From positions 106,740 through 170,739 of the forward strand of contig JAFTRX010000078.1 in NCBI GenBank assembly GCA_017462015.1: a DNA stretch of 64,000 nt. Direction: 5' to 3'. The notes under the pieces are model-generated. The model did not search any database. It saw nothing but the letters and a program-made list of their open reading frames with translations, and was not told the origin of the DNA. The stretch's first letter is position 1; each line of letters starts with the position of its first letter. Source of the DNA: Lentisphaeria bacterium. Lineage in GTDB: Bacteria > Verrucomicrobiota > Lentisphaeria > Victivallales > Victivallaceae. This document shows, piece after piece, positions 1 to 64,000 of this stretch. The position numbers were made by a program, and so were the translations under genes.

Positions 1-1
1 C

Positions 2-643
2 GCGCTCAAAGCTGAAATATTGGAAATGGATACCGATGGAATCTATTTTACCATGCCGCCGGAAGCGCCGGTTGATTTTGAGGAGCAAATACAGGCGGTT
101 CTGCCGGAAGGTATCGAACTTGATTTTGATGCTGAATATCCGGCGATGTATTGTTACAAAGCGAAAAATTACGCGCTTCTCCATGCTGATAACTCCATTT
201 CTGTTTCCGGTGCCGCGTTGAAATCCCGGGCGCTGGAAAAGTATCAGAGGAAATTTATTGCGGCGGCAGTGCGGGCAAAATTGCTGGAAACTCCGGAAAT
301 CATGGAAGATTGTTACCGCGAGCTGCACGATGCCATTTCGGCGCGGACGATAGATATTGCCGAACTTGCCAAAAGCGAAGTACTGAGCGATTCGCCGGAA
401 AATTATAAACGCAAACAATCATCGCCCGGCGCGCGCCGTTCTGCCGCCTATGAATTGGCTCTGGCATCGAACCGGAAGTTCCGCACCGGGGACAAGGTTG
501 AATTTTATGTCACCGGAAGCAAAGCCAAACTTCCGGTGGTGGGCAATTCCAGATTATTGAGCGATGCCGAGCCGGGAATGCGGGATGAAAACAGCGCCTA
601 TTATCTCAATAAACTTGACGAATTATACAAACAATTTAAATAA
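2..643 (+). CDS. DNA polymerase family B, C-terminal part (truncated by window edge)
   Basis: The frame is open from base 2 and ends at TAA 641-643, so only about 213 C-terminal residues are present. The segment LEMDTDGIYF is motif C (YxDTD) of family B polymerases; its two aspartates bind the catalytic metals of the palm. The tail YVTGSKAKLPVVGNSRLL and AYYLNKLDELYKQF resemble the thumb end of PolB enzymes. An internal ATG at base 20 is not a start because homology continues upstream of it. In bacteria such proteins are Pol II-like repair or translesion enzymes; the exact subtype cannot be judged from this fragment. The M20 peptidase gene follows after 11 bp. Confidence 0.85.
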   Translation, partial: ALKAEILEMDTDGIYFTMPPEAPVDFEEQIQAVLPEGIELDFDAEYPAMYCYKAKNYALLHADNSISVSGAALKSRALEKYQRKFIAAAVRAKLLETPEIMEDCYRELHDAISARTIDIAELAKSEVLSDSPENYKRKQSSPGARRSAAYELALASNRKFRTGDKVEFYVTGSKAKLPVVGNSRLLSDAEPGMRDENSAYYLNKLDELYKQFK

Positions 644-654
644 AGGCAATCATT

Positions 655-1821
655 ATGAGTGACGTTCAGAAATTTTTACAACTTGTTGAAGCATACAGCG
701 CTGAACTGGACAATTTGAGCATGGAAGTCTGGAAAAATCCGGAATTGGCTTTCAAGGAGTTTACCGCGTGCAAACTTCAGTGCGAACTGTTGAGAAAATG
801 GGGATTTGAAGTCACGGAAAACTATTGCGGATTTGAAACCGCCTACCGCTGTGAATACGGCAGCGGTTCACCGGCATTTGCCATTACATCTGAATACGAT
901 GCCCTGCCGGGTATCGGACACGGCTGCGGACACAACCTTATTTGCGGCGCCTCGCTGGGCGCATTCATCGCCCTGACTGAATATATGAAAGCCAACAACA
1001 TTCCCGGCAAGGTCGTACTGCTCGGCACCCCCGCCGAAGAGAGCGGCAGCAGCAAGGTCAAAATCGTCGATTCCGGCGCCCTTGACGGTGTGGATGCGGC
1101 GATGATGGTACACGCTTCGTGGCGCACCTGTCTGGATACCGGATGTTTGAGCATCAAACGTTTCGATGTGGTATTCAAAGGTAAAGCCTCCCATGCCAGC
1201 GGTTCGCCTCATCTGGGTATCAACGCGCTGGATGCGGTCAATCTGACCTTCGCCGGAGTCAACGCCTGGCGTCAGCAGCTTCCGGAAAGTTCCCGCATCC
1301 ACGGTATCGTTACCGAAGGCGGACTCAAACCCAATATCACTCCCGACCGTGCCGGATGCTGTTTCTTTGTCCGTGCGGACAATCCGGAGTGGCAGGATAA
1401 GATGAATAACCGTTTCCTTGATATCATCAAAGGTGCGGCGCTTATGACCGGTTGTGAATATGAGATCACCAAAGTCAGTTCCGGCACCAAGGCGCGCAAG
1501 CCGAACAGCTTGATGAATCAGCTCTGGATGGAGAATATCGCAGAACTGGGCAGTCCGGTCGATTTGAGTTTCGGTCCCGGTCGCGGTTCGTCTGACTTCG
1601 GCAATGTTTCGCAGACGGTTCCGGCGATCCATCCCTACATCGGAATTTCCGAAGATCACACCGAGATCGCCGGACACTCTGCCGCTCTCTGCGCTGCGGC
1701 GGGCAAACCGTACGCTTTGAGCCAGATGCACAAGGCCTCCGCCGCGATGGCAACGGTCGGTTTGAAAGTTTTGACCGATGCGGACTACCGCGAAAAGCTG
1801 AAAATCGAATTCAATAAGTGA
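655..1821 (+). CDS. M20 family metallopeptidase (PM20D2/AbgB-like amidohydrolase)
   Basis: This 388-residue protein carries the M20 metal-binding block EYDALPGIGHGCGHN (about residues 79-93) and the catalytic-base block GTPAEESGS near residue 125. The later HASGSPH and ISEDHTEIAGHS segments match the dimerisation domain and C-terminal ligand region of the family. The EYDALPGIGHGCGHNLI signature is typical of the PM20D2 / p-aminobenzoyl-glutamate hydrolase branch, which cleaves small N-acyl or dipeptide amides in the cytoplasm. No signal peptide is seen. It starts at ATG 11 bp after the polymerase gene and may be cotranscribed with it. The precise substrate is unknown. Confidence 0.87.
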   Translation: MSDVQKFLQLVEAYSAELDNLSMEVWKNPELAFKEFTACKLQCELLRKWGFEVTENYCGFETAYRCEYGSGSPAFAITSEYDALPGIGHGCGHNLICGASLGAFIALTEYMKANNIPGKVVLLGTPAEESGSSKVKIVDSGALDGVDAAMMVHASWRTCLDTGCLSIKRFDVVFKGKASHASGSPHLGINALDAVNLTFAGVNAWRQQLPESSRIHGIVTEGGLKPNITPDRAGCCFFVRADNPEWQDKMNNRFLDIIKGAALMTGCEYEITKVSSGTKARKPNSLMNQLWMENIAELGSPVDLSFGPGRGSSDFGNVSQTVPAIHPYIGISEDHTEIAGHSAALCAAAGKPYALSQMHKASAAMATVGLKVLTDADYREKLKIEFNK

Positions 1822-1831
1822 CCGCCTGATT

Positions 1832-3952
1832 TTGAAGAAGTTCCAGTCCATCCTTTTTCCTGTTGCAATTGCCGTATCTCTGGCGGCGGCAGCTGCGGCA
1901 TTGACCGATGCTTTGATGACGGTATGTTACATCAATGCACAAATAAACGCCTTGACTTACAAGGTTATACGCAGTAATCCCGTCTCCTGGCGCTGGATAA
2001 TTGCGGCGATCGGCGCTGCGGCGGTTCTGTTTGCCGCGTGGACAGGGAACGTGAACCGGATGGAGCGGGTACGCCGATGGGAAAAAGTTCTCCGTCCGGC
2101 GTGGTTGTTGTGGCTTATCCCGTGTGAAACATTTCCCGGAATACTTTTAGCGGTGCTGGTGATAAGTTTTATCGCTTTTCAGGCAGGGAGATGTTTCACT
2201 TTCAAACTTCCGGAACTGCCGGAAAAATATGGAACGGTTGTCGCACTGTCGGGAGGGATAGCTCTTGCTATCTGGGGTTATTATCTGCAGACCAGAGCGT
2301 ATGACTCCATGTATTTTATCTGGGGCGACTGGAACCAGTACGCTGAACACTATTTGCATTTATTGAGCGGCAAGGCGCGGGGCGTACAGTATCTCGCCGG
2401 TGCCGGTCACTGGAATTTCGGAGTGAATCTGGTGATGACCGGGGCGCTGAAAGTGTGGTGCGCTCCAGATATGATATTTATAATCAATGCGTTGTGTATA
2501 GCTTCCATTGTGCCGCTCTCATATTGGTTGTGCCGTAAGTGTGATTTAAGCTCCAACATGAGTGTGGTGCTGGTAGTTCTGACCGCGTTCAATCCGGTGT
2601 TGAGCAACCAGTATCTGACGCTCTTTTACGGATTCCATCCGATAGTGTTTTTTGTCCCGGTGCTGATGGGATTTTTCATCGCGCGGGAGTATAAAAACAA
2701 GTATCTGATGGCGATATTTTTTCTGCTGTCACTGCTGGTGCAGGAAACGGTTTGTGTGTTCTGGGCGGGGTATGCACTCTATTTGCTGTGCTGTAAGCAA
2801 TGGAAGAGCGGTGTACTGCTCTTTGCGGCAATGGGGGGATTATTTTTCTTTTTCAGCAGTGTGGTTATCCCGGCGGCGCACGATGCGGAAAATTACGCGC
2901 AGATGTTCCATTATTCCCAACTGGGCAACAGCATGGGAGAAGTGTTGCTTTCTCCATTCACCCGGCCGCGTGCCTTCTGGGAAACGCTGTTTGAGCGCAG
3001 TTCGATTTGCTTTGCTCTGGCGGTGTTTGTACCGTTCTTTTTCGGCATAGTATTCAAACCGCTGATGCTGGTGGCGTTGATGCCGATTTTTGCCGGTGTC
3101 GTTCTGCAGGGATCGCCGGATGTGAAAACGGTCACGCTTCAATACGGTTTGGAGTGTACGGTATTTTCCATGATCGTGATGATATTGAATTTAAAACGTA
3201 TTTATCCGGAGTTGCGCCGTCCGGCGGTGTGTGCGGTATTGAGTGCGACCTTGCTTTGCGGCTGGATGCTGGGGATGATCCCCGGCGGCAAGGGGCCGTT
3301 AAAGCGGATAATGGAGCGTCCGTCCGCAGTGACATTGATAAACTTTTTCGATCAGGCAGCAGGGAAAGCTGAGCGCATCGCCGCAACCGGAAGAATCCGC
3401 GGACAATTCCAGTTTATGCGCCCGACGGTGGCGCTCAAAGATATGCGTCCCGGGGATGCTGTTATCATTGATTTGCACGACAAGGGTATCGAGGATGCCA
3501 AAGAGCTGTCCGCGTTGCGGAAAAAACTTATCGCTGATGCGCGGACAGTTCCGGTGACCTATGTTATCTGGAAAAATCATACGATAGCAATGTTCCGGAT
3601 ATTGGAAAAACCGGTCGCGCGTCCGGCTGTGCCGTGGCTGCGGCAGGTTCCGGAAGCGGTTTTTGCCAAAGCCGGAGGGCGGCTGGTTTACCGGCAAAAC
3701 GGGGTTTGGGAACTGCGTTTTGCCCGTATAAATGATAAGAATGTTTACCGGCTGCTGCTGCAAAAAGAGCAGACAGAAGATATTGAATTGTCCATCCGGC
3801 AGTCTGAGGCAAATAATGTGACTGAAGTTGTAATCGCTTTTGGCAACGGTCTGTTTCCGGCATATTCCGTAAAGCCGGGAACGATGTTTGAATTTGTTCT
3901 CCCCGGCGGAGCGCCCAGTAACATCGGGGTCAACGTGTATAATATAAAATAG
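1832..3952 (+). CDS. DUF2079 family integral membrane protein
   Basis: This protein of about 706 residues has 10 or more hydrophobic segments in its first 470 residues, followed by a soluble C-terminal region of about 220 residues. The blocks WGDWNQYAEHYLHLLSG, FYGFHPIVFFVP and LVQETVCVFWAGYAL resemble DUF2079, a family related to GT-C glycosyltransferases and usually predicted to act at the membrane on lipid-linked sugars. The start is TTG 1832, 10 bp after the peptidase stop, with no clear Shine-Dalgarno, so the exact start is uncertain. It is convergent with the Gfo/Idh gene, with 14 bp between the stops. Function is unproven; the GT-C relation is family knowledge. Confidence 0.75.
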   Translation: MKKFQSILFPVAIAVSLAAAAAALTDALMTVCYINAQINALTYKVIRSNPVSWRWIIAAIGAAAVLFAAWTGNVNRMERVRRWEKVLRPAWLLWLIPCETFPGILLAVLVISFIAFQAGRCFTFKLPELPEKYGTVVALSGGIALAIWGYYLQTRAYDSMYFIWGDWNQYAEHYLHLLSGKARGVQYLAGAGHWNFGVNLVMTGALKVWCAPDMIFIINALCIASIVPLSYWLCRKCDLSSNMSVVLVVLTAFNPVLSNQYLTLFYGFHPIVFFVPVLMGFFIAREYKNKYLMAIFFLLSLLVQETVCVFWAGYALYLLCCKQWKSGVLLFAAMGGLFFFFSSVVIPAAHDAENYAQMFHYSQLGNSMGEVLLSPFTRPRAFWETLFERSSICFALAVFVPFFFGIVFKPLMLVALMPIFAGVVLQGSPDVKTVTLQYGLECTVFSMIVMILNLKRIYPELRRPAVCAVLSATLLCGWMLGMIPGGKGPLKRIMERPSAVTLINFFDQAAGKAERIAATGRIRGQFQFMRPTVALKDMRPGDAVIIDLHDKGIEDAKELSALRKKLIADARTVPVTYVIWKNHTIAMFRILEKPVARPAVPWLRQVPEAVFAKAGGRLVYRQNGVWELRFARINDKNVYRLLLQKEQTEDIELSIRQSEANNVTEVVIAFGNGLFPAYSVKPGTMFEFVLPGGAPSNIGVNVYNIK

Positions 3953-3966
3953 GCAGGCGGCTGATT

Positions 3967-4968
3967 TTACTCTGCCGCCCGGTCGGCGTATTCCTGAACT
4001 TTCAGAATGTTTCTGGAAGCGGTGATGATGCTTGCCGTGGTAAGTGAACCGGGAGTGCCGGATATTTCGCTGATAAATTCCGTGAGAAAATCCGGACCGC
4101 GATCCGCCGGAACCGCAAAGGTGGATTTTCCGGCAGTACCATTGATATATGCCGTTATGAACTGGTCGGCATAGTTGAATTCGATCATGCCGTTGCGCCC
4201 CCAGATATTGAATCTCCAGTAAGTCGGTAAAGTTCCGGTGGTGTCCGGTGAAGAGTAGGAGACATCGCCGATAACGCCGCAGCCGTTATCCAGAGTGAGC
4301 ATGAATTGACCGGCATCGTTGAAGGTCTCCTCCGGGCGGGCGAATGCTTTCCAGGTGCGTGCGCCGTTGATGTGTTGGATTTGCCATCCGGTGAGGAACG
4401 GGATCAAATCGGCGACGTGACTGCCGATATCATTGATGGTTCCGCCGTGCATGTTTCCGGAAAAATACCACGACGGACGGGATTTCCTTGAAAGGCGGTG
4501 CTGGGCGGAAAACTGTATCTGGATGACTTCGCCGATGATTCCGGCATCCAGCAGTTGTTTTGCTCCTGCCACCGGCGGTGCGGTACGCAGATCGAACATG
4601 CAGCCGAGACAGAGGTTTTTGGCTTTGGTGAGAGCTTCAATTTGTTCAAGTTCGGATAATTTGGTACATATCGGTTTGTCTGAAAGCACATGTTTGTTCC
4701 GTTCCAGCGCGGCAATGGCGATCTTTCCCCGGCGGGCGTAGCAGTCACCGATGGCAACGGCATCGCAATCGACGGTATCGAGCATATCATTGATGGATGT
4801 GTGGGTGATGTTCACCTTGCCGGAGTTTTCAAGCTCCGTTCTTGTTGCGGCATCTTCTTCGGCGCAGGCGACGATCTCCACTGCCGGATTGTTTTTTGCG
4901 ATGTTGAGCAGACTGAAAATATGGTTGTGCCGGAATCCGGCGAAGGCAAGTTTTAGTTTTAGTTTCAT
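3967..4968 (-). CDS. Gfo/Idh/MocA family oxidoreductase
   Basis: This 333-residue protein has an N-terminal Rossmann fold (LKLAFAGFRHNHIFSLL) in which the usual glycine-rich loop is altered. The family signature appears as HVLSDKPICT near residue 95, corresponding to the EKP motif. A C-terminal alpha/beta domain with GGTINDIGSHVADL carries the usual catalytic-histidine region. Members oxidise or reduce sugars and inositols with NAD(P). The gene stands alone, transcribed leftward from the promoter at 5077-5104, with a leader of about 100 nt that contains a 9-bp tandem repeat. The substrate cannot be named. Confidence 0.88.
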   Translation of the reverse strand: MKLKLKLAFAGFRHNHIFSLLNIAKNNPAVEIVACAEEDAATRTELENSGKVNITHTSINDMLDTVDCDAVAIGDCYARRGKIAIAALERNKHVLSDKPICTKLSELEQIEALTKAKNLCLGCMFDLRTAPPVAGAKQLLDAGIIGEVIQIQFSAQHRLSRKSRPSWYFSGNMHGGTINDIGSHVADLIPFLTGWQIQHINGARTWKAFARPEETFNDAGQFMLTLDNGCGVIGDVSYSSPDTTGTLPTYWRFNIWGRNGMIEFNYADQFITAYINGTAGKSTFAVPADRGPDFLTEFISEISGTPGSLTTASIITASRNILKVQEYADRAAE

Positions 4969-5005
4969 TTATCTATCCTCTTTGGTGTTAGGGCTGGCGC
5001 TGGTG

Positions 5006-5041
5006 TCCTATAAGTCCCATAAGTCCTATAAGTCTCATGCA
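5006..5041. repeat. 9-bp tandem repeat (TCCTATAAG, about 4 units)
   Basis: Three contiguous 9-bp units (TCCTATAAG, TCCCATAAG, TCCTATAAG; 5006-5032) are followed by a degenerate fourth, TCTCATGCA. They lie in the transcribed leader of the leftward Gfo/Idh gene, between its promoter and start codon. The period is a multiple of 3 but no coding frame is supported. No function can be assigned from sequence. Confidence 0.8.
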
Positions 5042-5076
5042 AAACGGTACTATGCAGTGCGCCGGCTGTAATCTCT

Positions 5077-5104
5077 AATATAGCATGGAAAATATCTTTT
5101 TCAA
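5077..5104 (-). promoter_or_regulatory. Sigma70-type promoter for the Gfo/Idh gene
   Basis: On the minus strand TTGAAA (5099-5104) is followed after 16 bp by TATATT (5077-5082) in the context ATGCTATATTAG. This matches the promoter pattern repeated across the window. Confidence 0.7.
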
Positions 5105-5153
5105 GAAAAAGGTTGCCCTGTAAAAAAACAAATAACGGTTGTGCTGAAATTAT

Positions 5154-5182
5154 TTTACTTTCAGTAAAACTTGTGCTATATT
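5154..5182 (+). promoter_or_regulatory. Promoter of the ACT-PFL operon
   Basis: The -10 box TATATT (5177-5182), in the context TTGTGCTATATTAT, has the extended-minus-10 form seen repeatedly in this window. The -35 is weak (TTTACT, 5154-5159), consistent with reliance on the TGC extension. Confidence 0.65.
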
Positions 5183-5219
5183 ATCTGAATGACATCAAAA
5201 ATATAGTATGGAGGTCGTT

Positions 5220-5489
5220 ATGAAAGCTGTTGTTTCGGTCATCGGACGGGATTCCGTCGGTATCATCGCCAAAGTCAGTGCCGGTTGCGCGGATTTCGGA
5301 GCCAATATTCTGGATATTTCCCAAACCGTGCTGGATGAATATTTTACCATGATAATGATCGTCGATATCGACAAGCTCAACCGTCCGTTCAATGAATTTG
5401 TAGACTACATGAGTGTCCGCGGCAAAACTGACGGCTTGGATATTCACGTTATGCACGAAGATATTTTCAACTCCATGCACAGGATCTGA
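5220..5489 (+). CDS. ACT domain-containing protein (UPF0237)
   Basis: This 89-residue single ACT-domain protein ([20 protein letters not shown]) shows the glycine-rich ligand loop and the predicted beta-alpha-beta-beta-alpha-beta fold of the UPF0237 group. ATG 5220 is chosen over an in-frame ATG at 5208 because GGAGG at 5210-5214 sits 5 nt before it. ACT domains bind amino acids or other small ligands and usually regulate a partner. The PFL-family gene begins 5 bp after the stop, and this pair is conserved in many bacteria and archaea. The ligand is unknown. Confidence 0.88.
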
Positions 5490-5494
5490 GAATC

Positions 5495-6847
5495 ATGTTT
5501 GATACCAAAGATATTATTGAAACAATAAGTATGATCCGGGAAGAGTGCCTGGATATCCGTACTATCACGATGGGGATCTCTCTCTACGATTGCCAGAGCG
5601 AGAACCCTGAACGCCTTTGCAGCCGGATATATGACCGTATCATGTCCCGCGCGGCTAAATTGGTGAAGACCGGCGAGGATATCGAAAAAAAATATGGTAT
5701 CCCCATCATCAATAAGCGGGTCTCCGTTACTCCCATCGCGTTGATGGCGGGCGGATTGTCTGTTGACGATGCCGTGAAGGTCGCCAAAACCCTGGACCGG
5801 GCGGCGCATGAACTGGGCATCAACTTTATCGGCGGTTTCAGCGCACTGGTGCAGAAAGGGTTCACTAACGGAAGCCGTGCCGTCATTGATGCCATTCCGC
5901 AGGCGCTGGCGGAGACGGAACGGGTCTGCTCATCGGTCAATGTCGCCTCTACCAAGGCCGGGATCAATATGGATGCCGTGGCGCAAATGGGACGTATCAT
6001 CCGGCAGACGGCGGATATCACTGCCGACCGGGATGCCATCGGTTGTGCCAAACTGGTGGTTTTTGCCAACGTTCCGGAAGACAACCCGTTTATGGCGGGG
6101 GCGTTTCACGGTGTCGGAGAGCCGGAGACGGTCATCAATGTCGGTGTTTCCGGTCCCGGTGTGGTCGCCTCTGCCATCCGGCGCAAAGGTGACTGCAATT
6201 TGACGGAAGTTGCGGAAACGATCAAACGTACCGCGTTCAAGATCACCCGGGTCGGACAATTGGTGGCAAAAGAGGCTTCTGAACGTCTGGGCGTGCCTTT
6301 CGGTATCGTGGACTTGTCGCTTGCTCCCACTCCGGCGGTCGGCGATTCAGTTGCCTACATCCTTGAATCCATGGGACTGGAAAAGTGCGGATGCCACGGA
6401 ACCACTGCGGCGCTGGCGATGCTCAACGATGCCGTGAAAAAGGGCGGAGTTATGGCGTCGAGCCATGTCGGCGGTTTGTCGGGGGCTTTTATTCCGGTGT
6501 CGGAAGATGCCGGTATGATCGAAGCCGCCAAGTGCGGCGCGTTGAGTCTGGATAAGCTGGAAGCGATGACCGCTGTCTGTTCGGTCGGTTTGGATATGAT
6601 CGCCATTCCCGGCGATACTCCGGCGGAGGTGATTTCCGGCATCATCGCGGATGAAATTTCCATCGGCGTAGTCAATACCAAGACCACGGCGGTGCGGTTG
6701 ATCCCCGCAGGCAAAGTTGGAGATATGGTCTCTTTCGGCGGTTTGCTCGGCGAAGCGCCGGTGATCCCGGTGAGCAACTATTCACCTGCCAAATTCATTG
6801 GCCGCGGAGGACGGATCCCCGCGCCGCTGCAGAGTTTGAAGAACTGA
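5495..6847 (+). CDS. PFL family protein (UPF0210/DUF711)
   Basis: This 450-residue protein of the UPF0210 family begins [20 protein letters not shown] and contains the conserved segments [23 protein letters not shown] and [29 protein letters not shown]. Structures in the family show a pyruvate-formate-lyase-like barrel, but no glycyl-radical motif (RVxG) near the C-terminus is seen, so radical chemistry is not implied. It forms a two-gene operon with the ACT-domain gene, which probably senses a ligand for it. The biochemical role of the family is not established. Confidence 0.87.
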
Positions 6848-7076
6848 TATTGTTTCCTTGGGAAAGGTGCGGCATAACTCGCTTCAATGACAACACCGTT
6901 ATTGAAAAAATATTATCTCCCCTCAGGGGGATAGAGCATTTGTTAAAATTTTGCGAGGCGGTCAGAGCGCTCGGCGGCAACCGCCTCGCATCACTATTCC
7001 AAGACAGCTTTTATTGCGCACAAATTCCGCAGTCAGCGGTGTTTGTGATAAAAATCCAATAAAAGTATGCTTTGCC
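6848..7076. other. Intergenic region before guaB with two inverted repeats
   Basis: No credible gene lies here. A perfect 11-bp inverted repeat (6952-6962 with 6980-6990, stem TGCGAGGCGGT) encloses 17 nt that contain the palindrome GAGCGCTC. No T-tract follows, so it is not a typical intrinsic terminator. A smaller hairpin, TCCCC-TCA-GGGGA, lies near 6918-6930. Confidence 0.6.
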
Positions 7077-7137
7077 GGTTGAAAAAACTCCTTTTCGGGT
7101 GTATTTTATATAAAAGGAGTATAATAATATTTCAACC
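7077..7137 (+). promoter_or_regulatory. guaB promoter with nested dyad symmetry
   Basis: TTGAAA (7079-7084), 17 bp, then TATTTT (7102-7107) forms a sigma70-type promoter. An alternative perfect TATAAT lies at 7120-7125 but has no matching -35. Two nested perfect inverted repeats surround the core: GGTTGAAA/TTTCAACC (7077-7084 and 7130-7137) and ACTCCTTTT/AAAAGGAGT (7087-7095 and 7112-7120). This layout would suit a dimeric repressor operator or a supercoiling-sensitive cruciform; that reading is inference. Confidence 0.6.
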
Positions 7138-7141
7138 CTAA

Positions 7142-8653
7142 ATGAAAGCGGTGCGTTTAATGCGTTACATTGACAAATTTATGGCGGCCTTCCCCTTTGA
7201 AGGACTTACTTTCGATGACATCTCTCTGGTGGTTCAGTATGCGGACTTTCTGCCGCACGATACTGACATTTCCAGTAACTTCTCCCGGAACATCAAGCTG
7301 AACATCCCCTTTGTCAGTGCCGCGATGGATACCGTTACTGAAAGCGAAATGGCGATTGCTATGGCGCGCCTCGGCGGTATCGGTGTTATCCACAAAAACC
7401 TCTCTCCGGAACGTCAGGCAGAAGAGGTTCGCAAGGTCAAATATTATCTCAACGGTGTTATCCGCACTCCGGTAACTTTCCATCCGGATCAGACCGTTGC
7501 CGATATGCTCGCTGAAAAGAAGAAACTCAAATACTCCTTCTCCGGTTTCCCCATCGTGGAAGAGGACGGCAAACTGGTCGGTATCATCACCAGCAGAGAC
7601 ATCAAGTTCCTCACCGATTACAACATCCGTATCCGAGACGTCATGACCAGCAAGCTGATTTCCGCTCCCGATGGCACTGCTATCGCCGATGCGTACAACA
7701 TCATGCGTGAAAACAAAGTCGGTAAACTTCCCATGGTCGATCGCGAAGGAAAACTTACCGGTCTTTTCAGCTTCCTCGATGTCCGTACTCTCATTGCCCG
7801 CGATGAGCCGGATTACAACCGCGACAGCCGTCACCAGCTCCGCGTTGCCGCCGCCATCGGACCCTACGATGAAGGCCGCGCTGAAGCGTTGGTCAAAGCC
7901 GGTGTCGATGCTCTGGTCATCGATACGGCGCACGGTCACTCCAAAGGTGTTATTGAAACGGTCAAAATTCTCAAGGACCGTTATGCTTCCGTTGATATCG
8001 TTGCCGGTAATATCGCTACTGCCGAAGCCGCCAAAGCTCTCGCCGATGCCGGCGCGGATGCCATCAAGGTCGGTATCGGACCCGGTTCCATTTGCACCAC
8101 CCGCGTGGTCGCCGGTGTCGGTGTTCCGCAGGTCTCTGCCGTGTATGCGGTCAAGAGTGCCATTCCTGCCGACATTCCGGTCATCGCTGACGGCGGTATC
8201 AAGCAGTCCGGTGACGTTGCCAAAGCCATCGCGGTCGGCGCTTCCTGCGTGATGATGGGTTCTGCGCTTGCCGGTACCAGCGAAAGCAACGGTGATGTGG
8301 TTCTCCATCAGGGACGCAGCTACGTCGCTTACCGCGGCATGGGCAGTCTGGAAGCTATGAAGTGCAACAAAGGCAGCCGTGAACGTTACGGTCAGGACGA
8401 TGTGGATGACGATACCGAACTCGTGCCGCAGGGCATCGAAGCGATGGTTCCGTTCCGCGGACCGGTGCGCGGTGTCATTCATCAGTTTGTCGGCGGTTTG
8501 CGTTACAGCTTCGGTTACTGCGGCGCCCGCACGCTGGCTGAATTCCAGGACAATGCGATGATGGTCAGAGTGACTGCCGCCGGCTTGCGTGAAGCGCATC
8601 CGCACGACGTGGTCATCACCAAGGATGCTCCCAATTACAGCAGTTCCAACTGA
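7142..8653 (+). CDS. guaB: Inosine-5'-monophosphate dehydrogenase
   Basis: This enzyme oxidises IMP to XMP with NAD, the committed step of GMP synthesis. It has about 503 residues in the usual order: N-terminal barrel (LTFDDISLV), a CBS-pair insert at roughly residues 105-225 ([39 protein letters not shown]), then the rest of the barrel. The catalytic loop [11 protein letters not shown] contains the nucleophilic Cys; the flap carries [10 protein letters not shown] second in-frame ATG at 7160 fits homologues about equally well, and neither start has a good Shine-Dalgarno. The leader shows dyad symmetry over the promoter. ompH and lpxD follow and may be cotranscribed. Confidence 0.95.
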
Positions 8654-8670
8654 GTGGAAAATTGCCTGAG

Positions 8671-9264
8671 ATGAGGAAATTTTTCAAATCACTTCTGCTC
8701 ATCCTGATCGGATGTTGCGCCGTTGCGGTCTCGGCTGAGGACCGCATCGGTGTGGTTGATTTGGAAAGAATCTTCCGGGAATACCACAAAAGCCGTTCTG
8801 TTGAAAACTTTATCAATCAGCGCGCCGAGGCTGTGCGCGCTTATCTTTCCCAGCTGCAAAAACAGTTGAACGAACTTCGCGCTGCCGCCCGCAAACTCGG
8901 TACGGATGCTGTCAATCCGGCGTTGAGCGAAAGCGAAAAGCGCGTTGTCCGGCAAAACGCTGACGATGCTTTGCGCAAAGTCCGGGCCAAGGAGGCTGAA
9001 ATACAGCTTTATGTCTCCGAAGTCTCCCGTGAACGCAAAGAACTTGAAGCCAAAAAACGCGCCGAAATAATGGCTGATATCCACGCCGAAATCAAACGGC
9101 GCGCCACTGTGCGCGGATTTAATTTCATTCTCGACAAATCCGGACGGACACTCAATGACCAGCCGGCGGTGATTATTTTCCCTGCCGGCCGCGACATCAG
9201 CGATGAGGTCATCCGGGAACTCAACCGTACCGCGTCAAAACATAAAACGGAGGTCAAAAAATGA
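8671..9264 (+). CDS. OmpH/Skp family periplasmic chaperone
   Basis: This protein of about 197 residues has a signal peptide (MRKFFKSLLLILIGCCAVAVSA, cleavage likely before EDR). The start of the mature protein, RIGVVDLERIFREYHKS, is the OmpH/Skp signature. A long charged coiled coil (about residues 40-140) forms the tentacle region, and the end GFNFILDKSG...QPAVIIFP completes the trimerisation body. Skp binds unfolded outer-membrane proteins in the periplasm. ATG 8671 is chosen over TTG 8662. Its 3' end overlaps lpxD by 4 bp (ATGA), the same skp-lpxD order as in many Gram-negatives. Confidence 0.88.
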   Translation: MRKFFKSLLLILIGCCAVAVSAEDRIGVVDLERIFREYHKSRSVENFINQRAEAVRAYLSQLQKQLNELRAAARKLGTDAVNPALSESEKRVVRQNADDALRKVRAKEAEIQLYVSEVSRERKELEAKKRAEIMADIHAEIKRRATVRGFNFILDKSGRTLNDQPAVIIFPAGRDISDEVIRELNRTASKHKTEVKK

Positions 9265-10316
9265 AAAATATCACCCTTACTGCCGCTCAGATCGCGGAAA
9301 TCACCGGAGGCCGTGTTTGCGGCGATGCCAACCGTACCGTCAGTGGAGTTGCCAGTGTCAAAGAGGCGACTGCTGAGCAGTTGAGCTTTGTCGGCAACAA
9401 GCGTTATGAAGAACTTCTCGGCACTACCAAATCCGGTATCGTGCTGGTTTGTCCGGATCTGGCAAAAACTGAGAATCCGGAACGTACCCTTATCGCCTGT
9501 GACAACGTTGACCTGGCGTTTGCCAAAGTTGTCGCCATGTTCGCTGAGGAAGCTCCGGCGGCAATTCCCGGAGTTCACCCATCTGCTGTAGTCGATCCCA
9601 CGGCGAAGCTCGGCAATAATGTTTCCATCGGTGCCAATGCCGTTATTGAACGTGATGCCGTTATCGGTGACAACACCGTTATTGGTGCCGGAACTTATAT
9701 CGGTCACGAAGTTACCATCGGTGCCAACTGTAATCTTGCGCCCAATGTGACTGTGATGTTCCGCTGCCGTATCGGAAACAAGGTGATCATCCATTCCGGC
9801 GTGGTCATCGGTGCCGACGGATTCGGTTTTATTCCCGGCCCTGCCGGTTTGGTCAAAGTCCCGCAGACCGGTATCGTTCAGATCGATGACGATGTCGAGA
9901 TCGGTGCCAATACCACCATCGACCGTGCCCGTTTCGGCCGTACCTGGATCAAAAGCAATGTCAAGATCGACAATCAGGTGATGGTTGCGCACAACGTTAC
10001 TGTCGGTGAAAGTTCCATTCTGGTTGCTCAGTGCGGTATCGCCGGAAGTGCGGAACTCGGTCGCGGTGTGGTGCTTGCCGCCAAAGCCGGTGTCAACGGT
10101 CACATCACCCTCGGAGATGGTGTGCAGGTCGCCGGAACCAGTTCTGTTTTGCGCAGTATGCCTGCCGGTGCTGTCGGTATCGGTACTCCGGCTGAAACGC
10201 AGCGCGAATTTATGGCGCGTTTGGCGTTGCCGAAGAAGGTGCAGAAACTTGATGCCCGCATCAAGGAGCTCGAAGCGATGATCGCTGAATTGAAAAAAGC
10301 TTCCGAATCCCGGTAA
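9261..10316 (+). CDS. lpxD: UDP-3-O-acylglucosamine N-acyltransferase
   Basis: LpxD transfers the second acyl chain to UDP-3-O-acylglucosamine in lipid A synthesis. The 351-residue protein has the N-terminal uridine-binding domain (about residues 1-100, LSFVGNKRYEELL), then a left-handed beta-helix of hexapeptide repeats (IGANAVIERDAVIGDNTVIG). The catalytic histidine lies in VMVAHNVTVG, and a C-terminal helix follows. Length matches the family (about 340). GGAGG sits just upstream of ATG 9261, which overlaps the ompH stop. Together with lpxB at 41 kb it shows that the organism makes lipid A. Confidence 0.95.
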   Translation: MKNITLTAAQIAEITGGRVCGDANRTVSGVASVKEATAEQLSFVGNKRYEELLGTTKSGIVLVCPDLAKTENPERTLIACDNVDLAFAKVVAMFAEEAPAAIPGVHPSAVVDPTAKLGNNVSIGANAVIERDAVIGDNTVIGAGTYIGHEVTIGANCNLAPNVTVMFRCRIGNKVIIHSGVVIGADGFGFIPGPAGLVKVPQTGIVQIDDDVEIGANTTIDRARFGRTWIKSNVKIDNQVMVAHNVTVGESSILVAQCGIAGSAELGRGVVLAAKAGVNGHITLGDGVQVAGTSSVLRSMPAGAVGIGTPAETQREFMARLALPKKVQKLDARIKELEAMIAELKKASESR

Positions 10317-10341
10317 GTACCGGATTCAAAAGGAGAATAAT

Positions 10342-11598
10342 ATGCGTGCCGTACCGGTGTACCTCTTTGCCGGTACGGTTTTTTTGTCTCTTTTTGTCCC
10401 ATGCACGCATGGGGGAAGCGAGGTGGACGGCTTGGCGCGGCAGGGGGATACCGTTGCACAGTTCACTCTTGGCAATGAATATTTTTTCGGGCGCAACCGT
10501 CAAGCCAATCCGGTTTTGGCAGTTTACTGGTTCCGCAAAGCCGCTGACGGCGGAAACAAGCTGGCGCAATACAATCTCGGCCGTTGTTATGAACGCGGTT
10601 GGGGGTGTACGCGTTCACCTGCGATGGCGATGAAATATTACCGGATGGCGATGGCACAGAAATTGCCGCAGGCGACGTTGCGTTATGCGGAATTGCTCTA
10701 TACCGGAATCAAGGCGGAAAAGAGCGTGTACGGTGAATTTCCGGAAGTCAAGGCGGATAAGGATTCCGCGTTGACCATTATGCGATTGGAGGCGGCGAAG
10801 CTGCCGTATGGCAAATTTGTCCTTGCCAAATATCTTTTTCAAGATGCGCCGAAACATGGCAAAGAGCTGCGTGCCGTGCTGGCGGAATATGTCACCATAC
10901 CGCAGCCGCATCCGGAAGCATTGCTGCTTTACGCATCCTGTTTGCGTACCGGTATCGGCGGGGAGGTGAATACTCCGTTGGGTGTTGCGATGCTGAAACG
11001 CGCCGCCGCCGCCGGAAATATGGAAGCATTGGCACAGTTGGCAGAGGTACTGGATATGGGACTGGGATTGCCGATAGATAAAAAGACGGCGTTGGAATAC
11101 ACCCGGCGTGCCGCTCAAGCCGGTAATCAGCGCGCTCTGGTGAATTTGGGTAATGCGCATCTTGCCGGGATAAATGTGGAATACTCCCCGGCGCTGGCGT
11201 TTGAATATTTTCAACGTGCCGCCGGCAGCGGTTATCCTCCGGCATTGCGTAAAGTCGGAGATTGTTATTTTTACGGTATGGGAACGGAAAAGGATCTGGT
11301 CAAGGCTTTTGACAGTTATCGTGCCGCCGCTGTCGGCGGTGACGACGAAGCGCGTTGTCTGGTCGGAATGTGTTATGCCAACGGTCACGGAATAACGCGC
11401 GATGATGCGGCGGCGTTTTACTGGTTTTCCCGGGCGGCGGAGGGCGGTTCTGTCAAGGGCATGCGCAAGATGGGAATAGCTTTACTGGATGGGCGCGGTG
11501 TCCGTCAGGACAGGGTGCGCGGAATGGAACTTCTCCGGCGTGCCGCCGCCGCCGGCGACGCTGCCGCCCGTCATCTTTTGGAAAACAGCAGAAAGTAG
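10342..11598 (+). CDS. Sel1-like repeat protein, probably exported
   Basis: This 418-residue protein starts with a signal-peptide-like segment (MRAVPVYLFAGTVFLSLFVPCTHG). The rest is built of roughly nine to ten 36-residue Sel1 repeats of the form A-x2-LG-x2-Y-x2-G-x-G-x8-A-x3-Y/F, for example YNLGRCYERGWGCTRSPAMAMKYY and LVGMCYANGHGITRDDAAAFYW. Such alpha-solenoids mediate protein-protein contacts in the envelope. AAAAGGAG precedes the ATG. It heads a run with the metallophosphoesterase and DUF1893 genes, with overlapping or near-touching ends that suggest one transcript. The partner is unknown. Confidence 0.85.
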   Translation: MRAVPVYLFAGTVFLSLFVPCTHGGSEVDGLARQGDTVAQFTLGNEYFFGRNRQANPVLAVYWFRKAADGGNKLAQYNLGRCYERGWGCTRSPAMAMKYYRMAMAQKLPQATLRYAELLYTGIKAEKSVYGEFPEVKADKDSALTIMRLEAAKLPYGKFVLAKYLFQDAPKHGKELRAVLAEYVTIPQPHPEALLLYASCLRTGIGGEVNTPLGVAMLKRAAAAGNMEALAQLAEVLDMGLGLPIDKKTALEYTRRAAQAGNQRALVNLGNAHLAGINVEYSPALAFEYFQRAAGSGYPPALRKVGDCYFYGMGTEKDLVKAFDSYRAAAVGGDDEARCLVGMCYANGHGITRDDAAAFYWFSRAAEGGSVKGMRKMGIALLDGRGVRQDRVRGMELLRRAAAAGDAAARHLLENSRK

Positions 11599-11609
11599 TG
11601 GAGATGAGT

Positions 11610-12749
11610 ATGATAGCGTTATTTGCATTTTTGTCTGCCGCGTTTGTCATCTGGCGGGCAGTGTTGACGATCCCGGGGAAGCGTCCGGTGTTGAAGTCTC
11701 TTTTGGCGGTGTGTGTTGTGCTTGCCGCGTTCAAGTTTCAGATTTTGCACTTTTTTGGCGGTGCGATGTATTTTGCGCCGGAACTGCCGCGCAGTGTGCT
11801 GTTGGTTGGGGCGTTTATCTATGCGGTGCATTTTATATTCTTTTTTCTGCTGTTGGTATCGGAGTGCTGCCGCCTGCTCCTTCGCAGTGCGGCGCAGATA
11901 TTGAAGAGAAAAGTTCCGGAAACACTGCATCGCGGGGCAAAATGGATAAATCTGATACTGATTGTTGCCGCTGTGGTGTTGTCCGGTGTGGGCATGGGGT
12001 ACGGTACGGCATTTCCGGAAGTGAAAGAGGTGACGTTTGAAATTCCGGGATTGCCGCGGCGCGCTGATGATTTGAAAATCGTGTGGCTGACCGATCTTCA
12101 TGTGGATTCGATGAGCGATCCGGAACGGATCGAATTTCTGGTCGCTAAAGTCAATGCACTGGAACCGGATCTTGTTCTGCTGGGCGGTGATTATGTCGAT
12201 GGCCGAGTTGCCGCATTGGGAAAGAAGCTGCTTCCGCTTGCCAAACTCAAATCCCGCCTCGGGGTCTACGGCGTTCCGGGAAATCATGAATATTACTCCG
12301 GATATCAGGAGTGGATGAGTTTCCTGGAAGAGCAATGTAAAGTGAAAATGCTGGTCAACGCATCTTGTTCTCCCGGTGCCGGAATCACTCTGGTGGGAAT
12401 CGGTGACAGCGCCGGAAAACGCAAAAATGCGCCGGAAGCGAATTTCCGGCAGGCGTTTAAAGATGTCAGCGTTGATGATGCAGTGATACTGCTGGCGCAT
12501 CGCCCGGATATTGTTCATATCAGCTCAAAAATGGAGGTGATGCTCCAATTGTCCGGCCATACGCATGGCGGTATGATATTGGGATTTGACCGGATCGTCC
12601 GCAAAGTGAACGGCGGTTTCGTTTCCGGTAAATATATTGTCGGCAATACCCGGCTTTACGTTTCCAACGGAACCGGGATATGGAGCGGATTTCCCATCCG
12701 GATTGGCCGCAATGCGGAAATAACTTTGATAAAACTTGAAAGAGATTGA
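11610..12749 (+). CDS. Membrane-anchored metallophosphoesterase (YkuE/YaeI-like)
   Basis: About 379 residues. Several N-terminal hydrophobic segments (residues about 1-130) precede a calcineurin-like domain with the metal-binding blocks WLTDLHVD, LLGGDYVDG, GVPGNHEYY, LLAHRPD and LSGHTHGG. Related enzymes hydrolyse UDP-2,3-diacylglucosamine or phospholipid headgroups at the membrane (family knowledge, not proven here). ATG 11610 is preferred because GGAG at 11600-11603 lies 6 nt upstream; GTG 11598 and ATG 11604 are in-frame alternatives. It follows the Sel1 gene directly and overlaps the upstream region of the DUF1893 gene. Confidence 0.88.
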   Translation: MIALFAFLSAAFVIWRAVLTIPGKRPVLKSLLAVCVVLAAFKFQILHFFGGAMYFAPELPRSVLLVGAFIYAVHFIFFFLLLVSECCRLLLRSAAQILKRKVPETLHRGAKWINLILIVAAVVLSGVGMGYGTAFPEVKEVTFEIPGLPRRADDLKIVWLTDLHVDSMSDPERIEFLVAKVNALEPDLVLLGGDYVDGRVAALGKKLLPLAKLKSRLGVYGVPGNHEYYSGYQEWMSFLEEQCKVKMLVNASCSPGAGITLVGIGDSAGKRKNAPEANFRQAFKDVSVDDAVILLAHRPDIVHISSKMEVMLQLSGHTHGGMILGFDRIVRKVNGGFVSGKYIVGNTRLYVSNGTGIWSGFPIRIGRNAEITLIKLERD

Positions 12750-12757
12750 GGTGTAGT

Positions 12758-13303
12758 ATGTTGCGTTTTGTTTTGGTGATGTGTGCCGTGGTCATTGGCG
12801 TTGGTGTGTTGACCGGATGTTTTTGCTGTAAATATGGCAGCTGCCCAGCGGCAAAGGCTGCAGAACGCCACGCCGTTCAGGATGCACGGCAGAAAATACT
12901 TGACTGCAAAGCCGGATGTGTCATTATCAAGTACGGTGAAATCGTTCACGACGAAAACGGCAGGGGCATTGCTCCCATCCTTGACATATACCGTCAGCAC
13001 CCGGACAAGATGAAAGGTGCGTTTCTGGTGGATAAAGTCATCGGCAAAGCCGCTGCAATGGTCGCCATCTGCGGCAAGGTCAAAGCCGTCCATGCGGAAC
13101 TTATCTGCGACAGTGCGGTGGAGATCCTCTCCCGTCACGGAATTGCTGTTACTTACACTAAGCGTGTAAAGGATATCCTCAACCGCCGCCGCGACGATCT
13201 TTGTCCGATGGAAAAGACGGTTTTGAATATTTCCGACCCCGCTGCCGGTGTCAAGGCTCTGGAAGCCGCCGTCGCGAAGATGAAGGCGGTGGGGCGGCGG
13301 TGA
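12758..13303 (+). CDS. DUF1893 domain protein with lipoprotein-type signal
   Basis: 181 residues. The N-terminus MLRFVLVMCAVVIGVGVLTGC looks like a lipoprotein signal ending in the lipobox LTGC, followed by a Cys-rich linker (FCCKYGSC). Residues about 45-170 (CVIIKYGEIVHDENGRGIAPIL ... VDKVIGKAAAMVAICGKVKAVHAELICDSAVEIL) match DUF1893, whose Thermotoga structure (TM1506) has a deaminase-like fold of unknown activity. GAGGTG lies before ATG 12758. Export of this domain is unusual; the Cys run could instead be a cytoplasmic metal site. It ends the Sel1-phosphoesterase operon and is followed by a terminator. Confidence 0.78.
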   Translation: MLRFVLVMCAVVIGVGVLTGCFCCKYGSCPAAKAAERHAVQDARQKILDCKAGCVIIKYGEIVHDENGRGIAPILDIYRQHPDKMKGAFLVDKVIGKAAAMVAICGKVKAVHAELICDSAVEILSRHGIAVTYTKRVKDILNRRRDDLCPMEKTVLNISDPAAGVKALEAAVAKMKAVGRR

Positions 13304-13327
13304 TCTCGCTTGCTCCCGCGAGATTTT
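13303..13327 (+). terminator. Intrinsic terminator after the DUF1893 gene
   Basis: The stem ATCTCGC (13303-13309) pairs with GCGAGAT (13318-13324) around an 8-nt loop and is followed by TTTT. It begins at the last base of the stop codon. Confidence 0.6.
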
Positions 13328-13605
13328 CCATTATCTTCCGTTCAAAACTACTGCTCCAAGTGGAGCTGTGCAGTGCGCCAGCCTTACCATAAGCCGCGCA
13401 AGCGGTGCCCATTACCGCTACTTTGGTCGCCGTCAGGCGACACACACACACCAGCCCAACCCATAGGCGGTAATATCGCACAGCCGGGCGGGTTTTGCAA
13501 GCGAGAAGCGAGGGGAGTGGACTTGCGTCCTCGACCCGAGCGGCGAGCGCAGCAAGGCGCGCTCCGGCAAAGCGAGATTATCGCTCCCCCCTCATCCCGC
13601 CGTTG
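13328..13605. other. Gene-free interval with a fragment of the dispersed repeat family
   Basis: No supportable gene is seen. Bases 13511-13543 (GGAGTGGACTTGCGTCCTCG core) match the 'GTGGACT..CGTCCTC' module of the repeats at 40.85 and 59.79 kb. The remainder is GC-rich with short palindromes such as GTCGCCGTCAGGCGAC. Confidence 0.5.
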
Positions 13606-14055
13606 TCAGACGTGGTGGTAACTGCCGCCATTGAGCAAATTTAATGCGCGGTAGAGCTGCTCGCAGAGCAGAAAGCGCGCCATTTCATGAGTGAAAGTCA
13701 GTTTTGATAAAGACCAGAGGTGATGGGCGCGCTGTTTGACTTCCGGCTCCAGTCCGAATGGACCGCCGATAACAAAGACGGCACGGCAATCGAGCTGTTC
13801 AAGTTGATGGGCAAAACCGGCGGTAGTCCACTCTTTGCCCTCTTCGGAAAGGACAAAAATGGCAGAGTTGCGCTCTTTATCCAGCTCGCGGCAGATCGCC
13901 GCCCCCTCTTTGGCGACGTCGCTGTCGGAGAGTATGACGATTTCACACTTGCCGTAACGGTTGAGCCGGGAGAGAAAATCATCGGTCAGATGGGTGAGAT
14001 TTTTCTCTTTCATCTTGCCGACGGCGATGATTTTTATGAAACGTTCGCACTGCAT
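13606..14055 (-). CDS. rlmH: 23S rRNA pseudouridine-1915 N3-methyltransferase RlmH
   Basis: About 149 residues; E. coli RlmH has 155. It shows the SPOUT fold markers IKIIAVGKMKEKNL at the N-terminus, the SAM-binding knot FVIGGPFGLEP near residue 105, and the end LCEQLYRALNLLNGGSYHH typical of the family. It methylates pseudouridine 1915 in helix 69 of 23S rRNA in assembled 70S ribosomes. ATG 14055 lies 4 nt beyond the stop of the upstream GT2 gene; an in-frame GTG at 14079 would overlap that gene. No clear Shine-Dalgarno decides between them. It is cotranscribed with the GT2 gene. Confidence 0.92.
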   Translation of the reverse strand: MQCERFIKIIAVGKMKEKNLTHLTDDFLSRLNRYGKCEIVILSDSDVAKEGAAICRELDKERNSAIFVLSEEGKEWTTAGFAHQLEQLDCRAVFVIGGPFGLEPEVKQRAHHLWSLSKLTFTHEMARFLLCEQLYRALNLLNGGSYHHV

Positions 14056-14059
14056 GGGA

Positions 14060-15454
14060 TCAGGAGTTGCCGCTGACACTGCGGACTTTTACTTCCGCAT
14101 CTTCTTTTTTGCTGTTTCTGGTCATCCATTGGGGATTGTTCATGGTGATCCAGGAGTAAATGCAAATCCAGGAGAGTGCAAACAAACTGATAAAAGCGCA
14201 GATAAAAGCCCACGCCGCTTTCAACGGGGACTCCCGGTGGGCGTAGAGTACCGCCGGGATCGCCGCCCAGAGCCAGGTGGCAAAGAGAATGTAGCTGAAC
14301 AACAGCGGCAAATTGCTGATATTTGCCGCAATCGCGTAGATGAAAAGAGGCAGAGAGATCATCGGCATTATCAGGCCGAGGAGCTGACACACCAGATTTA
14401 TCTTCAACGCAAGCAGGCGCAAGTCCCCGAAATGGAACTTTTTGTAAAAGTGGCGGATCATGAGCAAACCTTCGCGGACATCGCCCCGGGTCCAGCGGAT
14501 CAATGTGCGGCAAAGCTGTGGATAATCGACCGGAACGACCGTGTCTACTTCTGCGGTGTTCTGCAGAACGACATGATAATCGTTGCGCAACAGGATGCTG
14601 GTGAGGGCGCGGTCTTCGCCGATGGTGGAGGGCTTGCCGAGGAAAGTCTGGTGAAGCCAGGAATCCAGATGCGGCAGCAGCGCGGCTTTGCGGTAGGCGC
14701 TTATCGCTCCGGGGGAACAGAGAACTGCTCCGATGGCGCTTTGAGCACTGCGGATGAAGTCGCAGGAAAAGACAAAGCAGACATCCAATATGCGCGGAAT
14801 GATGCCGTCATCAATGTTTTTGACCCGCACCACACCGGCGGCTCCGCCGATTTTGGGGTTTTCAAAGGGCTGCACCAGATTGCGCAAGGTATCCGGTTTT
14901 ACGGTGGAATCGCTGTCAATAGTGACCACGATCTCATGCTTTGCCTGATTGAAGCCAAGGTGGAGGGCGTGTTTTTTGCCCTGATTTTTTTCAAGATTGA
15001 CCGCAGTTATCCTGCCGGGATGCTCACAGGAGACCAGGGTTATCCAGTTCCATGTATCGTCGATGGAACCGTCATTGACAGCGATGATTTCAAGTTTTTC
15101 TGCCGGATAGTCGCTTTTCAGCAAGGTTCGGAGAGTTTCCGCCACGACAGAGCCTTCGTTGTACGCCGGAACGATTACCGTACATCCGGGGAGAGTGCTG
15201 TCATCGGTCATTTCTTTGCGGACCGGCCGGTAAAAACAGACCAGTGCTGCTTGAAAAAGCAAATAAAAAACGGGGACCGCGCCGGTTATCAATCCGACCA
15301 TCAGCAGTATGTATTCCGCATCGTTTTCACCGGGAACAAGGGAACTCTTCCGGGTGATTATTCCGGAAAACACACCCCAGCACAGGCTGATAAAAACAGC
15401 CGCCAGTGCAGTGATCTCCAGTATCCAGTATTTTCTTTTTTTATCGACGCGCAC
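14060..15454 (-). CDS. Processive family 2 glycosyltransferase (PgaC/NodC/HasA-like)
   Basis: 464 residues. Two N-terminal membrane segments (about 12-35 and 46-70) precede a GT-A domain (CTVIVPAYNEGSVV, VNDGS, DSDSTV, IGEDRALTS and LIRWTRGD, the last corresponding to QxxRW), followed by three or four C-terminal membrane helices. This layout is that of poly-N-acetylglucosamine, chitin-oligosaccharide and hyaluronan synthases, which polymerise and extrude a beta-linked polysaccharide. GTG 15454 is chosen with GGAG 12-15 nt upstream. It is transcribed leftward from the promoter at 15517-15545 together with rlmH. The polymer cannot be deduced. Confidence 0.87.
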   Translation of the reverse strand: MRVDKKRKYWILEITALAAVFISLCWGVFSGIITRKSSLVPGENDAEYILLMVGLITGAVPVFYLLFQAALVCFYRPVRKEMTDDSTLPGCTVIVPAYNEGSVVAETLRTLLKSDYPAEKLEIIAVNDGSIDDTWNWITLVSCEHPGRITAVNLEKNQGKKHALHLGFNQAKHEIVVTIDSDSTVKPDTLRNLVQPFENPKIGGAAGVVRVKNIDDGIIPRILDVCFVFSCDFIRSAQSAIGAVLCSPGAISAYRKAALLPHLDSWLHQTFLGKPSTIGEDRALTSILLRNDYHVVLQNTAEVDTVVPVDYPQLCRTLIRWTRGDVREGLLMIRHFYKKFHFGDLRLLALKINLVCQLLGLIMPMISLPLFIYAIAANISNLPLLFSYILFATWLWAAIPAVLYAHRESPLKAAWAFICAFISLFALSWICIYSWITMNNPQWMTRNSKKEDAEVKVRSVSGNS

Positions 15455-15516
15455 AATAAAAATCTCCGAATCAAGTTTCAGGGTGCAAAATTTTCAAGCC
15501 CCATCTGTATTTATAT

Positions 15517-15545
15517 AATATAGCACATTTTGAGGTGTTTTTCAA
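15517..15545 (-). promoter_or_regulatory. Promoter of the GT2-rlmH operon
   Basis: On the minus strand TTGAAA (15540-15545), 17 bp, then TATATT (15517-15522) in the context TGTGCTATATTATAT. Confidence 0.75.
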
Positions 15546-15641
15546 GACCGGAGGAGACTTAACGCTGTGGATATGTTGCGTTTGCGCTGTTGTCAGCACG
15601 CGATTTTAGGTGCGAACTGCAGATTTTTTTGGTGAAAAAAT

Positions 15642-15965
15642 CACAGCTGTCCCATGAAAAAACAGACTGCGGCGGCGCCTCGCGGGCAATCTTGCGGGCA
15701 AATCGGCGGATTCAGCTTCGGTCGATAACAGTAGTTAACTCCCTCTGCTTCACCTTGATTTACCCGCAACCTTGCCGCACGATGCATCCGCCGACCGCGA
15801 CAGACCATTTTGAACGCATCTCCACTGGTGACACGGTGCAAGGCACACGCGTGTTTTGCTTTTCGCAAAACAAAATCTTACAAAATCACTTTTTCAAAAA
15901 TCGGAGCATCCAAGCTGAAAAATCTGACAAAATCAACGAATTTTCAATTTTATGGGACAGTTGTG
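15642..15965 (-). mobile_element. MITE-like element copy 1 (324 bp)
   Basis: Terminal inverted repeats are CACAGCTGTCCCATGAAA at the left and the complement of CACAACTGTCCCATAAAA at the right (15948-15965). The flanks TGAAAAAAT (15633-15641) and TTAAAAAAT (15966-15974) form a 9-bp target duplication with one mismatch. The interior carries the family modules in minus orientation: GCGGCGCCTCGCGGGCAAT, TTGATTTACCCGCAACCTTG and GTTTTGCTTTTCGCAAAAC. No transposase is encoded. The right end is 32 bp from the -35 of the tRNA-Gly promoter. Confidence 0.8.
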
Positions 15966-15997
15966 TTAAAAAATGAAAAAATTTTCAAAAAAACGGT

Positions 15998-16025
15998 TTG
16001 ACAAATTCAAAAAATGAGCTATATT
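15998..16025 (+). promoter_or_regulatory. tRNA-Gly promoter
   Basis: TTGACA (15998-16003), 16 bp, then TATATT (16020-16025) within GAGCTATATTATGAG. Predicted transcription start is about 10 nt before the tRNA. Confidence 0.8.
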
Positions 16026-16041
16026 ATGAGTACAACAACGA

Positions 16042-16117
16042 GCGAGTGTAACTCAGCTGGTAGAGTATCACGTTGCCAACGTGACTGTCGCCGGTTCGAA
16101 TCCGGTCACTCGCTCCA
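16042..16117 (+). tRNA. tRNA-Gly (anticodon GCC)
   Basis: A 76-nt cloverleaf. The acceptor GCGAGTG (16042-16048) pairs with CACTCGC (16107-16113). The D-stem is ACTC/GAGT, the anticodon stem TCACG/CGTGA with loop TTGCCAA, and the T-arm GCCGG-TTCGAAT-CCGGT. The discriminator is T, as expected for tRNA-Gly, and CCA (16115-16117) is encoded. GCC reads GGC and GGT codons. Confidence 0.95.
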
Positions 16118-16133
16118 ATTTTTTTGTCTTTTT

Positions 16134-16157
16134 TCCGGGTCTCCGGATTTTTTTTTG
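16134..16157 (+). terminator. Short intrinsic terminator after tRNA-Gly
   Basis: The 5-bp stem TCCGG-GTCT-CCGGA is followed by a run of nine or more T. The stem is short but the T-tract is strong. Confidence 0.55.
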
Positions 16158-16158
16158 T

Positions 16159-16187
16159 TTGAATTCCCCCGGTTGCCATGCTATATT
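16159..16187 (+). promoter_or_regulatory. Promoter of the sialidase-like gene
   Basis: TTGAAT (16159-16164), 17 bp, then TATATT (16182-16187) in the context CATGCTATATTGTGG. Confidence 0.7.
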
Positions 16188-16221
16188 GTGGTGTGTTTTA
16201 AATATGGGAAGGATTACATTT

Positions 16222-17241
16222 ATGTACGAGCAATATGTTTCTCCCGGGATGAAGATGGTTCAGGGCTTTCCCGGATATAATTCATGGTCGATGATCGAAG
16301 CTGTCGGAACCCGGTTGATTTGTGCGTACAGCCGCGGAGCGGGACACTCCATAGACGAGGCGTGCCGCGCCGTGTATGCCCGCGTTTCCGATGACAATGG
16401 TGAGACGTGGCAGGAAGAGGTATTGGTGTTGAACAACGCCGACCACGGTGATGTCGCCAGCGGTTCCGGAGTTGATTCCTCTGGCGCGATGCTTCTGTGG
16501 ACGCGGAGCTGCCGCAGTGGGATTTTTCCGTTTGAAGGTCACTTTTCTCTGTTCCGGACGGTCGACGGGAAGAAATTTGAATTGCTCTCGATTCCGGAAC
16601 TTGCAGTACAGCCGATGCAGATAACCGGAATATTTTCTGTCCCCGGTGTCGGGCTGATGTCTCTGTGGTTTGCCGGAAATTACCGCGGCGGTGATGCGAA
16701 TTCATGGGGAACTCTGACCAGTTCCGATGACGGCAGAAGCTGGGTTCAGCACGTTGTCGGAGATCATCTTCCCAAGAGCCAGTGGCCGACGGAACCTTCA
16801 GCGGTTTATCTCGGTGACGGAAAAATACTGGCGATCGCCCGGAGAGAAAAGAGTCCGGATTCCAATGAGCTTCCGGTTCAGTTTCAGTTGGAATCGCAAG
16901 ATTACGGCAAAAGCTGGAGCGTGGCGCTGACTGAAATCAGTGATATCCGGGAATCGACCCCGGCATTGATCTTTGATCCGGAGACGGGAATAGTTTCCAA
17001 TTATTATTATCAGCGGATAGCGGGAACGCTCAAACGGCGCACCGCGCAGGCTTTTGATGTGTTCGGCAATCCGGCGGCGTGGTCGGCACCGGAAGTTATC
17101 ACCCGCGCAAGTCAGGATGATCATCATGCCGGAAATGTCAATGCCGCAGTTATGGGCAACACCCATTATCTGACCATCTATACCGGAAATGAAACTGATA
17201 CTGCGGTCGTGGTTTGTCCTGTTGCCGCTCCGGGAAAGTAA
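16222..17241 (+). CDS. Sialidase-superfamily (BNR/Asp-box) protein
   Basis: About 339 residues predicted to form a six-bladed beta-propeller. Three Asp-box repeats are clear: SDDNGETWQEE (about residue 58), SSDDGRSWVQ (about 175) and SQDYGKSWSV (about 230). No signal peptide is seen and the usual arginine triad cannot be confirmed, so an exo-sialidase activity is only one possibility; cytoplasmic homologues act on other glycans. ATG 16222 is chosen because GGAAGGA (16207-16213) sits 8 nt upstream and the promoter at 16159-16187 excludes the longer open frame. It is convergent with the TRIC channel gene, the stops abutting. Confidence 0.8.
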   Translation: MYEQYVSPGMKMVQGFPGYNSWSMIEAVGTRLICAYSRGAGHSIDEACRAVYARVSDDNGETWQEEVLVLNNADHGDVASGSGVDSSGAMLLWTRSCRSGIFPFEGHFSLFRTVDGKKFELLSIPELAVQPMQITGIFSVPGVGLMSLWFAGNYRGGDANSWGTLTSSDDGRSWVQHVVGDHLPKSQWPTEPSAVYLGDGKILAIARREKSPDSNELPVQFQLESQDYGKSWSVALTEISDIRESTPALIFDPETGIVSNYYYQRIAGTLKRRTAQAFDVFGNPAAWSAPEVITRASQDDHHAGNVNAAVMGNTHYLTIYTGNETDTAVVVCPVAAPGK

Positions 17242-17880
17242 TCAGCGGCGGCGCTTACGGTAGCTGACCAGGCGTCCTGCCGCCGGAAGCTGGATATTAT
17301 AATGTATCGCCAACAGCCGGATGGCGCAGACCAGAGTTGCAATCACTGCAAAATTGATTGCAAAGGGAAACTTTAACGGCAGCATCAAACAGTAAACACC
17401 TCCGCCGATAAGGGAAGCTGTGGCGTAAAAATCGCTCTTCAATACGACTGGGATTTTTCCGGTGAGCAAATCGCGGATGATACCGCCGCCGATGGCGGTA
17501 AAGACTCCGCACAGGATGATTCCGGTAAAGCCCAGCCCTTGAGTGAAACCTTTTTCCGCGCCGAGTGCGGTGAATACGCCAAGTCCGATCGCATCACAGA
17601 TTTTGATGATATTGCGTTTTTTGATCCAGAAGCGGGCTGTTGCGTAAGAGAGCAGTCCGACTGCAATGCATATAATGATGTAGTGCTGATTGGAGAGCGC
17701 GGCTACCGGAGTACAGCCGATGATGCAGTCCCGCACCATGCCTCCGCCCACGCCGACACAGCAGGCAAGTGCCGTTACGCCGAAAACATCCAGATGATGC
17801 CGGATGCCCTGGACGGCACCGGTTACGGCAAAGACGGCAGTTCCGAACAGGTCAAGAAGTAAGATGATCCAAGTTTCCAT
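17242..17880 (-). CDS. TRIC-type cation channel family protein (UPF0126)
   Basis: 212 residues with about seven transmembrane helices in two repeats. Each repeat carries the family motif GGGxxRD: VGGGMVRDCIIG (about residue 45) and IGGGIIRDLLTG (about residue 130). Prokaryotic TRIC proteins form trimeric K+/cation channels in the inner membrane. Length matches the family (about 205). Its own promoter is not obvious because a repeat element lies directly upstream. Neighbouring genes give no functional hint. Confidence 0.87.
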   Translation of the reverse strand: METWIILLLDLFGTAVFAVTGAVQGIRHHLDVFGVTALACCVGVGGGMVRDCIIGCTPVAALSNQHYIIICIAVGLLSYATARFWIKKRNIIKICDAIGLGVFTALGAEKGFTQGLGFTGIILCGVFTAIGGGIIRDLLTGKIPVVLKSDFYATASLIGGGVYCLMLPLKFPFAINFAVIATLVCAIRLLAIHYNIQLPAAGRLVSYRKRRR

Positions 17881-17908
17881 AGTGTTATATTGTCAGTCTT
17901 GAACAACC

Positions 17909-18102
17909 AACGGCGGCGCCTCGCGGGCGCTTCTTGCGGGCAAATCTTCGGACTTCCGGCTTCGTTTCACTACGCCGCGACAAGCATCCGCGAAAACAAG
18001 TACACCTTGCCACGGCGGAGCCTCTGCGGAGCCGGGTCCCTCGGCTTCGCCTTGATTTACCCCCAACCTTGCCTCGCGATCCATCCGCCGGTCGAGTTCA
18101 GC
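17909..18102 (-). repeat. Dispersed repeat family copy without terminal repeats
   Basis: Shares GGCGGCGCCTCGCGGGC, TTCTTGCGGGCAAATC and GATTTACCCCCAACCTTGCC with the MITE interior, in minus orientation. The left AT-rich module and the CACAGCTGTCCC termini are absent. Confidence 0.7.
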
Positions 18103-18112
18103 CTTCTTTAAA

Positions 18113-18285
18113 TCTGCGGCGGCGCCTTATGGGCAATCAGCGTTCCGCTGATTGCGTGAAGATGTGAAGGTGTGAAGTTCGCCCTTGCGGGCGTAAGGAT
18201 GTGATGTTTTTTATTTTTTGCTCCTCTCCTCCGCAGCCATTAAGGCGCAGGAGTATGCTCCACGATCCATCCGCCGGTCGCAAAC
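18113..18285 (-). repeat. Divergent or chimeric repeat copy
   Basis: The edges match the family (GCGGCGGCGCCTTATGGGCAA at the left; CACGATCCATCCGCCGGTCG near 18260-18279), but the interior differs. It has a perfect hairpin AATCAGCG-TTC-CGCTGATT (18135-18153) and a second, CGCCC-TTGC-GGGCG, near 18179. Confidence 0.5.
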
Positions 18286-18459
18286 AAGCTGTTTTATTGT
18301 TTTACAAAATTCTGGGCATTACCTATTGTTTATATAGTGAACTTTTTTATAATATATTGAATTTTTTATAAAATAACTCTTATTCGGAAAAAAATCAATC
18401 TGTTTTCAAAAATTTTATCCGGATTTTGCCGCGCTTGTTTGAGATAGTGGTGTGAATTT
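18286..18459. other. AT-rich gene-free spacer
   Basis: Very AT-rich, with runs such as TTTTTTATAATATATTG. No ORF, RNA or convincing promoter is seen. Confidence 0.5.
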
Positions 18460-18787
18460 CACAGCTGTCCCATAAAATCAGCAAAATGCTTGTTTTTCAA
18501 TTTTTTTTTTCAGCGGAAGAAAATTGGAGTTGAAAAAAGTGATTTTGTAAGATTTGGTTTTGCGAAAAGCAAAACGCGCGTGCGCAATGCGCCGCGCCAC
18601 CAGTGGCGATGTGTTCAAAACTGTCATGAACTCGACCGGCGGATGGATCGTGGAGCAAGGTTGCGGGTAAATCAAGGCGAAGCCGAGGGAGTGTACGACT
18701 GTACTCGACCGAGGATGAGTCCGCAGATTTGCCCGTAAGATTGCCCACGAGGCGTCGCCGCAAGTTGTCTTTTATGAGACAACTGTG
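18460..18787 (+). mobile_element. MITE-like element copy 2 (328 bp)
   Basis: The left terminus CACAGCTGTCCCATAAAAT (18460-18478) and the complement of the right terminus CACAGTTGTCTCATAAAAG form inverted repeats of about 19 bp with three mismatches. The flanks TGTGAATTT (18451-18459) and TGTAAATTT (18788-18796) form a 9-bp target duplication with one mismatch. The interior modules run in plus orientation: TTTTGCGAAAAGCAAAACG, CACCAGTGGCGATG and GGTTGCGGGTAAATCAAGG. There is no transposase. The right end lies 30 bp before the rnpB -35 box. Confidence 0.82.
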
Positions 18788-18817
18788 TGTAAATTTGAAA
18801 AAAGTTTTACTTTTATC

Positions 18818-18846
18818 TTGCATAATGGCTTTCTCATTGCTATATT
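18818..18846 (+). promoter_or_regulatory. rnpB promoter
   Basis: TTGCAT (18818-18823), 17 bp, then TATATT (18841-18846) within TTGCTATATTATAA. Confidence 0.75.
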
Positions 18847-18850
18847 ATAA

Positions 18851-19224
18851 AGAACGCTGTGGACATGGGCAATCGCGGCGGGGGAATTCGTTCCCGCGTT
18901 GAGGAAAGTCCGGACTGCACAGAGCAGGGAGCCCCTTTGAAAAGAGGGGTGCCGCAGACCATACTCTGCGGAAAGACCAGTGCAACAGAGAGAAGACCGC
19001 CGGTTGATTTTTCAGCCGGTAAGGGTGAAAGGGTGGGGTAAGAGCCCACCGGGCGGTAATGAGAGTTCCGCTGCAAGGTAAACTCCTCCCGCAGCAAGAC
19101 CAAATAGGGGACGAGTCGTTGCTCGCGACGTTACAAGTCCCGGGTTCTGGTCGCATGAGACAGATGATTGCCACCGCCGTAAGGCGGTACAGAATCCGGC
19201 TTACAGTGTCTGCGGCGTTCTTTT
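18851..19224 (+). ncRNA. rnpB: RNase P RNA, bacterial class A
   Basis: The catalytic RNA that matures tRNA 5' ends. Conserved blocks in order: GAGGAAAGTCCGGACT (CR-I, about 18900), ACAGAGAGAAGACCGCC (about 18984), AGGGTGAAAGGGTG...GGTAAGAGCCCACC, AGACAGATGATTGCC and ACAGAATCCGGCTTACAG (CR-V). Helix P1 forms between AAAGAACGC (18849-18857) and GCGTTCTTT (19215-19223). The closing T-run probably also terminates transcription. Length about 370 nt is usual for class A. The gene has its own promoter. Confidence 0.95.
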
Positions 19225-19274
19225 TGATGATGGAAAATAATAGTTTTAATTGAACGATTTGGAGTTGTTTTACG

Positions 19275-20090
19275 ATGCCGAAGTATGCTGTTTTGAGCGA
19301 TATACATGGCAACCTTGAAGCCTTTGAAGCGGTGCTCGCTTTCTGTGAAGCGCTTCAGGTGAATAAGTTCATTTTGTTGGGGGATGTTGTAGGTTATAAT
19401 GCTGACCCGGTACGGTGTCTGGAGATCGTGCAGAGTCTGGATCTGGTCGGGGCGGTAAGGGGAAACCACGACGACTACGCCGTCGGTGGCGACACTGAGG
19501 AATCCGGATTCAATCCGCATGCGGCGGCGGCGATCCGGTGGACTCACGACCAGCTGAGTGATGAACAGCGGGCGTGGCTGGATGCGCTTCCCTACAAAAA
19601 AGTGATGCCGATGTGCGGCGCAACTGCCGTCCATGCGACGTTGGATTCTCCGGAGACATGGGGGTATGTGTTTGATGTACAGCATGCTACGGCGAACTTT
19701 TCTTATCAGGTGATGCCGGTTTGTTTCTGCGGACACTCGCACATGCCGGTCGCCTTTGACCGGATTCCTTTTGCCACCGGTTCCCGGCGGGCGGTGGAGT
19801 GCATCCCGGCGTGGAACTCCAATATGAATGAGCCGCAGAATGATACGGATTTCTCCATTGCGGATATGCTGACTGTTCCTCTGGAAAAGGGGCATAAATA
19901 TCTGTTCAATATCGGCAGTATCGGTCAGCCCCGCAACAATGATCCCCGTGCCAGTTTTGCCATCTATGATACTGACAACAAAAATGTCAGCCGTTGCCGG
20001 GTCCCGTATGATATTGCCACGGCACAGGAAAAGGTACTTGCCGCCGGTTTGCCGGAGCGTTTGGCAATGCGTCTGGCGATTGGACGTTGA
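19275..20090 (+). CDS. Metallophosphoesterase (calcineurin-like)
   Basis: 271 residues. Metal-binding blocks are visible in order: LSDIHGNLEA (residues 7-16), LLGDVVGYNADP, VRGNHDDYAV, VHATLDSP, FCGHSHMPVAF and FNIGSIGQPRN. This is the YfcE/diadenosine-tetraphosphatase-like group of cytosolic phosphodiesterases; the substrate is not predictable. GGAG lies upstream of ATG 19275. It is the first of four genes whose ends overlap or nearly touch (phosphatase, GT9, unknown exported protein, rRNA methyltransferase). Confidence 0.88.
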   Translation: MPKYAVLSDIHGNLEAFEAVLAFCEALQVNKFILLGDVVGYNADPVRCLEIVQSLDLVGAVRGNHDDYAVGGDTEESGFNPHAAAAIRWTHDQLSDEQRAWLDALPYKKVMPMCGATAVHATLDSPETWGYVFDVQHATANFSYQVMPVCFCGHSHMPVAFDRIPFATGSRRAVECIPAWNSNMNEPQNDTDFSIADMLTVPLEKGHKYLFNIGSIGQPRNNDPRASFAIYDTDNKNVSRCRVPYDIATAQEKVLAAGLPERLAMRLAIGR

Positions 20091-20095
20091 AGATA

Positions 20096-21100
20096 ATGGC
20101 AGAGCGTTTTCTGGCAATCAAACCGAGCAGTTTCGGTGATATAATCCATCTGTTTCCGGCGCTGGATGTGTTGAAGAAGGCGTTTCCGGATGCAGTGCTG
20201 GATTTTGTTGTCAATCCGGAATTTGCGCCGTTGTTGGAATTTTCCCCGTTCCCGGTGGAAAATATCATTTGTTTTGAGCGCCGGAAATTGGCAGAATTTC
20301 CCGGCTGTGTGCCGGAGTTTTTCAAGTTGCGTTCCCGGTTGCGCCGGGAAAAGTATGATGCGGTGATCGATTTTCAGGGATTGTTCCGCAGCGGGGTGTG
20401 TTCATTTATGACCGGAAGTCGTCTCCGCTGCGGTTTTGCTCATCCCCGGGAAGCCGCTGCGGCGTGGTTTTACAACCGCAAGGTCGCGCTGGAACCCATG
20501 CATGCTGTCGAACGGTGTGTCCGTCTGGTGGAGGGGATTTTTTCACTGGAACGGTGCGAAAATATCGTATATCCGGAACTGCCGGTGTCATCTGCCGGAA
20601 AAGCCGGACTGCCGCAGCTGCCGGAAAAATATATGGTCTTGCTGCCGGGAACCAGATGGGAGAGTAAACAGTTTCCTCCGGCGCTTTTTGCCGGAGTTAT
20701 CCGGGAGATGAAAAAGATTTTTCCGGAGATGGGGTTTGTTATCGCCGGGGGAAAAGGTGAACGCGCACTGGGAGATGTTATCGGAACCGGTTCGATCAAC
20801 CTTGCCGGAAAAACGTCGCTTCCTGCGCTTTTTGAATTGCTGCGCGGAGCAGAGGCTGTGCTGGGGAACGACTCCGGTCCGTTGCATGCGGCGGCGGCGT
20901 TGCGCCGTCCGGTGTTCGGATTTTACGGACCGACGGAACCGGGGTTGACCGGACCGTGGGGAGAGGATTCCATGCCGTTGAGCAACCACGCTGAGTGTGC
21001 CGGATGCTTGAAGCGGGTTTGTCCTCTGGAAAAGGTGCTTTGTCACGATATTACTCCGGAAACGGTAGTTGAAAAGATTTGCAGAAAACTTCAACAATAG
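20096..21100 (+). CDS. Glycosyltransferase family 9 (heptosyltransferase-like)
   Basis: 334 residues with the GT9 N-terminal block LAIKPSSFGDIIHLFPAL and the ADP-heptose-binding C-terminal block LGNDSGPLHAAAALRRPV followed by FGFYGPTEP. These are hallmarks of WaaC/WaaF enzymes, which add heptose to the LPS inner core at the cytoplasmic face. ATG 20096 is chosen 5 nt after the upstream stop; TTG 20087 overlaps that stop and is an alternative. A Cys cluster near the end (CAGCLKRVCPLEKVLC) also occurs in other GT9 members. Donor and acceptor are not known. Confidence 0.9.
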   Translation: MAERFLAIKPSSFGDIIHLFPALDVLKKAFPDAVLDFVVNPEFAPLLEFSPFPVENIICFERRKLAEFPGCVPEFFKLRSRLRREKYDAVIDFQGLFRSGVCSFMTGSRLRCGFAHPREAAAAWFYNRKVALEPMHAVERCVRLVEGIFSLERCENIVYPELPVSSAGKAGLPQLPEKYMVLLPGTRWESKQFPPALFAGVIREMKKIFPEMGFVIAGGKGERALGDVIGTGSINLAGKTSLPALFELLRGAEAVLGNDSGPLHAAAALRRPVFGFYGPTEPGLTGPWGEDSMPLSNHAECAGCLKRVCPLEKVLCHDITPETVVEKICRKLQQ

Positions 21101-21112
21101 GAGATGATGATT

Positions 21113-22102
21113 ATGCGGATGCGGTGTAAAGTTTTTCTGGTGTTGCTGATGCTGTTTTCATGTTCGGTGCAGTTGTATGCCCGGTTGGGAGTGCAAATGA
21201 GTCTCAACCGGTCAGTGTTTATCAAGTATGAACGTATTTATGCGTGTGTTACGGTGCGCAATGATTCAGGTAAGCCGCTGCTTTTTGGAAGAGACCCGGA
21301 ACTGCAGGGATTTTTGATGTTTGAGATCCGGGATCAGCATAACCGTCCGGTAAATAAAAGGAAAAATGCTGACATCTCCATTACCGGACTGCAGTTGGCG
21401 CCGGGAGAGGTGCGCCGGATGGTGTTCCGGTTGAGTGACCATTATCAGCTTGAGCGCAGCGGAAAATTCCGGGTGCATGTGTATATTGCCCATAATGGAC
21501 TCAAACATGAGTTCCGCAGCCGGGATGTGAATTTTGAAATTTCTGAAGGCAACGTGGTGTGGAAGCGCACTGTCGGATTGCCGGCGCTGGAAGGAAAAAA
21601 GCGGAATGCTGAGTACGATGAACGCACTTACACCATCCGCACTCTGACGGAATCCCGTTCCATCGGATATTATCTGGTCGTGGAAGATGACCGGAAGGTT
21701 TTCGGAGTCGTGCGGGTCGGCAGTGTCTTGGGATATGAACAGTTTCAGGCGGAAATCGATATGCTCAGCCGGTTGCATTTGCTGATGCCGGTGGCTCCTA
21801 AAGTGTTTCATTACCTGGCGTTCAACTCCGCCGGAGAGACGCTGGACAGTTCATACTGGAAGACCAGCGGTACGATCCCATCTTTGCTCAGAGACAATAA
21901 AAGCGGCAGAGTTGACCGGGTAGGCGGAGTTCCTGCCCGTCCGGGCGTGGATTATCATTTGCGCAGCCGCAATGAGATCACCGTTACCGAAATCATCAAT
22001 GACCGTCCGAAACAGCGGAAAGGTCCGGGCCGCGACAGCGGTATCGTGGATCTGGGCAAAGGTGTGATGGCGGATGCTCCCGGGAGCAGGGATAGTGAAT
22101 AA
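21113..22102 (+). CDS. Exported protein of unknown function
   Basis: About 329 residues with a clear signal peptide (MRMRCKVFLVLLMLFSCSVQLYA). The mature part begins RLGVQMSLNRSVFIKYERI and looks like an immunoglobulin-like beta-sandwich (YACVTVRNDSGKPLLF; LQLAPGEVRRMVFRLSDHYQL; GKFRVHVYIAHNG), then a second region with YYLVVEDDRKVFGVVRVG, and a basic, low-complexity tail. I do not recognise a family. ATG 21113 gives a 9-nt gap to AGGAG (21099-21103); ATG 21104 and 21107 are closer in-frame options. It lies between GT9 and the methyltransferase, overlapping the latter. Confidence 0.7.
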   Translation: MRMRCKVFLVLLMLFSCSVQLYARLGVQMSLNRSVFIKYERIYACVTVRNDSGKPLLFGRDPELQGFLMFEIRDQHNRPVNKRKNADISITGLQLAPGEVRRMVFRLSDHYQLERSGKFRVHVYIAHNGLKHEFRSRDVNFEISEGNVVWKRTVGLPALEGKKRNAEYDERTYTIRTLTESRSIGYYLVVEDDRKVFGVVRVGSVLGYEQFQAEIDMLSRLHLLMPVAPKVFHYLAFNSAGETLDSSYWKTSGTIPSLLRDNKSGRVDRVGGVPARPGVDYHLRSRNEITVTEIINDRPKQRKGPGRDSGIVDLGKGVMADAPGSRDSE

Positions 22103-23267
22103 CAGCAAGCTTACTGTTCAAACGCTGGCATACGGCGGAGATGCCGTCGGGCGGCTGGATTCCGGAAAGGTGTGCTTTGTTCCCGGCGGATTGCCCGGGG
22201 AAGAGCTGGAAGTTCGCGTGGTGCAGGAGAAAAACTCCTTTGTCCGCGCGGAACTGGTGCAGGTGTTGAGTGCTGTTCCGAACCGGAAAGATCCACCGTG
22301 TCCGGCGTATGAGCGCGGATGTCCCGGGTGCGCGTATCTGCATTGTGACTATGAGACCGAACTCAAATGGAAACAGCGGCAGTTTGCCGATTTTCTTGAA
22401 CGTGCCGGATTGTTTGAAGATGGTGTTATGCATGCTCCGGTAGGGGCGCCGCAACGGTTGGGATATCGTAATAAGTTGAAACTTCACCGGACGGCAGAGG
22501 GTAAGTTCGGCATGGTCGGACGGGATAATGAGAGCATTATTCCGGTGCAGGAGTGTCTTCTTGCGCATCCGGAGATAAATCTTGCCGTGAAACAGTACTC
22601 CTGTTCCAGTGATGCTGATACGGTGACGTGGCGCTTTACTGAGCAGGACAAAGTGACCGGATTTTCCACTTTCAGCGAAGTGAAAAAGAGCAACTGGCTG
22701 ACGGAAGAGATCCCCGGTGTCGGTAAATTCAAAGTTCCTGTCGGGGGATTTTTTCAGACCAATATCGCCGTTGCGGCAAAGCTGATCGGGCGTGCGGTCG
22801 AGGAGATCAGAAATTCCGGAAGTGATGAGTTGATCGAATTGTATTGCGGGTGCGGACTCTTTTCCATCGCTGCAGCGAAGGTGATGCCGCAGTTGCGCAG
22901 TACCGGAATTGAAGTTATGGCGGAGTCGATAAGAGCTGCCCGCTGGAATGCCGGAAAGCATGGGGTGGAAAAGCGTTGCAGTTTTTTTGCCGGAGATGCC
23001 GGAGCAATGTTGGCGCGGTATGGCAAAGGCAAAGGTAAAGTACTGCTGGTCGACCCGCCGCGCAGCGGATTGTCACGGCAGGCGGCGGAAGCGGTGATGT
23101 CTGCTTCGCCGGAAAGAATAATTTATATTTCATGCGCGGCAGATACCTTGCGGCGGGATTTGCAGCTTTTTCAGAAAAAAGATTATGTTGTGACGCAGGC
23201 GGGGATCTTTGACATGTTTCCATCTACGGCACATTTTGAAAGCATGGTCACGTTGATGAGACGGTGA
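22095..23267 (+). CDS. RlmD/TrmA family RNA (uracil-5-)methyltransferase
   Basis: About 390 residues in the standard order: TRAM-like N-terminal domain (LTVQTLAYGGDAVGRLDSGK), an iron-sulfur Cys cluster (CPAYERGCPGCAYLHC), an SAM-binding Rossmann fold (ELIELYCGCGLFSIAAA), the catalytic-aspartate block LLVDPPRSGLS and the nucleophile block IIYISCAADTLRRDL. It methylates uracil C5 in 23S rRNA or tRNA; the exact site is not predictable. GTG 22095 is chosen (GGGAG 22082-22086 upstream), overlapping the previous gene by 8 bp; ATG 22074 is an alternative. Its last 15 bp include the aconitase -35 box. Confidence 0.9.
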   Translation: MNNSKLTVQTLAYGGDAVGRLDSGKVCFVPGGLPGEELEVRVVQEKNSFVRAELVQVLSAVPNRKDPPCPAYERGCPGCAYLHCDYETELKWKQRQFADFLERAGLFEDGVMHAPVGAPQRLGYRNKLKLHRTAEGKFGMVGRDNESIIPVQECLLAHPEINLAVKQYSCSSDADTVTWRFTEQDKVTGFSTFSEVKKSNWLTEEIPGVGKFKVPVGGFFQTNIAVAAKLIGRAVEEIRNSGSDELIELYCGCGLFSIAAAKVMPQLRSTGIEVMAESIRAARWNAGKHGVEKRCSFFAGDAGAMLARYGKGKGKVLLVDPPRSGLSRQAAEAVMSASPERIIYISCAADTLRRDLQLFQKKDYVVTQAGIFDMFPSTAHFESMVTLMRR

Positions 23268-23281
23268 ATTTGTGCTATATT
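23253..23281 (+). promoter_or_regulatory. Aconitase promoter
   Basis: TTGATG (23253-23258, inside the end of the preceding gene), 17 bp, then TATATT (23276-23281) within TTGTGCTATATTATAAC. Confidence 0.72.
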
Positions 23282-23324
23282 ATAACAGGAACAATAAAAC
23301 TTAATCAATATTGAGGAATAAAAA

Positions 23325-25265
23325 ATGGCACATGGAACTTTAGCACAGAAAATTATCGATGCACACATGGTAAACGGAAATCCGGTTCCCGGTGAGCAGG
23401 TGGCGATCAAGATCGATCAGACGTTGACTCAGGATGCTACCGGTACGATGGCGTATCTGGAATTGGAAGCAATGAACACCCCGGGCGTTGCCACGGAACT
23501 TTCGGTATCCTATGTCGACCACAATATGATGCAGAATGGACCGGAAAACCGGAACGACCACCTTTATCTTCAGACCGTCGCCGCTGAAAAAGGCGTAGTT
23601 TTCTCACCCCCGGGCAACGGTATCTGCCACCAGCTCCATCTGGAACGTTTCGGTAAGCCGGGTAAAACTCTTATCGGTTCCGACTCCCACACTCCCACCG
23701 GCGGCGGTATCGGAATGATTGCCATCGGTGCCGGTGGCTTGGACGTGGCGCTGGCGATGTCCGGTCAGCCGTTCATGATTCCGTATCCGAAAGTGGTTGG
23801 AGTCAAACTTACCGGAAAATTGCGTCCGTGGGTGGCGGCAAAAGATGTTATTTTGAAGCTGCTCTCCATTTTGACGACCAAAGGCAACGTTGGCTCTATT
23901 GTGGAATATTTCGGTCCCGGCGTGGCGGATTTGAGTGTGCCGCAGCGGGCAACTATTACCAATATGGGAGCTGAGCTTGGTGTTACCACCAGTTTGTTCC
24001 CATCCGATGAGCGGACACGGGAATTTCTGCGCCGCCAGCGGAGAGAGGCGGATTTCAGCTTCCAGCTGCCCGATGCAGATGCGGAGTATGACGATGTTAT
24101 TGAAATCGATCTGGATGCGTTGGAACCGCTTGCCGCGTGTCCTTCCAGCCCCGATCAGATCAAGAGTATCCGCGAACTTGAGGGAAAACCGGTTGGTCAG
24201 GTGCTGGTCGGCAGCTGTACCAACGGCGGATACCGCGACCTTGCACTGGTGGCGAAGGCGCTCAAAGGACGGAAGATCCATCCTGACGTGACACTGGGTA
24301 TCGCTCCGGGCAGCCGTCCGGTGCTGGAGATGCTGTGCAACGAAGGATTGCTGGGCGATCTGGTGTGCGCCGGAGCGCGTATATTGGAGGTCGGATGCGG
24401 ACCGTGTATCGGACAGGGACAGAGCCCCGCCGACGGAACCAACACCGTGCGTACCTTCAACCGTAACTTTGCCGGACGTTCCGGAACCAAAGGTGACCAG
24501 TCATATCTGGTTAGTCCGGAAACGGCGGTCGCCGCCGCGTTGACCGGAAAGTTTACCGACCCGCGCGATCTCGGAATTGAGTTCCCGGTCATCGAAGAGC
24601 CGGAATTTTATCTTGATGACGACAAGCATTTCCAGATGCCGGAAGCGGGCAAAGGTATCATCCGGAAGCCGACGATCGGCGAATTTCCGGTGAACCAGCC
24701 GCTGCCGGAAACGCTTGACGGCGAAGTTGTCATCAAAGTCGGAGATAAAATCACCACTGACCATATCATGCCTGCCGGTGTACATCTTAAACTCCGGAGC
24801 AACATTCCTGCGTACAGCAAAGTGGTTTTTGAGTGCTTCACCGAAGCCGGAAAGCCCAGTTTCGCTGAACGCGCCGCCGCAGTCCGTGATGCCGGAAAAG
24901 CCGGTGTCATCATCGGCCGTGACAGTTACGGGCAGGGTTCCAGCCGGGAACATGCGGCGATCTGCCCGATGTATCTGGGGGTGAAAGCGGTTGCCGCGCT
25001 GGCGATCGAACGTATCCACCGGGCGAATCTGGTGAATTTCGGTATTTTGCCGCTGATATTTGCTGACCCGGAAGATTACAATAAAATCGAGGAAAAAGAT
25101 GCGCTTATTCTGCCTGATATCCGCAAACAGCTGGCAGTCGGCAAGATGGTTGAAGGCGTGGTGCGCAAAGCTGACGGCAGTGAAGTCGCTGTGAAGTTCA
25201 CCCATCCGCTGTCGGCGCGGGATATTGAACTGGTTCTCGCCGGCGGCAGACTCAACTGCAAGTAA
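23325..25265 (+). CDS. Aconitate hydratase (about 645-residue type)
   Basis: 646 residues. The 4Fe-4S ligands are in VGSCTNGGYRDL (about residue 300) and VGCGPCIGQGQ (about residue 363). Other active-site blocks are IGSDSHTPTGGG and the swivel-domain motif GRDSYGQGSSREHAA near residue 535. It interconverts citrate and isocitrate. The length is that of the shorter bacterial/archaeal form related to homoaconitase and 3-isopropylmalate dehydratase, not AcnA/AcnB (about 890), so a related hydratase role cannot be excluded. TGAGGAA precedes ATG. It is transcribed from 23253-23281, probably with the following antiporter and glycosidase genes. Confidence 0.9.
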   Translation: MAHGTLAQKIIDAHMVNGNPVPGEQVAIKIDQTLTQDATGTMAYLELEAMNTPGVATELSVSYVDHNMMQNGPENRNDHLYLQTVAAEKGVVFSPPGNGICHQLHLERFGKPGKTLIGSDSHTPTGGGIGMIAIGAGGLDVALAMSGQPFMIPYPKVVGVKLTGKLRPWVAAKDVILKLLSILTTKGNVGSIVEYFGPGVADLSVPQRATITNMGAELGVTTSLFPSDERTREFLRRQRREADFSFQLPDADAEYDDVIEIDLDALEPLAACPSSPDQIKSIRELEGKPVGQVLVGSCTNGGYRDLALVAKALKGRKIHPDVTLGIAPGSRPVLEMLCNEGLLGDLVCAGARILEVGCGPCIGQGQSPADGTNTVRTFNRNFAGRSGTKGDQSYLVSPETAVAAALTGKFTDPRDLGIEFPVIEEPEFYLDDDKHFQMPEAGKGIIRKPTIGEFPVNQPLPETLDGEVVIKVGDKITTDHIMPAGVHLKLRSNIPAYSKVVFECFTEAGKPSFAERAAAVRDAGKAGVIIGRDSYGQGSSREHAAICPMYLGVKAVAALAIERIHRANLVNFGILPLIFADPEDYNKIEEKDALILPDIRKQLAVGKMVEGVVRKADGSEVAVKFTHPLSARDIELVLAGGRLNCK

Positions 25266-25294
25266 TTATGACCGTATATTTTAAGGGTGACTGT

Positions 25295-26272
25295 ATGGAA
25301 ATGTTCAAATTTATCGGCTTGGGCGTTGCCGGCGTGGTATTGCTCTATTTCGGAGCGGAATTTCTTATCCGCGGCGGTGTTGCTGTTGCCCGGCGGCTGA
25401 AAGTTTCCCCGCTGCTGATCGGACTTACGCTGGTGGCATTCGGTACCAGTGCGCCGGAGTTGGTGGTAAGTATCCAGGCGGCATTGAATGACAGTGGAGA
25501 TATCGCTGTCGGCAATGTTATCGGCAGCAATATCTGCAACATCGCGCTGATTTTGGGATTGTGTGCGGTGCTGCGTCCGGTCGCGACCAATGAAAAGTTG
25601 TTCAAACTGGATATGCCGTTGATGGTTGGTTCTGCGCTTCTGTTCAGCGTATTTTACCGGCTGGATGGCAGAGGGATCAATTTCTGGCAGGGCGCAGTGC
25701 TTTTTACCATACTGGTTGCGTATCTGGTGTGGAGCGTTTATCAGGATAAAAAGTCCGGAAGCGGAGAACTTGCTGCTGCGGCGGAAGAGGAAGCCGGAGA
25801 GAAGCCGGTTGCAATCCCCTTTGCATTGCTGATGTTCATCGGCGGTTTGGCAGGCTTGATCCTCGGAGCGAAAAGTTTTGTTTCCAGTGCCATATTTTTT
25901 GCCAAGGCGATGGGAGTCTCTCAGGCAGTCATCGGTTTGACCATTGTTGCCATCGGAACGAGTTTGCCGGAGTTGGCGACCAGCGTGGTGGCAATCATCA
26001 AAGGGGAGCGTGATATTGCCGTCGGCAATGTGGTCGGCAGTAATATTTTCAATATTCTGGTCATCATGGGTGTCGCGCCGATGGTGAGCGATCTGCATGC
26101 GCCCAATGTGAGTATGATCGACCTTGGGGTGATGATATTCTGCTCAGTGGTGCTTTTCCCGTTGATGTATACCGGAAAGCGCATCTCCCGCGGCGAAGGT
26201 GCATTTTTGCTGCTGGTCTATGTGGCATACACGGTGTGGCTTTTTGTGCAGGGAGGAGCGGTAAATGCTTGA
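25295..26272 (+). CDS. Sodium/calcium exchanger family protein (CaxA/YrbG-like)
   Basis: 325 residues with 10 predicted membrane helices and the two inverted alpha-repeats of the CaCA family: GLTLVAFGTSAPELVVS with GNVIGSNICN, and GLTIVAIGTSLPELATS with GNVVGSNIFN. A charged cytoplasmic loop (SGSGELAAAAEEEAGEKP) links the halves. It exchanges Na+ or H+ for Ca2+ across the inner membrane. ATG 25295 is preferred because AAGGGTGA lies just upstream; ATG 25268 is an in-frame alternative. It overlaps the glycosidase gene by 8 bp. Confidence 0.9.
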   Translation: MEMFKFIGLGVAGVVLLYFGAEFLIRGGVAVARRLKVSPLLIGLTLVAFGTSAPELVVSIQAALNDSGDIAVGNVIGSNICNIALILGLCAVLRPVATNEKLFKLDMPLMVGSALLFSVFYRLDGRGINFWQGAVLFTILVAYLVWSVYQDKKSGSGELAAAAEEEAGEKPVAIPFALLMFIGGLAGLILGAKSFVSSAIFFAKAMGVSQAVIGLTIVAIGTSLPELATSVVAIIKGERDIAVGNVVGSNIFNILVIMGVAPMVSDLHAPNVSMIDLGVMIFCSVVLFPLMYTGKRISRGEGAFLLLVYVAYTVWLFVQGGAVNA

Positions 26273-27686
26273 CAAGAGTTTGGTTCCGCAAGTTGTATTT
26301 GAAGAAGATCCCCGGTTCGTGGAACTTTATTACAAGGCGTGGGAACTTGCTTATCAACATATAAAGACCGTACCGGGACTGCCGGTCGAGCGATACATGG
26401 ATGAAGCGTGTATGCCAGACCGGTTGTGGATATGGGACACCTGTTTTATGGTGCATTTCTGCAAGTATGCACCGCAATATTTTCCCGGCATCCAGAGTTT
26501 GGACAACTTTTATCTGCCGCTGCATGACGGGGTGGCAACGCCGTGCCATATCCATCATGTGGACAATCCGCCGCTGTTTGCGTGGGTGGAGTATGAATAT
26601 TACCGTTTTACCGGGGATAAGTCCCGCATCCGGCGCAATCTGGTGGAAAAACAGTATTTGCAGAAACATTATGAGTTTCTGGAAAATGAGTGCCGTTATT
26701 TTTACGATTCACCGCTGAGTTCGACGATCGCATTGTGGCAGAAGACCGATGTCGGTTACGTCTGGTCGGGGTGCCCGTCCGGAATGGACAATACGCCGCG
26801 CGGCAGGGGCAGTTACCACATGATATTGTGGGTGGATGCATTGGCGCAGATGGCGTTGTCGGCGAATTATATTTCCAAACTTGCCGATGAAATCGGAGAA
26901 TCCGGTATCGCAGAAGAGTACCGGAAAAAATATGTGGAAAAATGCGAACTGCTCAATAAGTATTACTATCGGGAAAGTGATGGATTTTACTACGATATCG
27001 GAATCAAAAACCACGGCTTCTGTGATGTTATGACTCCGGCAAGTTTTTGGGTGCTGCTGGCGGAAGCCGCGCCGGAAGAACGGGCGGAACGGTTGATAAA
27101 AACGATTCTTGATCCCAATAAATTCGGTGGCATGGTTCCATTGCCGACGGTGAGTCGGGATGATCCGGATTTTGTTGATGATGGCGGATACTGGCGTGGA
27201 TCGGTGTGGCTTCCTACCACATACATGACGGTGAAAGCACTGGAAAAATACGGAGAATTTGATCTTGCTTCAGAAGTCGCGTTCCGGACGGTGAAGCACA
27301 TGGTTGAAACGTATGAAAATTATCTTCCGCACACCATTTGGGAGTGTTATTCCCCGACGGCGGCACTTCCGGCGGAAAACGGCAGGAATCGCGTTGTCCG
27401 CAAAGATTTCTGCGGCTGGAGCGCGTTGGGACCGATTTCACTTTTCATTGAGAATGTATTGGGCTTCCACCGGGCGGATGCGGTAACGGGAGTGCTGGAA
27501 CTGCATCCGCGCAAGAGTTCCGGAAAATATGGGGTGAAAAACTTCAAATTCGGGGAAGTGTGCTGTGATGTCATCGTTGAAAATGACAAGGTGAAATGCC
27601 GGAGCAATGCCGGTTTTACCTTGATGATCGACCAATGTGAGTATCAGATCGGGCCCGGAGAGCAGACGGTTTCCTTCAGCCGTTGA
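26265..27686 (+). CDS. GH63/MGH1-like (alpha/alpha)6-barrel glycoside hydrolase
   Basis: 473 residues. The block RLWIWDTCFMVHFCKY (about residue 50) is the WxWDxxF signature of GH63-like and mannosylglycerate-hydrolase-like enzymes. Later blocks are YVWSGCPSGMDNTPRG, the Gly/Trp-rich YWRGSVWLPTTYM and IWECYSPTA with a likely catalytic glutamate. A short C-terminal beta-domain follows. No signal peptide is seen, so it probably acts on an imported or internal alpha-linked sugar. It overlaps the antiporter gene by 8 bp and ends 11 bp inside the convergent HD gene, within which its terminator lies. The substrate is not predictable. Confidence 0.83.
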   Translation: MLDKSLVPQVVFEEDPRFVELYYKAWELAYQHIKTVPGLPVERYMDEACMPDRLWIWDTCFMVHFCKYAPQYFPGIQSLDNFYLPLHDGVATPCHIHHVDNPPLFAWVEYEYYRFTGDKSRIRRNLVEKQYLQKHYEFLENECRYFYDSPLSSTIALWQKTDVGYVWSGCPSGMDNTPRGRGSYHMILWVDALAQMALSANYISKLADEIGESGIAEEYRKKYVEKCELLNKYYYRESDGFYYDIGIKNHGFCDVMTPASFWVLLAEAAPEERAERLIKTILDPNKFGGMVPLPTVSRDDPDFVDDGGYWRGSVWLPTTYMTVKALEKYGEFDLASEVAFRTVKHMVETYENYLPHTIWECYSPTAALPAENGRNRVVRKDFCGWSALGPISLFIENVLGFHRADAVTGVLELHPRKSSGKYGVKNFKFGEVCCDVIVENDKVKCRSNAGFTLMIDQCEYQIGPGEQTVSFSR

Positions 27687-28353
27687 TTTCGGAATCTAAA
27701 GTAGAGAAAAAAGTTTCCATAAATTGCAGTCGTGAGACTGCAATTTTTTTGCCTTCAGCAGTAAACATTTTTTCGGGAACATGACGGAGTTTCACCAGAT
27801 ATTCGCGGAAAGCTGTGTCTTCTTTGGAATAAGGTTCACTGGACAGAGCTTCGGCTTCAGTGTTGTGAAGGCGGGCGTTGCAATGTCCGGCAAAGAGGAA
27901 CGCTCTGCCCAGACCAACGGCCCCGAGGGAATCGAGTTTGTCTGCATCGTAGAGAATTTGCGCTTCAATAAAATCCGGAACCGCTCCCCGGCGGAAACGG
28001 TGACAGGCAATGGCGCGGGATACCGCCGCTGCCACAGGATGCGGTACGGCGGCGGAACGCAGGATGTCAAATGAAAGTGCCGCACCGAGTTCAGCGTGAC
28101 AACAGCTGCCCTTGCCGGCATCCTCTTCCGGGCGGGCGATATCATGGAGCAGGGCGCTCAAGCGGACAATATCGGCATCAACTCCGGGAGTGTGGGCAAG
28201 GAGAAGTTCTGCGTTGTGCATGACACGGATGGTGTGATCGAGGTCGTGACTGCTCTCTGAAGCCGAGAGTTTTTCAGCAACGGCGGCGGTGATGGCAGAA
28301 ATATCACCTGTACACGATAATTTTATTTCCGGTATTTGGTTAAAAAAGTTCAT
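27676..28353 (-). CDS. HD-domain phosphohydrolase
   Basis: About 225 residues. The HD signature is complete: SHDLDHTIRVMHNAELLL, then LSALLHDIARPEED (His-Asp metal pair), then IACHRFRRG and ILYDADKLDSLG with the final Asp. This resembles the YedJ/YqeK-type soluble phosphohydrolases acting on nucleotides. ATG 28353 is the likely start because the promoter at 28379-28407 places transcription initiation downstream of the longer frame's ATG at 28425. Its 3' coding part contains a plus-strand intrinsic terminator for the convergent glycosidase gene. The substrate is unknown. Confidence 0.87.
   Translation of the reverse strand: MNFFNQIPEIKLSCTGDISAITAAVAEKLSASESSHDLDHTIRVMHNAELLLAHTPGVDADIVRLSALLHDIARPEEDAGKGSCCHAELGAALSFDILRSAAVPHPVAAAVSRAIACHRFRRGAVPDFIEAQILYDADKLDSLGAVGLGRAFLFAGHCNARLHNTEAEALSSEPYSKEDTAFREYLVKLRHVPEKMFTAEGKKIAVSRLQFMETFFSTLDSEING
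27721..27750 (+). terminator. Intrinsic terminator of the GH63-like gene inside the HD coding region
   Basis: A perfect 11-bp stem AAATTGCAGTC (27721-27731) / GACTGCAATTT (27736-27746) with a GTGA loop is followed by seven T (27744-27750). It reads as a terminator only on the plus strand and is encoded within the last codons of the minus-strand HD gene. Confidence 0.85.
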
Positions 28354-28378
28354 TTTGCATCCCTGTTGTTTCGCATTT

Positions 28379-28407
28379 AATATAACTCTTGATGGATGAA
28401 ATTTCAA
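28379..28407 (-). promoter_or_regulatory. Promoter of the HD gene
   Basis: On the minus strand TTGAAA (28402-28407), 17 bp, then TATATT (28379-28384). It is divergent from the transporter promoter, the two -35 boxes being 11 bp apart. Confidence 0.72.
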
Positions 28408-28418
28408 CGTGAAAATGA

Positions 28419-28447
28419 TTGACAAAAACGTTTGCCGGTGGTATATT
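28419..28447 (+). promoter_or_regulatory. Promoter of the BASS-MFS operon
   Basis: Consensus TTGACA (28419-28424), 17 bp, then TATATT (28442-28447) within GGTATATTATAGG. Confidence 0.8.
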
Positions 28448-28491
28448 ATAGGATGTTAAAAATCGTTCTGTCACGAGGAGAATATTCATAA

Positions 28492-29457
28492 ATGTTCCGT
28501 AAACTTTTTTTACCGCTGGGAATTATTGTTTCAGTTGTCATCGCATTTATCCTGCCGGAGCCGGGACTTTGGTTCAAAGGTTTGAATTGCGGAAGTAATC
28601 TGACCATAAACAATTTCCTTATCGTATTGGTTTTTGTCATTTGCGGTTGGAACATTGATGTCGGTTCGACCCGGTTTGACCGGAAGTTTGCTCTGATATT
28701 CTGTGCCGGAGCGGTCGTTACACTGGTGCTGAGCCCGCTTCTCGGCTGGGGAACGGCGAAACTGTTCGCTCTTGGAGCGTTGCCGGCGACCGGATTGATC
28801 GTGGCGGCGGCAATGCCGCCAACGCTGTCCAGCGGGATCGTACTTACCGAAACTGCCAATGGTAATTCGCTGTTGTCGATATTGATGACGGTCGGATATA
28901 ATTTGATCAGTGTGTTGAGCATCCCGTTGATGCTGGCGCTGTGCATATCGTCCGCCGGGGAGATTGACACCAATCCGGTCAAAATGTTCACCCAGTTGTT
29001 TTTGCTGGTGCTGGTACCGTCGGTTGCGGGGTTTGGTATGCAGAAGTTGAGCAAACGCAAATTGCCGGTATTTTTCAGTTATATTTCCACGCTGGCGGTC
29101 ATCTTGCTGGTGTGGGGATTTTTCTCCGCCTCCAGTGCGCACTTCAAACAGCATCCGTTATCCGAACTGCTGTTGGAAGGGACGGCGGCGCTGGTGGTGC
29201 ATTTGCTGCTGCTGGTAATCATGTGGTACGGCGCGGCGGCGATGAAAGTGGGAGTGCCGGAGCGCAAGGCGCTGCTTTTTACCGGTGCATCGAAGACGAT
29301 CACCATTACTATTACCACGTTGAATATCATCGGTGCAGGGACGGGAGCCGCATTGGTTCCGGCACTGGTGTTTTACTTTGTACAAAGTATAGTTGATTCC
29401 ACCTTGGCGGCAAAGATGGGGTTGAGCCGGGATAAAACGGTGGAAGGAGAAGATTAA
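28492..29457 (+). CDS. Bile acid:sodium symporter-like (BASS) family transporter
   Basis: 321 residues with 9-10 hydrophobic helices. The conserved crossing region AAAMPPTLSSGIVLTETANG and the C-terminal FTGASKTITITITTLN match the BASS/SLC10A7-like group, which moves organic anions with Na+. GAGGAG lies upstream of ATG. The gene is followed at once by an MFS transporter on the same strand. Bile acid itself need not be the substrate; prokaryotic homologues carry pantoate, pyruvate and other anions. Confidence 0.85.
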   Translation: MFRKLFLPLGIIVSVVIAFILPEPGLWFKGLNCGSNLTINNFLIVLVFVICGWNIDVGSTRFDRKFALIFCAGAVVTLVLSPLLGWGTAKLFALGALPATGLIVAAAMPPTLSSGIVLTETANGNSLLSILMTVGYNLISVLSIPLMLALCISSAGEIDTNPVKMFTQLFLLVLVPSVAGFGMQKLSKRKLPVFFSYISTLAVILLVWGFFSASSAHFKQHPLSELLLEGTAALVVHLLLLVIMWYGAAAMKVGVPERKALLFTGASKTITITITTLNIIGAGTGAALVPALVFYFVQSIVDSTLAAKMGLSRDKTVEGED

Positions 29458-29458
29458 G

Positions 29459-30787
29459 ATGACGGGGAATGCTATTCCGTGGAGACGTAACTTGATATTG
29501 TTGTGGATCGGGCAGCTGCTCGGTTTTGTGGGATATTCAGCAGCAATACCGTTTATTCCCTATTACCTGAAGGACGTGCTGGGCTTGAGCAGTCAGGAAG
29601 AGCTTGCCAAAGCGCTGGCAAGTTTCCATATCTGTTCGACTTTGTGTCTGGCGATCATCTCCCCGGTCTGGGGCTGGGTCGCGGATCGCTACGGCAGAAA
29701 ATTGATGCTGTTGCGGGCATATTTTGCCAATGCATTCATCTTTCCGCTGATGGGATTTTGTATTCCGATCAGTATTTACATCAACAAGGCGTGCGGTCTG
29801 GTCGGCATCAGTGCCTGGGCGACACCGTTTGGAGTGTTGCTGGCGACCCGTATCATGGCATCGCTGTTCTCCGGTTCAGGTAATGCGGCGCAGGCGTTGA
29901 TCGTTTCCACCACTCCCGATGAACACCAGGGATTTGCGCTGGGAGTGTTCAGTACTGCGGTGTGGTCCGGTCAGATGGCGGGGTTGATCGTCGGTTCGCT
30001 GGTGGTGGAAAAATTCGGTTATCAGGTGGCATTTGTCGCGTTGGGAGTGACATACATCATCAGCGGTGTTATCAATCTTTTTGTCAAAGAGAATTTTGTC
30101 CGCCAGAAGATCGATCCGGAAAAAGCCAGGAACAAGAGCCGGTGGAATTTCGCCGGATACACAATTTCCACGATTTACGTTTTAATGTTCATCATGCTCG
30201 CGGCGATGGGTAAAAATATGGAAACGGAATACCTGGCACTCAAAGTCGAATCCATGGTCGAATTCAAGTTGAGCTGGACAGCGTATATCAGCGCCGCCGC
30301 CGCTATCGGCGGTATCATCGCCGGATTCACGCTGGGAAAAATGGCGGACAAATGCCGTCCCATGCAGTTGTTGATCCCGCTGCTCGCGCTCACTGCCGCG
30401 CTTACGCTGGCGCAGGGTGCCTGCCGTGATCTGACGGTTTTCGGTGTGGTGATCCCCGGCATCTGGCTGTTGCTGATCTCCCGCTTCCTCGCCTTTGTCG
30501 CAGGTGGCGGTATCGAACCTGTGCTGCAGCGGCTGCTCGCGCGCATCACGCCGCCGGAACGGCGCGGCGGAGTGTTCGGTTTTGCCATGACCTGCCGGAT
30601 GCTGGGTACGATGTTGGGGTCACTTACCAGCGGTATCATCTACTATCACTTCGGTGCCGACCGGGTGTTCTACGGCGGCGGTGTGTTGTTCTTCCTCGTG
30701 ATCCCGCTTATCTTTGCAATATTCCCGGTGATCAAGCGGCAGTTCCCCGATTCCATGAAGTCGGGGAAAGAGCTCAATAAAGCGTGA
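29459..30787 (+). CDS. Major facilitator superfamily transporter
   Basis: 442 residues with 12 predicted helices. The loop 2-3 motif WGWVADRYGRKLMLLR (about residue 70) is the classic MFS motif A. A central cytoplasmic loop lies near residues 200-225 and a second MFS half begins around residue 235 (GKMADKCRP as the degenerate repeat). It starts 2 bp after the BASS gene, so the two are translationally linked. The similarity is to multidrug or sugar-phosphate efflux permeases; the substrate is unknown. Confidence 0.88.
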   Translation: MTGNAIPWRRNLILLWIGQLLGFVGYSAAIPFIPYYLKDVLGLSSQEELAKALASFHICSTLCLAIISPVWGWVADRYGRKLMLLRAYFANAFIFPLMGFCIPISIYINKACGLVGISAWATPFGVLLATRIMASLFSGSGNAAQALIVSTTPDEHQGFALGVFSTAVWSGQMAGLIVGSLVVEKFGYQVAFVALGVTYIISGVINLFVKENFVRQKIDPEKARNKSRWNFAGYTISTIYVLMFIMLAAMGKNMETEYLALKVESMVEFKLSWTAYISAAAAIGGIIAGFTLGKMADKCRPMQLLIPLLALTAALTLAQGACRDLTVFGVVIPGIWLLLISRFLAFVAGGGIEPVLQRLLARITPPERRGGVFGFAMTCRMLGTMLGSLTSGIIYYHFGADRVFYGGGVLFFLVIPLIFAIFPVIKRQFPDSMKSGKELNKA

Positions 30788-30830
30788 TGTTTGAAATTAA
30801 CACTTTTTTGAGAGAAAATCACAAACGCGT

Positions 30831-30859
30831 TTGAAAAGTTGCATTTCGCAGGCTATATT
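30831..30859 (+). promoter_or_regulatory. Promoter of the DeoR-2-oxoacid dehydrogenase operon
   Basis: TTGAAA (30831-30836), 17 bp, then TATATT (30854-30859) within AGGCTATATTATATG. It is the only clear promoter before the six-gene run to 38486. Confidence 0.75.
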
Positions 30860-30904
30860 ATATGTGAAGCCGGCATTGTGTAATTGAGAAAGGTTGTGTA
30901 CGGG

Positions 30905-31663
30905 ATGACAGAGAGACGGGAAGCGATCCGCAAATTTATCGAAGCGCGGGGAGAAGTCAGTATCGGCGAGCTTGCTGAACATTTCAGCAAGTGGTCCGAA
31001 ATGACCCTGCGCCGCGACCTTGCCGTCCTTGAAAAATCCGGAAGCATCATTCTCACCCGCGGCGGTGCCCGCCGAATGCCCTACCGTTACGGCATGCTGG
31101 AGGATATTTACAGCGAGCGCGAACAGCGCAACCATGAAGCCAAGCAGCTTATTGCTTCCAAAGCTGCGCAGCTGGTGGAGCCGGGGCAGGGGATATATAT
31201 TGATTCCGGAACAACGGCGATGGCGTTTGCCAATGAGTTGCCGGACTGCAATCTGGTCGTTATTACTGCCGCACCCAATATCGCACTGGAAATTGCCATG
31301 CGCAAAGAGAAGCCGTCGATATTTATGCTGGGTGGAACGCTGTCCCGGAAGGAGATTTCAGTTGCCGACCCGGAAATACCCGCGCAGTTGGAAAAACTCA
31401 ATATTGAAACCGCGTTTATGACCGCATCGGCGTATGATGAGAAATTCGGCTTTACCGTGGGAACACAGGCTGGAGCGATCTTCAAGCGCGCTGTGATGAA
31501 GCGGGCGAAAAAGGTGGTGATGATGCTGGACAGTTCCAAGTCCGGCGGATTGCTGCCATTCACATTTGCCATGCCGGAAGATGTGGATATTCTGGTGACG
31601 GACGGGGCGATGGATAAAAACATTGCCGCCGGATTGGAAAATAAAATATCATTGGTATTGTAA
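30905..31663 (+). CDS. DeoR family transcriptional regulator
   Basis: About 252 residues: an N-terminal winged helix (TERREAIRKFIEARGEVSIGELAEHF; recognition segment MTLRRDLAVLEKSG) and a DeoR C-terminal sensor domain with the phosphosugar-binding block YIDSGTTAMAFANEL, then MLGGTLSRKE and MLDSSKSG. Such regulators are usually repressors released by a sugar phosphate. ATG 30905 is chosen; TTG 30884 is an in-frame alternative. It is 29 bp upstream of the E2 gene with no intervening promoter, so it probably controls the dehydrogenase operon and itself. The effector is unknown. Confidence 0.88.
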   Translation: MTERREAIRKFIEARGEVSIGELAEHFSKWSEMTLRRDLAVLEKSGSIILTRGGARRMPYRYGMLEDIYSEREQRNHEAKQLIASKAAQLVEPGQGIYIDSGTTAMAFANELPDCNLVVITAAPNIALEIAMRKEKPSIFMLGGTLSRKEISVADPEIPAQLEKLNIETAFMTASAYDEKFGFTVGTQAGAIFKRAVMKRAKKVVMMLDSSKSGGLLPFTFAMPEDVDILVTDGAMDKNIAAGLENKISLVL

Positions 31664-31692
31664 ACATATAAACCTACAACAAGGAGTCAAAA

Positions 31693-33327
31693 ATGGCTAA
31701 TTTTATTCTGATGCCCCAGATGGGTGTCTCCGAAGAAAGTGCCCTGCTGGCAAACTGGCTGGTCAAAGAGGGCGATGAGATCAAGGAAGAACAGCCGCTG
31801 TTCGATCTTGAAACCGGTAAATCCAGCTTCCAGGAGTTGTCCAAATACTCCGGTACTGTGCTGAAGATTCTCGTCGAAGCCGGTAACGAAGTCGCTGTCG
31901 GCGCACCGGTCGCGGTTATCGGTCAGCCCGGAGAAAAATATGATGTTCCCGGTGCCGCCGCTGAAGCTGCCGCGCCTGCCGCCGCTCCGGTCGAAGCTGC
32001 CGCAGTTGCCGCCGCTCCCGCCGCTGCTCCTGCCGCCGCCGCTTGCGACAACAAAGATGTCAACTTCATTCTGATGCCGCAGATGGGTGTTTCCGAAGAG
32101 AGCGCACTGCTTTCTGCCTGGCTGGTCAAAGAGGGTGATGCGGTCAAGATGGAACAGCCGATCTTCTCTCTCGAAACCGGCAAATCCAGCTTTGAAGAGT
32201 TGTCCAAGTACGAAGGTACGATTTTGAAGATCCTCGTTTCCCCCGGAGAAGAGGTCGCAGTCGGTGCTCCGGTCGCGGTCATCGGTAAGCCCGGTGCCAC
32301 CTTCACTGTTCCCGGTGCTGCGCCTGCCGCCGCCGCCGCTCCCGTTGAAGCTGCCGCCGCTCCCGTTGCCGCAGTTGCCGCGCCTGTTGCCGCCGCTCCC
32401 GCTGCCAAGGGGGGTGAAGTTTGCGCTTCCCCGCGCGCCAAAAAACTTGCCGCTGAACTCGGTTTGGATATCGCTCTGGCAACTCCCACCGGTCCGGAAA
32501 ACCGCATTATTGAACGCGACGTCAAAGCGCTGAAAGCCGCCGCTCCCGCCGCCGCCACAGTTGCCGCTCCGGCTGCTGCCGCGCCTGCAGTTGCCGCGCC
32601 TGCCGTCGCCCCCGCTGCTGCACCTGCTGCCGCCGCGTACACCGAAGAAAAGATCACCCGCATGCGCAAGGTCATTGCTGACAACATGCACAAGTCCCTC
32701 TCCGACATGGCGCAGTTGACGCTGAACCGCACTTTCGATGCGACTGCCATCCTCGCGATGCGCAAGCAGATGAAAGGTGCCGAAGATCTCGGTTTGGACA
32801 AAGTCACCATCAACGACCTCGTTCTGTTCGCCGTTGCCAAGACTCTGCCGGAGTTCCCCGACATCAACGCCAACTTCATCGGCGATACCATGCGCCGTTT
32901 CACCCACGCCCAGCTCGGTGTTGCCATTGACACTCCGCGCGGTCTGGTCGTGCCGGTGATCCGCGATGCCGACACCCTCTCGGTCAAAGCCATCTCTGAA
33001 ACGGTCAAAGCCTATGCCGCCGCCGCCAAAGACGGTTCTCTCGGCGGAGATAAGATGCAGGGCGGCAGCTTCACTGTCACCAACCTCGGCAACCTCGGCA
33101 TCGAAAGCTTCACTCCGATCATCAACCCGCCCCAGACTGCCATCCTCGGCGTTTGCGGAACCACCCTCCGTCCCCGCCAGAAGGCCGACGGTTCCATCGA
33201 ATACTATCAGGCGATGGGTCTGTCCCTGACCTTCGACCACCGCGTGGTCGACGGCGCTCCGGCGGCGAAGTTCTTGAAGGCGGTCGCTGACAAACTCGAA
33301 AAGTTCAACCTCATTCTTGCAATGTAA
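31693..33327 (+). CDS. 2-oxoacid dehydrogenase E2 (dihydrolipoyl acyltransferase), two lipoyl domains
   Basis: 544 residues: lipoyl domain 1 (about 2-78, lipoyl-lysine K43 in ETGKSS), an Ala/Pro-rich linker, lipoyl domain 2 (about 123-200, K164), a second linker, a peripheral-subunit-binding domain (about 241-280, ASPRAKKLAAELGLD), a third Ala/Pro linker and the catalytic domain (about 315-544) with DHRVVDG (H516, D520). The lipoyl site reads ETGKS instead of the usual ETDKA. Linkers are rich in AP/AAP. AAGGAG precedes ATG. It forms the core of the complex with the E3 and E1 encoded next. The acyl substrate is not determinable. Confidence 0.93.
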   Translation: MANFILMPQMGVSEESALLANWLVKEGDEIKEEQPLFDLETGKSSFQELSKYSGTVLKILVEAGNEVAVGAPVAVIGQPGEKYDVPGAAAEAAAPAAAPVEAAAVAAAPAAAPAAAACDNKDVNFILMPQMGVSEESALLSAWLVKEGDAVKMEQPIFSLETGKSSFEELSKYEGTILKILVSPGEEVAVGAPVAVIGKPGATFTVPGAAPAAAAAPVEAAAAPVAAVAAPVAAAPAAKGGEVCASPRAKKLAAELGLDIALATPTGPENRIIERDVKALKAAAPAAATVAAPAAAAPAVAAPAVAPAAAPAAAAYTEEKITRMRKVIADNMHKSLSDMAQLTLNRTFDATAILAMRKQMKGAEDLGLDKVTINDLVLFAVAKTLPEFPDINANFIGDTMRRFTHAQLGVAIDTPRGLVVPVIRDADTLSVKAISETVKAYAAAAKDGSLGGDKMQGGSFTVTNLGNLGIESFTPIINPPQTAILGVCGTTLRPRQKADGSIEYYQAMGLSLTFDHRVVDGAPAAKFLKAVADKLEKFNLILAM

Positions 33328-33345
33328 TTTCAGGAGATAACCGAA

Positions 33346-34716
33346 ATGATTTACGATGTACTTGTTATCGGCGGCGGTCCCGGCGGATATCGCGCCGCAG
33401 AACGTGCCGGCCACAAAGGTATGAGCGTCTGTCTTTTTGAAGGACGCTCCCTCGGCGGTGTGTGTCTTAACGAAGGTTGTGTTCCGACCAAGACCTTGCT
33501 CTACTCTGCCAAGATTTTTGATTATGCCAACGGCGGCGGTGACCACTACGGTGTCACCGTTACCGGCGCGAAGATCGACCACGCCAAAGTGGTTGCGCGC
33601 AAGGACAAAGTCGTCAAAATGCTGGTCTCCGGCGTTGCGATGCAGATGAAAGGCGCCAAGGTCAACGTCGTCAAAGCTCAGGCGAAGGTCGTCGGCAAGG
33701 ATGCCAACGGCATCACCGTTGAAGCCAACGGCGAAAAATATGTCGGTAAAAAGCTGATCATCGCCTCCGGTTCCGTGGCGGCTGTTCCCCCGATCCCCGG
33801 TTTGAAAGAAGCTGTCGCTTCCGGAGATGCGCTCACCAACCGTGAAATTCTCGCGCTTACCGAAGCACCGAAGAAACTTATCGTTCTCGGCGGCGGTGTC
33901 ATCGGTCTTGAAATGGCATCTTACTTCAACAGCATCGGCACTGAAGTCGTTGTTGTCGAAATGATGGATCGCATCGGCGGTCCCACCGACAAAGAGATGT
34001 CCGAAATGCTCCGCGGCATTTATGAAAAACGCGGCGTGAAATTCATGCTCAAAACCAAAGCTGTCGCCGTCAAAGGCGCTTCTCTGGAAATCGAAAACGC
34101 CGACGGCAAATCCACTATCGCCGCCGACAAGATCCTCGTCGCTATCGGCCGCCGTGCCAATACCGCCGATATGGGCTTTGAAAACATCAATCTTTACATG
34201 GAACGCGGTGCCATCCAGACCGACGACCAGATGAAGACCAACGTTTCCGATGTCTACGCTATCGGCGATGCCAACGGCAAATCCATGCTTGCTCACACTG
34301 CGTATCGTGAAGGCGAAGTTGCTGTCAACGTTATCGCCGGTGAAAATGACCGCATGGATTACAGCGCCATTCCGGCTGTCATCTACACCAACCCGGAAAT
34401 CTCCAGCGTCGGTGAAACTGAAGAGACCGCCGCGCAGAAGGGACTCAAGTTCCGCGTGGTCAAACTTCCGTTGATGTTCAGCGGCCGTTATATCGCTGAA
34501 AACGAAGGCGGCAACGGTTTTGTCAAAATGATCCTCGATGCTGATGACATTCTCATCGGTGCCGCGATCATCGGCAACCCCGGCAGTGAAATGATTTTCG
34601 GTCTCGCCATGGCGATCACCCGCAAACTCACCTGTGCCGAAATCGCTAAAGTTGTCTTCCCGCACCCGACCGTCGGCGAAGTCTTCCGCGATGCCATCCT
34701 CGAACAAGTCAAGTAA
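33346..34716 (+). CDS. lpdA: Dihydrolipoyl dehydrogenase (E3)
   Basis: 456 residues of the flavin disulfide reductase family. FAD is bound by VIGGGPGGYRAAE. The redox disulfide is C40/C45 in GGVCLNEGCVPTK, a slight variant of GGTCLNVGCIPSK. NAD is bound by LGGGVIGLEMASYF near residue 180, and the C-terminal His-Glu pair H440/E445 is in HPTVGEVF. It reoxidises the E2 lipoyl groups with NAD. It lies 18 bp after E2 with GGAG upstream. Dedicated E3 genes inside such operons usually mean a specialised complex. Confidence 0.95.
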   Translation: MIYDVLVIGGGPGGYRAAERAGHKGMSVCLFEGRSLGGVCLNEGCVPTKTLLYSAKIFDYANGGGDHYGVTVTGAKIDHAKVVARKDKVVKMLVSGVAMQMKGAKVNVVKAQAKVVGKDANGITVEANGEKYVGKKLIIASGSVAAVPPIPGLKEAVASGDALTNREILALTEAPKKLIVLGGGVIGLEMASYFNSIGTEVVVVEMMDRIGGPTDKEMSEMLRGIYEKRGVKFMLKTKAVAVKGASLEIENADGKSTIAADKILVAIGRRANTADMGFENINLYMERGAIQTDDQMKTNVSDVYAIGDANGKSMLAHTAYREGEVAVNVIAGENDRMDYSAIPAVIYTNPEISSVGETEETAAQKGLKFRVVKLPLMFSGRYIAENEGGNGFVKMILDADDILIGAAIIGNPGSEMIFGLAMAITRKLTCAEIAKVVFPHPTVGEVFRDAILEQVK

Positions 34717-34754
34717 TCAAACCATATCAACCCATAAAATAAGGAAACAGAAAA

Positions 34755-37226
34755 ATGCCGAAATGTCAATACATCGACCCGGCTGAAGTCCGTAAACCCG
34801 GTATCGTGGAATTGGGCAGTATTCCGCTCAATCAGTACAAAAAATCTTTTGCTGAAGAGAAAAAAATCTACAGCAAAGATGCTCTGCTGGGTATCTACAA
34901 AGATATGCAGTTCATCCGCGAATTTGAAACCATGCTTTTCCAGGTTCGTACCCAGAAGCATTACAACGGTATCGATTACCTCTATACCGGTCCTGCTCAC
35001 CTCTACACCGGTGAAGAAGCTCAGGCGGTCGGTATGGCTTACAACTTGACCAAAGATGATATGATCTTCGGTTCTCACCGCAGCCACGGCGAAGTGCTTG
35101 CCAAAGGTTTCAATGCTATCCGCAACCTCCCCGAAAAAGAGTTGATGGAGATCATGGAAGGCTTCTTCGGCGGCGATTTGCTCCGTGTCGTTGAAAAGCA
35201 CAACAAGAGCGGCAACGTCCGTGACCTCGCGCTGGACTATTTGCTCTACGGCTTCATGGCTGAACTCTTCGGCCGCGCCAACGGTTTTACCCGCGGTCTG
35301 GGTAACTCCATGCACGTCTTCTTCCTCCCCTTCGGTATCTATCCCAACAACGCCATCGTCGGCGGTTCCGCCGGTATCTCTGCCGGTGCCGCGCTCTACA
35401 AGAAGGTCAACCGCAAACCCGGTATGGTCGTCTGCAACTGCGGTGACGGTGCCATGGCGCGCGGTCCGGTCTGGGAAGCGTTGAACTTCGCCTCCATGGA
35501 CCAGTACTTCAAACTCTGGGACAAAGAATTCCAGGGCGGTCTGCCGGTTCTCTTCCACTGCATCAACAACGGTTACGGCATGGGTGGTCAGACCCGCGGC
35601 GAAACCATGGCTTATGACATCGCTGCCCGTATCGGTTCCGGTGTCCGTCCGGATGCGCTCCACGCTGAACGCGTTGACGGTTACGATCCGCTCGCTGTCA
35701 TCGATGCCTTCAAGCGCAAACGCGAGATCCTGCTCAACAACCAGGGCCCCGTTTTCCTCGAAACCGTCACCTACCGTTACGTCGGTCACAGCGCCACTGA
35801 CAGCAGCAGCTATCGTACCCAGGAAGAAATCGAAGCCTGGAGAGCGCAGGATTCCATCGCCGCCTTCCGTGACAAACTGGTCAAAGGCAAGGTCGAAAAA
35901 GATGGCGCGTTCGATGAATTCAACGCCGATATCAAGGAACGCATCACCCGCATCATGAAGCTGGCTATCGATGAGCAGGTCTCTCCGCGCATCGACCCTG
36001 CCCGCGAACCCGATGCCATGCGTAAATACATGCTCTCCAACGAACGCGTGGAAAAATTCGACGATCGCAAGCCCGATGTTACCATGCCGCTGGAAGAGAA
36101 CTCCAACCTCAAGAAGATCATGACCAAAAAACGTTTCGGCTTTGACGAAAACGGCAAAGAGGTCTCCAAGCTGGTCGCGTACAACATGCGTGATGCGCTC
36201 TTTGAAGCGATCATCAACAAGTTCTACACCGATCCCACGCTGATCGCCTTCGGTGAAGATAACCGTGACTGGGGCGGCGCTTATGGTGTCTACCGCGGTC
36301 TTACTGAAGCTATCCCCTATCACCGCTTCTTCAACGCGCCGATCTCTGAAAGCGCCATCGTTGCGGCGGCTTGCGGTTACGCTCTCTGCGGCGGCCGTGC
36401 CATTCCGGAACTGATGTACTGCGACTTCCTCGGCTGCGCCGGTGACGAAGTGTTCAACCAGCTCGCCAAATGGCAGGCAATGTCCGCCGGCGTTCTCAAG
36501 ATGCCGGTCGTCCTCCGCGTTTCTGTCGGTGCCAAATACGGTGCCCAGCATGCTCAGGACTGGACCAGCTTGTGCGCCCATATCCCCGGTCTGAAAGTTT
36601 GCTTCCCGGCTACTCCGTACGATGCCAAGGGGTTGATGAACGCCGCGTTGAGCGGTACCGACCCGGTCATCTTCTTTGAAAGCCAGAAGCTCTACGACAC
36701 CAGCGAACAGTTCCACGAAGGCGGCGTTCCCACCGAGTACTATGAAGTGCCCATCGGTGAACCCGACATCAAACGTGCCGGTTCCGATCTGACCATCCTC
36801 TCCATCGGTGCCACGCTCTATCCGGCGATGAAAGCCGCCAAGGAAATGAGCGAAAAGTATGGTATCGAAGCGGAAATCGTCGATGCCCGCAGTCTGGTTC
36901 CGTTCAACTACGACAAGCTGATCGAATCGGTCAAGAAGACCGGCCGTCTGCTGTTGATCTCCGACGCGTGCGAACGCGGCAGCTTCCTCAACGATGTCGC
37001 CGCCAACGTCACCCGTCTTGCCTTTGATTACCTCGATGCGCCTCCGGTCGTGGTCGGTGCTCCCAACAGCATCTCTCCCTGTCCGGAACTGGAACAGTTC
37101 TACTATCCGCAGGCCTCCTGGATCCTCGATGCGGTCAACGAAGCGATTCTGCCGCTCCCGGGTTACACCGCCGCGATGAACTTCACCCGCGTGGAGAAAC
37201 TCCGCCGCGCCAAATTGGGAATCTAA
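34755..37226 (+). CDS. 2-oxoacid dehydrogenase E1, fused alpha-beta single chain
   Basis: 823 residues. The alpha half (about 40-430) binds thiamine diphosphate through GDGAMARGPVWEALNF ... HCINN and has the phosphorylation-loop-like segment RYVGHSATDSSSYR. The beta half (about 490-823, MRDALFEAIINKFYTDPTLIAFGEDNRDWGGAYG ... GAKYGAQHAQDW) follows a linker. Most relatives encode alpha and beta separately, so this is a natural fusion. The alpha half also has an insert of about 50 residues (RNLPEKELMEIMEGFFGGDL and following). The E1 reaction decarboxylates a 2-oxoacid and acylates E2. It is closest in style to branched-chain/acetoin-type E1. Confidence 0.92.
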   Translation: MPKCQYIDPAEVRKPGIVELGSIPLNQYKKSFAEEKKIYSKDALLGIYKDMQFIREFETMLFQVRTQKHYNGIDYLYTGPAHLYTGEEAQAVGMAYNLTKDDMIFGSHRSHGEVLAKGFNAIRNLPEKELMEIMEGFFGGDLLRVVEKHNKSGNVRDLALDYLLYGFMAELFGRANGFTRGLGNSMHVFFLPFGIYPNNAIVGGSAGISAGAALYKKVNRKPGMVVCNCGDGAMARGPVWEALNFASMDQYFKLWDKEFQGGLPVLFHCINNGYGMGGQTRGETMAYDIAARIGSGVRPDALHAERVDGYDPLAVIDAFKRKREILLNNQGPVFLETVTYRYVGHSATDSSSYRTQEEIEAWRAQDSIAAFRDKLVKGKVEKDGAFDEFNADIKERITRIMKLAIDEQVSPRIDPAREPDAMRKYMLSNERVEKFDDRKPDVTMPLEENSNLKKIMTKKRFGFDENGKEVSKLVAYNMRDALFEAIINKFYTDPTLIAFGEDNRDWGGAYGVYRGLTEAIPYHRFFNAPISESAIVAAACGYALCGGRAIPELMYCDFLGCAGDEVFNQLAKWQAMSAGVLKMPVVLRVSVGAKYGAQHAQDWTSLCAHIPGLKVCFPATPYDAKGLMNAALSGTDPVIFFESQKLYDTSEQFHEGGVPTEYYEVPIGEPDIKRAGSDLTILSIGATLYPAMKAAKEMSEKYGIEAEIVDARSLVPFNYDKLIESVKKTGRLLLISDACERGSFLNDVAANVTRLAFDYLDAPPVVVGAPNSISPCPELEQFYYPQASWILDAVNEAILPLPGYTAAMNFTRVEKLRRAKLGI

Positions 37227-37229
37227 GCA

Positions 37230-38486
37230 ATGAAAACTACTGCAGTAAGACTTTACGGCAAAGAGGATCTCCGGTTGGAAACTTTCGACCTGCCGGAGAT
37301 CACCGAGAACGAAATTCTCGCCCGCATCGTCAGCGACAGTATCTGCATGTCCAGTTTCAAGGCTGCAGAACAGGGACCCGCCCACAAGCGGGTTCCCGAT
37401 GATGTTGCGGAGAACCCCATCATCATCGGTCACGAATTTTGCGGTGAGATCGTTCAGGTCGGAGCCAAGTGGCAGAATGAGTTCAAGGCGGGCGACCGCT
37501 TTGCCATTCAGCCGGCGATCAACTACAAAGGTTCTCTCGCCGCGCCCGGATACTCCTACAAGTATATCGGCGGCGATGCCACCTATATCGTTATCCCGTC
37601 CGAAGTGATGGAAACCGGCAGTCTGCTCGCTTACAATGGCGAAGGTTTCTTCCACGGTTCACTGGCGGAACCCGTCTCCTGTGTTATCGGTGCGTTCCAC
37701 GCCCAGTACCACACCACCAACGGCTGCTATGAACACAAAATGGGTATCGTTGAAGGCGGAAAAATGGCGATCCTCGCCGGTGTCGGTCCGATGGGACTCG
37801 GTGCTGTCGATTATGCCATCCACGGCCCGCGCCGTCCGAAACTTCTCGTTGTCACTGACATCGATGATGCCCGTCTTGCCCGCGCCGCCACGTTGTACAC
37901 CGTTGAAGATGCCAAAGCCAACGGAGTGGAACTGGTTTACCTCAACACCGGCTGTGCCGATGCGGTGGAAAAACTGATGGCGCTCTCCGGCAACACCGGT
38001 TACGATGATGTCATGTGCTTCGCGCCGGTGCGCCCGGTGGTCGAGCAGGGTGACAAGATCCTCGGCCGTGACGGATGTCTGAACTTCTTTGCCGGTCCCC
38101 TCGACCCGCAGTTCAAGGCTGAATTCAACTTCTACAACGTCCACTATGCCTCCACCCACATCGTGGGTACTTCCGGCGGTAACACCGATGACATGCGCGA
38201 AGCGCTGGCGTTGATGGAACAGGGTAAGATCAATCCTGCCGGTATGATTACTCACGTCGGCGGTATTGATGCGGTCATCCCGACCACGTTGAATCTGCCC
38301 AACATCAAGGGCGGTAAGAAACTTATCTACACCGGCATCAATCTGCCGTTGACCGCGATTGCGGACTTTGCCGAACTCGGCAAGACCGATCCGCTGTTTG
38401 CGAAACTTGCTGAGATCGTCGAAAAGAGCAACATGCTCTGGAGCATCGAAGCTGAAAAGGCGCTGCTTGCTCACTTCAATGCGTGA
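37230..38486 (+). CDS. Zinc-type medium-chain dehydrogenase (L-sorbose-1-phosphate reductase-like)
   Basis: 418 residues of the MDR superfamily: GroES-like domain with IIGHEFCGEIVQVG, catalytic metal-site region SDSICMSSFKAAEQG, and a Rossmann domain with LAGVGPMGLGAVDYA. The length and the insert around YSYKYIGGDATYIVIP resemble SorE-type L-sorbose-1-phosphate reductases. It begins 3 nt after the E1 stop, so it belongs to the operon and probably feeds or drains the same sugar pathway. A strong terminator follows. Substrate identity is inferred only from family resemblance. Confidence 0.85.
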   Translation: MKTTAVRLYGKEDLRLETFDLPEITENEILARIVSDSICMSSFKAAEQGPAHKRVPDDVAENPIIIGHEFCGEIVQVGAKWQNEFKAGDRFAIQPAINYKGSLAAPGYSYKYIGGDATYIVIPSEVMETGSLLAYNGEGFFHGSLAEPVSCVIGAFHAQYHTTNGCYEHKMGIVEGGKMAILAGVGPMGLGAVDYAIHGPRRPKLLVVTDIDDARLARAATLYTVEDAKANGVELVYLNTGCADAVEKLMALSGNTGYDDVMCFAPVRPVVEQGDKILGRDGCLNFFAGPLDPQFKAEFNFYNVHYASTHIVGTSGGNTDDMREALALMEQGKINPAGMITHVGGIDAVIPTTLNLPNIKGGKKLIYTGINLPLTAIADFAELGKTDPLFAKLAEIVEKSNMLWSIEAEKALLAHFNA

Positions 38487-38505
38487 TCAAACCAGCTCCG
38501 TCAAG

Positions 38506-38550
38506 ACCCCGTATGTGAAAATATTCATGTGCGGGGTTTGATTTTTTATA
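38506..38550 (+). terminator. Intrinsic terminator of the dehydrogenase operon
   Basis: The arms ACCCCGTATGTGAA (38506-38519) and TTCATGTGCGGGGT (38524-38537) form 14 pairs, including G-T wobbles, around a 4-nt loop. TTGATTTTTTAT follows. Confidence 0.85.
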
Positions 38551-38678
38551 GAAAATGATTATATTAAAAAAGATGTTTTTTATATAAACGGGAGGATTTT
38601 TTCAATATTATAGAGAATAATTTTAGTTAAATGCTGGTAAGAAATATTTATCAGCATTAAAAATTGAATAATCGACAT
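38551..38678. other. AT-rich leader with a hairpin, no gene
   Basis: Sharply AT-rich compared with the flanking operon. AATGCTGGTAA (38630-38640) pairs with TTATCAGCATT (38648-38658) in an 11-pair hairpin. CGGGAGG at 38589-38595 resembles a ribosome-binding site but no start codon follows in range. The -10-like TATTAT at 38606-38611 lacks a good -35. Confidence 0.5.
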
Positions 38679-38824
38679 CCGCTCCAGAACTACCACTTCT
38701 AAAAGAGATGTCAGCACGATATATCCGGCGATGTTGTCAAATACTTGGCGACTCATTCCGGAGAGTGTATTGTGCTGGCTGTGGTAGGCTTGGAGCGGAC
38801 ATTCCTGGAATGGTCGCTTTTTTT
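38679..38824 (+). ncRNA. Candidate structured RNA with overlapping terminator (attenuator- or riboswitch-like)
   Basis: Stem P1 pairs CCGCTCCA (38679-38686) with TGGAGCGG (38791-38798) and CTACCAC (38690-38696) with GTGGTAG (38781-38787), flanking a 3x3 internal loop. P2 pairs GTCAGCACGATATA (38710-38723) with TGTATTGTGCTGGC (38766-38779), mostly Watson-Crick. P3 is TCCGG/CCGGA (38724-38728, 38758-38762). P4 is GTTGTC/GGCGAC (38733-38738, 38747-38752). A terminator, AGCGGACATT (38794-38803) with AATGGTCGCT (38809-38818) and seven T, reuses five bases of the P1 3' strand, so the two folds exclude each other. I do not recognise a known RNA family. Confidence 0.5.
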
Positions 38825-38898
38825 AATACTAAAGTCGGGAGGTTTTATGATAAAATATTAAGTCTAAAAATAAAACAAGTTCAATTACAGCTGCTGTT

Positions 38899-38937
38899 CG
38901 CTCCAGATCTACCACATCAAAACGTACAAGTCAGCCC
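38899..38937 (+). repeat. Truncated second copy of the structured-RNA 5' strand
   Basis: CGCTCCAGATCTACCAC (38899-38915) plus the following 22 nt, including AAAA and GTCAGC, repeat 38680-38717 with few changes and one indel. A preceding CGGGAGGTTTT (38836-38846) also resembles CGGGAGGATTTT at 38589, suggesting a duplicated unit whose second copy lost its 3' half. This copy could also pair with GTGGTAG/TTGGAGCG of the first. Confidence 0.65.
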
Positions 38938-39081
38938 AAAACATATAACAGAATAATTGTATTGAGGTCATTGCGAAAATCCTCATTTTCTTCGATTTTT
39001 CACTTACCCGGATCGTGCCTGAATTCGGGAATGTTTTGCTGTGCAGATTTCCGGAGCATAGTTCAAAGGAGTGAAAAAATT
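38938..39081. other. AT-rich leader of the GT9-like gene
   Basis: An open frame runs from 38962, but its first 40 codons are unlike the downstream protein. The ribosome-binding site AGGAG (39067-39071) favours ATG 39082, so this is treated as leader. A weak hairpin TGAGG/CCTCA (38963-38985) is followed by TTTTC. Confidence 0.5.
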
Positions 39082-40086
39082 ATGTTTAGTGTATTAAAGA
39101 AAATAATCAGACTTTTTATCGGCTTGCTTCCCCGGCGATTGGAAACTGCAATTTACAAAATGATTTTTTCTGTAACGAAGCATCGTTATCACAGTTACGG
39201 AGAAATTCAAAAATATTTCCCTGTCAATAAAAACTTATCTTCAACAAAGGAAATATTGTTTTCTCACAGTGGTCATTTGGGAGATATTTTGTATTCATTG
39301 TATTTTTGTAGGGAATTGTCTGCCGTATATGGAATGGAGAGTTTTAATTTCCACATCAGAACCAATGTGGCATCTCCTGAATTAAAAAATTTGAAGCATC
39401 CATGCTGTGAGGTAAGAATAACTTTTGAAAGCGCTAAATTCCTTGTCGGATTGCTGGAAAATCAAAGATATATAAACAGAGTGAGTTATGGAGATGAACT
39501 CCCGGAAAATGCCATTGATCTTGATCTTTTTCGCAAATTACCTGTAAATTTCAGTGCAGGGCATATTCCTGATTACTATTATGATTTGGTTGATAAGCAT
39601 TTGCCAAGACTATTCGGAGAAAAGATTATATCTGTTGAACCGGATTATAAATACCATGATAAAATAGCAGTGATCGCGACCTGCCGTTATCGAAATGTTT
39701 TCGTTGATATGGGCGCGTTAAAGCCATTTCGGGAACATTTGGTTTTTGTCGGATTGCCGGAAGAGTACGAAGATTTTTGCAAAAAATATTTTACGCTGGA
39801 ATATATGAATACAGGAAAGTCTATGCATGACATTGCACGCTGCTTTTCCTGTATAAAGGGCGTTATCGGTAATCAAAGTGGACTTTTTGCATTGGCTGAA
39901 TGCATGAAAATACCACGAATCCTGATCGCTGCCGATTTTTTTGAGCTTGGTGGTCGTGTGGTTGCCGGACCATGTAATGTAATTCCGCAAGGCGGATGGT
40001 GTGAGCGCGTATCAACAACTGCCAAACTGGTTTCTGTGGTAAAAGAGTTGGTGAGTTGTTTTGAAAACGTGACTGATATTACATGA
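39082..40086 (+). CDS. GT9-like (heptosyltransferase-fold) protein, AT-rich
   Basis: About 334 residues. KEILFSHSGHLGDILYSLYFCREL matches the GT9 N-terminal block, and KGVIGNQSGLFALAECMKIPRILI matches the sugar-nucleotide-binding block, although the rest is divergent. AGGAG lies 10 nt before ATG. The gene is clearly richer in A/T-ending codons than its neighbours, stands alone between terminators and has the candidate structured RNA upstream, all consistent with horizontal acquisition. It may add a sugar to LPS, capsule or another surface glycan; donor and acceptor are unknown. Confidence 0.65.
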   Translation: MFSVLKKIIRLFIGLLPRRLETAIYKMIFSVTKHRYHSYGEIQKYFPVNKNLSSTKEILFSHSGHLGDILYSLYFCRELSAVYGMESFNFHIRTNVASPELKNLKHPCCEVRITFESAKFLVGLLENQRYINRVSYGDELPENAIDLDLFRKLPVNFSAGHIPDYYYDLVDKHLPRLFGEKIISVEPDYKYHDKIAVIATCRYRNVFVDMGALKPFREHLVFVGLPEEYEDFCKKYFTLEYMNTGKSMHDIARCFSCIKGVIGNQSGLFALAECMKIPRILIAADFFELGGRVVAGPCNVIPQGGWCERVSTTAKLVSVVKELVSCFENVTDIT

Positions 40087-40105
40087 TTTTACAAAAAAAT
40101 ATTCT

Positions 40106-40137
40106 CCTGCATACATGTGCGTGTATGCAGGATTTTT
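40106..40137 (+). terminator. Intrinsic terminator of the GT9-like gene
   Basis: The perfect 10-bp stem CCTGCATACA (40106-40115) / TGTATGCAGG (40122-40131) with a 6-nt loop is followed by ATTTTTC. Confidence 0.88.
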
Positions 40138-40216
40138 CTGTCAGCCGTTACTGATAAAAACAGCCGCAAAATGGCAGATTTTTGCAAGTTTTAATGTGGA
40201 TATGTAAAAATACATA

Positions 40217-40245
40217 TTGAATTTTTTATTAAGAGAGGTTATTTT
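40217..40245 (+). promoter_or_regulatory. Promoter of the Dabb gene
   Basis: TTGAAT (40217-40222), 17 bp, then TATTTT (40240-40245), preceded by GAGAGGT. It belongs to the second promoter class of this window (GAGGTTATTTT). A perfect ATATGTA/TACATAT inverted repeat (40200-40217) abuts the -35. Confidence 0.65.
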
Positions 40246-40285
40246 TTGTGCAGTACGATTTTTCAATATCCAATGGAGAAGTATT

Positions 40286-40582
40286 ATGGTCAAACACGTT
40301 ATTTTATGGAAGCTGAAAGCGGAATATTCTGCGGAAGAAAAAACGGAGATCAAGCAGGGAATCAAAGCCGGATTGGAAGCACTTGCCGGAGTTGTTCCCG
40401 GACTGGTCGAGATCAAGGTGAATATCAACGGACTGGAAAGTTCCAACGCCGATTGTATGCTGGATTCCACATTCGTTGATGAAGCGGCACTGAAAGCATA
40501 CGCCGTACATCCGTCGCATCAGGAGGTTGCCAATACCAAAGTCCGTCCCTTTGTCGAAACCCGGCTGTGCCTGGATTTCTGA
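40286..40582 (+). CDS. Dabb family (stress-responsive alpha/beta-barrel) protein
   Basis: 98 residues. MVKHVILWKLKAEYSAEEKTEI is the family start and HPSHQEVANTKVRPFVETRLCLDF its end. The fold is a ferredoxin-like dimeric alpha/beta barrel; members include stress proteins and small enzymes such as olivetolic acid cyclase, but most bacterial ones are uncharacterised. GGAG at 40275-40278 sits 7 nt before ATG 40286, and the promoter at 40217-40245 excludes the longer open frame. It is a single-gene unit followed by a hairpin repeat. Confidence 0.87.
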   Translation: MVKHVILWKLKAEYSAEEKTEIKQGIKAGLEALAGVVPGLVEIKVNINGLESSNADCMLDSTFVDEAALKAYAVHPSHQEVANTKVRPFVETRLCLDF

Positions 40583-40599
40583 TAAGGGGAGATTGCTCA

Positions 40600-40649
40600 G
40601 GAGAAGGGAAAAACTTTTTTTCCCGTGAAAAAAGGTTTTTCCCTTCTCC
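40600..40649. repeat. Long-hairpin (REP-like) repeat, copy A
   Basis: A 23-bp inverted repeat (40600-40622 with 40627-40649, one G-T pair) has a 4-nt loop and core GGAGAAGGGAAAAAC. It is followed by GAACCCTCATCCCTTTTC and AAAAAAAGCGAAGTATTT, which recurs almost unchanged after copy B at 59515. It may serve as a terminator for the Dabb gene. Confidence 0.85.
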
Positions 40650-40798
40650 CGAACCCTCATCCCTTTTCAAAAAAAGCGAAGTATTTGTTAATGTCCCAAA
40701 TTTTGTGAAACTGAATATACTCTGGAAGAAAATTGTTTTTATATTACTTAAAATATAGAACACAGAGTGTGATTTGTCAAGAATAAAAACAGTCGGTT

Positions 40799-41015
40799 GC
40801 AATCGGCGGATGGATCGCGAACAAGGTTGGGGGTAAATCAAGGCGGTGGCGAGGGCGTGGACTCACGTCCTCAACCGAGCCGACGTCCGCCGATTTGCTC
40901 CCAAGATTGTCCGCGAGGCGCCGCCGCAGGTTATATTTTTCAAAAAAGGATAATTTCAAACTTCCCAGTCCGCCGATTTGCTCCCAAGATTGTCCGCGAG
41001 GCGCCGCCGCAGGTT
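40799..41015 (+). repeat. Dispersed repeat family copy with duplicated 48-bp tail
   Basis: Carries GGCGGATGGATCGCG, GGTTGGGGGTAAATCAAGG and GTGGACTCACGTCCTC in plus orientation but lacks the left module and terminal repeats. Its last 48 bp (40885-40932, GTCCGCCGATTTGCTCCCAA and following) are repeated exactly at 40968-41015, 83 bp downstream. Confidence 0.8.
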
Positions 41016-41040
41016 GTATCCTCCAACAAACTGGCAATCT

Positions 41041-42189
41041 TTACACGTCCCAACATTCAGATGCCACCCGCTCGGCAACCGAAGTGTTGTTCGGGTTGCG
41101 CAGGGCATCGGATACCTCTTTCATGCCGGCTTCGACTTCTGCGCGGCGGGAACCTCCGGGAAGGATGGCTTCGATTGCCGGAAGCAGTTCTTCGGGCGCA
41201 AAGTGCCACTGCAGAAATTCCTGAAACACCTCTTTGTTGGCGATGATGTTCACCATGGTAAAGAAGCCGCGGTAGAGTTTTACCAGAACCATGCCGATGA
41301 GCAAGGTAAAGAAGTTGAGCTTATAACCGACCACGAGCGGCAGACCGGAAAGCGCACATTCCACGGTGACCGTGCCGCTGGCGGCAAGTCCGGTTCCGGC
41401 AGTTTGCATCCAAACGCCGGTATCACCGCAAGAGATGGATATTTCCGGACAATCCGGATGGGATTTGCGGTATTTATCAATTTTTTTCTGACACATATTG
41501 GCGATTTTTTCCCGGGGGGCGGCAAGGTGGAACTTGAGCTGCTGGTGGCGGGTTTTCAGTTGGGAGACGGTGTCGAGCATGGGGATGAGAAGTTTGTCGA
41601 TCTCCATTTTGCGGCTGCCGGGGAGCAGAAGAAAGGTGTCGGGATCACGTTTGAGTTCCGGATCCAATCTGCCCGAGACGATTTCAGAAAGCGGATGACC
41701 GACAAAGGTGGCTTTCAGCGGCGTCGGTGCAAAGACCTCCTCTTCAAAGGGAAAGATCACCAGCATTTTAGTGCAGATTTTTGCCAATACCGGCAAACGC
41801 CACTTTGCCCACACCCACAAATGGGGGCAGACATACCAGATGACGGGGATTTTAGCGCGGTACATCGCTTTGGCAAAGAGCATGTTGAATCCGGGGTAAT
41901 CGATGAGGACGACGGCATCCGGACGTTCAGCTTTGGCTTCGCGAACCAGTTTGAAGTATATTCTGATAAAGGTGAATATACTGCGCATGATCTCAAAGAT
42001 ACCGATGACACCGAGTTCAGTTGAATCGACTTTGACCGGGATATTGTTGGCGATCATCTTGGGGCCGCCCATGCCGGTGATGTGGATTTCCTGATTATTG
42101 GCGGCGGCGAGCTTGCGGAGTTCGGTCGCCAGTTTTGCGCCGTACATGTCGCCGGATGCTTCGCCGGCGATTATCCAAATATTTTTCAT
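41041..42189 (-). CDS. lpxB: Lipid-A-disaccharide synthase
   Basis: 382 residues, the same length as E. coli LpxB. It starts IWIIAGEASGDMYGAKL and contains ELGVIGIFEIM, VVLIDYPGFNM and VIWYVCPHLWVWAKWR, with LLLPGSRKMEI and ASGTVTVECALSGLPLVVGY in the C-terminal nucleotide-binding half. It condenses UDP-2,3-diacylglucosamine with lipid X at the inner membrane to form the lipid A backbone. AAGGAA precedes ATG. It is transcribed leftward, away from the zinc-ribbon gene; the repeat at 40.8-41.0 kb lies just beyond its stop. No other lpx gene is adjacent. Confidence 0.95.
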   Translation of the reverse strand: MKNIWIIAGEASGDMYGAKLATELRKLAAANNQEIHITGMGGPKMIANNIPVKVDSTELGVIGIFEIMRSIFTFIRIYFKLVREAKAERPDAVVLIDYPGFNMLFAKAMYRAKIPVIWYVCPHLWVWAKWRLPVLAKICTKMLVIFPFEEEVFAPTPLKATFVGHPLSEIVSGRLDPELKRDPDTFLLLPGSRKMEIDKLLIPMLDTVSQLKTRHQQLKFHLAAPREKIANMCQKKIDKYRKSHPDCPEISISCGDTGVWMQTAGTGLAASGTVTVECALSGLPLVVGYKLNFFTLLIGMVLVKLYRGFFTMVNIIANKEVFQEFLQWHFAPEELLPAIEAILPGGSRRAEVEAGMKEVSDALRNPNNTSVAERVASECWDV

Positions 42190-42230
42190 AAAATCGTTCC
42201 TTAATAGTTGCTCTTTTTCCTGGAAAGCAG

Positions 42231-42259
42231 TTGAATTTTGTTCCGGGAGGAGTTATTTT
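42231..42259 (+). promoter_or_regulatory. Promoter of the zinc-ribbon/LOG genes
   Basis: TTGAAT (42231-42236), 17 bp, then TATTTT (42254-42259) in the context GGGAGGAGTTATTTTA. Confidence 0.6.
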
Positions 42260-42313
42260 AAATAAGATAATACTTGTTGACGCAATTTTCAATGAAGGCT
42301 GTGAAAATAATAT

Positions 42314-42523
42314 ATGGAAAATGAGACTAAAAAGCATTTCATGCTGCCCGGAGAGCGGTGTCCGAATTGTAAAGAACCGCTGGTTCCGGCAGATTTGGAA
42401 AACTTTCCCCGTTGTCCCTATTGTGACCATTTGTTTCCCAATGGCGATGAATTGGAGGATTTTGTATTGAAACCGGCGCTGACACGCTGGGTGCAGCACA
42501 CCTGTCAGCAGTTCCCCAAGTAA
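42314..42523 (+). CDS. Small zinc-ribbon protein
   Basis: 69 residues with two knuckles, CPNCKEP (about residue 16) and CPYCDHLF (about residue 34), spaced as in a rubredoxin-type zinc ribbon. A helical tail ends KPALTRWVQHTCQQFPK. No catalytic motif is visible. The start ATG 42314 has only a weak ribosome-binding site. The LOG-family gene follows 73 bp downstream on the same strand, behind its own strong ribosome-binding site. A nucleic-acid or protein-binding role is likely for the fold but not shown. Confidence 0.7.
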   Translation: MENETKKHFMLPGERCPNCKEPLVPADLENFPRCPYCDHLFPNGDELEDFVLKPALTRWVQHTCQQFPK

Positions 42524-42596
42524 GCTGACCGCAGGCAAACGCCGTATGACGTATATGCGGCAGGATGATAGAATACTGTTTTTTGTGGAGGTGAAT

Positions 42597-43298
42597 ATGG
42601 ATCGCTCAGACGGAGAAAATCTTTTCAACCGCAACGGATTTATGCCGATGGATTCATGGCGGGTTTTGCGGATCATGGCAGAACTGGTGGAGTCGTTTGA
42701 TACACTTAACGCCACCAAGGACATGTTTGTATCTGTTTTCGGTTCTGCCCGGACAAAAGAGGATGCGGCGTCGTATGTGTCGGCGCGGGAATGCGGCAAG
42801 CTTCTGGTGGAAAACGGATACAGCGTTATCACCGGCGGCGGCGGCGGAATAATGGAAGCGGCATCGCGCGGCGCGTATGAGGCCGGCGGCAACGTGGTCG
42901 GATTGAATATCGAACTTCCCATGGAACAGAATCCGAATAAATATCAGACCCAATCGTTGAATTTCCGGTACTTTTTCCTGCGTAAGGTGAGCTTTCTCAA
43001 ATATTCCACAGCATTTATCATCTACCCCGGCGGTTTCGGTACATTGGATGAACTGTCCGAAGTGCTGACGATGGTGCAGACGGAAAAAATCAATATGGTT
43101 CCCATCATTTTTGTCGGAAGTCAATTCTTCAAGGGTTTGATCGACTGGTTCAAGACCACGCTGATCGACGAAGGCATGATCTCACCGGAAGATATTGATC
43201 TGATAAAGGTTGTGGATACGGCGGAAGAAGCGGTCACCTTCCTCTGTGAATGTCACCGTTACGGCAAAAGAACCACGGTAAAATCATTGGTTCGATAA
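42597..43298 (+). CDS. LOG family protein (TIGR00730 Rossmann fold)
   Basis: About 233 residues. It has SVFGSARTKEDAASYVSARECG, the nucleotide-binding VITGGGGGIMEAASRGAYEAGG and the hallmark IIYPGGFGTLDELSEVL (PGGxGTxxE). Members of this length hydrolyse nucleoside 5'-monophosphates, releasing the base and ribose 5-phosphate; plant and bacterial LOG enzymes activate cytokinins this way. GGAGG (42587-42591) 5 nt before ATG 42597 decides the start over ATG 42546. The true substrate here may be AMP or another NMP. Confidence 0.88.
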   Translation: MDRSDGENLFNRNGFMPMDSWRVLRIMAELVESFDTLNATKDMFVSVFGSARTKEDAASYVSARECGKLLVENGYSVITGGGGGIMEAASRGAYEAGGNVVGLNIELPMEQNPNKYQTQSLNFRYFFLRKVSFLKYSTAFIIYPGGFGTLDELSEVLTMVQTEKINMVPIIFVGSQFFKGLIDWFKTTLIDEGMISPEDIDLIKVVDTAEEAVTFLCECHRYGKRTTVKSLVR

Positions 43299-43317
43299 AA
43301 AAAAATCCATTGATCTC

Positions 43318-43346
43318 TTGAAAAAACGCTTCAGTGAGGTTATTTT
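43318..43346 (+). promoter_or_regulatory. Promoter of the aroQ-accBC operon
   Basis: TTGAAA (43318-43323), 17 bp, then TATTTT (43341-43346) in the context GTGAGGTTATTTTATAG. The leader holds an 11-pair hairpin, AGGCATTTTTT/GAAAGATGCCT (43353-43363 with 43371-43381). Confidence 0.68.
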
Positions 43347-43429
43347 ATAGAGAGGCATTTTTTGTTGAATGAAAGATGCCTGTCGTAAGAATTTAATGAC
43401 AACCGTATTTACTACGGAGCCGGATAGAT

Positions 43430-43879
43430 ATGAAAATTCTGCTTTTGAACGGTCCGAATCTTCAGCTGCTTGGCAGCCGGGAACCGGACATTTACGGTAA
43501 AACGACCCTTGCCAGCATAGTTGCCGATGTTACCCGTTTGGGAAAAGAACTCGGTTTTGATGTCGAGGCGTTTCAATCCAATTCCGAAGGGGAGCTTGTA
43601 ACTTTGATCGGTGATGCGCCGCGCAACGGTTTTTCCGGTATCATAATCAATCCGGCGGCGTACACCCACACCTCTGTTGCTATCCGGGATGCGATAGCGG
43701 CGGCGGCACTGCCTGCCGTTGAGGTTCATTTGAGCAACATATCTTCACGCGAGGCGTTCCGCCACGAATCATTGACCGCACCAGTGTGCATTGGTGTCGT
43801 CGCCGGATTCGGGGCGTTCTCATACGAAATGGCATTGCGCGCACTTGCCAACCGGCTCGGCGCATTAAGAAATGCCTGA
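43430..43879 (+). CDS. aroQ: Type II 3-dehydroquinate dehydratase
   Basis: 149 residues. It starts [22 protein letters not shown], with catalytic Tyr in DIYG and Arg in the flexible loop. It continues [31 protein letters not shown] (substrate-binding Asn and His) and [18 protein letters not shown]. It dehydrates 3-dehydroquinate to 3-dehydroshikimate in aromatic biosynthesis as a dodecamer. It is first in a seven-gene run with accB, accC, asp23, amaP, maf and folB ahead of mutS. The pairing of aroQ with accBC-asp23 also occurs in Firmicutes. Confidence 0.95.
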
Positions 43880-43918
43880 AATCAAATTTGTAATGCAGAA
43901 AATTTTTAGAGGAAAATT

Positions 43919-44368
43919 ATGAAAATGGAAGTCGAAAAAATCCGCAGTCTGGTCAGTATGATGGGAGAGTACAATCTCAGCGAAATCAAGATCGAGATGG
44001 AAGGATGCAACATCTCTCTGCGCCGTAATTGCGCACCTGAAGTTGCCGCTGTTCCGGTGATCCAGGCAGCTCCCGTTGCCGTTCAGGCGGCAGCTCCGGC
44101 AGCTCCGGCGGCAGCTCCCGTGGAAGAAGCGCACAAAGAGACCATCGATTCCCCGTTGGTCGGTACGCTTTACCGTGCTCCCGGTCCGGATGCCAAACCT
44201 TTTGTCCAGGTCGGTGACCGGGTCAACGCCGATACCACGGTGTGCATCATCGAAGCGATGAAGGTGATGAACGAGATCAAGGCGGAAAAATCCGGCGTCA
44301 TCAAAGAAATTCTCGTCGAAAACGGTCAGCCGGTCGAATACGGTCAGCCGATTTTTGTTATCGGATAA
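43919..44368 (+). CDS. accB: Acetyl-CoA carboxylase biotin carboxyl carrier protein
   Basis: 149 residues: an N-terminal helical region ([27 protein letters not shown]), an Ala/Pro-rich linker (residues about 45-75) and a biotinyl domain with the biotin lysine in [17 protein letters not shown]. It carries carboxybiotin between AccC and the carboxyltransferase in fatty acid synthesis. GAGGA precedes ATG, and accC follows after 14 bp. No accAD is present in this window. Confidence 0.95.
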
Positions 44369-44382
44369 GCAGTGGAGTGAGC

Positions 44383-45729
44383 ATGTTCAATAAAGTAATG
44401 ATCGCAAACCGCGGCGAAATCGCTGTCCGGGTGATCCGTGCGTGCCGCGAACTCAATATCCGCACGGTGATGGTGTACTCCACTGCAGATGCGGACAGTC
44501 TGGCTGTGAGAATGGCGGATGAGGCAATCTGCATCGGTGCGCCGCCGCCGTCGGAAAGTTATCTGCTTATCGAACGGTTGCTGACTGTCGCTGACCTTTG
44601 CGAAGTTGATGCCATACATCCGGGATACGGTTTCCTTTCCGAAAATCCCTATTTTGCTGAAGCGTGCCGCCGTCATGGCATCGCGTTTATCGGACCCACT
44701 TCAGAGGCGATGAAAGCTCTCGGTGACAAAGCGGTCGCCAGAGAAACCATGCGTGCCGCCGGGGTTCCCATCACTCCGGGAAGTGACGGACTTATCGCCA
44801 CTGAAGCGCAGGCGCTGACGATGGCGCATAAACTGCAGTATCCGGTCATCATCAAAGCTGTCGCCGGTGGCGGCGGCAGAGGTATGCGCATTGCGTACAG
44901 TGATGAAGAGGTGGTGCAGGGCTTCCATTCTGCCAAGACTGAAGCTGAAAAAGCGTTTGGCAACGGCGACTTGTATATGGAGAAATTTCTGGTCAATCCC
45001 CGCCACATCGAAGTGCAGATCCTTGCCGACAATTACGGCAATGTCATCCACCTTGGCGAACGCGATTGCAGCGTGCAGCGCCGGAATCAGAAGCTTTTGG
45101 AAGAGACCCCCAGTCCGGCAGTTTCCTCCAAATTGCGCGATAAACTCGGCAGTGCCGCCGTGAAAGCGGCAAAGGCGGCAAAGTATACCAGCGCCGGAAC
45201 CATCGAGTTTTTGCTTGATGCCAAAGGCAACTTCTACTTCATGGAGATGAATACCCGTATTCAGGTCGAACACCCGGTGACTGAAATGCTGACCGGTGTC
45301 GATTTGGTCAAGACCCAGATCATCATCGCCGCCGGGGAAAAACTCCCCTACCGGCAGAAGGATATCCAGTTCAGAGGTCATGCCATCGAGTGCCGTATCA
45401 ACGCCGAGGATCCGGCGCGCAACTTTGCTCCGTGTCCGGGGAAAATAAATTTGTTCATCCCCGCCGGAGGTGCCAATGTCCGTATGGATACGCACGCATA
45501 CAGCGGATATGTCATCCCGCCGTATTATGACAGTTTGATCGGTAAACTTATCGTTTGGGGCCATAATCGTGAAGAGGCGTTGACCGTCTGCAACCGGGCC
45601 GTAAATGAAATGGTGGTCGAAGGCGTTAAAACCACACTGCCGTTCCAGCATAAATTGCTTAAACACAAAGATTTTGTCGATGGCGAATACGATACCGGTT
45701 TTGTCGAACGTATTTTGCAGGAAAAATAA
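44383..45729 (+). CDS. accC: Acetyl-CoA carboxylase biotin carboxylase
   Basis: 448 residues, as in E. coli. It starts [19 protein letters not shown], with the ATP-grasp loop [48 protein letters not shown], and the catalytic [14 protein letters not shown]. It carboxylates biotin on AccB using ATP and bicarbonate. ATG 44383 with GGAGTGA upstream is chosen; the frame is open further upstream only by overlap with accB. It forms an operon with accB and is followed by an Asp23-family gene after 28 bp. Confidence 0.96.
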
Positions 45730-45757
45730 TCAACACCAGAATTGAAGGAGGGAAAAA

Positions 45758-46222
45758 ATGAAAAATACCCCGGAACCCGTCGTTGAAAAAAATGATGCTG
45801 CCGCTGTGAAACCTGCTGAGTCAGTGACGATGATCGCTGATTCCGGCATGGGCGATGTCCGTATTCATGATGGTGTGATTGCCACACTGGCGCGCAAAGC
45901 GGTGTTGAATGTCGAGGGTGTTTCCCGGCTTTCCGGCAACGCGCTGGTGGATAATTTTGCTGAAATCGTCGGCAGCCGCCGGATGCAGAGCCGCGCTATC
46001 ACTATTGCGGTCAACGAAAACAACCAGATCGATATTGAAATCAAAATCAATATCAAAATGGGTTATACTATCCCCGATGTCGCCGAAAATGTGCAGAAAG
46101 CGGTCATCAGCATGGTCGAGGATGTCACCGGTATGACGGTGAAGTTTGTCCATGTTCTCATTCAGGATGTGGATGACGATATTCCGGATGATGACGAGGA
46201 CGGCGAAGAAGCGTTGAATTGA
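45758..46222 (+). CDS. Asp23/Gls24 family envelope stress protein
   Basis: 154 residues. The Asp23 core is GDVRIHDGVIATLARKAVLNVEGVSRLSG ... INIKMGYTIPDVAENVQKAVISMVEDVTGMTVKFVHVLIQDV, with an acidic tail DDDIPDDDEDGEEALN. In Gram-positives this protein lies under the membrane on an AmaP anchor and affects cell-wall homeostasis. Here an AmaP-like gene follows at once, so the pair is kept. GAAGGAGG precedes ATG. Its place behind accBC copies the Firmicutes order in an LPS-bearing cell. Confidence 0.88.
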   Translation: MKNTPEPVVEKNDAAAVKPAESVTMIADSGMGDVRIHDGVIATLARKAVLNVEGVSRLSGNALVDNFAEIVGSRRMQSRAITIAVNENNQIDIEIKINIKMGYTIPDVAENVQKAVISMVEDVTGMTVKFVHVLIQDVDDDIPDDDEDGEEALN

Positions 46223-46243
46223 ATTGTCCGGGAGGTGTAAGCC

Positions 46244-46801
46244 ATGGAAGATGTAACGGAAGATTTCATGGATAAAGCTCTTGAGGTGTTCAACGAGCTG
46301 TGGGCGGTCGAACTGTACCGCGGAGTGATACTGGCGGTCGGCGGGCTGTTGGCTTTGCTGATCGTGTACTGGATCATCAAGCTGATCGTGTTCGTAAAAT
46401 TCGGCCGGCACCGTTGTTCCAGTGTCAGCGTGAAGAATGAGCGCGGCTCGATCGTCGCGTCCTGTGAAACGATCACGGCAGTGTTGCGGTCGGAGCTGAA
46501 AAAATTTCCGGAACTGGAGATCCGCCGCATATTGATTTTCTGCAAGCGCGGAGTTTATTCCATGGAGTTGCGTTGTGTCTACTTCAAAGTGGAGAATTTC
46601 CGTGGTGTGCCGGAACTCTTTAGCGCAATGGAACCGCTTATTCGTGAACGCATGAAAGATATTTTCGGATTGGACAATATTGCCAAAGTCGATATCCGTA
46701 TCGTCGGTTCCGGAGATTTTGACGAATTGAACAGCGTGGACGACCTCTCTATCCATGCTGACAGCGGCAATGCCGCATCTCCGGAAGCCCGTCGCGTATG
46801 A
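46244..46801 (+). CDS. AmaP-like membrane anchor for Asp23
   Basis: 185 residues with an amphipathic N-terminus, one clear transmembrane segment (GVILAVGGLLALLIVYWIIKLIVFV, about residues 24-48) and a cytosolic Asp23-like domain (RRILIFCKRGVYSMELRCVYFK). Known AmaP proteins tether Asp23 to the membrane; that role is inferred from architecture and the preceding gene. GGGAGG precedes ATG, and the stop overlaps the maf start by 4 bp (ATGA). Confidence 0.75.
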   Translation: MEDVTEDFMDKALEVFNELWAVELYRGVILAVGGLLALLIVYWIIKLIVFVKFGRHRCSSVSVKNERGSIVASCETITAVLRSELKKFPELEIRRILIFCKRGVYSMELRCVYFKVENFRGVPELFSAMEPLIRERMKDIFGLDNIAKVDIRIVGSGDFDELNSVDDLSIHADSGNAASPEARRV

Positions 46802-47382
46802 TATTGGCTTCACGTTCTCCGCGCCGCCGGGAGCTGTTGAGTTCCTGCGGCGTGGAGTTTTCAATTTTTGATGCTGATGTGGATGAGTTGTCTCCGGGAA
46901 TGGGGGTGGCGCTTGCTGATCTGCCTCAGCACAATGCCGCATTGAAAGCGCGTAAAGTTGCTGATTTGTTTCCGCAGGAAATTGTGCTTGCCGCGGATAC
47001 GATGGTGATTTGCGGAGCCGAGGCGCTGGGAAAACCGGCATCGGATGCCGATGCTGTTGAAATGTTGCAGATGCTCTCCGGAAAATCGCACGATGTCGTG
47101 ACCGGAGTGGCGTTGATTTGGCACGAAAAAGGGATTTGCGAGTTGTGGAGCGAAACGACCCGCGTCTGTTTTAAAGAGTTGACACCGGAGACGATACGCG
47201 AATACATGCGTTTGGTTGATGTGTCTGACAAGGCTGGCGCATACGCCATTCAGGAACATGGTGATCTGATCGTTGCATCATGGCACGGCGAATTGGAAAA
47301 CGTTATCGGTCTGCCGTTGGTGAAGCTGCAAAAACGGTTGAAGGAACTTATACAGGATTATGGGAAAGATCTTTTTGAATAA
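46798..47382 (+). CDS. maf: Maf family nucleoside triphosphate pyrophosphatase
   Basis: 194 residues. The Maf signatures are LASRSPRRRELLSSCG at the start, VLAADTMVIC near residue 65, LGKPASDADAVEMLQMLSGKSHDVVTGV and the late DKAGAYAIQEHG. It hydrolyses non-canonical or canonical NTPs (dTTP/UTP or m7GTP depending on subfamily) and is linked to cell-division control. It overlaps the AmaP-like gene by 4 bp and folB by 23 bp, so expression is translationally coupled. Confidence 0.92.
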   Translation: MILASRSPRRRELLSSCGVEFSIFDADVDELSPGMGVALADLPQHNAALKARKVADLFPQEIVLAADTMVICGAEALGKPASDADAVEMLQMLSGKSHDVVTGVALIWHEKGICELWSETTRVCFKELTPETIREYMRLVDVSDKAGAYAIQEHGDLIVASWHGELENVIGLPLVKLQKRLKELIQDYGKDLFE

Positions 47383-47725
47383 ACTTGAAGTGTGTACCAT
47401 CATCGGCACACTGCCGCATGAACGGCTCGCACCGCAGCGCTTGTTTATCGATGTGGAACTTTGCACTCCGTTCAAAGCGGCGGCGCAGAGTGATGCGTTG
47501 ACTGATGCGCTGGATTACTCCGCGGTGGAACGTGAAGTTGTGAGTGTTGTCAGTGCAAGTTCATTTCAACTTCTGGAAGCGTTGCTGAATGCCATCGGTA
47601 ATGCTGTGATGGCGCACAAAGAGGTGAGTTTCTGCCGGGTACGCATTGAAAAGCCTGCGGCATCACGCCGGGGAAAATCGGTGGCTGTGGAAGCGGATTT
47701 TACTCCGGAGGGGATGTGCGAATGA
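47360..47725 (+). CDS. folB: Dihydroneopterin aldolase
   Basis: 121 residues. It begins KIFLNKLEVCTIIGTLPHERLAPQRLFIDVEL and contains LTDALDYSAVEREVVSVV and the late VRIEKPAA, all FolB hallmarks. The reaction cleaves dihydroneopterin to 6-hydroxymethyldihydropterin in folate synthesis. It starts inside maf and its stop overlaps mutS (ATGA). No other folate gene is adjacent. A related dihydroneopterin-triphosphate epimerase (FolX) cannot be fully excluded. Confidence 0.88.
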   Translation: MGKIFLNKLEVCTIIGTLPHERLAPQRLFIDVELCTPFKAAAQSDALTDALDYSAVEREVVSVVSASSFQLLEALLNAIGNAVMAHKEVSFCRVRIEKPAASRRGKSVAVEADFTPEGMCE

Positions 47726-50259
47726 GTGACAGTGCCGCACCGAAACTTACTCCGATGATGGTACAATACCGCGAGGCGAAGAATACTATTCCGCCGGATG
47801 CGGTGCTTTTGTTCCGGCTCGGTGACTTTTACGAAGAATTTTTTGAAGATGCCGAAACGGTGAGTTCGGTTCTGGAATTGACCTTGACCAAGCGGCAGGG
47901 GATGCCGATGTGCGGTTTTCCCTATCATGCGCTGGATACATATTTGCCTAAATTGGTCGCCGCCGGATTGAAGGTTGCGATTGCCGAACAGGTGGAGGAT
48001 CCCAAACTGGTGACAAAGGGCATCGTCCGGCGGGAGATCACCCGTATCATCACGCCGGGAACGGTGATTGACAACTCTCTGCTCAACTCTGACAGCAACA
48101 ACTATCTTGCCGCGATCGCCGCCGACAAAGACGGTACTATCCATTTGGCGGCGCTGGATGTCAGTACCGGAGAATTTTTCATCTGTACTCCGGGCAATGT
48201 GGAAAAACTCAATTCCGAATTGCTCAAACTCGGAACCAGAGAGTGTATCGTATCGCGCAAACTTGCAGCGGCATTGCTGGAGAGTACTCCGGCGTTTCCG
48301 GGCGAAAATTTGAAGATCATGGTCACGGAACTGGATGATTGGAATTTTGACAGCGCCGATGCGTACACCTATTTGTGCAATCACTTCAAAAGTTCCACGC
48401 TGGATGCATTCGGCTGCCGTAACCGGGATATGGCTGTCGCCGCCGCCGGAGCTGTGCTGCGTTATGCTGCGGAAAATCTCCGGCAGGAAGCGGGACACGT
48501 CACTTTGCTTTCCTACCGTTCACTGGAAGAGTTTCTTGAACTTGACCAGATAAGTCTGCGGAATCTGGAAATAAGTGCATCACTGTTCGGCAACAACCGA
48601 CAGGGATCGCTTCTCGGCGTGCTGGATTATACTGTCACCCCGATGGGCGGACGGAAATTGCGGAGTTTTCTGGTGAGACCGTTGCGGGATCATGCGCAGA
48701 TCGTCCGGCGGTTGGATGCAGTGGAAAATTTTGTTTTTGACGTGATGGGATTGACTGAACTGCGCGAATGTCTGCGGGTGGTGCGCGATTTGGAGCGTAT
48801 TGTCGGCAGATTGAATGTCGGCATTGCCACGCCGCGTGACTTGCAGAATCTCGGCAGTTCGCTGGAATCTCTGCCCGGAATAAAAAATCTCCTCGACTGC
48901 TTCAGCGCACCGCTGTTGGAGGAGTGTTCGTCCAATTTAAGTAACTTCGATGAGTTGACCGGAGCTATATCCGCAGCACTTGCCGATGAACTTCCGACAT
49001 CCATCTCCGACGGCGGGGTTATCCGGGAAGGATATTCTCCAGAGCTTGATGAACTGCGCGCCGCCGCCGGTGACGGCAAAAAGTGGTTGAGCCAGATCCA
49101 GATGCGGGAAATTGAGCGTACCGGCATCAAATCGCTGAAGGTAAAGTTCAACTCGGTGTTCGGTTACTATATCGAAGTCAGCAAATCCAACCTTGATCTT
49201 ATTCCGGATGATTACATCCGCAAGCAGACACTGGTCAACGCAGAGCGTTTCATCACGCCGGAACTCAAAGAGCTGGAAAGCCGCATCCTCGGTGCTGAAG
49301 AGAAGGCGTTGGCTCTGGAACAGAAGCTATTTTCCCAGTTGCGGGATCACGCCACTTCCCGTACTGCCGATATCCAGCGTACTGCTGAAGCGCTTGCCGA
49401 GATCGATGCCATTGCTTCTTTTGCCGAATGTGCGCGCCAGCGCAACTATGTCCGTCCGGTAATTTGTGATGATGACCGTCTGGTCATTAATAAAGGACGG
49501 CATCCGGTGTTGGATGCCGCATTGGGAATGGGCAAATTTATCCCCAACGATACTGACCTTGACGGCGATACCAAACGCATGATGCTTATTACCGGTCCCA
49601 ATATGGCAGGTAAATCCACCTACATCCGGCAGACGGCGTTGATAACCATTATGGCGCAGGCGGGATCATTTGTTCCGGCCGAGAGTGCGGAAATCGGTAT
49701 TGTTGACAAAATCTTCACCCGCATCGGTGCCGCCGATGACTTGTCGCGCGGGCAGAGTACATTTATGGTGGAGATGGTGGAAACGGCAAATATCTTGCGG
49801 CACGCCACCCATTCCAGTTTGGTGATATTGGACGAAGTCGGGCGCGGAACCAGTACCTTTGACGGGTTGTCCATTGCGTGGTCAGTTGCGGAATATCTTC
49901 ACGATGAACCCCGGTGCCGGACGCAGTTTGCCACCCATTATCACGAATTGACTGAGCTGGCGCAAACCCGGCGCGGAGTGCGCAACTTCAACGTTGCCGT
50001 GCGTGAATATGGTGATGATGTGATATTTTTACGGCAAATCATCCCCGGCGCGGCGGATCGGAGTTACGGTATCCATGTCGCGCGTCTTGCCGGAATTCCG
50101 CAACCGGTGCTGGAGCGGGCGAAGACGATACTTGAACTGCTGGAAAAAAGTGCGGAAACTCCGCGTGATGCCATCGCCGCTCTGCCGCGCCGTACCGTGC
50201 GCAACCGGCGTAATCAGGATACTGAAAACGACGATATGATCCAGCTCAAGCTGCTGTGA
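47722..50259 (+). CDS. mutS: DNA mismatch repair protein MutS
   Basis: About 845 residues with all domains: mismatch-binding domain (LTPMMVQYREAKNTIP ... LLFRLGDFYEEFFEDA, the FxE-type Phe-Glu motif as FYEEF), connector, lever/clamp and ATPase (Walker A GPNMAGKSTYIRQ near residue 625; VILDEVGRGTSTFDGLSIAW as Walker B; ATHYHELTEL). It recognises mismatches and recruits MutL. ATG 47722 is chosen, 4 bp overlapping folB, with GGAGG upstream. The C-terminal tail after HVARLAGIPQPVL is short. No mutL is in the window. Confidence 0.96.
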   Translation: MSDSAAPKLTPMMVQYREAKNTIPPDAVLLFRLGDFYEEFFEDAETVSSVLELTLTKRQGMPMCGFPYHALDTYLPKLVAAGLKVAIAEQVEDPKLVTKGIVRREITRIITPGTVIDNSLLNSDSNNYLAAIAADKDGTIHLAALDVSTGEFFICTPGNVEKLNSELLKLGTRECIVSRKLAAALLESTPAFPGENLKIMVTELDDWNFDSADAYTYLCNHFKSSTLDAFGCRNRDMAVAAAGAVLRYAAENLRQEAGHVTLLSYRSLEEFLELDQISLRNLEISASLFGNNRQGSLLGVLDYTVTPMGGRKLRSFLVRPLRDHAQIVRRLDAVENFVFDVMGLTELRECLRVVRDLERIVGRLNVGIATPRDLQNLGSSLESLPGIKNLLDCFSAPLLEECSSNLSNFDELTGAISAALADELPTSISDGGVIREGYSPELDELRAAAGDGKKWLSQIQMREIERTGIKSLKVKFNSVFGYYIEVSKSNLDLIPDDYIRKQTLVNAERFITPELKELESRILGAEEKALALEQKLFSQLRDHATSRTADIQRTAEALAEIDAIASFAECARQRNYVRPVICDDDRLVINKGRHPVLDAALGMGKFIPNDTDLDGDTKRMMLITGPNMAGKSTYIRQTALITIMAQAGSFVPAESAEIGIVDKIFTRIGAADDLSRGQSTFMVEMVETANILRHATHSSLVILDEVGRGTSTFDGLSIAWSVAEYLHDEPRCRTQFATHYHELTELAQTRRGVRNFNVAVREYGDDVIFLRQIIPGAADRSYGIHVARLAGIPQPVLERAKTILELLEKSAETPRDAIAALPRRTVRNRRNQDTENDDMIQLKLL

Positions 50260-50260
50260 G

Positions 50261-51109
50261 TCAGACTCCGGTGAATTCGATTTCCTGTGCAGTTGAGATG
50301 GAGGCAAAGGGCAGTTCATGTCCGTGAGGGAAGTCGTAAAAAACCGGGCAGGAGACGCGGCGGGAAAAGTCTTTCAATACCGCCATGATATCCTCTTTTG
50401 AACCGCTGGTGGTGAAGTGGCCGAAGACGACAGCTGCCGCGTTGTCAAACGCTCCGGCAAGGCGCAGCTGATTCAACGTCCGGTCGACCCGGTAGGGATA
50501 TTCGCCGACCTCCTCCAGAATCAGGATTTTTCCTGTGGTATCCGGAAAAAACGGCGTTCCGCACAAACTTGCCGCCACGGTAAGATTGCCGGCAAGAGGT
50601 GTTCCTTTTACCGTTCCGTGCCGCAACGACGGCAGTTGAAATTTCTGCGTGCGGTGCTGAAAAACAGAGCAAAGACTCTCTTTTGAGAAATCATCCAGTT
50701 CTGTCAGATAGGCAAACATGGGTAACGCCGCCGCCGTGCCGCAATTTTTCGCCGTCATCGCCCAGTGGAGTGCGGTTATATCGCTGAAACCGGCGACCAT
50801 TTTCGGCTGGCGGGCGAGGGCGTCCCAATCCAGTTTGTCCAGAAGTTTTCCGCTGCCGTAACCGCCGCGGACCGCCCAGAGCATCGAAATTTCCGGATCG
50901 AGCCATGCCGATTGTAAATCGGACAATCTTTCGTCATCACTGCCGGAAAGATAGGCAAGTTCCGGGTCTTTCCCGGCGGCATGGGGCATGACTTTCACTT
51001 TTGCGCCCAGCGACTCTAAAATTGCTTTTCCGGCAGAAATGCGTTCATCTGATACCGGGCCTGCCGGAGAGAGTGCGGCAATGGTGAAACCTTCCGGAAA
51101 AATCTTCAC
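50261..51109 (-). CDS. Muramoyltetrapeptide carboxypeptidase (S66 LD-carboxypeptidase)
   Basis: 282 residues. [15 protein letters not shown] is the start block. [13 protein letters not shown] contributes to substrate binding, [20 protein letters not shown] holds the catalytic Glu, and the catalytic His is near the end ([15 protein letters not shown]). The Ser nucleophile region is less certain from this reading. S66 enzymes trim D-Ala from murein tetrapeptides in the cytoplasm during recycling. It overlaps the end of ribBA by 4 bp and is therefore probably cotranscribed under the FMN riboswitch. It converges on mutS with 1 bp between stops. Confidence 0.88.
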
Positions 51110-52296
51110 AGCAAATGTCCCATCCGTTCTTTTTTGGTGGAAAGGTAACAGGCGTTCTCTTCGCCCGGAGCGATGACCAGCGGCACGCGCTCAGTGATTT
51201 GCAGACCGTAACCGCTGATACCGATGAGCTTCTGCGGGTTGTTGGTCAAAAGCCGGACGGATCTCACGCCGAGATCAAGCAGTATTTGTACGCCGATGCC
51301 GTACTCGCGCAGATCTTCCGGAAAACCGAGTTTCAAGTTGGCATCGACGGTGTCCAAGCCTTCATCCTGAAGTTTGTAAGCGTGGATTTTGTTGAATATG
51401 CCGATACCTCTGCCTTCCTGCCGCAGATAAACCAGAACGCCGGAACCGTTTTCCGCGATCATTTTCAGTGCGGTCTGGAGCTGGGGACCGCAATCGCAGC
51501 GCAAAGAGCCCAGAACATCGCCGGTCAGACATTCGCTGTGGACGCGGACGAGAACATTTTCTTTATCTTTAATGTCGCCGCAGTGGACGGCGAGATACTC
51601 CAGATTGTCAACTTTGGTCCGGTAGGCGGTGATGGTGAATTCGCCGAAACAGGTCGGGAGTTTGGCACTTTCGCCCCGGATGACCAACTGTTCATGGCGG
51701 CGGCGGTAGGCGACGAGTTCTTCAATGGAGATAAGTTTGAGACCGTGTTTCTCTTTGAACTCCATCAAATCCGGCAAACGCGCCATGGTGCCGTCATCTT
51801 TGGTTATTTCGCAAATGACACCGGCGGGTTTCAATCCGGCAAGGGTCGCCAGATCGACTGCCGCTTCCGTGTGCCCGGTGCGCTGAAGAACTCCACCGGG
51901 GCGGGCGGCGATGGGGAAAATGTGACCGGGGATGCCGAAATCATCCCGGGTGCATTTCGGGTCAAGGAGAGATTTTACCGTATTGGCACGGTCGTAAGCA
52001 CTGATGCCGGTGGTGCCGGAAAGAGCATCGACACTTTCGGTGAAAGCGGTTTTGAAGTGGTCGGTCGAAGGTGTCCGGTAGATGCCGAGTTCTCTGGCGC
52101 GCGCTTCGGTGATGGGGGCGCAGACCAGACCGCGGGCGTGGGTGATCATAAAGTTGATTGCTTCCGGGGTCACCAGTTCAGCTGCGCAGACCAGATCGCC
52201 TTCATTTTCCCGGTTCTCATCGTCGGTGACGATAATCATTTTGCCGTTTTTAATATCGTTGATAGCTGCTTCAACGCTGTCAAATTTTATTTCCAT
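51106..52296 (-). CDS. ribBA: Bifunctional 3,4-dihydroxy-2-butanone-4-phosphate synthase / GTP cyclohydrolase II
   Basis: 396 residues. The RibB half (about 1-205) has [18 protein letters not shown] and [30 protein letters not shown] completes it. The RibA half (about 206-396) has the zinc cysteines in [20 protein letters not shown] and [14 protein letters not shown]. It supplies both precursors of riboflavin. AGGAG lies before ATG 52296 and is paired by a leader segment downstream of an FMN riboswitch. The S66 peptidase gene follows, overlapping by 4 bp. Confidence 0.96.
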
Positions 52297-52301
52297 GATT
52301 C

Positions 52302-52345
52302 AAGCTCCTGCTGTATATTTTATCTTTTTTCGGGGCAGGGGGCTT
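52302..52345 (-). promoter_or_regulatory. [19 protein letters not shown] sequestering hairpin (riboswitch expression platform)
   Basis: On the minus strand AAGCCCCCTGC (52335-52345) can pair with GCAGGAGCTT (52302-52311), which contains the ribBA Shine-Dalgarno, leaving a single-base bulge. No run of T follows, so control looks translational. Confidence 0.55.
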
Positions 52346-52400
52346 GGAAACGGCAAAATTCGAGTCTTGACGGAATTGTCCTCCCGTTTGCTCAACTTTT

Positions 52401-52530
52401 CTTCTGCCATCCAGACTTTACTGTCGGTTATGGAATTGCACCATATCTGCCGGAAATGACACTTCCGGCTCGCGGACTTTACCGCCGGTCAGGGAATTAC
52501 CCGCTGTCACAGATTCACCCTGCCCTGAAG
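52401..52530 (-). ncRNA. FMN riboswitch (RFN element)
   Basis: Read on the minus strand it shows the conserved RFN blocks in order: CTTCAGGGCAGGGTGAA, ATTCCCTGACCGGCGGTA, AAGTCCGCGAGC, a variable GCCGGAAGTG/TTTCCGGC arm, GGTGCAATTCCATAACCGAC, AGTAAAGTCTGGATGGCAG and AAG closing P1. It binds FMN and lowers expression of ribBA when FMN is abundant (established for the family). Confidence 0.95.
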
Positions 52531-52545
52531 ATTATCACAGATAAT

Positions 52546-52573
52546 AATATATACTCCATTGGCAAAAAAGCAA
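52546..52573 (-). promoter_or_regulatory. Promoter of the riboswitch-ribBA operon
   Basis: On the minus strand TTGCTT (52568-52573), 16 bp, then TATATT (52546-52551) within GTATATATTATTATC. It places transcription start just before the riboswitch. Confidence 0.65.
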
Positions 52574-52624
52574 GTCCGATTTCAGCCGCACTTTGAGAAA
52601 AAACGCCGTTGTACTCATTTTTTA

Positions 52625-52833
52625 TGCAGCTGTCCCGTAAAAGCAGTGAAACATTTGTTTCCTCAATTTTTTCAATGGAAGATAATCGGCTTTTGAAAAA
52701 AATGATTTTGCCCGATTTTGTTTTGCGCAAGCAAAACGCGCGTGCGCAACGCGCCGCGCCACCAGTTGGAATGCGTTCAACGCAGGCATGAACTCGACCA
52801 GCGCCGCCGCAGGTTTTTTTATGAAACCATGCA
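52625..52833 (+). mobile_element. MITE-like element copy 3, internally deleted
   Basis: The left terminus (CAGCTGTCCCGTAAAA, 52627-52642) and the left and middle modules (TTGCGCAAGCAAAACGCGCG, CGCGCCACCAGT, CATGAACTCGACC) match copy 2. The sequence then jumps from AACTCGACC to GCGCCGCCGCAGG, so the 3' modules are lost. The right terminus (TTTATGAAACCATGCA) is degenerate and no clean target duplication is seen. It ends 18 bp before the carB -35. Confidence 0.65.
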
Positions 52834-52851
52834 TTAATTTTACAAACCGAC

Positions 52852-52880
52852 TTGACGAAATCGTTTTTTTGTGATATATT
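52852..52880 (+). promoter_or_regulatory. carB promoter
   Basis: TTGACG (52852-52857), 17 bp, then TATATT (52875-52880) within TGTGATATATTACATC. Confidence 0.75.
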
Positions 52881-52938
52881 ACATCCCGGTCTTTTGCGAG
52901 TGAGCAAACTTTACACATATAAAATAAAAGAGGTTTTT

Positions 52939-55900
52939 ATGGCACAGCGGACGGATATCAAGAAGATCCTCATTATCGGATCAGGTCCCATTATCATCGG
53001 ACAGGCATGTGAATTTGACTATTCCGGAACACAGGCGTGCAAAGCGTTGCGCGCCGCCGGTTATGAAGTGGTTCTCGCGAACTCCAACCCGGCAACGATC
53101 ATGACCGACCCCGGCATGGCAGATCACACTTACATCGAACCGCTCACTGTGGACAGTCTGGAAAAAATCATCGACAAAGAGCGCCCCGATGCTCTGCTGC
53201 CCAACCTCGGCGGACAGACTGCGTTGAACCTGGCGATTTCTCTGCAGAAAGAGGGTATCCTTCAGAAATATTCCGTGGAAGTCATCGGTGTTGACCTTGA
53301 TGCCATCGAGCGCGGTGAAGACCGTATCGAGTTCAAAAATACCATGAACAAAATCGATATCCCCATGGCGGCTTCCGAACCCTGTTACTCCGTGGAAGAG
53401 GCGGAAAAAATCGCTTCTCAGCTGGGATATCCGGTGGTTCTGCGCCCGGCTTACACCATGGGCGGTACCGGCGGCGGAATCGTTTACAATGTGGAAGAAC
53501 TCCGTGAAGTCGTCGCCCGCGGTCTGGCTGCCAGTCTCATCCATCAGGTGCTGGTCGAAGAGTGCGTCCTCGGCTGGGAAGAGCTGGAACTCGAAGTCAT
53601 CCGCGATGCCAAAGGCAACAAGATCACCGTCTGCTTCATTGAAAACGTTGACCCGGTCGGTGTCCATACCGGTGACAGCTTCTGCGTTGCGCCGATGCTT
53701 ACCATCGCGCCGGAAGTCCAGCAGCAGCTTCAGGATTACAGCTACCGCATCATTGATGCCATCGGTGTCACCGGCGGCTGTAACGTCCAGTTTGCCCGCA
53801 ACCGCGAGAACGGACGTATCATCGTTATCGAAATCAATCCCCGAACCTCCCGTTCCAGTGCGCTTGCCAGTAAAGCTACCGGTTTCCCCATCGCGCATGT
53901 CTCCACCAAGCTCGCCACCGGCGTGACCTTGGATGAACTTCCCTACTACCGCGACGGATCGCTGGATAAGTACACCCCCTGCGGCGATTATGTTGTCGCC
54001 AAGTTTGCCCGCTGGGCGTTTGAAAAATTCCCGCAGGCGGTCGATCACCTCGGTACCCAGATGAAGGCGGTCGGCGAGGTCATGAGTATCGGTAAAGATT
54101 TCAAGGAAGCGTTCCAGAAAGCTATCCGCGGACTTGAGATCGGCCGCAGCGGTCCGGGACTTGACCGCAAGATCGAAGCGATCCCCTATGAAGAACTCAA
54201 GCAGAAAGTGGCCTTCCCTTCCAGTGAACGTTTCTTCCATTTGTATGAAGCGTTCAAAAAGGGCTTGTCGGTCGATGAAGCATTCAAGCTGACCAGTATT
54301 GCCAAGTTTTTCCTCGCTGAAATTCAGGAACTTGCGCTCTTTGAACTTGAACTTGCCAAATATAACTGGATGCGGTTGCCGGATGAAATGCTGGTCAAGG
54401 CGAAGAAGTTCGCGTTCTCCGATAAATACCTCGCCAAATTGTTCAGCATTGAAGAGCGCGCCGTGCGTAAACGCCGTCTGGAACTCGGATGCGTTGCCAG
54501 TTTCTGCCGCGTTCCGGTCAGTGGTGTTGCCGGTGATGAAGATTATTACTACTCAACTTACAGCGGTGCCGCTGATGAAGTTCCGGTCTCCGACAAGAAG
54601 AAGATCATGATCCTCGGCGGCGGTCCCAACCGTATCGGTCAGGGTATCGAATTTGACTACACCTGTGTGCATGCGGCATTTGCGCTGCGTGATGCCGGTT
54701 TTGAATCCGTGCTGGTCAACTGCAACCCGGAAACGGTTTCCACCGACTACGACACCAGTGACAAGCTCTACTTTGAACCGCTTACCACTGAAGATGTTCT
54801 CGCTATCCATGCCAAAGAGAAACCCGATGGCGTTATCGTCCAGTTCGGCGGTCAGACTCCGCTCAACATCGCGCAGGAACTCAAAGATGCCGGTGTCAAG
54901 ATCATCGGTACTCAGCCCGAAGGTATCCGGTTGGCTGAAGACCGTGAATACTTCCGTGAACGGATGATCGCGCTCAACGTCAATCAGCCCGAAAGCGGTA
55001 TTGCCCGTTCTCTGGATGAAGCTGTTGCTCTCGGTCGCCGTATCGGTTATCCGGTCATGGTGCGTCCCAGCTTTGTTCTCGGCGGCCGCGGCATGATGGT
55101 GATTTACGAAGAAGACATGCTCAAACGCTACGCCGTGGAAGCCATTCAGGTCAGTCCGGAATATCCGATGCTTATCGACCGTTTCCTCGATCACGCCATC
55201 GAATGTGAAGTCGATGCCATCAGTGACGGTGAAGAGGTTTACATGCCTGCGGTGATGGAGCACATTGAGCTTGCCGGTATCCACTCCGGTGACTCCGGCT
55301 GTTCCATTCCGCCGGTGACGCTTTCCAAAGAAATTCTGGCAGTGATCGAAGAAAAAGCTGCCGCTATCGCCCGCGATTTCCGCGTGATCGGTATCTTGAA
55401 CGTCCAGTTCGCCGTGTGCGAAGATAAGGTTTGGATCATCGAAGCCAACCCCCGCGCCTCCCGTACCGTTCCGGTGGTGTCCAAAGTCACCGGCGCGCCG
55501 CTGGCACGGATCGCGACCAATTTGATGCTGGGCAGAAAGCTCTCCGAATTCCGCGATCTGCTCCGTCAGCCGCCGACCGATTATTACGGCGTGAAAGAGG
55601 CGGTCTTCCCCTTCAATATGTTCCCGGAAGTCGACCCGATCCTCGGACCGGAAATGCGTGCTACCGGTGAAGTCATGGGATTGGCATCCACTTTCGGCAT
55701 GGCGTACTACAAGGCGCAGCAGGCGGCGGGTTCCCAGCTGCCGCTTTCCGGCAAAGTGCTGGTCAGTGTCCGGGAACGTGAACGCGCTGAACTGCTCCCC
55801 GTGGTGCAGACGCTGTCTGAACTCGGCTTTGAACTGGTTGCCACCGAAGGTACCGGAAAGTTCCTCGATGACAACGGTATCAAGCACACTCTCGTGCATA

Positions 55901-56151
55901 AACTCAATGAAGGCCGTCCCAACGTTGCCGATCTTATCCGCAACCGCGAAGTTTCGCTTATCATCAACACCCCGATGGGCAAGTTGAGCAAGATCGACGA
56001 CAGCTGCATCCGGATGATGGCGATCCAGTACAAGATTCCGTACATGACCACCATCGCGGCGGCACAAGCTACCGCTACCGGTATCCGGGAGGCGATCAAC
56101 GGCAGTGCGCCTTTGAAATCGCTCCAGGAATATCTTAATTTGAAAAAATAA
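52939..56151 (+). CDS. carB: Carbamoyl-phosphate synthase large subunit
   Basis: 1070 residues (E. coli 1073). Two homologous ATP-grasp halves are seen: KKILIIGSGPIIIGQACEFDYSG at the start and KKIMILGGGPNRIGQGIEFDYTC at about residue 554. Each has a metal and ATP site (IEINPRTSRSSALASKATG; IEANPRASRTVPVVSKVTG). The C-terminal MGS-like allosteric domain is about 935-1070. It makes carbamoyl phosphate for pyrimidines and arginine. ATG 52939 with AGAGG upstream fits the family start; the longer open frame precedes the promoter. carA is not adjacent, which is less common. Confidence 0.97.
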   Translation: MAQRTDIKKILIIGSGPIIIGQACEFDYSGTQACKALRAAGYEVVLANSNPATIMTDPGMADHTYIEPLTVDSLEKIIDKERPDALLPNLGGQTALNLAISLQKEGILQKYSVEVIGVDLDAIERGEDRIEFKNTMNKIDIPMAASEPCYSVEEAEKIASQLGYPVVLRPAYTMGGTGGGIVYNVEELREVVARGLAASLIHQVLVEECVLGWEELELEVIRDAKGNKITVCFIENVDPVGVHTGDSFCVAPMLTIAPEVQQQLQDYSYRIIDAIGVTGGCNVQFARNRENGRIIVIEINPRTSRSSALASKATGFPIAHVSTKLATGVTLDELPYYRDGSLDKYTPCGDYVVAKFARWAFEKFPQAVDHLGTQMKAVGEVMSIGKDFKEAFQKAIRGLEIGRSGPGLDRKIEAIPYEELKQKVAFPSSERFFHLYEAFKKGLSVDEAFKLTSIAKFFLAEIQELALFELELAKYNWMRLPDEMLVKAKKFAFSDKYLAKLFSIEERAVRKRRLELGCVASFCRVPVSGVAGDEDYYYSTYSGAADEVPVSDKKKIMILGGGPNRIGQGIEFDYTCVHAAFALRDAGFESVLVNCNPETVSTDYDTSDKLYFEPLTTEDVLAIHAKEKPDGVIVQFGGQTPLNIAQELKDAGVKIIGTQPEGIRLAEDREYFRERMIALNVNQPESGIARSLDEAVALGRRIGYPVMVRPSFVLGGRGMMVIYEEDMLKRYAVEAIQVSPEYPMLIDRFLDHAIECEVDAISDGEEVYMPAVMEHIELAGIHSGDSGCSIPPVTLSKEILAVIEEKAAAIARDFRVIGILNVQFAVCEDKVWIIEANPRASRTVPVVSKVTGAPLARIATNLMLGRKLSEFRDLLRQPPTDYYGVKEAVFPFNMFPEVDPILGPEMRATGEVMGLASTFGMAYYKAQQAAGSQLPLSGKVLVSVRERERAELLPVVQTLSELGFELVATEGTGKFLDDNGIKHTLVHKLNEGRPNVADLIRNREVSLIINTPMGKLSKIDDSCIRMMAIQYKIPYMTTIAAAQATATGIREAINGSAPLKSLQEYLNLKK

Positions 56152-56157
56152 TCAGAT

Positions 56158-57570
56158 TTGAGTGGTGAAGAAGTGCTGGCGGCGTTGATAATCGTTTCAC
56201 TGTTGCTGATAGTTGCGATCGCAGTGGCGGTGATAAGTTTCCGCCGGATGTCGGAACTGCGGATGGATTTGACCTCCGCAGTTCTCAGCCGGACGGAAAT
56301 TGCCAACTTCCTTTCGCGCTTTTCCACCGGAATAAATTGCGATGACGGCGTGGACGGAGCAATGTACTCCGCCGCCCGTTACGTTTGCGAACAGATCGAA
56401 GCAAGCGGCGTGGCAATTTACGGTGCCAACGGCAAAGTGCTGGTTCCGCTTGCTGTTTACGGTGTTTATCCGCTGACCAAAGGTGTGCATAAACGCGGAC
56501 AGCGGATGCTGGATGTGTTGAAAGAAGAAGAGCCTATCGCTTCCGGAAGCGGATTCCTGGGCGGAGTGTTTGAATCGCGGCAGTCGGAACTGGTTCAGCT
56601 TGCGGCGATGGATGAGCGCTTTTCTGCTTATCCGGAACACGAAAAAATCGGCAGTATAATGGCGACACCGATGATGCGCGATGGTATCACCGTTGGTGTT
56701 ATCTGTGCTGTCAATAATAAAATGAGTACCGGCAAAGCCTTCTCCGATGCCCAGTTGAACCGGATAAAATCCCTCGCCAATCAGGTGTTGATGGTTCAGC
56801 AGCTGGTGCAGGTTTACGGCGAAATCAGCCGCCGGGAGCGGATCGACCAGGAGTTGGGTTTTGTCCGGCAGTTCCAGTTGTCATTGCTGCCTGCCGCCGA
56901 TATGACACTGGGAAATTTCTCAGTAAGTGCGCATACGACCAGTGCCAAAGAGGTCAACGGTGACTTTTACGATATGGTGAGAATCGATGATGACCGGCTT
57001 CTGGTCATGATCGGTGATGCTTGCGGTAAGGGTATGCCCGCGTGTATGATGGCGGCGATGACCCGCAGTTTTGCCCGCAGTATCTGCTCAAATTTTACCA
57101 CACTGAGCCAGTTTTTGCGTGATATCAACAGTAATTTGTTCCGGGACAGCGATATTGACCGTTTTATCACACTGGGGTGCTGTTTGATCGACCGGCGCGG
57201 CGGATTGATCGAGTTCGGTCGTGCCGGACACACCGATATGATAATGCATGTACACGGACACTTGCGGCGCTTGTCGCCGGACGGTACTGCGCTCGGAATG
57301 CTCCCGGATGAGGATGCTGAATTTGAAACCATCTGTCTGGCGCTGGACAGCGGCAGCAGTCTGATGCTCTACTCCGATGGTTTGAGTGAGGCGCTGAACC
57401 ACGATAAAGAGGAGTTCGGTACCGAACGTCTTACCAACGCGTTCAGTGTGGCATGTCATCATCACGAAAGTGCCAGTGATATTATTTCCGAAGTCATGGG
57501 CGCGGTGCGTGAGTTTGAATACGAGCAGAATGATGACCAGACCATGATACTTATCCGGTATCAGGAATAA
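56158..57570 (+). CDS. GAF-SpoIIE (PP2C-type) serine phosphatase, membrane-anchored
   Basis: About 470 residues: one N-terminal transmembrane helix (VLAALIIVSLLLIVAIAVAVISF), a coiled linker, a GAF domain (about 45-225, GVAIYGANGKVLVPLAVYG; IMATPMMRDGITVGVICAVN), then a SpoIIE/RsbU phosphatase domain (about 255-468; REIDQEL-like RRERIDQELGFVRQFQLSLLP, EVNGDFYDMV, MIGDACGKGMPACMMAAM, LMLYSDGLSEA). Such proteins dephosphorylate anti-anti-sigma factors. No RsbV/RsbW partner is adjacent. TTG 56158 is used; GTG 56173 behind GGTGAAGAA is an alternative. It follows carB by 6 bp. Confidence 0.85.
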   Translation: MSGEEVLAALIIVSLLLIVAIAVAVISFRRMSELRMDLTSAVLSRTEIANFLSRFSTGINCDDGVDGAMYSAARYVCEQIEASGVAIYGANGKVLVPLAVYGVYPLTKGVHKRGQRMLDVLKEEEPIASGSGFLGGVFESRQSELVQLAAMDERFSAYPEHEKIGSIMATPMMRDGITVGVICAVNNKMSTGKAFSDAQLNRIKSLANQVLMVQQLVQVYGEISRRERIDQELGFVRQFQLSLLPAADMTLGNFSVSAHTTSAKEVNGDFYDMVRIDDDRLLVMIGDACGKGMPACMMAAMTRSFARSICSNFTTLSQFLRDINSNLFRDSDIDRFITLGCCLIDRRGGLIEFGRAGHTDMIMHVHGHLRRLSPDGTALGMLPDEDAEFETICLALDSGSSLMLYSDGLSEALNHDKEEFGTERLTNAFSVACHHHESASDIISEVMGAVREFEYEQNDDQTMILIRYQE

Positions 57571-57591
57571 GTGTGAACGGGGCAATTTACC

Positions 57592-59496
57592 ATGGCGGAC
57601 ATCCCGGTTTGGAGCGCGGAAAATCTCAATCTTTCCATCGGACGGCAGATCATCTTTGATGATGCATCGGTCGCGGTTATGGAAGGGGAACGGCTGGCGC
57701 TGGTCGGTCGTAACGGTTCGGGAAAATCCACACTGCTCAAAATCATTGCCGGTTTGGAAAAACCTTCTTCCGGCGATATACATATCCGCAACAATTTCCG
57801 TACAGCCTATATGACACAGGATGTGGATTTTGTCACCGACAAAAGCATACGCGGTGTGCTGCAGGAGGGGTTGGAGTATTTTGAGCAACTGCTCGATGAG
57901 TACGCGCATATTTCCCAAAATTCACCGCGCCACGCGGAAATAGAACATATCCTCGACCGCTGCAATGCGTGGAATCTGGAAAATAAACTTGACACCACCT
58001 TGCAGAAATTGGATTTGAACCGGCACTGTGATACGCCGTTCCATCTGCTTTCCGGCGGCGAAAAGCGGCGGGTCGTTCTCGGCCGCGCCATCATCGGTGA
58101 ACCGGATCTGCTGCTGCTGGATGAGCCGACCAACCATCTGGACGTGGCGACGATCAGCTATATCGAAGAGTATTTGAAAAGTTTTCGCGGCTCGTGTCTG
58201 CTGGTCACCCATGACCGCTTCTTTCTTGATCGTATCGCTGACCGTATAATTGAGTTGGAAAACGGAAAATTTTTCTCCTGTGTCGGCAGTTATGCTGATT
58301 TTCTCGCGGCGAAAGCGGAAGCGCGCCACGCTGAAGATATGGAAGTTTCCCGGAGAGAAAAGTTTTTGCGCCGCGAAATCGAGTGGGTGCGCCGTTCACC
58401 CAAAGCGCGCTTGAAGCGCAATATGGGACGTATCCGGCGTTTTGAAGAGTTGTCCGGTATACAGGCACCGGTGCGTATGGGGGATACGGAATTGGTTATC
58501 CCGGAGCCGGAGCGTTTGGGCAACAAAGTTGTCGATTTACTTGATGTGAGTTTGAACTTCGGTGAACGCAAAGTGCTGGATAAGTTCAATTTTGAATTCA
58601 CATCCGCGCATAAAGTCGGTATTATCGGTGCCAACGGTGCCGGAAAGACCACGCTGCTCAAATTGATCACCGGAGAACTTACGCCCGCATCCGGTCAGGT
58701 GAAAGTCGCTGAAACGGTGCAGTTCAACTACATCGACCAACGGCGGCTCGATCTGGATGAAGAGCAGACCGTTTATGATGAAGTTGCCGGCGGCGTTGAT
58801 GTCATATCTCTGGGCAGTGAAAAAATTTCTGTCCGGGCATTTTTGAAACGCTTTCTCTTTGAGGATGAGCGTATCAACGGCAAGGTGAAATATCTCTCCG
58901 GCGGCGAAAAAGCACGGCTTCTGCTGGCAAAAGTTTTGAAGCGCGGCGGAAATTTTCTCATTCTTGACGAACCCACCAACGATCTCGATCTGCCGACACT
59001 GCGGGTGTTGGAAGAGGCACTTGCCGCGTTCAATTCCACGCTTATCGTCGTCAGTCACGACCGTTACTTTCTTAACCGGGTCTGTAATCACATCATTGCG
59101 TTTGAAGAGATCGCTCCTGATGCCGGATGTGCGGTCATCTCCACGCCGGGCGATTTTGACTATTATATGAGCGTGCGTGCGCGCCATTTGGAAAAGCTCC
59201 GCGCCGCATTGCCGCAGGAAAAAAAGAAAATCTCTCCCGCTATTGAAGAGAAAGTTCCGGAAAAAAAGCCGGAAAAAGCTAAAAAACTCTCCTATCGTGA
59301 ACAGCAGGAACTTCTTCACATGGAAGAGAATATCGCCGCCGCAGAAGCGGCGCTGGAAGCGATAGAAGCGCGTTTCAGTGAACCGGATTTCTTTGTCAAA
59401 CATGCCAAAGAAATGCCGGAGTTTGAAGCTCAACTCGCCGCTGCCCGCGCCCGTGTCGATGCCCTGTACGCCCGCTGGGCAGAACTTGAAGGGTAA
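57592..59496 (+). CDS. ABC-F family ATPase (Uup-like)
   Basis: 634 residues with two ABC domains and no membrane segment. Walker A sites: LVGRNGSGKSTLLKIIAG and GIIGANGAGKTTLLKLITG. Signatures: LLSGGEKRRVVLGRAI and YLSGGEKARLLLAKVL. Walker B: LLLLDEPTNHLD and FLILDEPTNDLD. The inter-domain linker is short, and the C-terminus has a charged coiled coil (about 540-634), the layout of Uup. ABC-F proteins act on the ribosome E site or, for Uup, on branched DNA. It lies 21 bp after the phosphatase gene. Confidence 0.92.
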   Translation: MADIPVWSAENLNLSIGRQIIFDDASVAVMEGERLALVGRNGSGKSTLLKIIAGLEKPSSGDIHIRNNFRTAYMTQDVDFVTDKSIRGVLQEGLEYFEQLLDEYAHISQNSPRHAEIEHILDRCNAWNLENKLDTTLQKLDLNRHCDTPFHLLSGGEKRRVVLGRAIIGEPDLLLLDEPTNHLDVATISYIEEYLKSFRGSCLLVTHDRFFLDRIADRIIELENGKFFSCVGSYADFLAAKAEARHAEDMEVSRREKFLRREIEWVRRSPKARLKRNMGRIRRFEELSGIQAPVRMGDTELVIPEPERLGNKVVDLLDVSLNFGERKVLDKFNFEFTSAHKVGIIGANGAGKTTLLKLITGELTPASGQVKVAETVQFNYIDQRRLDLDEEQTVYDEVAGGVDVISLGSEKISVRAFLKRFLFEDERINGKVKYLSGGEKARLLLAKVLKRGGNFLILDEPTNDLDLPTLRVLEEALAAFNSTLIVVSHDRYFLNRVCNHIIAFEEIAPDAGCAVISTPGDFDYYMSVRARHLEKLRAALPQEKKKISPAIEEKVPEKKPEKAKKLSYREQQELLHMEENIAAAEAALEAIEARFSEPDFFVKHAKEMPEFEAQLAAARARVDALYARWAELEG

Positions 59497-59514
59497 GCTC
59501 CGCGCTTGGCTTGT

Positions 59515-59570
59515 CGGGGGGAAGGGAAAAACTTTTTTTCACGGGAAAAAAAGTTTTTCCCTTCCCCCCG
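59515..59570. repeat. Long-hairpin (REP-like) repeat, copy B
   Basis: A perfect 26-bp inverted repeat (59515-59540 with 59545-59570) has loop ACGG and core GGGGGGAAGGGAAAAAC. The trailing AACCCCCTATCCCTTTTC and AAAAAAAGCGGAGTATTT match the tail after copy A at 40600. It lies 18 bp beyond the ABC-F stop and may terminate that operon. Confidence 0.9.
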
Positions 59571-59658
59571 AACCCCCTATCCCTTTTCAAAAAAAGCGGA
59601 GTATTTTGCCGCTCCCGTTGGTCGCGGCACGCTACATTTGGTCGTTAAAATAAGTAAC

Positions 59659-59866
59659 TTTTGTTTTGCGTAAGCAAAACGCGCGTGCGCTATGCGCCGC
59701 GCCACCAGTGAAGATGCGTTCAAAACTGCCATGAACTCGACCGGCGGATGGATCGTGGGCAAGGTTGGGGGTAAATCAAGGTGAAGCTGAAGGAGTGGAC
59801 TTCCGTCCTCGACTGAAGCTGAATCCGCCGATTTGCCCCCAAGATTGCCCGCGAGGCGCCGCCGTT
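59659..59866 (+). repeat. Dispersed repeat family copy 4 (MITE interior, no terminal repeats)
   Basis: Plus orientation, all modules present: TTTTGCGTAAGCAAAACGCG, CGCGCCACCAGTGAAGATG, CATGAACTCGACCGGCGG, GGTTGGGGGTAAATCAAGG, GTGGACTTCCGTCCTC and GATTGCCCGCGAGGCGCCG. The CACAGCTGTCCC termini are missing. It ends 31 bp before the purA -35. Confidence 0.78.
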
Positions 59867-59897
59867 GCTAAAAACGCGGGAAATTTTGATTGAAAAC

Positions 59898-59926
59898 TTG
59901 TAAAAACTGTTTGGGGAGTATATATT
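59898..59926 (+). promoter_or_regulatory. purA promoter
   Basis: TTGTAA (59898-59903), 17 bp, then TATATT (59921-59926) within GAGTATATATTATAC. Confidence 0.68.
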
Positions 59927-59977
59927 ATACTTTCAAGTATTTTTTTGTATCAAACCATAATTTTTGGAGGATATATT

Positions 59978-61258
59978 ATGCCGGTAGATATTTTGGTCGG
60001 TACCCAGTGGGGGGATGAAGGCAAGGGCAAACTGATTGACGTTTTGACCCGCGATGTGGATATGGTCGTGCGTTTCCAGGGCGGCAACAATGCCGGACAC
60101 ACGGTGGAGATCGGCAATGAACGTTATGTGCTGCATCTGGTTCCGTCCGGTATTTTCCGTCCGGAAGTCACTTGCGTCATCGGTAACGGTGTGGTCGTCG
60201 ACCCCATCGCTCTGGATGCGGAACTGCGTGACATCGAAGGCCGTGGTCTTTCCACTGCCAATGTCCAGCTCAGCAATCGCGCCCAGTTGATTTTTGTCTA
60301 TCACCGTATCGCTGATTCCATCAACGAAAACGGCGGAACCCGTAAGATCGGTACCACCGGTCGCGGTATCGGTCCTGCCTACATGGACAAGATGCGCCGC
60401 AGCGGTATCCGCGGTGTCGATCTCAAGTTCCCGGAGCGTCTGGCTGAACAGTTCCGTACCGAATGTAAACGTTATAACGCTTTCTTTGCTGCCAACGGCG
60501 TTGAAGAACTGGATGTCGAAGCCGAGCTTGCCAAAGTTCTGGATGCTGCCAAGCGCCTCGCTCCGTTGGTCTGCGACACGGTCTACTCCGTCAACAACGC
60601 GGTCAAAGCGGGCAAGAAAGTTCTCTTTGAAGGTGCGCAGGGCGCATTGCTGGATATCGACCACGGAACCTATCCCTTTGTTACCAGCAGCAACACCATT
60701 TCCGGCGGAGCCTGTACCGGCGGCGGTATTCCCCCGCAGAGCGTGCGCGACGTCTGGGGTGTTATCAAGGCTTACACCACCCGCGTCGGCGAAGGTCCGT
60801 TCCCGACCGAGCTGTTTGATGCGCAGGGTGAAAATCTGCGTCAGCGCGGTCGTGAATTCGGAGCTACCACCGGTCGTCCCCGCCGTTGCGGATGGTTCGA
60901 TGCGGTCGCCTCCCGTTATGCCTGCATGGTCAACGGTGTCAACAAGCTCGCCGTGACCAAACTTGACGTTCTGGACGATCTGGCTGAAATCGGTATCTGC
61001 GTTGCCTACAAAGTCAACGGCGAATTGACCACCGAATTTCCGGCTTCCGTTGCGGAATTGGAGAATGCTGAACCGGTTTACGAATATTTCCCCGGCTGGC
61101 AGTGCTCCACCGAGAATGTGGATTGCTACGAAAAACTTCCGGAAAATGCCAGAAAGTATCTGGATAAGATGGCGGAACTGGTTCAGTCCCAGGTCGCGAT
61201 CATCTCCGTCGGTCCCCGGCGTGACCAGACTTTCCCGGCTCCCGGAGTGAAATTCTGA
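59978..61258 (+). CDS. purA: Adenylosuccinate synthetase
   Basis: About 426 residues. VGTQWGDEGKGKLID is the GTP-binding P-loop with the catalytic Asp. NNAGHTVE, GTTGRGIGPAYMDK, FEGAQGALLDIDHGTYPFVTSS and TTGRPRRCGWFD follow in the family order. It condenses IMP and aspartate with GTP, the first committed step to AMP. GGAGGA (59966-59971) 6 nt before ATG 59978 fixes the start. With guaB in this window both branches from IMP are represented. rodA follows 29 bp downstream. Confidence 0.97.
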   Translation: MPVDILVGTQWGDEGKGKLIDVLTRDVDMVVRFQGGNNAGHTVEIGNERYVLHLVPSGIFRPEVTCVIGNGVVVDPIALDAELRDIEGRGLSTANVQLSNRAQLIFVYHRIADSINENGGTRKIGTTGRGIGPAYMDKMRRSGIRGVDLKFPERLAEQFRTECKRYNAFFAANGVEELDVEAELAKVLDAAKRLAPLVCDTVYSVNNAVKAGKKVLFEGAQGALLDIDHGTYPFVTSSNTISGGACTGGGIPPQSVRDVWGVIKAYTTRVGEGPFPTELFDAQGENLRQRGREFGATTGRPRRCGWFDAVASRYACMVNGVNKLAVTKLDVLDDLAEIGICVAYKVNGELTTEFPASVAELENAEPVYEYFPGWQCSTENVDCYEKLPENARKYLDKMAELVQSQVAIISVGPRRDQTFPAPGVKF

Positions 61259-61287
61259 TAATCTGAAATTGCACTTTTGCCGGTATT

Positions 61288-62433
61288 ATGCACCGTTCAC
61301 GGGCGGCATCATCTGATTTGGTACAATTTTTCCGCAAGTTGGATTATCTCCAGCTTGCGGTTTCCGGTCTTTTGCTTGCCATCGGTGTTGTTTTCATCCG
61401 TTCTATCGGAGTGCAGATCGGCTCTCCCGGAGCTCTTGCTTATTTCTCCCGCCAGCTGACCTGGATAACGGTCGGCATGGCGGCTTATTTATTCTTTGCC
61501 GTGATCGATTACCGGCGTATACAGTACCGGATAGCGGCGCTGGTTATGTATCTTGTTTGTCTTATCCTGCTGTTAGTGGTGCTGGTGTGGGGCAAAGAGG
61601 TGAACAACGCCACGCGGTGGCTGTTGATTGGCGGTATCCGGGTGCAGCCGTCGGAACCGGCGAAGTTTGCGGTGATTGCTGTGCTTGCGGGGCTTCTGGC
61701 TTCCAACAGCTGGAAGAGTAAACGCTGGCAGACTTTTCTGTTGAGTATTGCTGCTGTGGGTGTGCCTTATGTCCTTATTGCCAAAGAACCGGATCTGGGC
61801 AGTGCGCTGATGCTGTTGCCGATATATTTTTCCATGCTCTTTGTCGCCGGGATAAAATGGCGTTATGTGGTTATCGGTTTTGTCGGGGTATTGCTGGTCG
61901 GCATTATCGGATTTATAGATTACAGCCGGGAAAAACCGGTGCTGCTCCGGAAGTATCAACGTGACCGGATACGGATTTTTCTCGATCCCAAACACGATAT
62001 TCAGAACCGGGGACATCAGCCTTATCAGGCGCGGCTGGGAGTCGGCTCCGGCGGATGGAGCGGCAAGGGTATCGGACGCGGTACGCAGAATGTTCTCGGA
62101 TTTCTGCCGCAGATGGCGGCGCACAATGATTTTATCTTTTCGGTGATAGCTGAAGAGACCGGTTTTTGCGGAGTTGCGGCATTGCTGCTGTTGTATGCGA
62201 TATTGTTGTATACGATATTGCGGACGGCATTTTTTGCGCCGCCATACGGGCGGTTGCTGGCGGTGGGGACGGCGATAATGTTTTTCTTTCACATCTTCAT
62301 CAATATCGGCATGAGTATCGGGGTGGCTCCGGTGTCCGGACTCTCTCTGCCGCTGGTAAGTTACGGCGGATCATTTATCGTTATCACGATGGCGATGCTG
62401 GGGTTGATGCAGTCCATCCGGACTCATCACTGA
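61288..62433 (+). CDS. rodA: Rod shape-determining protein RodA (SEDS family)
   Basis: 381 residues with about 10 membrane helices. SEDS landmarks: GGIRVQPSEPAKFAVI, LIAKEPDLGSALMLLPIYF (catalytic Asp region), GHQPYQARLGVGSGGWSGKGIGRGTQN, FLPQMAAHNDFIFSVIAEETGF and GLSLPLVSYGGSF. RodA polymerises peptidoglycan glycan strands with a partner PBP2 during elongation. The length and GTQ...FLPEAHTDFIF-like block favour RodA over FtsW. No mre or pbp genes adjoin; dinB follows after 9 bp. Confidence 0.92.
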   Translation: MHRSRAASSDLVQFFRKLDYLQLAVSGLLLAIGVVFIRSIGVQIGSPGALAYFSRQLTWITVGMAAYLFFAVIDYRRIQYRIAALVMYLVCLILLLVVLVWGKEVNNATRWLLIGGIRVQPSEPAKFAVIAVLAGLLASNSWKSKRWQTFLLSIAAVGVPYVLIAKEPDLGSALMLLPIYFSMLFVAGIKWRYVVIGFVGVLLVGIIGFIDYSREKPVLLRKYQRDRIRIFLDPKHDIQNRGHQPYQARLGVGSGGWSGKGIGRGTQNVLGFLPQMAAHNDFIFSVIAEETGFCGVAALLLLYAILLYTILRTAFFAPPYGRLLAVGTAIMFFFHIFINIGMSIGVAPVSGLSLPLVSYGGSFIVITMAMLGLMQSIRTHH

Positions 62434-62442
62434 CGGGCGGTC

Positions 62443-63501
62443 ATGCGTAAGATAATCCATGTGGATATGGATGCATTTTTTGCATCCGTTGAACAGCGTG
62501 ACCGTCCGGAACTCCGGGGAAAACCGGTCATTGTCGGCGGAGCGCCGCAGCGGCGCGGCGTGGTTTCCACTTGTTCCTATGAGGCAAGGCGTTACGGAGT
62601 ACACTCTGCCATGCCGACCAGGACTGCACTGCGTTTGTGTCCGCAGGCGGAGCTGATAGAACCCGATTTCCGCCGTTATTCCGCAGTTTCATTGCAAATA
62701 CGCGAAGAATTTTTAAAGCTGACTCCGCTGGTCGAACCGATGTCGATAGATGAAGCGTATCTGGATGTGACGGCTGTGTGTCCCACGCTTGCCGATGCCG
62801 GAATTATGGCGGAAACGCTGCAAAAACGGATATTTGACCGCTGTGCGCTGACCGCATCCGCCGGGGTGTCGTACAATAAATTTCTCGCCAAATGTGCTTC
62901 TGACTTTCAAAAGCCTGCCGGGTTGACATTGATAACCCCCGAGAGCGCTCAGGCATTTCTCGATGAACTGCCGGTGGAAAAATTTCATGGTATCGGCAAG
63001 GTCAGTGCGCAAAAGCTGCGTTCAATCAATATCCGTACCGGACGTGATCTGCGCCAGCTGCCGTTGGAAAATTTGAAATCGGTGTTTGGAAAAGCGGGGA
63101 TTTTTTATTACGGCATCGTCCGGGGGGTGGATGAACGTCCGGTGGAATTGGAAAGCGACCCCAAAAGTATCAGCCGGGAGGTGACACTTTATGAAGATTG
63201 TTCCGATTTGCGCAAACTGCGTATATTGTTGCGGACACTGGCAAGGCGGGTGACCCGGCGGGCCGTGGCGGCGGGATTTGAAGGCAAATCAGTGTTCATC
63301 AAATTGAAGTATGACGATTTTCAAACCGTTACCCGTTCCATGCTGCTGGATTCAGCGGTAAGTTCCGGTGCTGTTGCCGGAGATATTGCCGTTGAACTGC
63401 TCCGGAAAACCGATGCCGGAAGGCGTCCGGTGCGGCTTATCGGAGTTGGTATCGGTCATCCGGTGTCGCCGTATGAACTGATCCAGCCGCAATTATTTTA
63501 A
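62443..63501 (+). CDS. dinB: DNA polymerase IV (Y family)
   Basis: 352 residues (E. coli 351). Catalytic blocks: HVDMDAFFASVEQRDRPEL with the first metal Asp, STCSYEARRYGVHSAMP, and PMSIDEAYLDVT with the Asp-Glu pair. The thumb HhH region is EKFHGIGKVSAQKLRS, and the little-finger domain occupies the last 110 residues. It performs translesion synthesis with -1 frameshift bias. A beta-clamp-binding QPQLF pentapeptide forms the extreme C-terminus. No LexA-like operator is evident because it lies behind rodA. Confidence 0.95.
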   Translation: MRKIIHVDMDAFFASVEQRDRPELRGKPVIVGGAPQRRGVVSTCSYEARRYGVHSAMPTRTALRLCPQAELIEPDFRRYSAVSLQIREEFLKLTPLVEPMSIDEAYLDVTAVCPTLADAGIMAETLQKRIFDRCALTASAGVSYNKFLAKCASDFQKPAGLTLITPESAQAFLDELPVEKFHGIGKVSAQKLRSINIRTGRDLRQLPLENLKSVFGKAGIFYYGIVRGVDERPVELESDPKSISREVTLYEDCSDLRKLRILLRTLARRVTRRAVAAGFEGKSVFIKLKYDDFQTVTRSMLLDSAVSSGAVAGDIAVELLRKTDAGRRPVRLIGVGIGHPVSPYELIQPQLF

Positions 63502-63506
63502 GAAGG

Positions 63507-63535
63507 TTGAAAAAATCCGTTTTTGATGATATATT
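63507..63535 (+). promoter_or_regulatory. Promoter of the CBM48-MATE genes
   Basis: TTGAAA (63507-63512), 17 bp, then TATATT (63530-63535) within GATGATATATTATACG. Confidence 0.75.
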
Positions 63536-63597
63536 ATACGAGGGCAATTTTTGCAGATTGTTTTTTTTGTTTTCATTTGCACAACCGGGAGATAAAA

Positions 63598-63891
63598 ATG
63601 ATTCAGATTGAAAAGCTGCCTGAGTCCGCATTGCGTAAGGTTACATTTGTATTGACTGCACATCCCGGGCATACAGTTTTTGTAGCAGGTTCTTTCAGCG
63701 ATTGGGAGCCGGAGAGGCATGAGATGGTCTACTCTGATGCAAAAGGTGTTTACAGTTGTGAAGTTATGCTTGCTCCCGGAGTGTATGAATATAAGTTTGT
63801 TATTGACGGAGAGTGGGTTACGGATATTGATAATGATAACTTTTCCGCCAATGATTTTGGAACATTGAATAGCGTTATAAATATTTGTTGA
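63598..63891 (+). CDS. Stand-alone CBM48/AMPK-type glycogen-binding domain protein
   Basis: 97 residues, a single early-set beta-sandwich. KVTFVLTAHPGHTVFVAGSFSDWEPERHEM is the CBM48/E-set core (the GSFSDW turn holds a glycan-stacking Trp), and GVYEYKFVIDGEWVTDIDND is the second hallmark. In other proteins this domain targets glycogen-branching or kinase activities; here it is alone. GGGAG lies 6 nt before ATG. A MATE transporter gene begins 3 nt after the stop. Binding of alpha-glucan is inferred only from the family. Confidence 0.83.
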   Translation: MIQIEKLPESALRKVTFVLTAHPGHTVFVAGSFSDWEPERHEMVYSDAKGVYSCEVMLAPGVYEYKFVIDGEWVTDIDNDNFSANDFGTLNSVINIC

Positions 63892-63894
63892 AAA

Positions 63895-64000
63895 ATGGCA
63901 CGCAACACAGCATACACAGATGGACCTATCGGTTCGGTCATGGTAAAGACGGCATTATCCATGCTGCCCGGAACGTTGGCTATTTCCGGATACAATATTG
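63895..64000 (+). CDS. MATE family efflux transporter, N-terminal fragment (cut by window edge)
   Basis: The first 35 residues only. TDGPIGSVMVKTALSMLPGTLAISGYNI matches the start of MATE transporters (typically T-x-G-P-I, then LALPML-G, then YNI), including the beginning of helix 1. It starts 3 nt after the CBM48 gene and shares its promoter. Na+- or H+-coupled drug export is the family role; the substrate cannot be judged from this fragment. Confidence 0.8.
   Translation, partial: MARNTAYTDGPIGSVMVKTALSMLPGTLAISGYNI

Follow-up and report, generated by a model that had tools for sequence, protein, structure and literature searches.

Repeats beside RNA genes of a Lentisphaeria bacterium as MITEs, very probably of an IS4-family insertion sequence

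The window, namely the whole stretch of 64,000 nucleotides of Lentisphaeria bacterium DNA that was analysed, contains two intergenic copies of a short repeat, one beside a tRNA-Gly gene and the other beside the RNase P RNA gene (Table 1). Their positions and opposite orientation are as given in the preliminary description, and so are the single mismatch in each pair of 9-bp flanks and a third copy that is degraded and internally deleted. The two copies are identical at 262 of 319 aligned bases (82%). Inverted ends of 18-19 bp had been reported; such ends are present, but they are 18 bp long and imperfect. In each copy 16 of the 18 positions match, and the matching stops there. The flanks of the degraded copy are, by eye, identical at about five of nine positions, so no target duplication can be claimed for it. 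No MITE ends were found near the relic at 59659-59864.

Table 1. Repeat copies, flanking duplications and hairpin modules in the window
Feature	Position	Strand	Remarks
MITE copy 1 (324 bp)	15642..15965	+	76 bp between copy and tRNA-Gly gene; empty site in G003
Left 9-bp target duplication, copy 1	15633..15641	.	TGAAAAAAT
Right 9-bp target duplication, copy 1	15966..15974	.	TTAAAAAAT
MITE copy 2 (328 bp)	18460..18787	-	69 bp between copy and RNase P RNA gene
9-bp target duplication, copy 2	18451..18459	.	TGTGAATTT
9-bp target duplication, copy 2	18788..18796	.	TGTAAATTT
Degraded MITE copy with internal deletion	52625..52833	-	Left end with 3 mismatches
MITE relic without ends (C26:166398-166603)	59659..59864	-	Contains hairpin module 59742-59865 (139.4 bits)
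Hp125 inside copy 1	15669..15793	+	Model R1, 138.2 bits
Hp125 inside copy 2	18637..18761	-	Model R1, 137.3 bits; folds
Hairpin module, loop replaced by another hairpin, without CACAG ends	17910..18090	+	Model R1, 72.9 bits
Divergent hairpin module adjoining the module at 17910..18090	18116..18276	+	Model R1, weak: 26.2 bits, E 0.0008
Hairpin module	40804..40927	-	Second-family right end beyond: TTTCACAAAATTTGGGACATTAAC
Divergent hairpin module	13468..13584	-	Model R1, weak: 29.8 bits, E 0.00012

The elements are short, have terminal inverted repeats and occur in many copies. In 2.81 Mb, 117 MITE ends were found at two mismatches or fewer, against one for the reversed-pattern control. Copy counts from the element search, in which 40 of 259 candidates were scored, are lower bounds. 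As in the preliminary description, there is no sign of a protein being encoded. Each of the six frames has at least one stop in 17-19 of 19 copies, and the two open frames running through the window copies gave no Pfam match at E up to 1; a protein-coding function therefore finds no support.

The pair statistics refer to stretches from 62 contigs chosen for having ends or element matches. Flanks of 9 bp identical at eight or more positions were seen in 13 of 23 good end pairs, and nine pairs were exact, whereas the maximum reached in 10,000 permutations was six pairs. With weak pairs included, the fraction was 14 of 38 candidate pairs. Among the flank lengths of 3 to 13 bp compared over these 38 pairs, 9 bp gave the highest mean identity, 0.54, whereas the other lengths gave 0.27-0.41; this agrees with a target duplication of fixed length. 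The duplications reported for the window copies thus recur at other copies, but the remaining ten good pairs show none. The AT fraction was 0.86 for the 13 pairs with duplications, as compared with 48% AT in the window.

In the relative G003, the locus orthologous to copy 1 is empty: it reads GGTAAAAAATG, as compared with GGTGAAAAAAT and TTAAAAAATG on the two sides of the element, and the length difference is partly due to the flank and not wholly to the element. A copy 97% identical to copy 1 lies elsewhere in that genome (G003:C13:9063-9389), with TTTATATTT on both sides as an exact 9-bp duplication. The comparison of empty and filled sites proposed in the preliminary description thus gave the expected result for copy 1, but no empty site for copy 2. 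The latter is also present at the RNase P locus of G003, where it is internally deleted. Since it is common to both genomes at this locus, its insertion is older than the split from G003. The RNase P loci of G018 and G030, checked as empty sites for copy 2, have another gene upstream and are for this reason uninformative. Because of the ends, the 9-bp duplications, the empty site and the 97%-identical copy elsewhere, the window repeats are, as judged from sequence comparison, mobile MITEs.

The preliminary description placed the driving transposase outside the window, and none was found across the contigs of the genome with the DUF4372 family, a 67-aa N-terminal query, a 411-aa query or the left-end pattern. 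It should be mentioned that the assembly comprises 131 contigs at a completeness of 92.8%, and that multicopy elements assemble poorly. Since the driver was not found in the same genome, these MITEs are probably stranded, or their last movement dates from a time when the driver was present. Complete elements were seen in named relatives. The element of Oligosphaera ethanolica is 1550 bp long, with exact 9-bp duplications in three of the four that have both ends, and that of Lentisphaera marina is 1444 bp long, with exact 9-bp duplications in three of four. The ends of both are similar to the MITE ends. The left end is present at 65 of the 80 transposase relatives that were fetched, as compared with nine for the reversed-pattern control. 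Both ends were seen in 57 of the 80, under a loose right-end criterion (four mismatches or fewer, the control being run for the left end only). An exact 9-bp duplication accompanies 17 of these 57, and 40 have no duplication at the level of 8/9.

Within the genus, the beginnings of such elements can be read. In G011 and G012, the end CACAGATATCCCATAAAA, which often occurs as a MITE end in G000 as well, precedes a promoter-like stretch, after which an open frame starts. Seven contig ends of this type were read in G011 and nine were found by pattern search, with about 13 codons of the frame readable; this genome, which has the most driver ends, has just one other MITE-like end. The first 40 residues in G012 are 59% identical to the start of the G003 transposase and gave 19.1 bits with DUF4372, below the cut-off of 25. 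The G012 contig was rejected as a full driver: after the transposase-like start of about 40 aa, the similarity stops. This arrangement recurs in G003, G013 and G020, where the ends, CACAGCCATCCCGTAAAA or CACAGTCATCTCGTAAAA, differ at two positions. In G020, 179 aa are readable, with 96% identity to the transposase of G013 across 137 aa. The latter protein (411 aa) matches DDE_Tnp_1 with 88.8 bits and the NCBIfam IS4 transposase with 208 bits (cut-off 115), and carries the Y(2)R(3)E(6)K motif of an IS4-family DDE transposase. No right end was recognisable beyond its gene, and no complete element with both ends was recovered from the genus. One transposase from the genus is identical to one from a sheep-colon Lentisphaeria MAG. 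The expectation that such termini flank a transposase is therefore borne out by full-size elements with similar ends in named relatives and by starts of elements in the genus, but not in the genome of the window itself.

The window elements are MITEs, very probably of an insertion sequence in the IS4 family, for which IS4Sa is the best-fitting subgroup. The Oligosphaera and Lentisphaera elements have the CA------T ends, 8-10 bp duplication and 1150-1750 bp length of this subgroup; the placement comes from Table 1 of PMC2266710 and not from a tree. What holds the confidence down is that, within the genus, exact end matches are seen at those loci alone where no more than the start of the frame can be read. 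The ends are common to the MITE and an autonomous element, exactly so in G011 and G012 (frame start only) and with similar ends on the longer or complete elements, whereas the subterminal sequence, by eye, is not. The full-size element would encode an IS4-type DDE transposase that recognises the common 18-bp ends CACAGNTRTCYCATRARA and moves the MITE into AT-rich DNA, leaving 9-bp duplications. Its action in trans on the MITE ends is the step that we infer. The MITE reading of the preliminary description is supported by the empty site, the recurring duplications and the transposase-flanking similar ends in relatives.

A different transposase with similar ends might have moved the MITEs, for example one of the degenerate IS4 relatives in G018 (ends CACTGCTGTCCGGTAAAA) or a member of another family. 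With 87 MITE ends, G018 is rich in them; it also contains remnants of DUF4372 transposases that lie between CACTGCTGTCCGGTAAAA-like ends, and a pattern search there showed no left end of the other driver type. However, these remnants are broken into short frames and their ends are three or four positions off the MITE end pattern, which the G011 and G012 ends fit exactly; a different driver seems unlikely. It might also be considered that the repeats are not mobile at all, but REP- or ERIC-like intergenic sequences conserved for regulation or RNA structure, with flanks that are alike by chance in AT-rich DNA. The interior hairpin with compensatory changes, the location of the window copies 69-76 bp from RNA genes and the ten good end pairs without duplications would suit such repeats. 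For the whole element, however, this is contradicted by the G003 empty site, and it does not agree with the near-identical G003 copy that carries an exact duplication elsewhere, with the restriction of the flank identity peak to 9 bp, or with a duplication count above that of all 10,000 permutations. Immobility is accordingly very hard to accept.

About 125 bp of the MITE interior, missed in the preliminary description, form a hairpin repeat, Hp125, that is genus-wide and also occurs separately. It shows strong covariation and compensatory changes, which, together with a wobble bias, hint at selection at the RNA level. Hp125 was found in 18 of 34 genomes of the genus and in none of 26 others, with limited candidates scored per genome and stricter filters; copy counts from this search are lower bounds (58 of 1459 candidates scored for G000). 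At gathering scores, the Rfam 15 matches in the window were limited to RNase P, FMN riboswitch and tRNA, with none on the module, and the module at locus L019 had no Rfam match at E up to 5. The hairpin also lies inside a second MITE family, which has other ends and 8-bp duplications. All 11 elements of that family carry it, and this implies no frequency, as the loci were fetched for holding the hairpin. Two MITEs, of 157 and 207 bp, lack the hairpin and yet have exact duplications; Hp125 is therefore cargo, a passenger sequence that is dispensable for movement.

As the module is present in two MITE families whose ends differ, it might be a mobile unit in its own right that was inserted into both. 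Its occurrence in 18 of the 34 genus genomes, its many sites without CACAG ends and its tandem and nested arrangements are consistent with this. On the other hand, the flanks examined by eye showed no duplication belonging to the module itself, and nested insertion with recombination is a simpler route of transfer: nested copies exist at C64:41212 and C11:2908, as does a copy that combines an end of one family with an end of the other (L359). Independent mobility of the module is therefore doubtful, though it deserves some weight. As for its role, Hp125 could be a functional structured element, probably an RNA from the CGGCGGATGGATCG strand, whose fold is under selection and which is carried through the genus within several MITE families that depend on different transposases; as a whole, this proposal is speculative and somewhat improbable.

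These results tie a hitherto unassigned repeat family to one particular lineage of transposases in Lentisphaerota and relatives. They also show one conserved hairpin in both MITE families, which differ in their ends and in the length of their duplications, and the multiplication of palindromic intergenic repeats as MITE passengers becomes testable. Because many MITE ends are close to contig ends, assemblies of these genomes may also be broken up by the repeats. No title or abstract on the present family was found in searches on Lentisphaerae or Victivallis mobile elements, IS4 MITEs and ERIC or other palindromes, with the subscription literature mostly outside.

According to the 2008 article "IS4 family goes genomic" (PMC2266710), the IS4Sa subgroup is characterised by CA------T ends, in which CA stands first and T ninth, by a size of 1150-1750 bp, a YREK motif and duplications of 8-10 bp. 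Compared with the subgroup as described there, the window elements share only the CA------T ends; they are 324-328 bp long and apparently non-coding.

MITEs of bacterial insertion sequences are short, non-coding and multicopy, with inverted ends like those of a full-size element and duplications of fixed length. The present elements differ in that much of their interior is a hairpin, which is shared with a second family having other ends and has no visible origin in the parent element. The ERIC repeats of enterobacteria are imperfect palindromes of about 125 bp, multicopy and limited to one bacterial group. In general description, Hp125 resembles them in size, palindromy, multicopy occurrence and restriction to a limited group, whereas it occurs in other organisms and lies inside identified MITEs.

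Copies 1 and 2 of the CACAG-type MITE (324 and 328 bp) are 82% identical over aligned bases. Direct reading confirmed both the opposite orientation and the imperfect 9-bp flanks, one mismatch each, that the preliminary description gave them. The inverted ends are 18 bp long, and 16 of the 18 positions match within each copy. The degraded third copy is also present, but without a convincing duplication. RNA genes lie 69–76 bp from the two good copies.

MITE copies, hairpin modules and RNA genes in the window
Feature	Position	Strand	Basis
MITE copy 1	15642-15965	+	direct reading
tRNA-Gly	16042-16117		
Two hairpin modules in a row	17881-18334		
MITE copy 2	18460-18787	-	direct reading
RNase P RNA class A	18857-19219		
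Second MITE family	40804-40927, plus about 117 bp beyond	-	
FMN riboswitch	52395-52536		
Third MITE copy, degraded	52625-52833		direct reading
Fourth MITE relic, without ends	59659-59864		element search of genome

A related genome, G003, is collinear with both sides of copy 1 (identity 82–83%) and has 39 bp in place of 419 bp in the window. Copy 1 plus one duplication accounts for 333 bp of this difference; the flank left of copy 1 is also shorter in G003. At the junction, G003 reads GGTAAAAAATGCAAAAATTTTC, whereas the window reads GGTGAAAAAAT[element]TTAAAAAATGAAAAAATTTTC. The comparison of empty and filled sites in relatives, proposed earlier as a check, thus yielded an empty site for copy 1. 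At another site in G003, a copy of 97% identity has TTTATATTT on each side. Copy 2, upstream of RNase P, is common to both genomes, though internally deleted in G003, and therefore predates their split. At the RNase P locus of G018 and G030 no element was seen, and a different gene precedes RNase P there. As judged from genome comparison, mobility of the CACAG MITEs is shown.

The same ends were searched for in the window's own genome, G000 (2.81 Mb in 131 contigs, 92.8% complete). With up to two mismatches they occur at 117 places, against one for the reversed pattern. Stretches fetched from 62 contigs gave 23 good pairs (convergent, at most three mismatches summed over both ends). The 9-bp flanks agree at 8 or 9 positions in 13 of these, exactly in 9, and 10 pairs have no duplication; the maximum in 10,000 permutations was 6. 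Mean flank identity is highest at 9 bp (38 looser pairs), and the duplicated 9-mers are 86% AT. Since the lengths of elements with duplications vary between 157 and 618 bp, the family is defined by its ends and not by a fixed length. Many element ends lie about 120–180 bp from contig ends (e.g. C2, C25, C52 and C80), and this suggests that the family breaks the G000 assembly. With up to one mismatch, the end pattern is present in 17 of 60 genomes searched, G000 counted. Ends are numerous only in four genomes of a single genus: G000 (113), G018 (87), G003 (56) and G011 (10). In G030 (C23:128886-128922, L185), a 37-bp palindrome consists of two CACAG ends head to head, with no element between.

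Element positions 26–153 match a repeat of about 125 bp, the hairpin module, which many genus members carry without CACAG ends. It was matched in 19 of 60 genomes at E ≤0.001; 18 of these belong to the genus, and the other has a single weak match. The search model R1 found it in 18 of the 60, namely 18 of 34 in the genus and 0 of 26 outside, with at least 58 modules each in G000, G012 and G015. Over 34 copies, 90.6% of the cells of a 43-pair hairpin are paired. Cells changed on both sides number 149; shuffles gave 57.9 ± 6.5, and sliding the structure gave no more than 20, although the structure was drawn from the tested sequences themselves and is thereby favoured over slid versions. Further pair types were not above the shuffles (reached by 487 of 500). 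Only the copy-2 module was folded on both strands, and its opposite strand gave the more stable fold (-63.8 vs -44 kcal/mol). Mismatches of the A.C type, equivalent to G.U pairs on the opposite strand, exceed G.T (70 vs 31; the cells are not independent). These two biases hint at selection on the hairpin at the RNA level.

The window holds seven modules, two of them weak; two are in MITE copies and one is in the fourth relic. In the two arranged in a row, one has its loop swapped for another hairpin, and the second contains a stretch of the GTGAAGATGTGAAGGTGTGAAG type; in G003, about 21 bp take the place of these 454 bp. Tandem modules also occur at L147 (G017:C40; spacing in G017 about 150 bp), L148 (G026:C76) and L367 (G015:C16).

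A second MITE family, with ends like GGTGTTGTCTCATTTTTTGTGAAAAA and lengths of 229–324 bp, was recognised in the flanks of other modules. Its flank identity is highest at 8 bp (0.78 vs ≤0.51 at other lengths; exact in 5 of 11 elements, all from loci picked for holding the hairpin). This family, whose ends resemble G[GT]T[AGT]TTGTCTCATTTTTTGTGAAAA, carries the same hairpin at 40804-40927 in the window and at L371, L375, L157, L302 and other loci. With loose patterns, 40 further modules (20 from G000, 20 from relatives) had both second-family ends in 10 cases, one in 17 and neither in 13. The likeness between the two families consists of the hairpin with short neighbouring stretches, plus short fragments. 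Nested copies of the families and a chimeric copy (L359) occur, which suggests that the hairpin passed between them via insertion of one into the other and recombination. CACAG elements of 157 and 207 bp with exact duplications gave no match to the hairpin profile; the hairpin is therefore unnecessary for movement. It is an unusual passenger in common between MITE families.

Full-length elements whose ends flank a transposase, which the preliminary description proposed to look for, were not matched in G000; in relatives, such elements were found with similar ends. At seven contig ends in G011, the end CACAGATATCCCATAAAA is followed by a promoter-like stretch and then by the initial codons of an open frame. 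With up to three mismatches, this stretch occurs at nine places in G011 and one each in G012, G003, G013, G020 and G031 (6 of 34 genus genomes), and at none in G000. About 40 residues are readable in G012, 59% identical to the start of the G003 transposase. In G003, G013 and G020 the ends are two positions off the MITE pattern and the frames are longer. The G003 frame (67 aa) shows DUF4372 above cut-off, and that of G020 (179 aa) has 96% identity to the G013 transposase over 137 aa. The G013 gene is at a contig end and hence lacks its left end; its 411-aa product scores 208 bits as NCBIfam IS4 transposase (cut-off 115) and carries the Y(2)R(3)E(6)K motif. Some match to it (E ≤0.001) exists in 10 of 34 genus genomes, and none in G000. 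In G018, DUF4372 transposase remnants (L187, 992 bp end to end, and L191) lie between CACTGCTGTCCGGTAAAA-like ends; these represent a lineage with similar ends.

Scanning genome contigs with the 411-aa protein gave 127 relatives, of which 80 were kept, several loci coming from one genome. A left end like CACAGNNRTCYCRTAA (≤3 mismatches, ≤420 bp upstream) precedes 65 of the 80, against 9 for the reversed pattern. A looser limit for the right end, which had no control, gave 57 with both ends; an exact 9-bp duplication flanks 17 of them. In Oligosphaera ethanolica the complete element measures 1550 bp, and in Lentisphaera marina 1444 bp; among the four copies of full length in each species, three are flanked by an exact 9-bp duplication and one has none. 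By eye, these elements have their ends in common with the MITE, but not the subterminal sequence. The CACAG MITEs are an ordinary kind of element, now linked to a transposase lineage. Table 1 of "IS4 family goes genomic" (PMC2266710) gives, for the IS4Sa subgroup, CA------T ends, duplications of 8–10 bp, a size of 1150–1750 bp and YREK; the elements of the probable driver match these listed features in ends, duplication length, size and motif.

Follow-up and report, generated by a model that had tools for sequence, protein, structure and literature searches.

The question raised by this locus is whether the RNA-like element upstream of the gene at 39082-40086 is a regulatory leader of that gene and, if so, which of its strands compete ahead of the run of T residues at its end. 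The locus lies in a 64,000-nt stretch of contig JAFTRX010000078.1 from a Lentisphaeria bacterium (hereafter the window), and all features are on the forward strand unless stated otherwise. A first-pass annotation had described a rod-like RNA starting at 38679, closed by a stem that competes with an adjacent intrinsic terminator. From the comparative analysis below, 38538-38824 probably constitutes a 5' leader for the gene at 39082, acting in cis as a riboswitch-like transcription attenuator.

Anatomy of the leader and comparative support for its helices

A putative sigma-70-like promoter is formed by TTGATT (38538-38543) and TATATT (38560-38565), separated by a 16-nt spacer, and TTGACA or TTGAAA together with TATATT-like boxes lie about 80-110 nt 5' of the element in many of its copies. 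Between the promoter-like boxes and the element is a purine-rich, Shine-Dalgarno-like GGGAGG (38590-38595), and most copies include a similar ribosome-binding-like motif (GGAGG, GAGGT or AAAGG) at a distance of about 40-90 nt 5' of the element. In neither case does a start codon follow, and inspection of the copies revealed no conserved start codon or frame for a leader peptide behind the motif. A 29-nt hairpin, AATGCTGGTAA..TTTATCAGCATT, occupies 38630-38658, and hairpins such as ATGCG..CGCAT take the equivalent place in Kiritimatiellae-type copies. The promoter-like sequence and this hairpin (38538-38658) both lie 5' of the point at which the element was first thought to begin. The Kiritimatiellae-type copies L160-L174 also have two hairpins 5' of the element, one behind a conserved ACATAG and the other GCGTCAACGC-like; the leader may include a further 5' domain in these copies.

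The rod of collinear stems reported by the first-pass annotation was recovered. The predicted fold of 38660-38830 has an energy of -73.6 kcal/mol, as compared with -40.9 +/- 3.7 kcal/mol for 200 shuffled sequences, none of which folded as well (0/200; z = -8.8). P1 (CCGCTCC, 38679-38685, paired with GGAGCGG, 38792-38798), 'P2' (38690-38696/38781-38787), P3 (38710-38723/38766-38779) and P4 together make up a single rod, in which P3 (38710-38779 overall) carries P4, formed by strand W (38725-38738) and strand X (GGCGACTCATTCC, 38747-38759). A further stem, P0, pairs GACATC (38674-38679) with GATGTC (38707-38712), bases just 5' of P1 with bases just 3' of hairpin P5, and is a pseudoknot that crosses P1 and the K:K' contact.

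The two strands of 'P2' double as the loops of two small hairpins. Strand K (CUACCAC, 38690-38696) is the 7-nt loop of P5 (38686-38700, stem AGAA/UUCU), and strand K' (GUGGUAG, 38781-38787), which is complementary to K, follows a U in the loop of P6 (38777-38790, stem GGC/GCU). Elsewhere, the flanks of K are able to close a hairpin of their own as TGAA/TTCA, AGAA/TTCT, AGAT/ATCT or CAAA/TTTG, and as GAAATA/TATTTC in distant copies, and those of K' as ACGC/GCGT, GCGT/ACGC, ACAC/GTGT, GGC/GCC or GTC/GAC. Because both strands are loops of small hairpins, 'P2' is probably a 7-bp loop-loop (kissing) contact, referred to here as K:K'.

Covariation was assessed on 122 non-redundant copies against a null that preserves the tree and the number of substitutions on each branch. 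Ten of 15051 pairs were significant, all of them within P1 and K:K' and six in P1. P0 and the pairing of X with strand Y (see below) fell below significance in this tree-preserving test, and their support comes from swap and slide controls. P1 was fully paired in 84% of copies, in 55 distinct versions, as compared with 5% when strands were swapped between copies; the corresponding values for K:K', with 25 distinct sequence combinations, were 95% and 33%. Over 57 copies, K:K' was 100% and P6 97.6% paired. The duplex score of P0 was 13.2 within copies and 10.1 +/- 0.19 with strands swapped between them, and its versions elsewhere include CGTC/GACG, GGCT/AGCC and GTCGTTC/GAACGAC. P6 is well supported, and P5, which was 57-67% paired with 36-40% in the control, moderately supported. 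Overall, strand-swap tests were positive for K:K', P1, P6, P0 and X:Y. The controls W:Y, Z:X and W:Z, in which Z is the strand preceding Y, were flat, and these pairings were rejected. Compensatory changes among homologues, which the first-pass annotation had proposed as its own test, were found in P1, K:K', P3 and X:Y.

Few columns of the alignment (A5) are invariant, fragments such as GCATTTC and GCUGUGGUAGGC recurring inside subtypes, and few unpaired nucleotides show strict conservation, an unusual trait in an aptamer for a small molecule. This scarcity, together with a heterogeneous regulon, would fit a leader in which an RNA-binding protein or an RNA acting in trans, instead of a metabolite, sets the switch, or one set by the speed of transcription as a constitutive attenuator, a reading that we regard as plausible, if short of probable. 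Against it, a candidate protein was not found, NusG being the protein examined. A single NusG is encoded in genomes G000, G035, G038, G040 and G033 and in most other RNA-positive relatives. As most carriers have only this one, a factor of the RfaH/UpxY type is unlikely and was rejected as the partner; other proteins are unaffected by that argument.

Competition for the strand before the T-run

Strand Y (GGAATGGTCGC, 38807-38817) adjoins directly a run of seven T residues (38818-38824), and a T-run of at least five was found in 120 of 126 copies. As the first-pass annotation had observed, the 3' strand of P1 has bases in common with a short local hairpin, Z:Y (38795-38805/38807-38817), that precedes the T-run. 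The annotation took competition between P1 and this hairpin to be the key event. Mutually exclusive folds in the layout of a riboswitch or attenuator are indeed found, but the strand before the T-run has in X, rather than in the strand overlapping P1, a far better conserved partner: X:Y is 96% paired over 57 divergent copies, as compared with 67% for Z:Y across the family. All 11 pairs of X:Y include a compensatory change, slid registers gave 33-59%, and in the Bacteroidota and Planctomycetes copies X:Y is 86% paired vs 37-48% in the control.

X is the 3' side of P4, and W and Y are thus rivals for it. W:X is 72% paired over the 57 copies and scored 17.5 in the swap test, as compared with 15.4 +/- 0.18 for swapped strands. 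X:Y is incompatible with the rod while P3, P4 and P1 stand, so that P1, K:K' and W:X on the one hand and X:Y on the other are mutually exclusive folds, both with comparative support for selection. When X:Y was forced, a long hairpin was obtained that is capped by P6 and ends at the T-run, leaving the 5' P0/P5 hairpin free. Its loop spans about 60 nt, which is unusually long for a terminator. As judged by nested-fold energies, the rod is favoured over the X:Y fold by a median of 15.5 kcal/mol, a value that leaves K:K', possible in the X:Y fold too, uncounted.

A switch between the 3' strand of P1 and the adjacent terminator hairpin Z:Y, as first proposed, draws support from the real overlap in the window genus, where GCGG is common to both structures, from the second tandem element, which uses the 3' strand of P1 as its terminator 5' arm, and from an overall Z:Y pairing somewhat above that of shuffles. 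However, Z:Y is 67% paired only, its compensatory-pair and pair-type counts are no better than those of shuffles, and 18 of 122 copies have it at weaker than -5 kcal/mol; it rises above a minor pairing in only some members of the family. We consider this switch unlikely. The pairing statistics suggest that in the first element the competition runs mainly via X:Y.

The X:Y pairs further include 90 G-U as against 4 A-C combinations, and selection therefore acts on pairing at the level of RNA, on the strand of this orientation. This asymmetry argues against a recombination site operating at the DNA level, such as an integron attC or the end of a mobile cassette, as do the pseudoknot P0 and X:Y, which are unlike a folded attC, and the conserved promoter and T-run. 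Such a site would account for a rod-like inverted repeat with variable stems, for the one gene per element, and for the tandem leader and gene pairs and copies near contig ends. Inspection of the copies revealed no RYYYAAC/GTTRRRY boxes at the element ends, and no tandem cassette arrays were found, the copies being dispersed or at most paired; the attC or cassette site was rejected and is very improbable. Leader and gene units occur as tandem pairs at L084, L087, L089, L118, L121, L123 and L096, and at L084 the two leaders (6001-6168 and 6924-7091, 923 bases apart) are identical, as are the two encoded proteins.

The 5' strand of the rod recurs at 38899-38937, as annotated before. What had been called a truncated duplicate is the start of a second folded element (38893-39061), with its 3' strand at about 39030-39059, which is kept in five relatives. 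In the window, this element still has its 5' strand and closes in a weak stem, and it has lost the terminator. The downstream copy is complete at L007, L008 and L009, with its own P0 (ACTTGT/ACAAGT), P1 and terminator. P1 in this second element is GTGTCCG/CGGACAC, and GTATCCG/CGGATAC in L008, which is a compensatory change. The 3' strand of P1 is the terminator 5' arm in these three relatives, and therefore the layout in which P1 competes with the adjacent hairpin is real for their second element.

The gene downstream of both elements (39082-40086) is an open frame of 334 aa behind AAAGGAG, and its product is presumed from sequence resemblance to be an LPS or glycan enzyme. The product had no match in Pfam, and peptide patterns found no relatives of it in GTDB contigs. 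Hence, the earlier label 'glycosyltransferase' is unproven, but the glycan-gene context of the tandem elements is recurrent: they precede a protein with an FkbM methyltransferase domain at L010, and family-2 glycosyltransferase-like ORFs lie near L007, L008, L010 and L011.

Distribution and downstream genes

The first-pass annotation had been unable to match the element to a known riboswitch, 6S RNA, SRP RNA or T-box, and this was upheld. At the gathering cut-off, Rfam 15 gave nothing near the element in the window, and at E values up to 10 only chance-level matches to the element itself were obtained, such as Entero_OriR at 21 bits. 6S RNA, SRP RNA and T-box were rejected, as none of their Rfam models matched the window or the element. 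An ordinary FMN riboswitch (52395-52536, reverse strand) and an ordinary bacterial RNase P RNA (18857-19219, forward strand) are present in the window. The element was also unmatched at about 50 loci scanned with Rfam 15 (15, 19 and 14 of them beyond the window), where only tRNA, RNase P, FMN and TPP were found elsewhere. No description of this RNA was found in the open-access literature, nor by term searches of three genome-wide RNA discovery papers (PMC8040213, PMC8632094 and PMC11109978).

BLASTN against 78 genomes of the family identified the rod and the downstream copy in relatives of the same genus, which are Lentisphaeria and at least in some cases from the ruminant gut, and single rods in other genera. 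By a covariance-model search, 54 of the 137 genomes sampled from the order (~40%) carry the element, with up to 10-11 copies each. The window's own genome has four copies. Of 388 genomes from the phylum, 55 had copies by a second model, the matches outside the order being weaker, yet of the same anatomy. GTDB was then scanned with a gapped pattern (AACTACCAC N84-114 GCTGTGGTAGGC), which matched 109 stretches, as compared with about four expected by chance on a rough estimate. Beyond Lentisphaeria and Kiritimatiellae, these were mostly from Bacteroidota (Prevotella, Segatella, Hoylesella, Bacteroides, Barnesiella, Alistipes and Pedobacter) and a few from Planctomycetes; at least one, in Metallosphaera (L179), looks like a chance match. 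Carriers come from the gut as well as the environment and belong to several phyla, with Segatella maculosa DSM 19339, Bacteroides salyersiae (L214) and Hoylesella saccharolytica among the cultured ones. A third model found the element in all 40 records searched, which had been picked for having a pattern match, so that the figure is not a prevalence; several have 4-10 dispersed copies, and some Prevotella genomes up to 10. BLASTN found no match to the element among phages, nor to the Bacteroidota copies among plasmids and phages. Four IMG/VR contigs classed as viral (L288, L289, L290 and L291) include the element beside a related protein of 161-176 aa, of which the one scanned (L288) had no match in Pfam.

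Of 118 copies, 68 have the best-scored start codon no more than 40 nt from the element end and 87 no more than 80 nt from it, and the longest downstream ORF is on the same strand as the element in 88 of 114. The first-pass annotation had offered a small RNA as its alternative, that is, an independent transcript ending at the T-run, with the downstream gene incidental. The promoter-like sequence of its own, the T-run and the diversity of the downstream genes are in keeping with such an RNA. However, a start codon lies 15-80 nt beyond the T-run in most Lentisphaeria copies, which leaves no room for another promoter and weakens the small-RNA reading. Gene families also recur behind the element across phyla, namely M48 peptidases (L071, L332), TM2 proteins (L012, L258) and EcoRI-like methylases, and P1 and K vary freely, so that a target in trans would find no conserved base-pairing seed. 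A small RNA is thus quite improbable, and a leader acting on the adjacent gene remains the preferred reading.

Among the products of the downstream genes that were annotated are zinc-ribbon and TM2 proteins, staphylococcal-type nucleases, EcoRI-like adenine methylases, GmrSD, dynamin-like proteins, M48 peptidases, proteins with Sel1 and ankyrin repeats, nucleotide-sugar enzymes and an FkbM methyltransferase, and no one function common to the downstream genes points to a ligand. A subgroup in Bacteroidales has common P1 and X:Y sequences, typically GGGCGTGGA/TCCACGCCC, and all eight copies examined (L183, L186, L194, L211, L220, L225, L253 and L335) precede restriction-modification or abortive-infection genes: four for cytosine methylases and one each for a D12 adenine methylase, an HNH nuclease, a McrB-like ATPase and an AIPR protein. 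Another subgroup, in Prevotella, has mostly secreted proteins and lipoproteins downstream, as judged by eye from their N-termini. These subgroup counts are descriptive. Proteins of 110-130 aa with a QPxLxxxCP-type motif are encoded directly behind the element at L085, L086, L073, L084, L087, L089, L131 and L153; the one scanned, from L084, had no match in Pfam.

Proposed mechanism and relation to known systems

Comparison among sequences establishes the helices P0, P1, K:K', P6 and X:Y, the conservation of the T-run and the placement ahead of genes, all of which are consistent with the following course of events. The transcript ends are predicted, with a start near 38572. The 5' part would fold first into P0 and hairpin P5, displaying loop K. 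As P3/P4, P6 and the 3' strand of P1 emerge, K:K' would form and P1 would close, and the result would be a compact knotted rod, with W retaining X. Alternatively, X would quit W and pair with Y just before the T-run, forming a long terminator hairpin capped by P6. Termination would thus go with X:Y and read-through with the rod, and whichever fold prevailed when RNA polymerase reached the T-run would lead to termination, with an RNA of roughly 250 nt, or to read-through into the gene. A ligand, a protein or an RNA signal would shift the balance between the folds. The window has two such elements in tandem, the second without its terminator.

It is conceivable, though doubtful, that the copies in Bacteroidota and the PVC phyla form one riboswitch class, through which a single intracellular signal reaches restriction-modification, abortive-infection, glycan and secreted-protein genes. 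If so, phage-defence genes of gut bacteria would be under control at the RNA level, and the 8/8 Bacteroidales copies before defence genes raise the idea that an RNA switch may gate such genes. The wide spread, the multiple copies and the lack of a match in Rfam 15 suggest that dominant gut phyla have a layer of regulation that has gone unrecognised. Natural compensatory variants of K:K' and X:Y would serve as ready-made mutants on how a kissing contact may drive termination.

The element would work like a riboswitch or attenuator, and membership of a named class is not claimed. Like the leaders of processive antitermination systems (RfaH/ops and EAR/put), it precedes glycan and accessory genes. 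The GGTAG frequent in K' presumably resembles part of ops, which we take as a lead only. Unlike in those systems, K' co-varies with K, so that there is no fixed recognition sequence, the element has its own T-run at the end, and most carriers have no NusG paralogue. The c-di-GMP riboswitches (GEMM, RF01051, and c-di-GMP-II, RF01786) occur in many copies per genome before diverse, often surface-related genes. The present element is likewise multicopy before diverse genes, but differs in having no Rfam match. With trp-type attenuators (1:2, 2:3, 3:4) it shares overlapping strands, X choosing here between W and Y, with Y beside the T-run; in contrast to them, no leader peptide or conserved start codon was found, and the pairing of the switching strand bridges about 60 nt, other hairpins included. 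Terminating riboswitches of the purine type (RF00167) are similar in their 5' leader position, in a compact loop-loop fold set against an intrinsic terminator and in several copies per genome. The present element, unmatched in Rfam, is instead a linear rod rather than a three-way junction, with a full 7-bp kissing contact of freely varying sequence and the extra pseudoknot P0.
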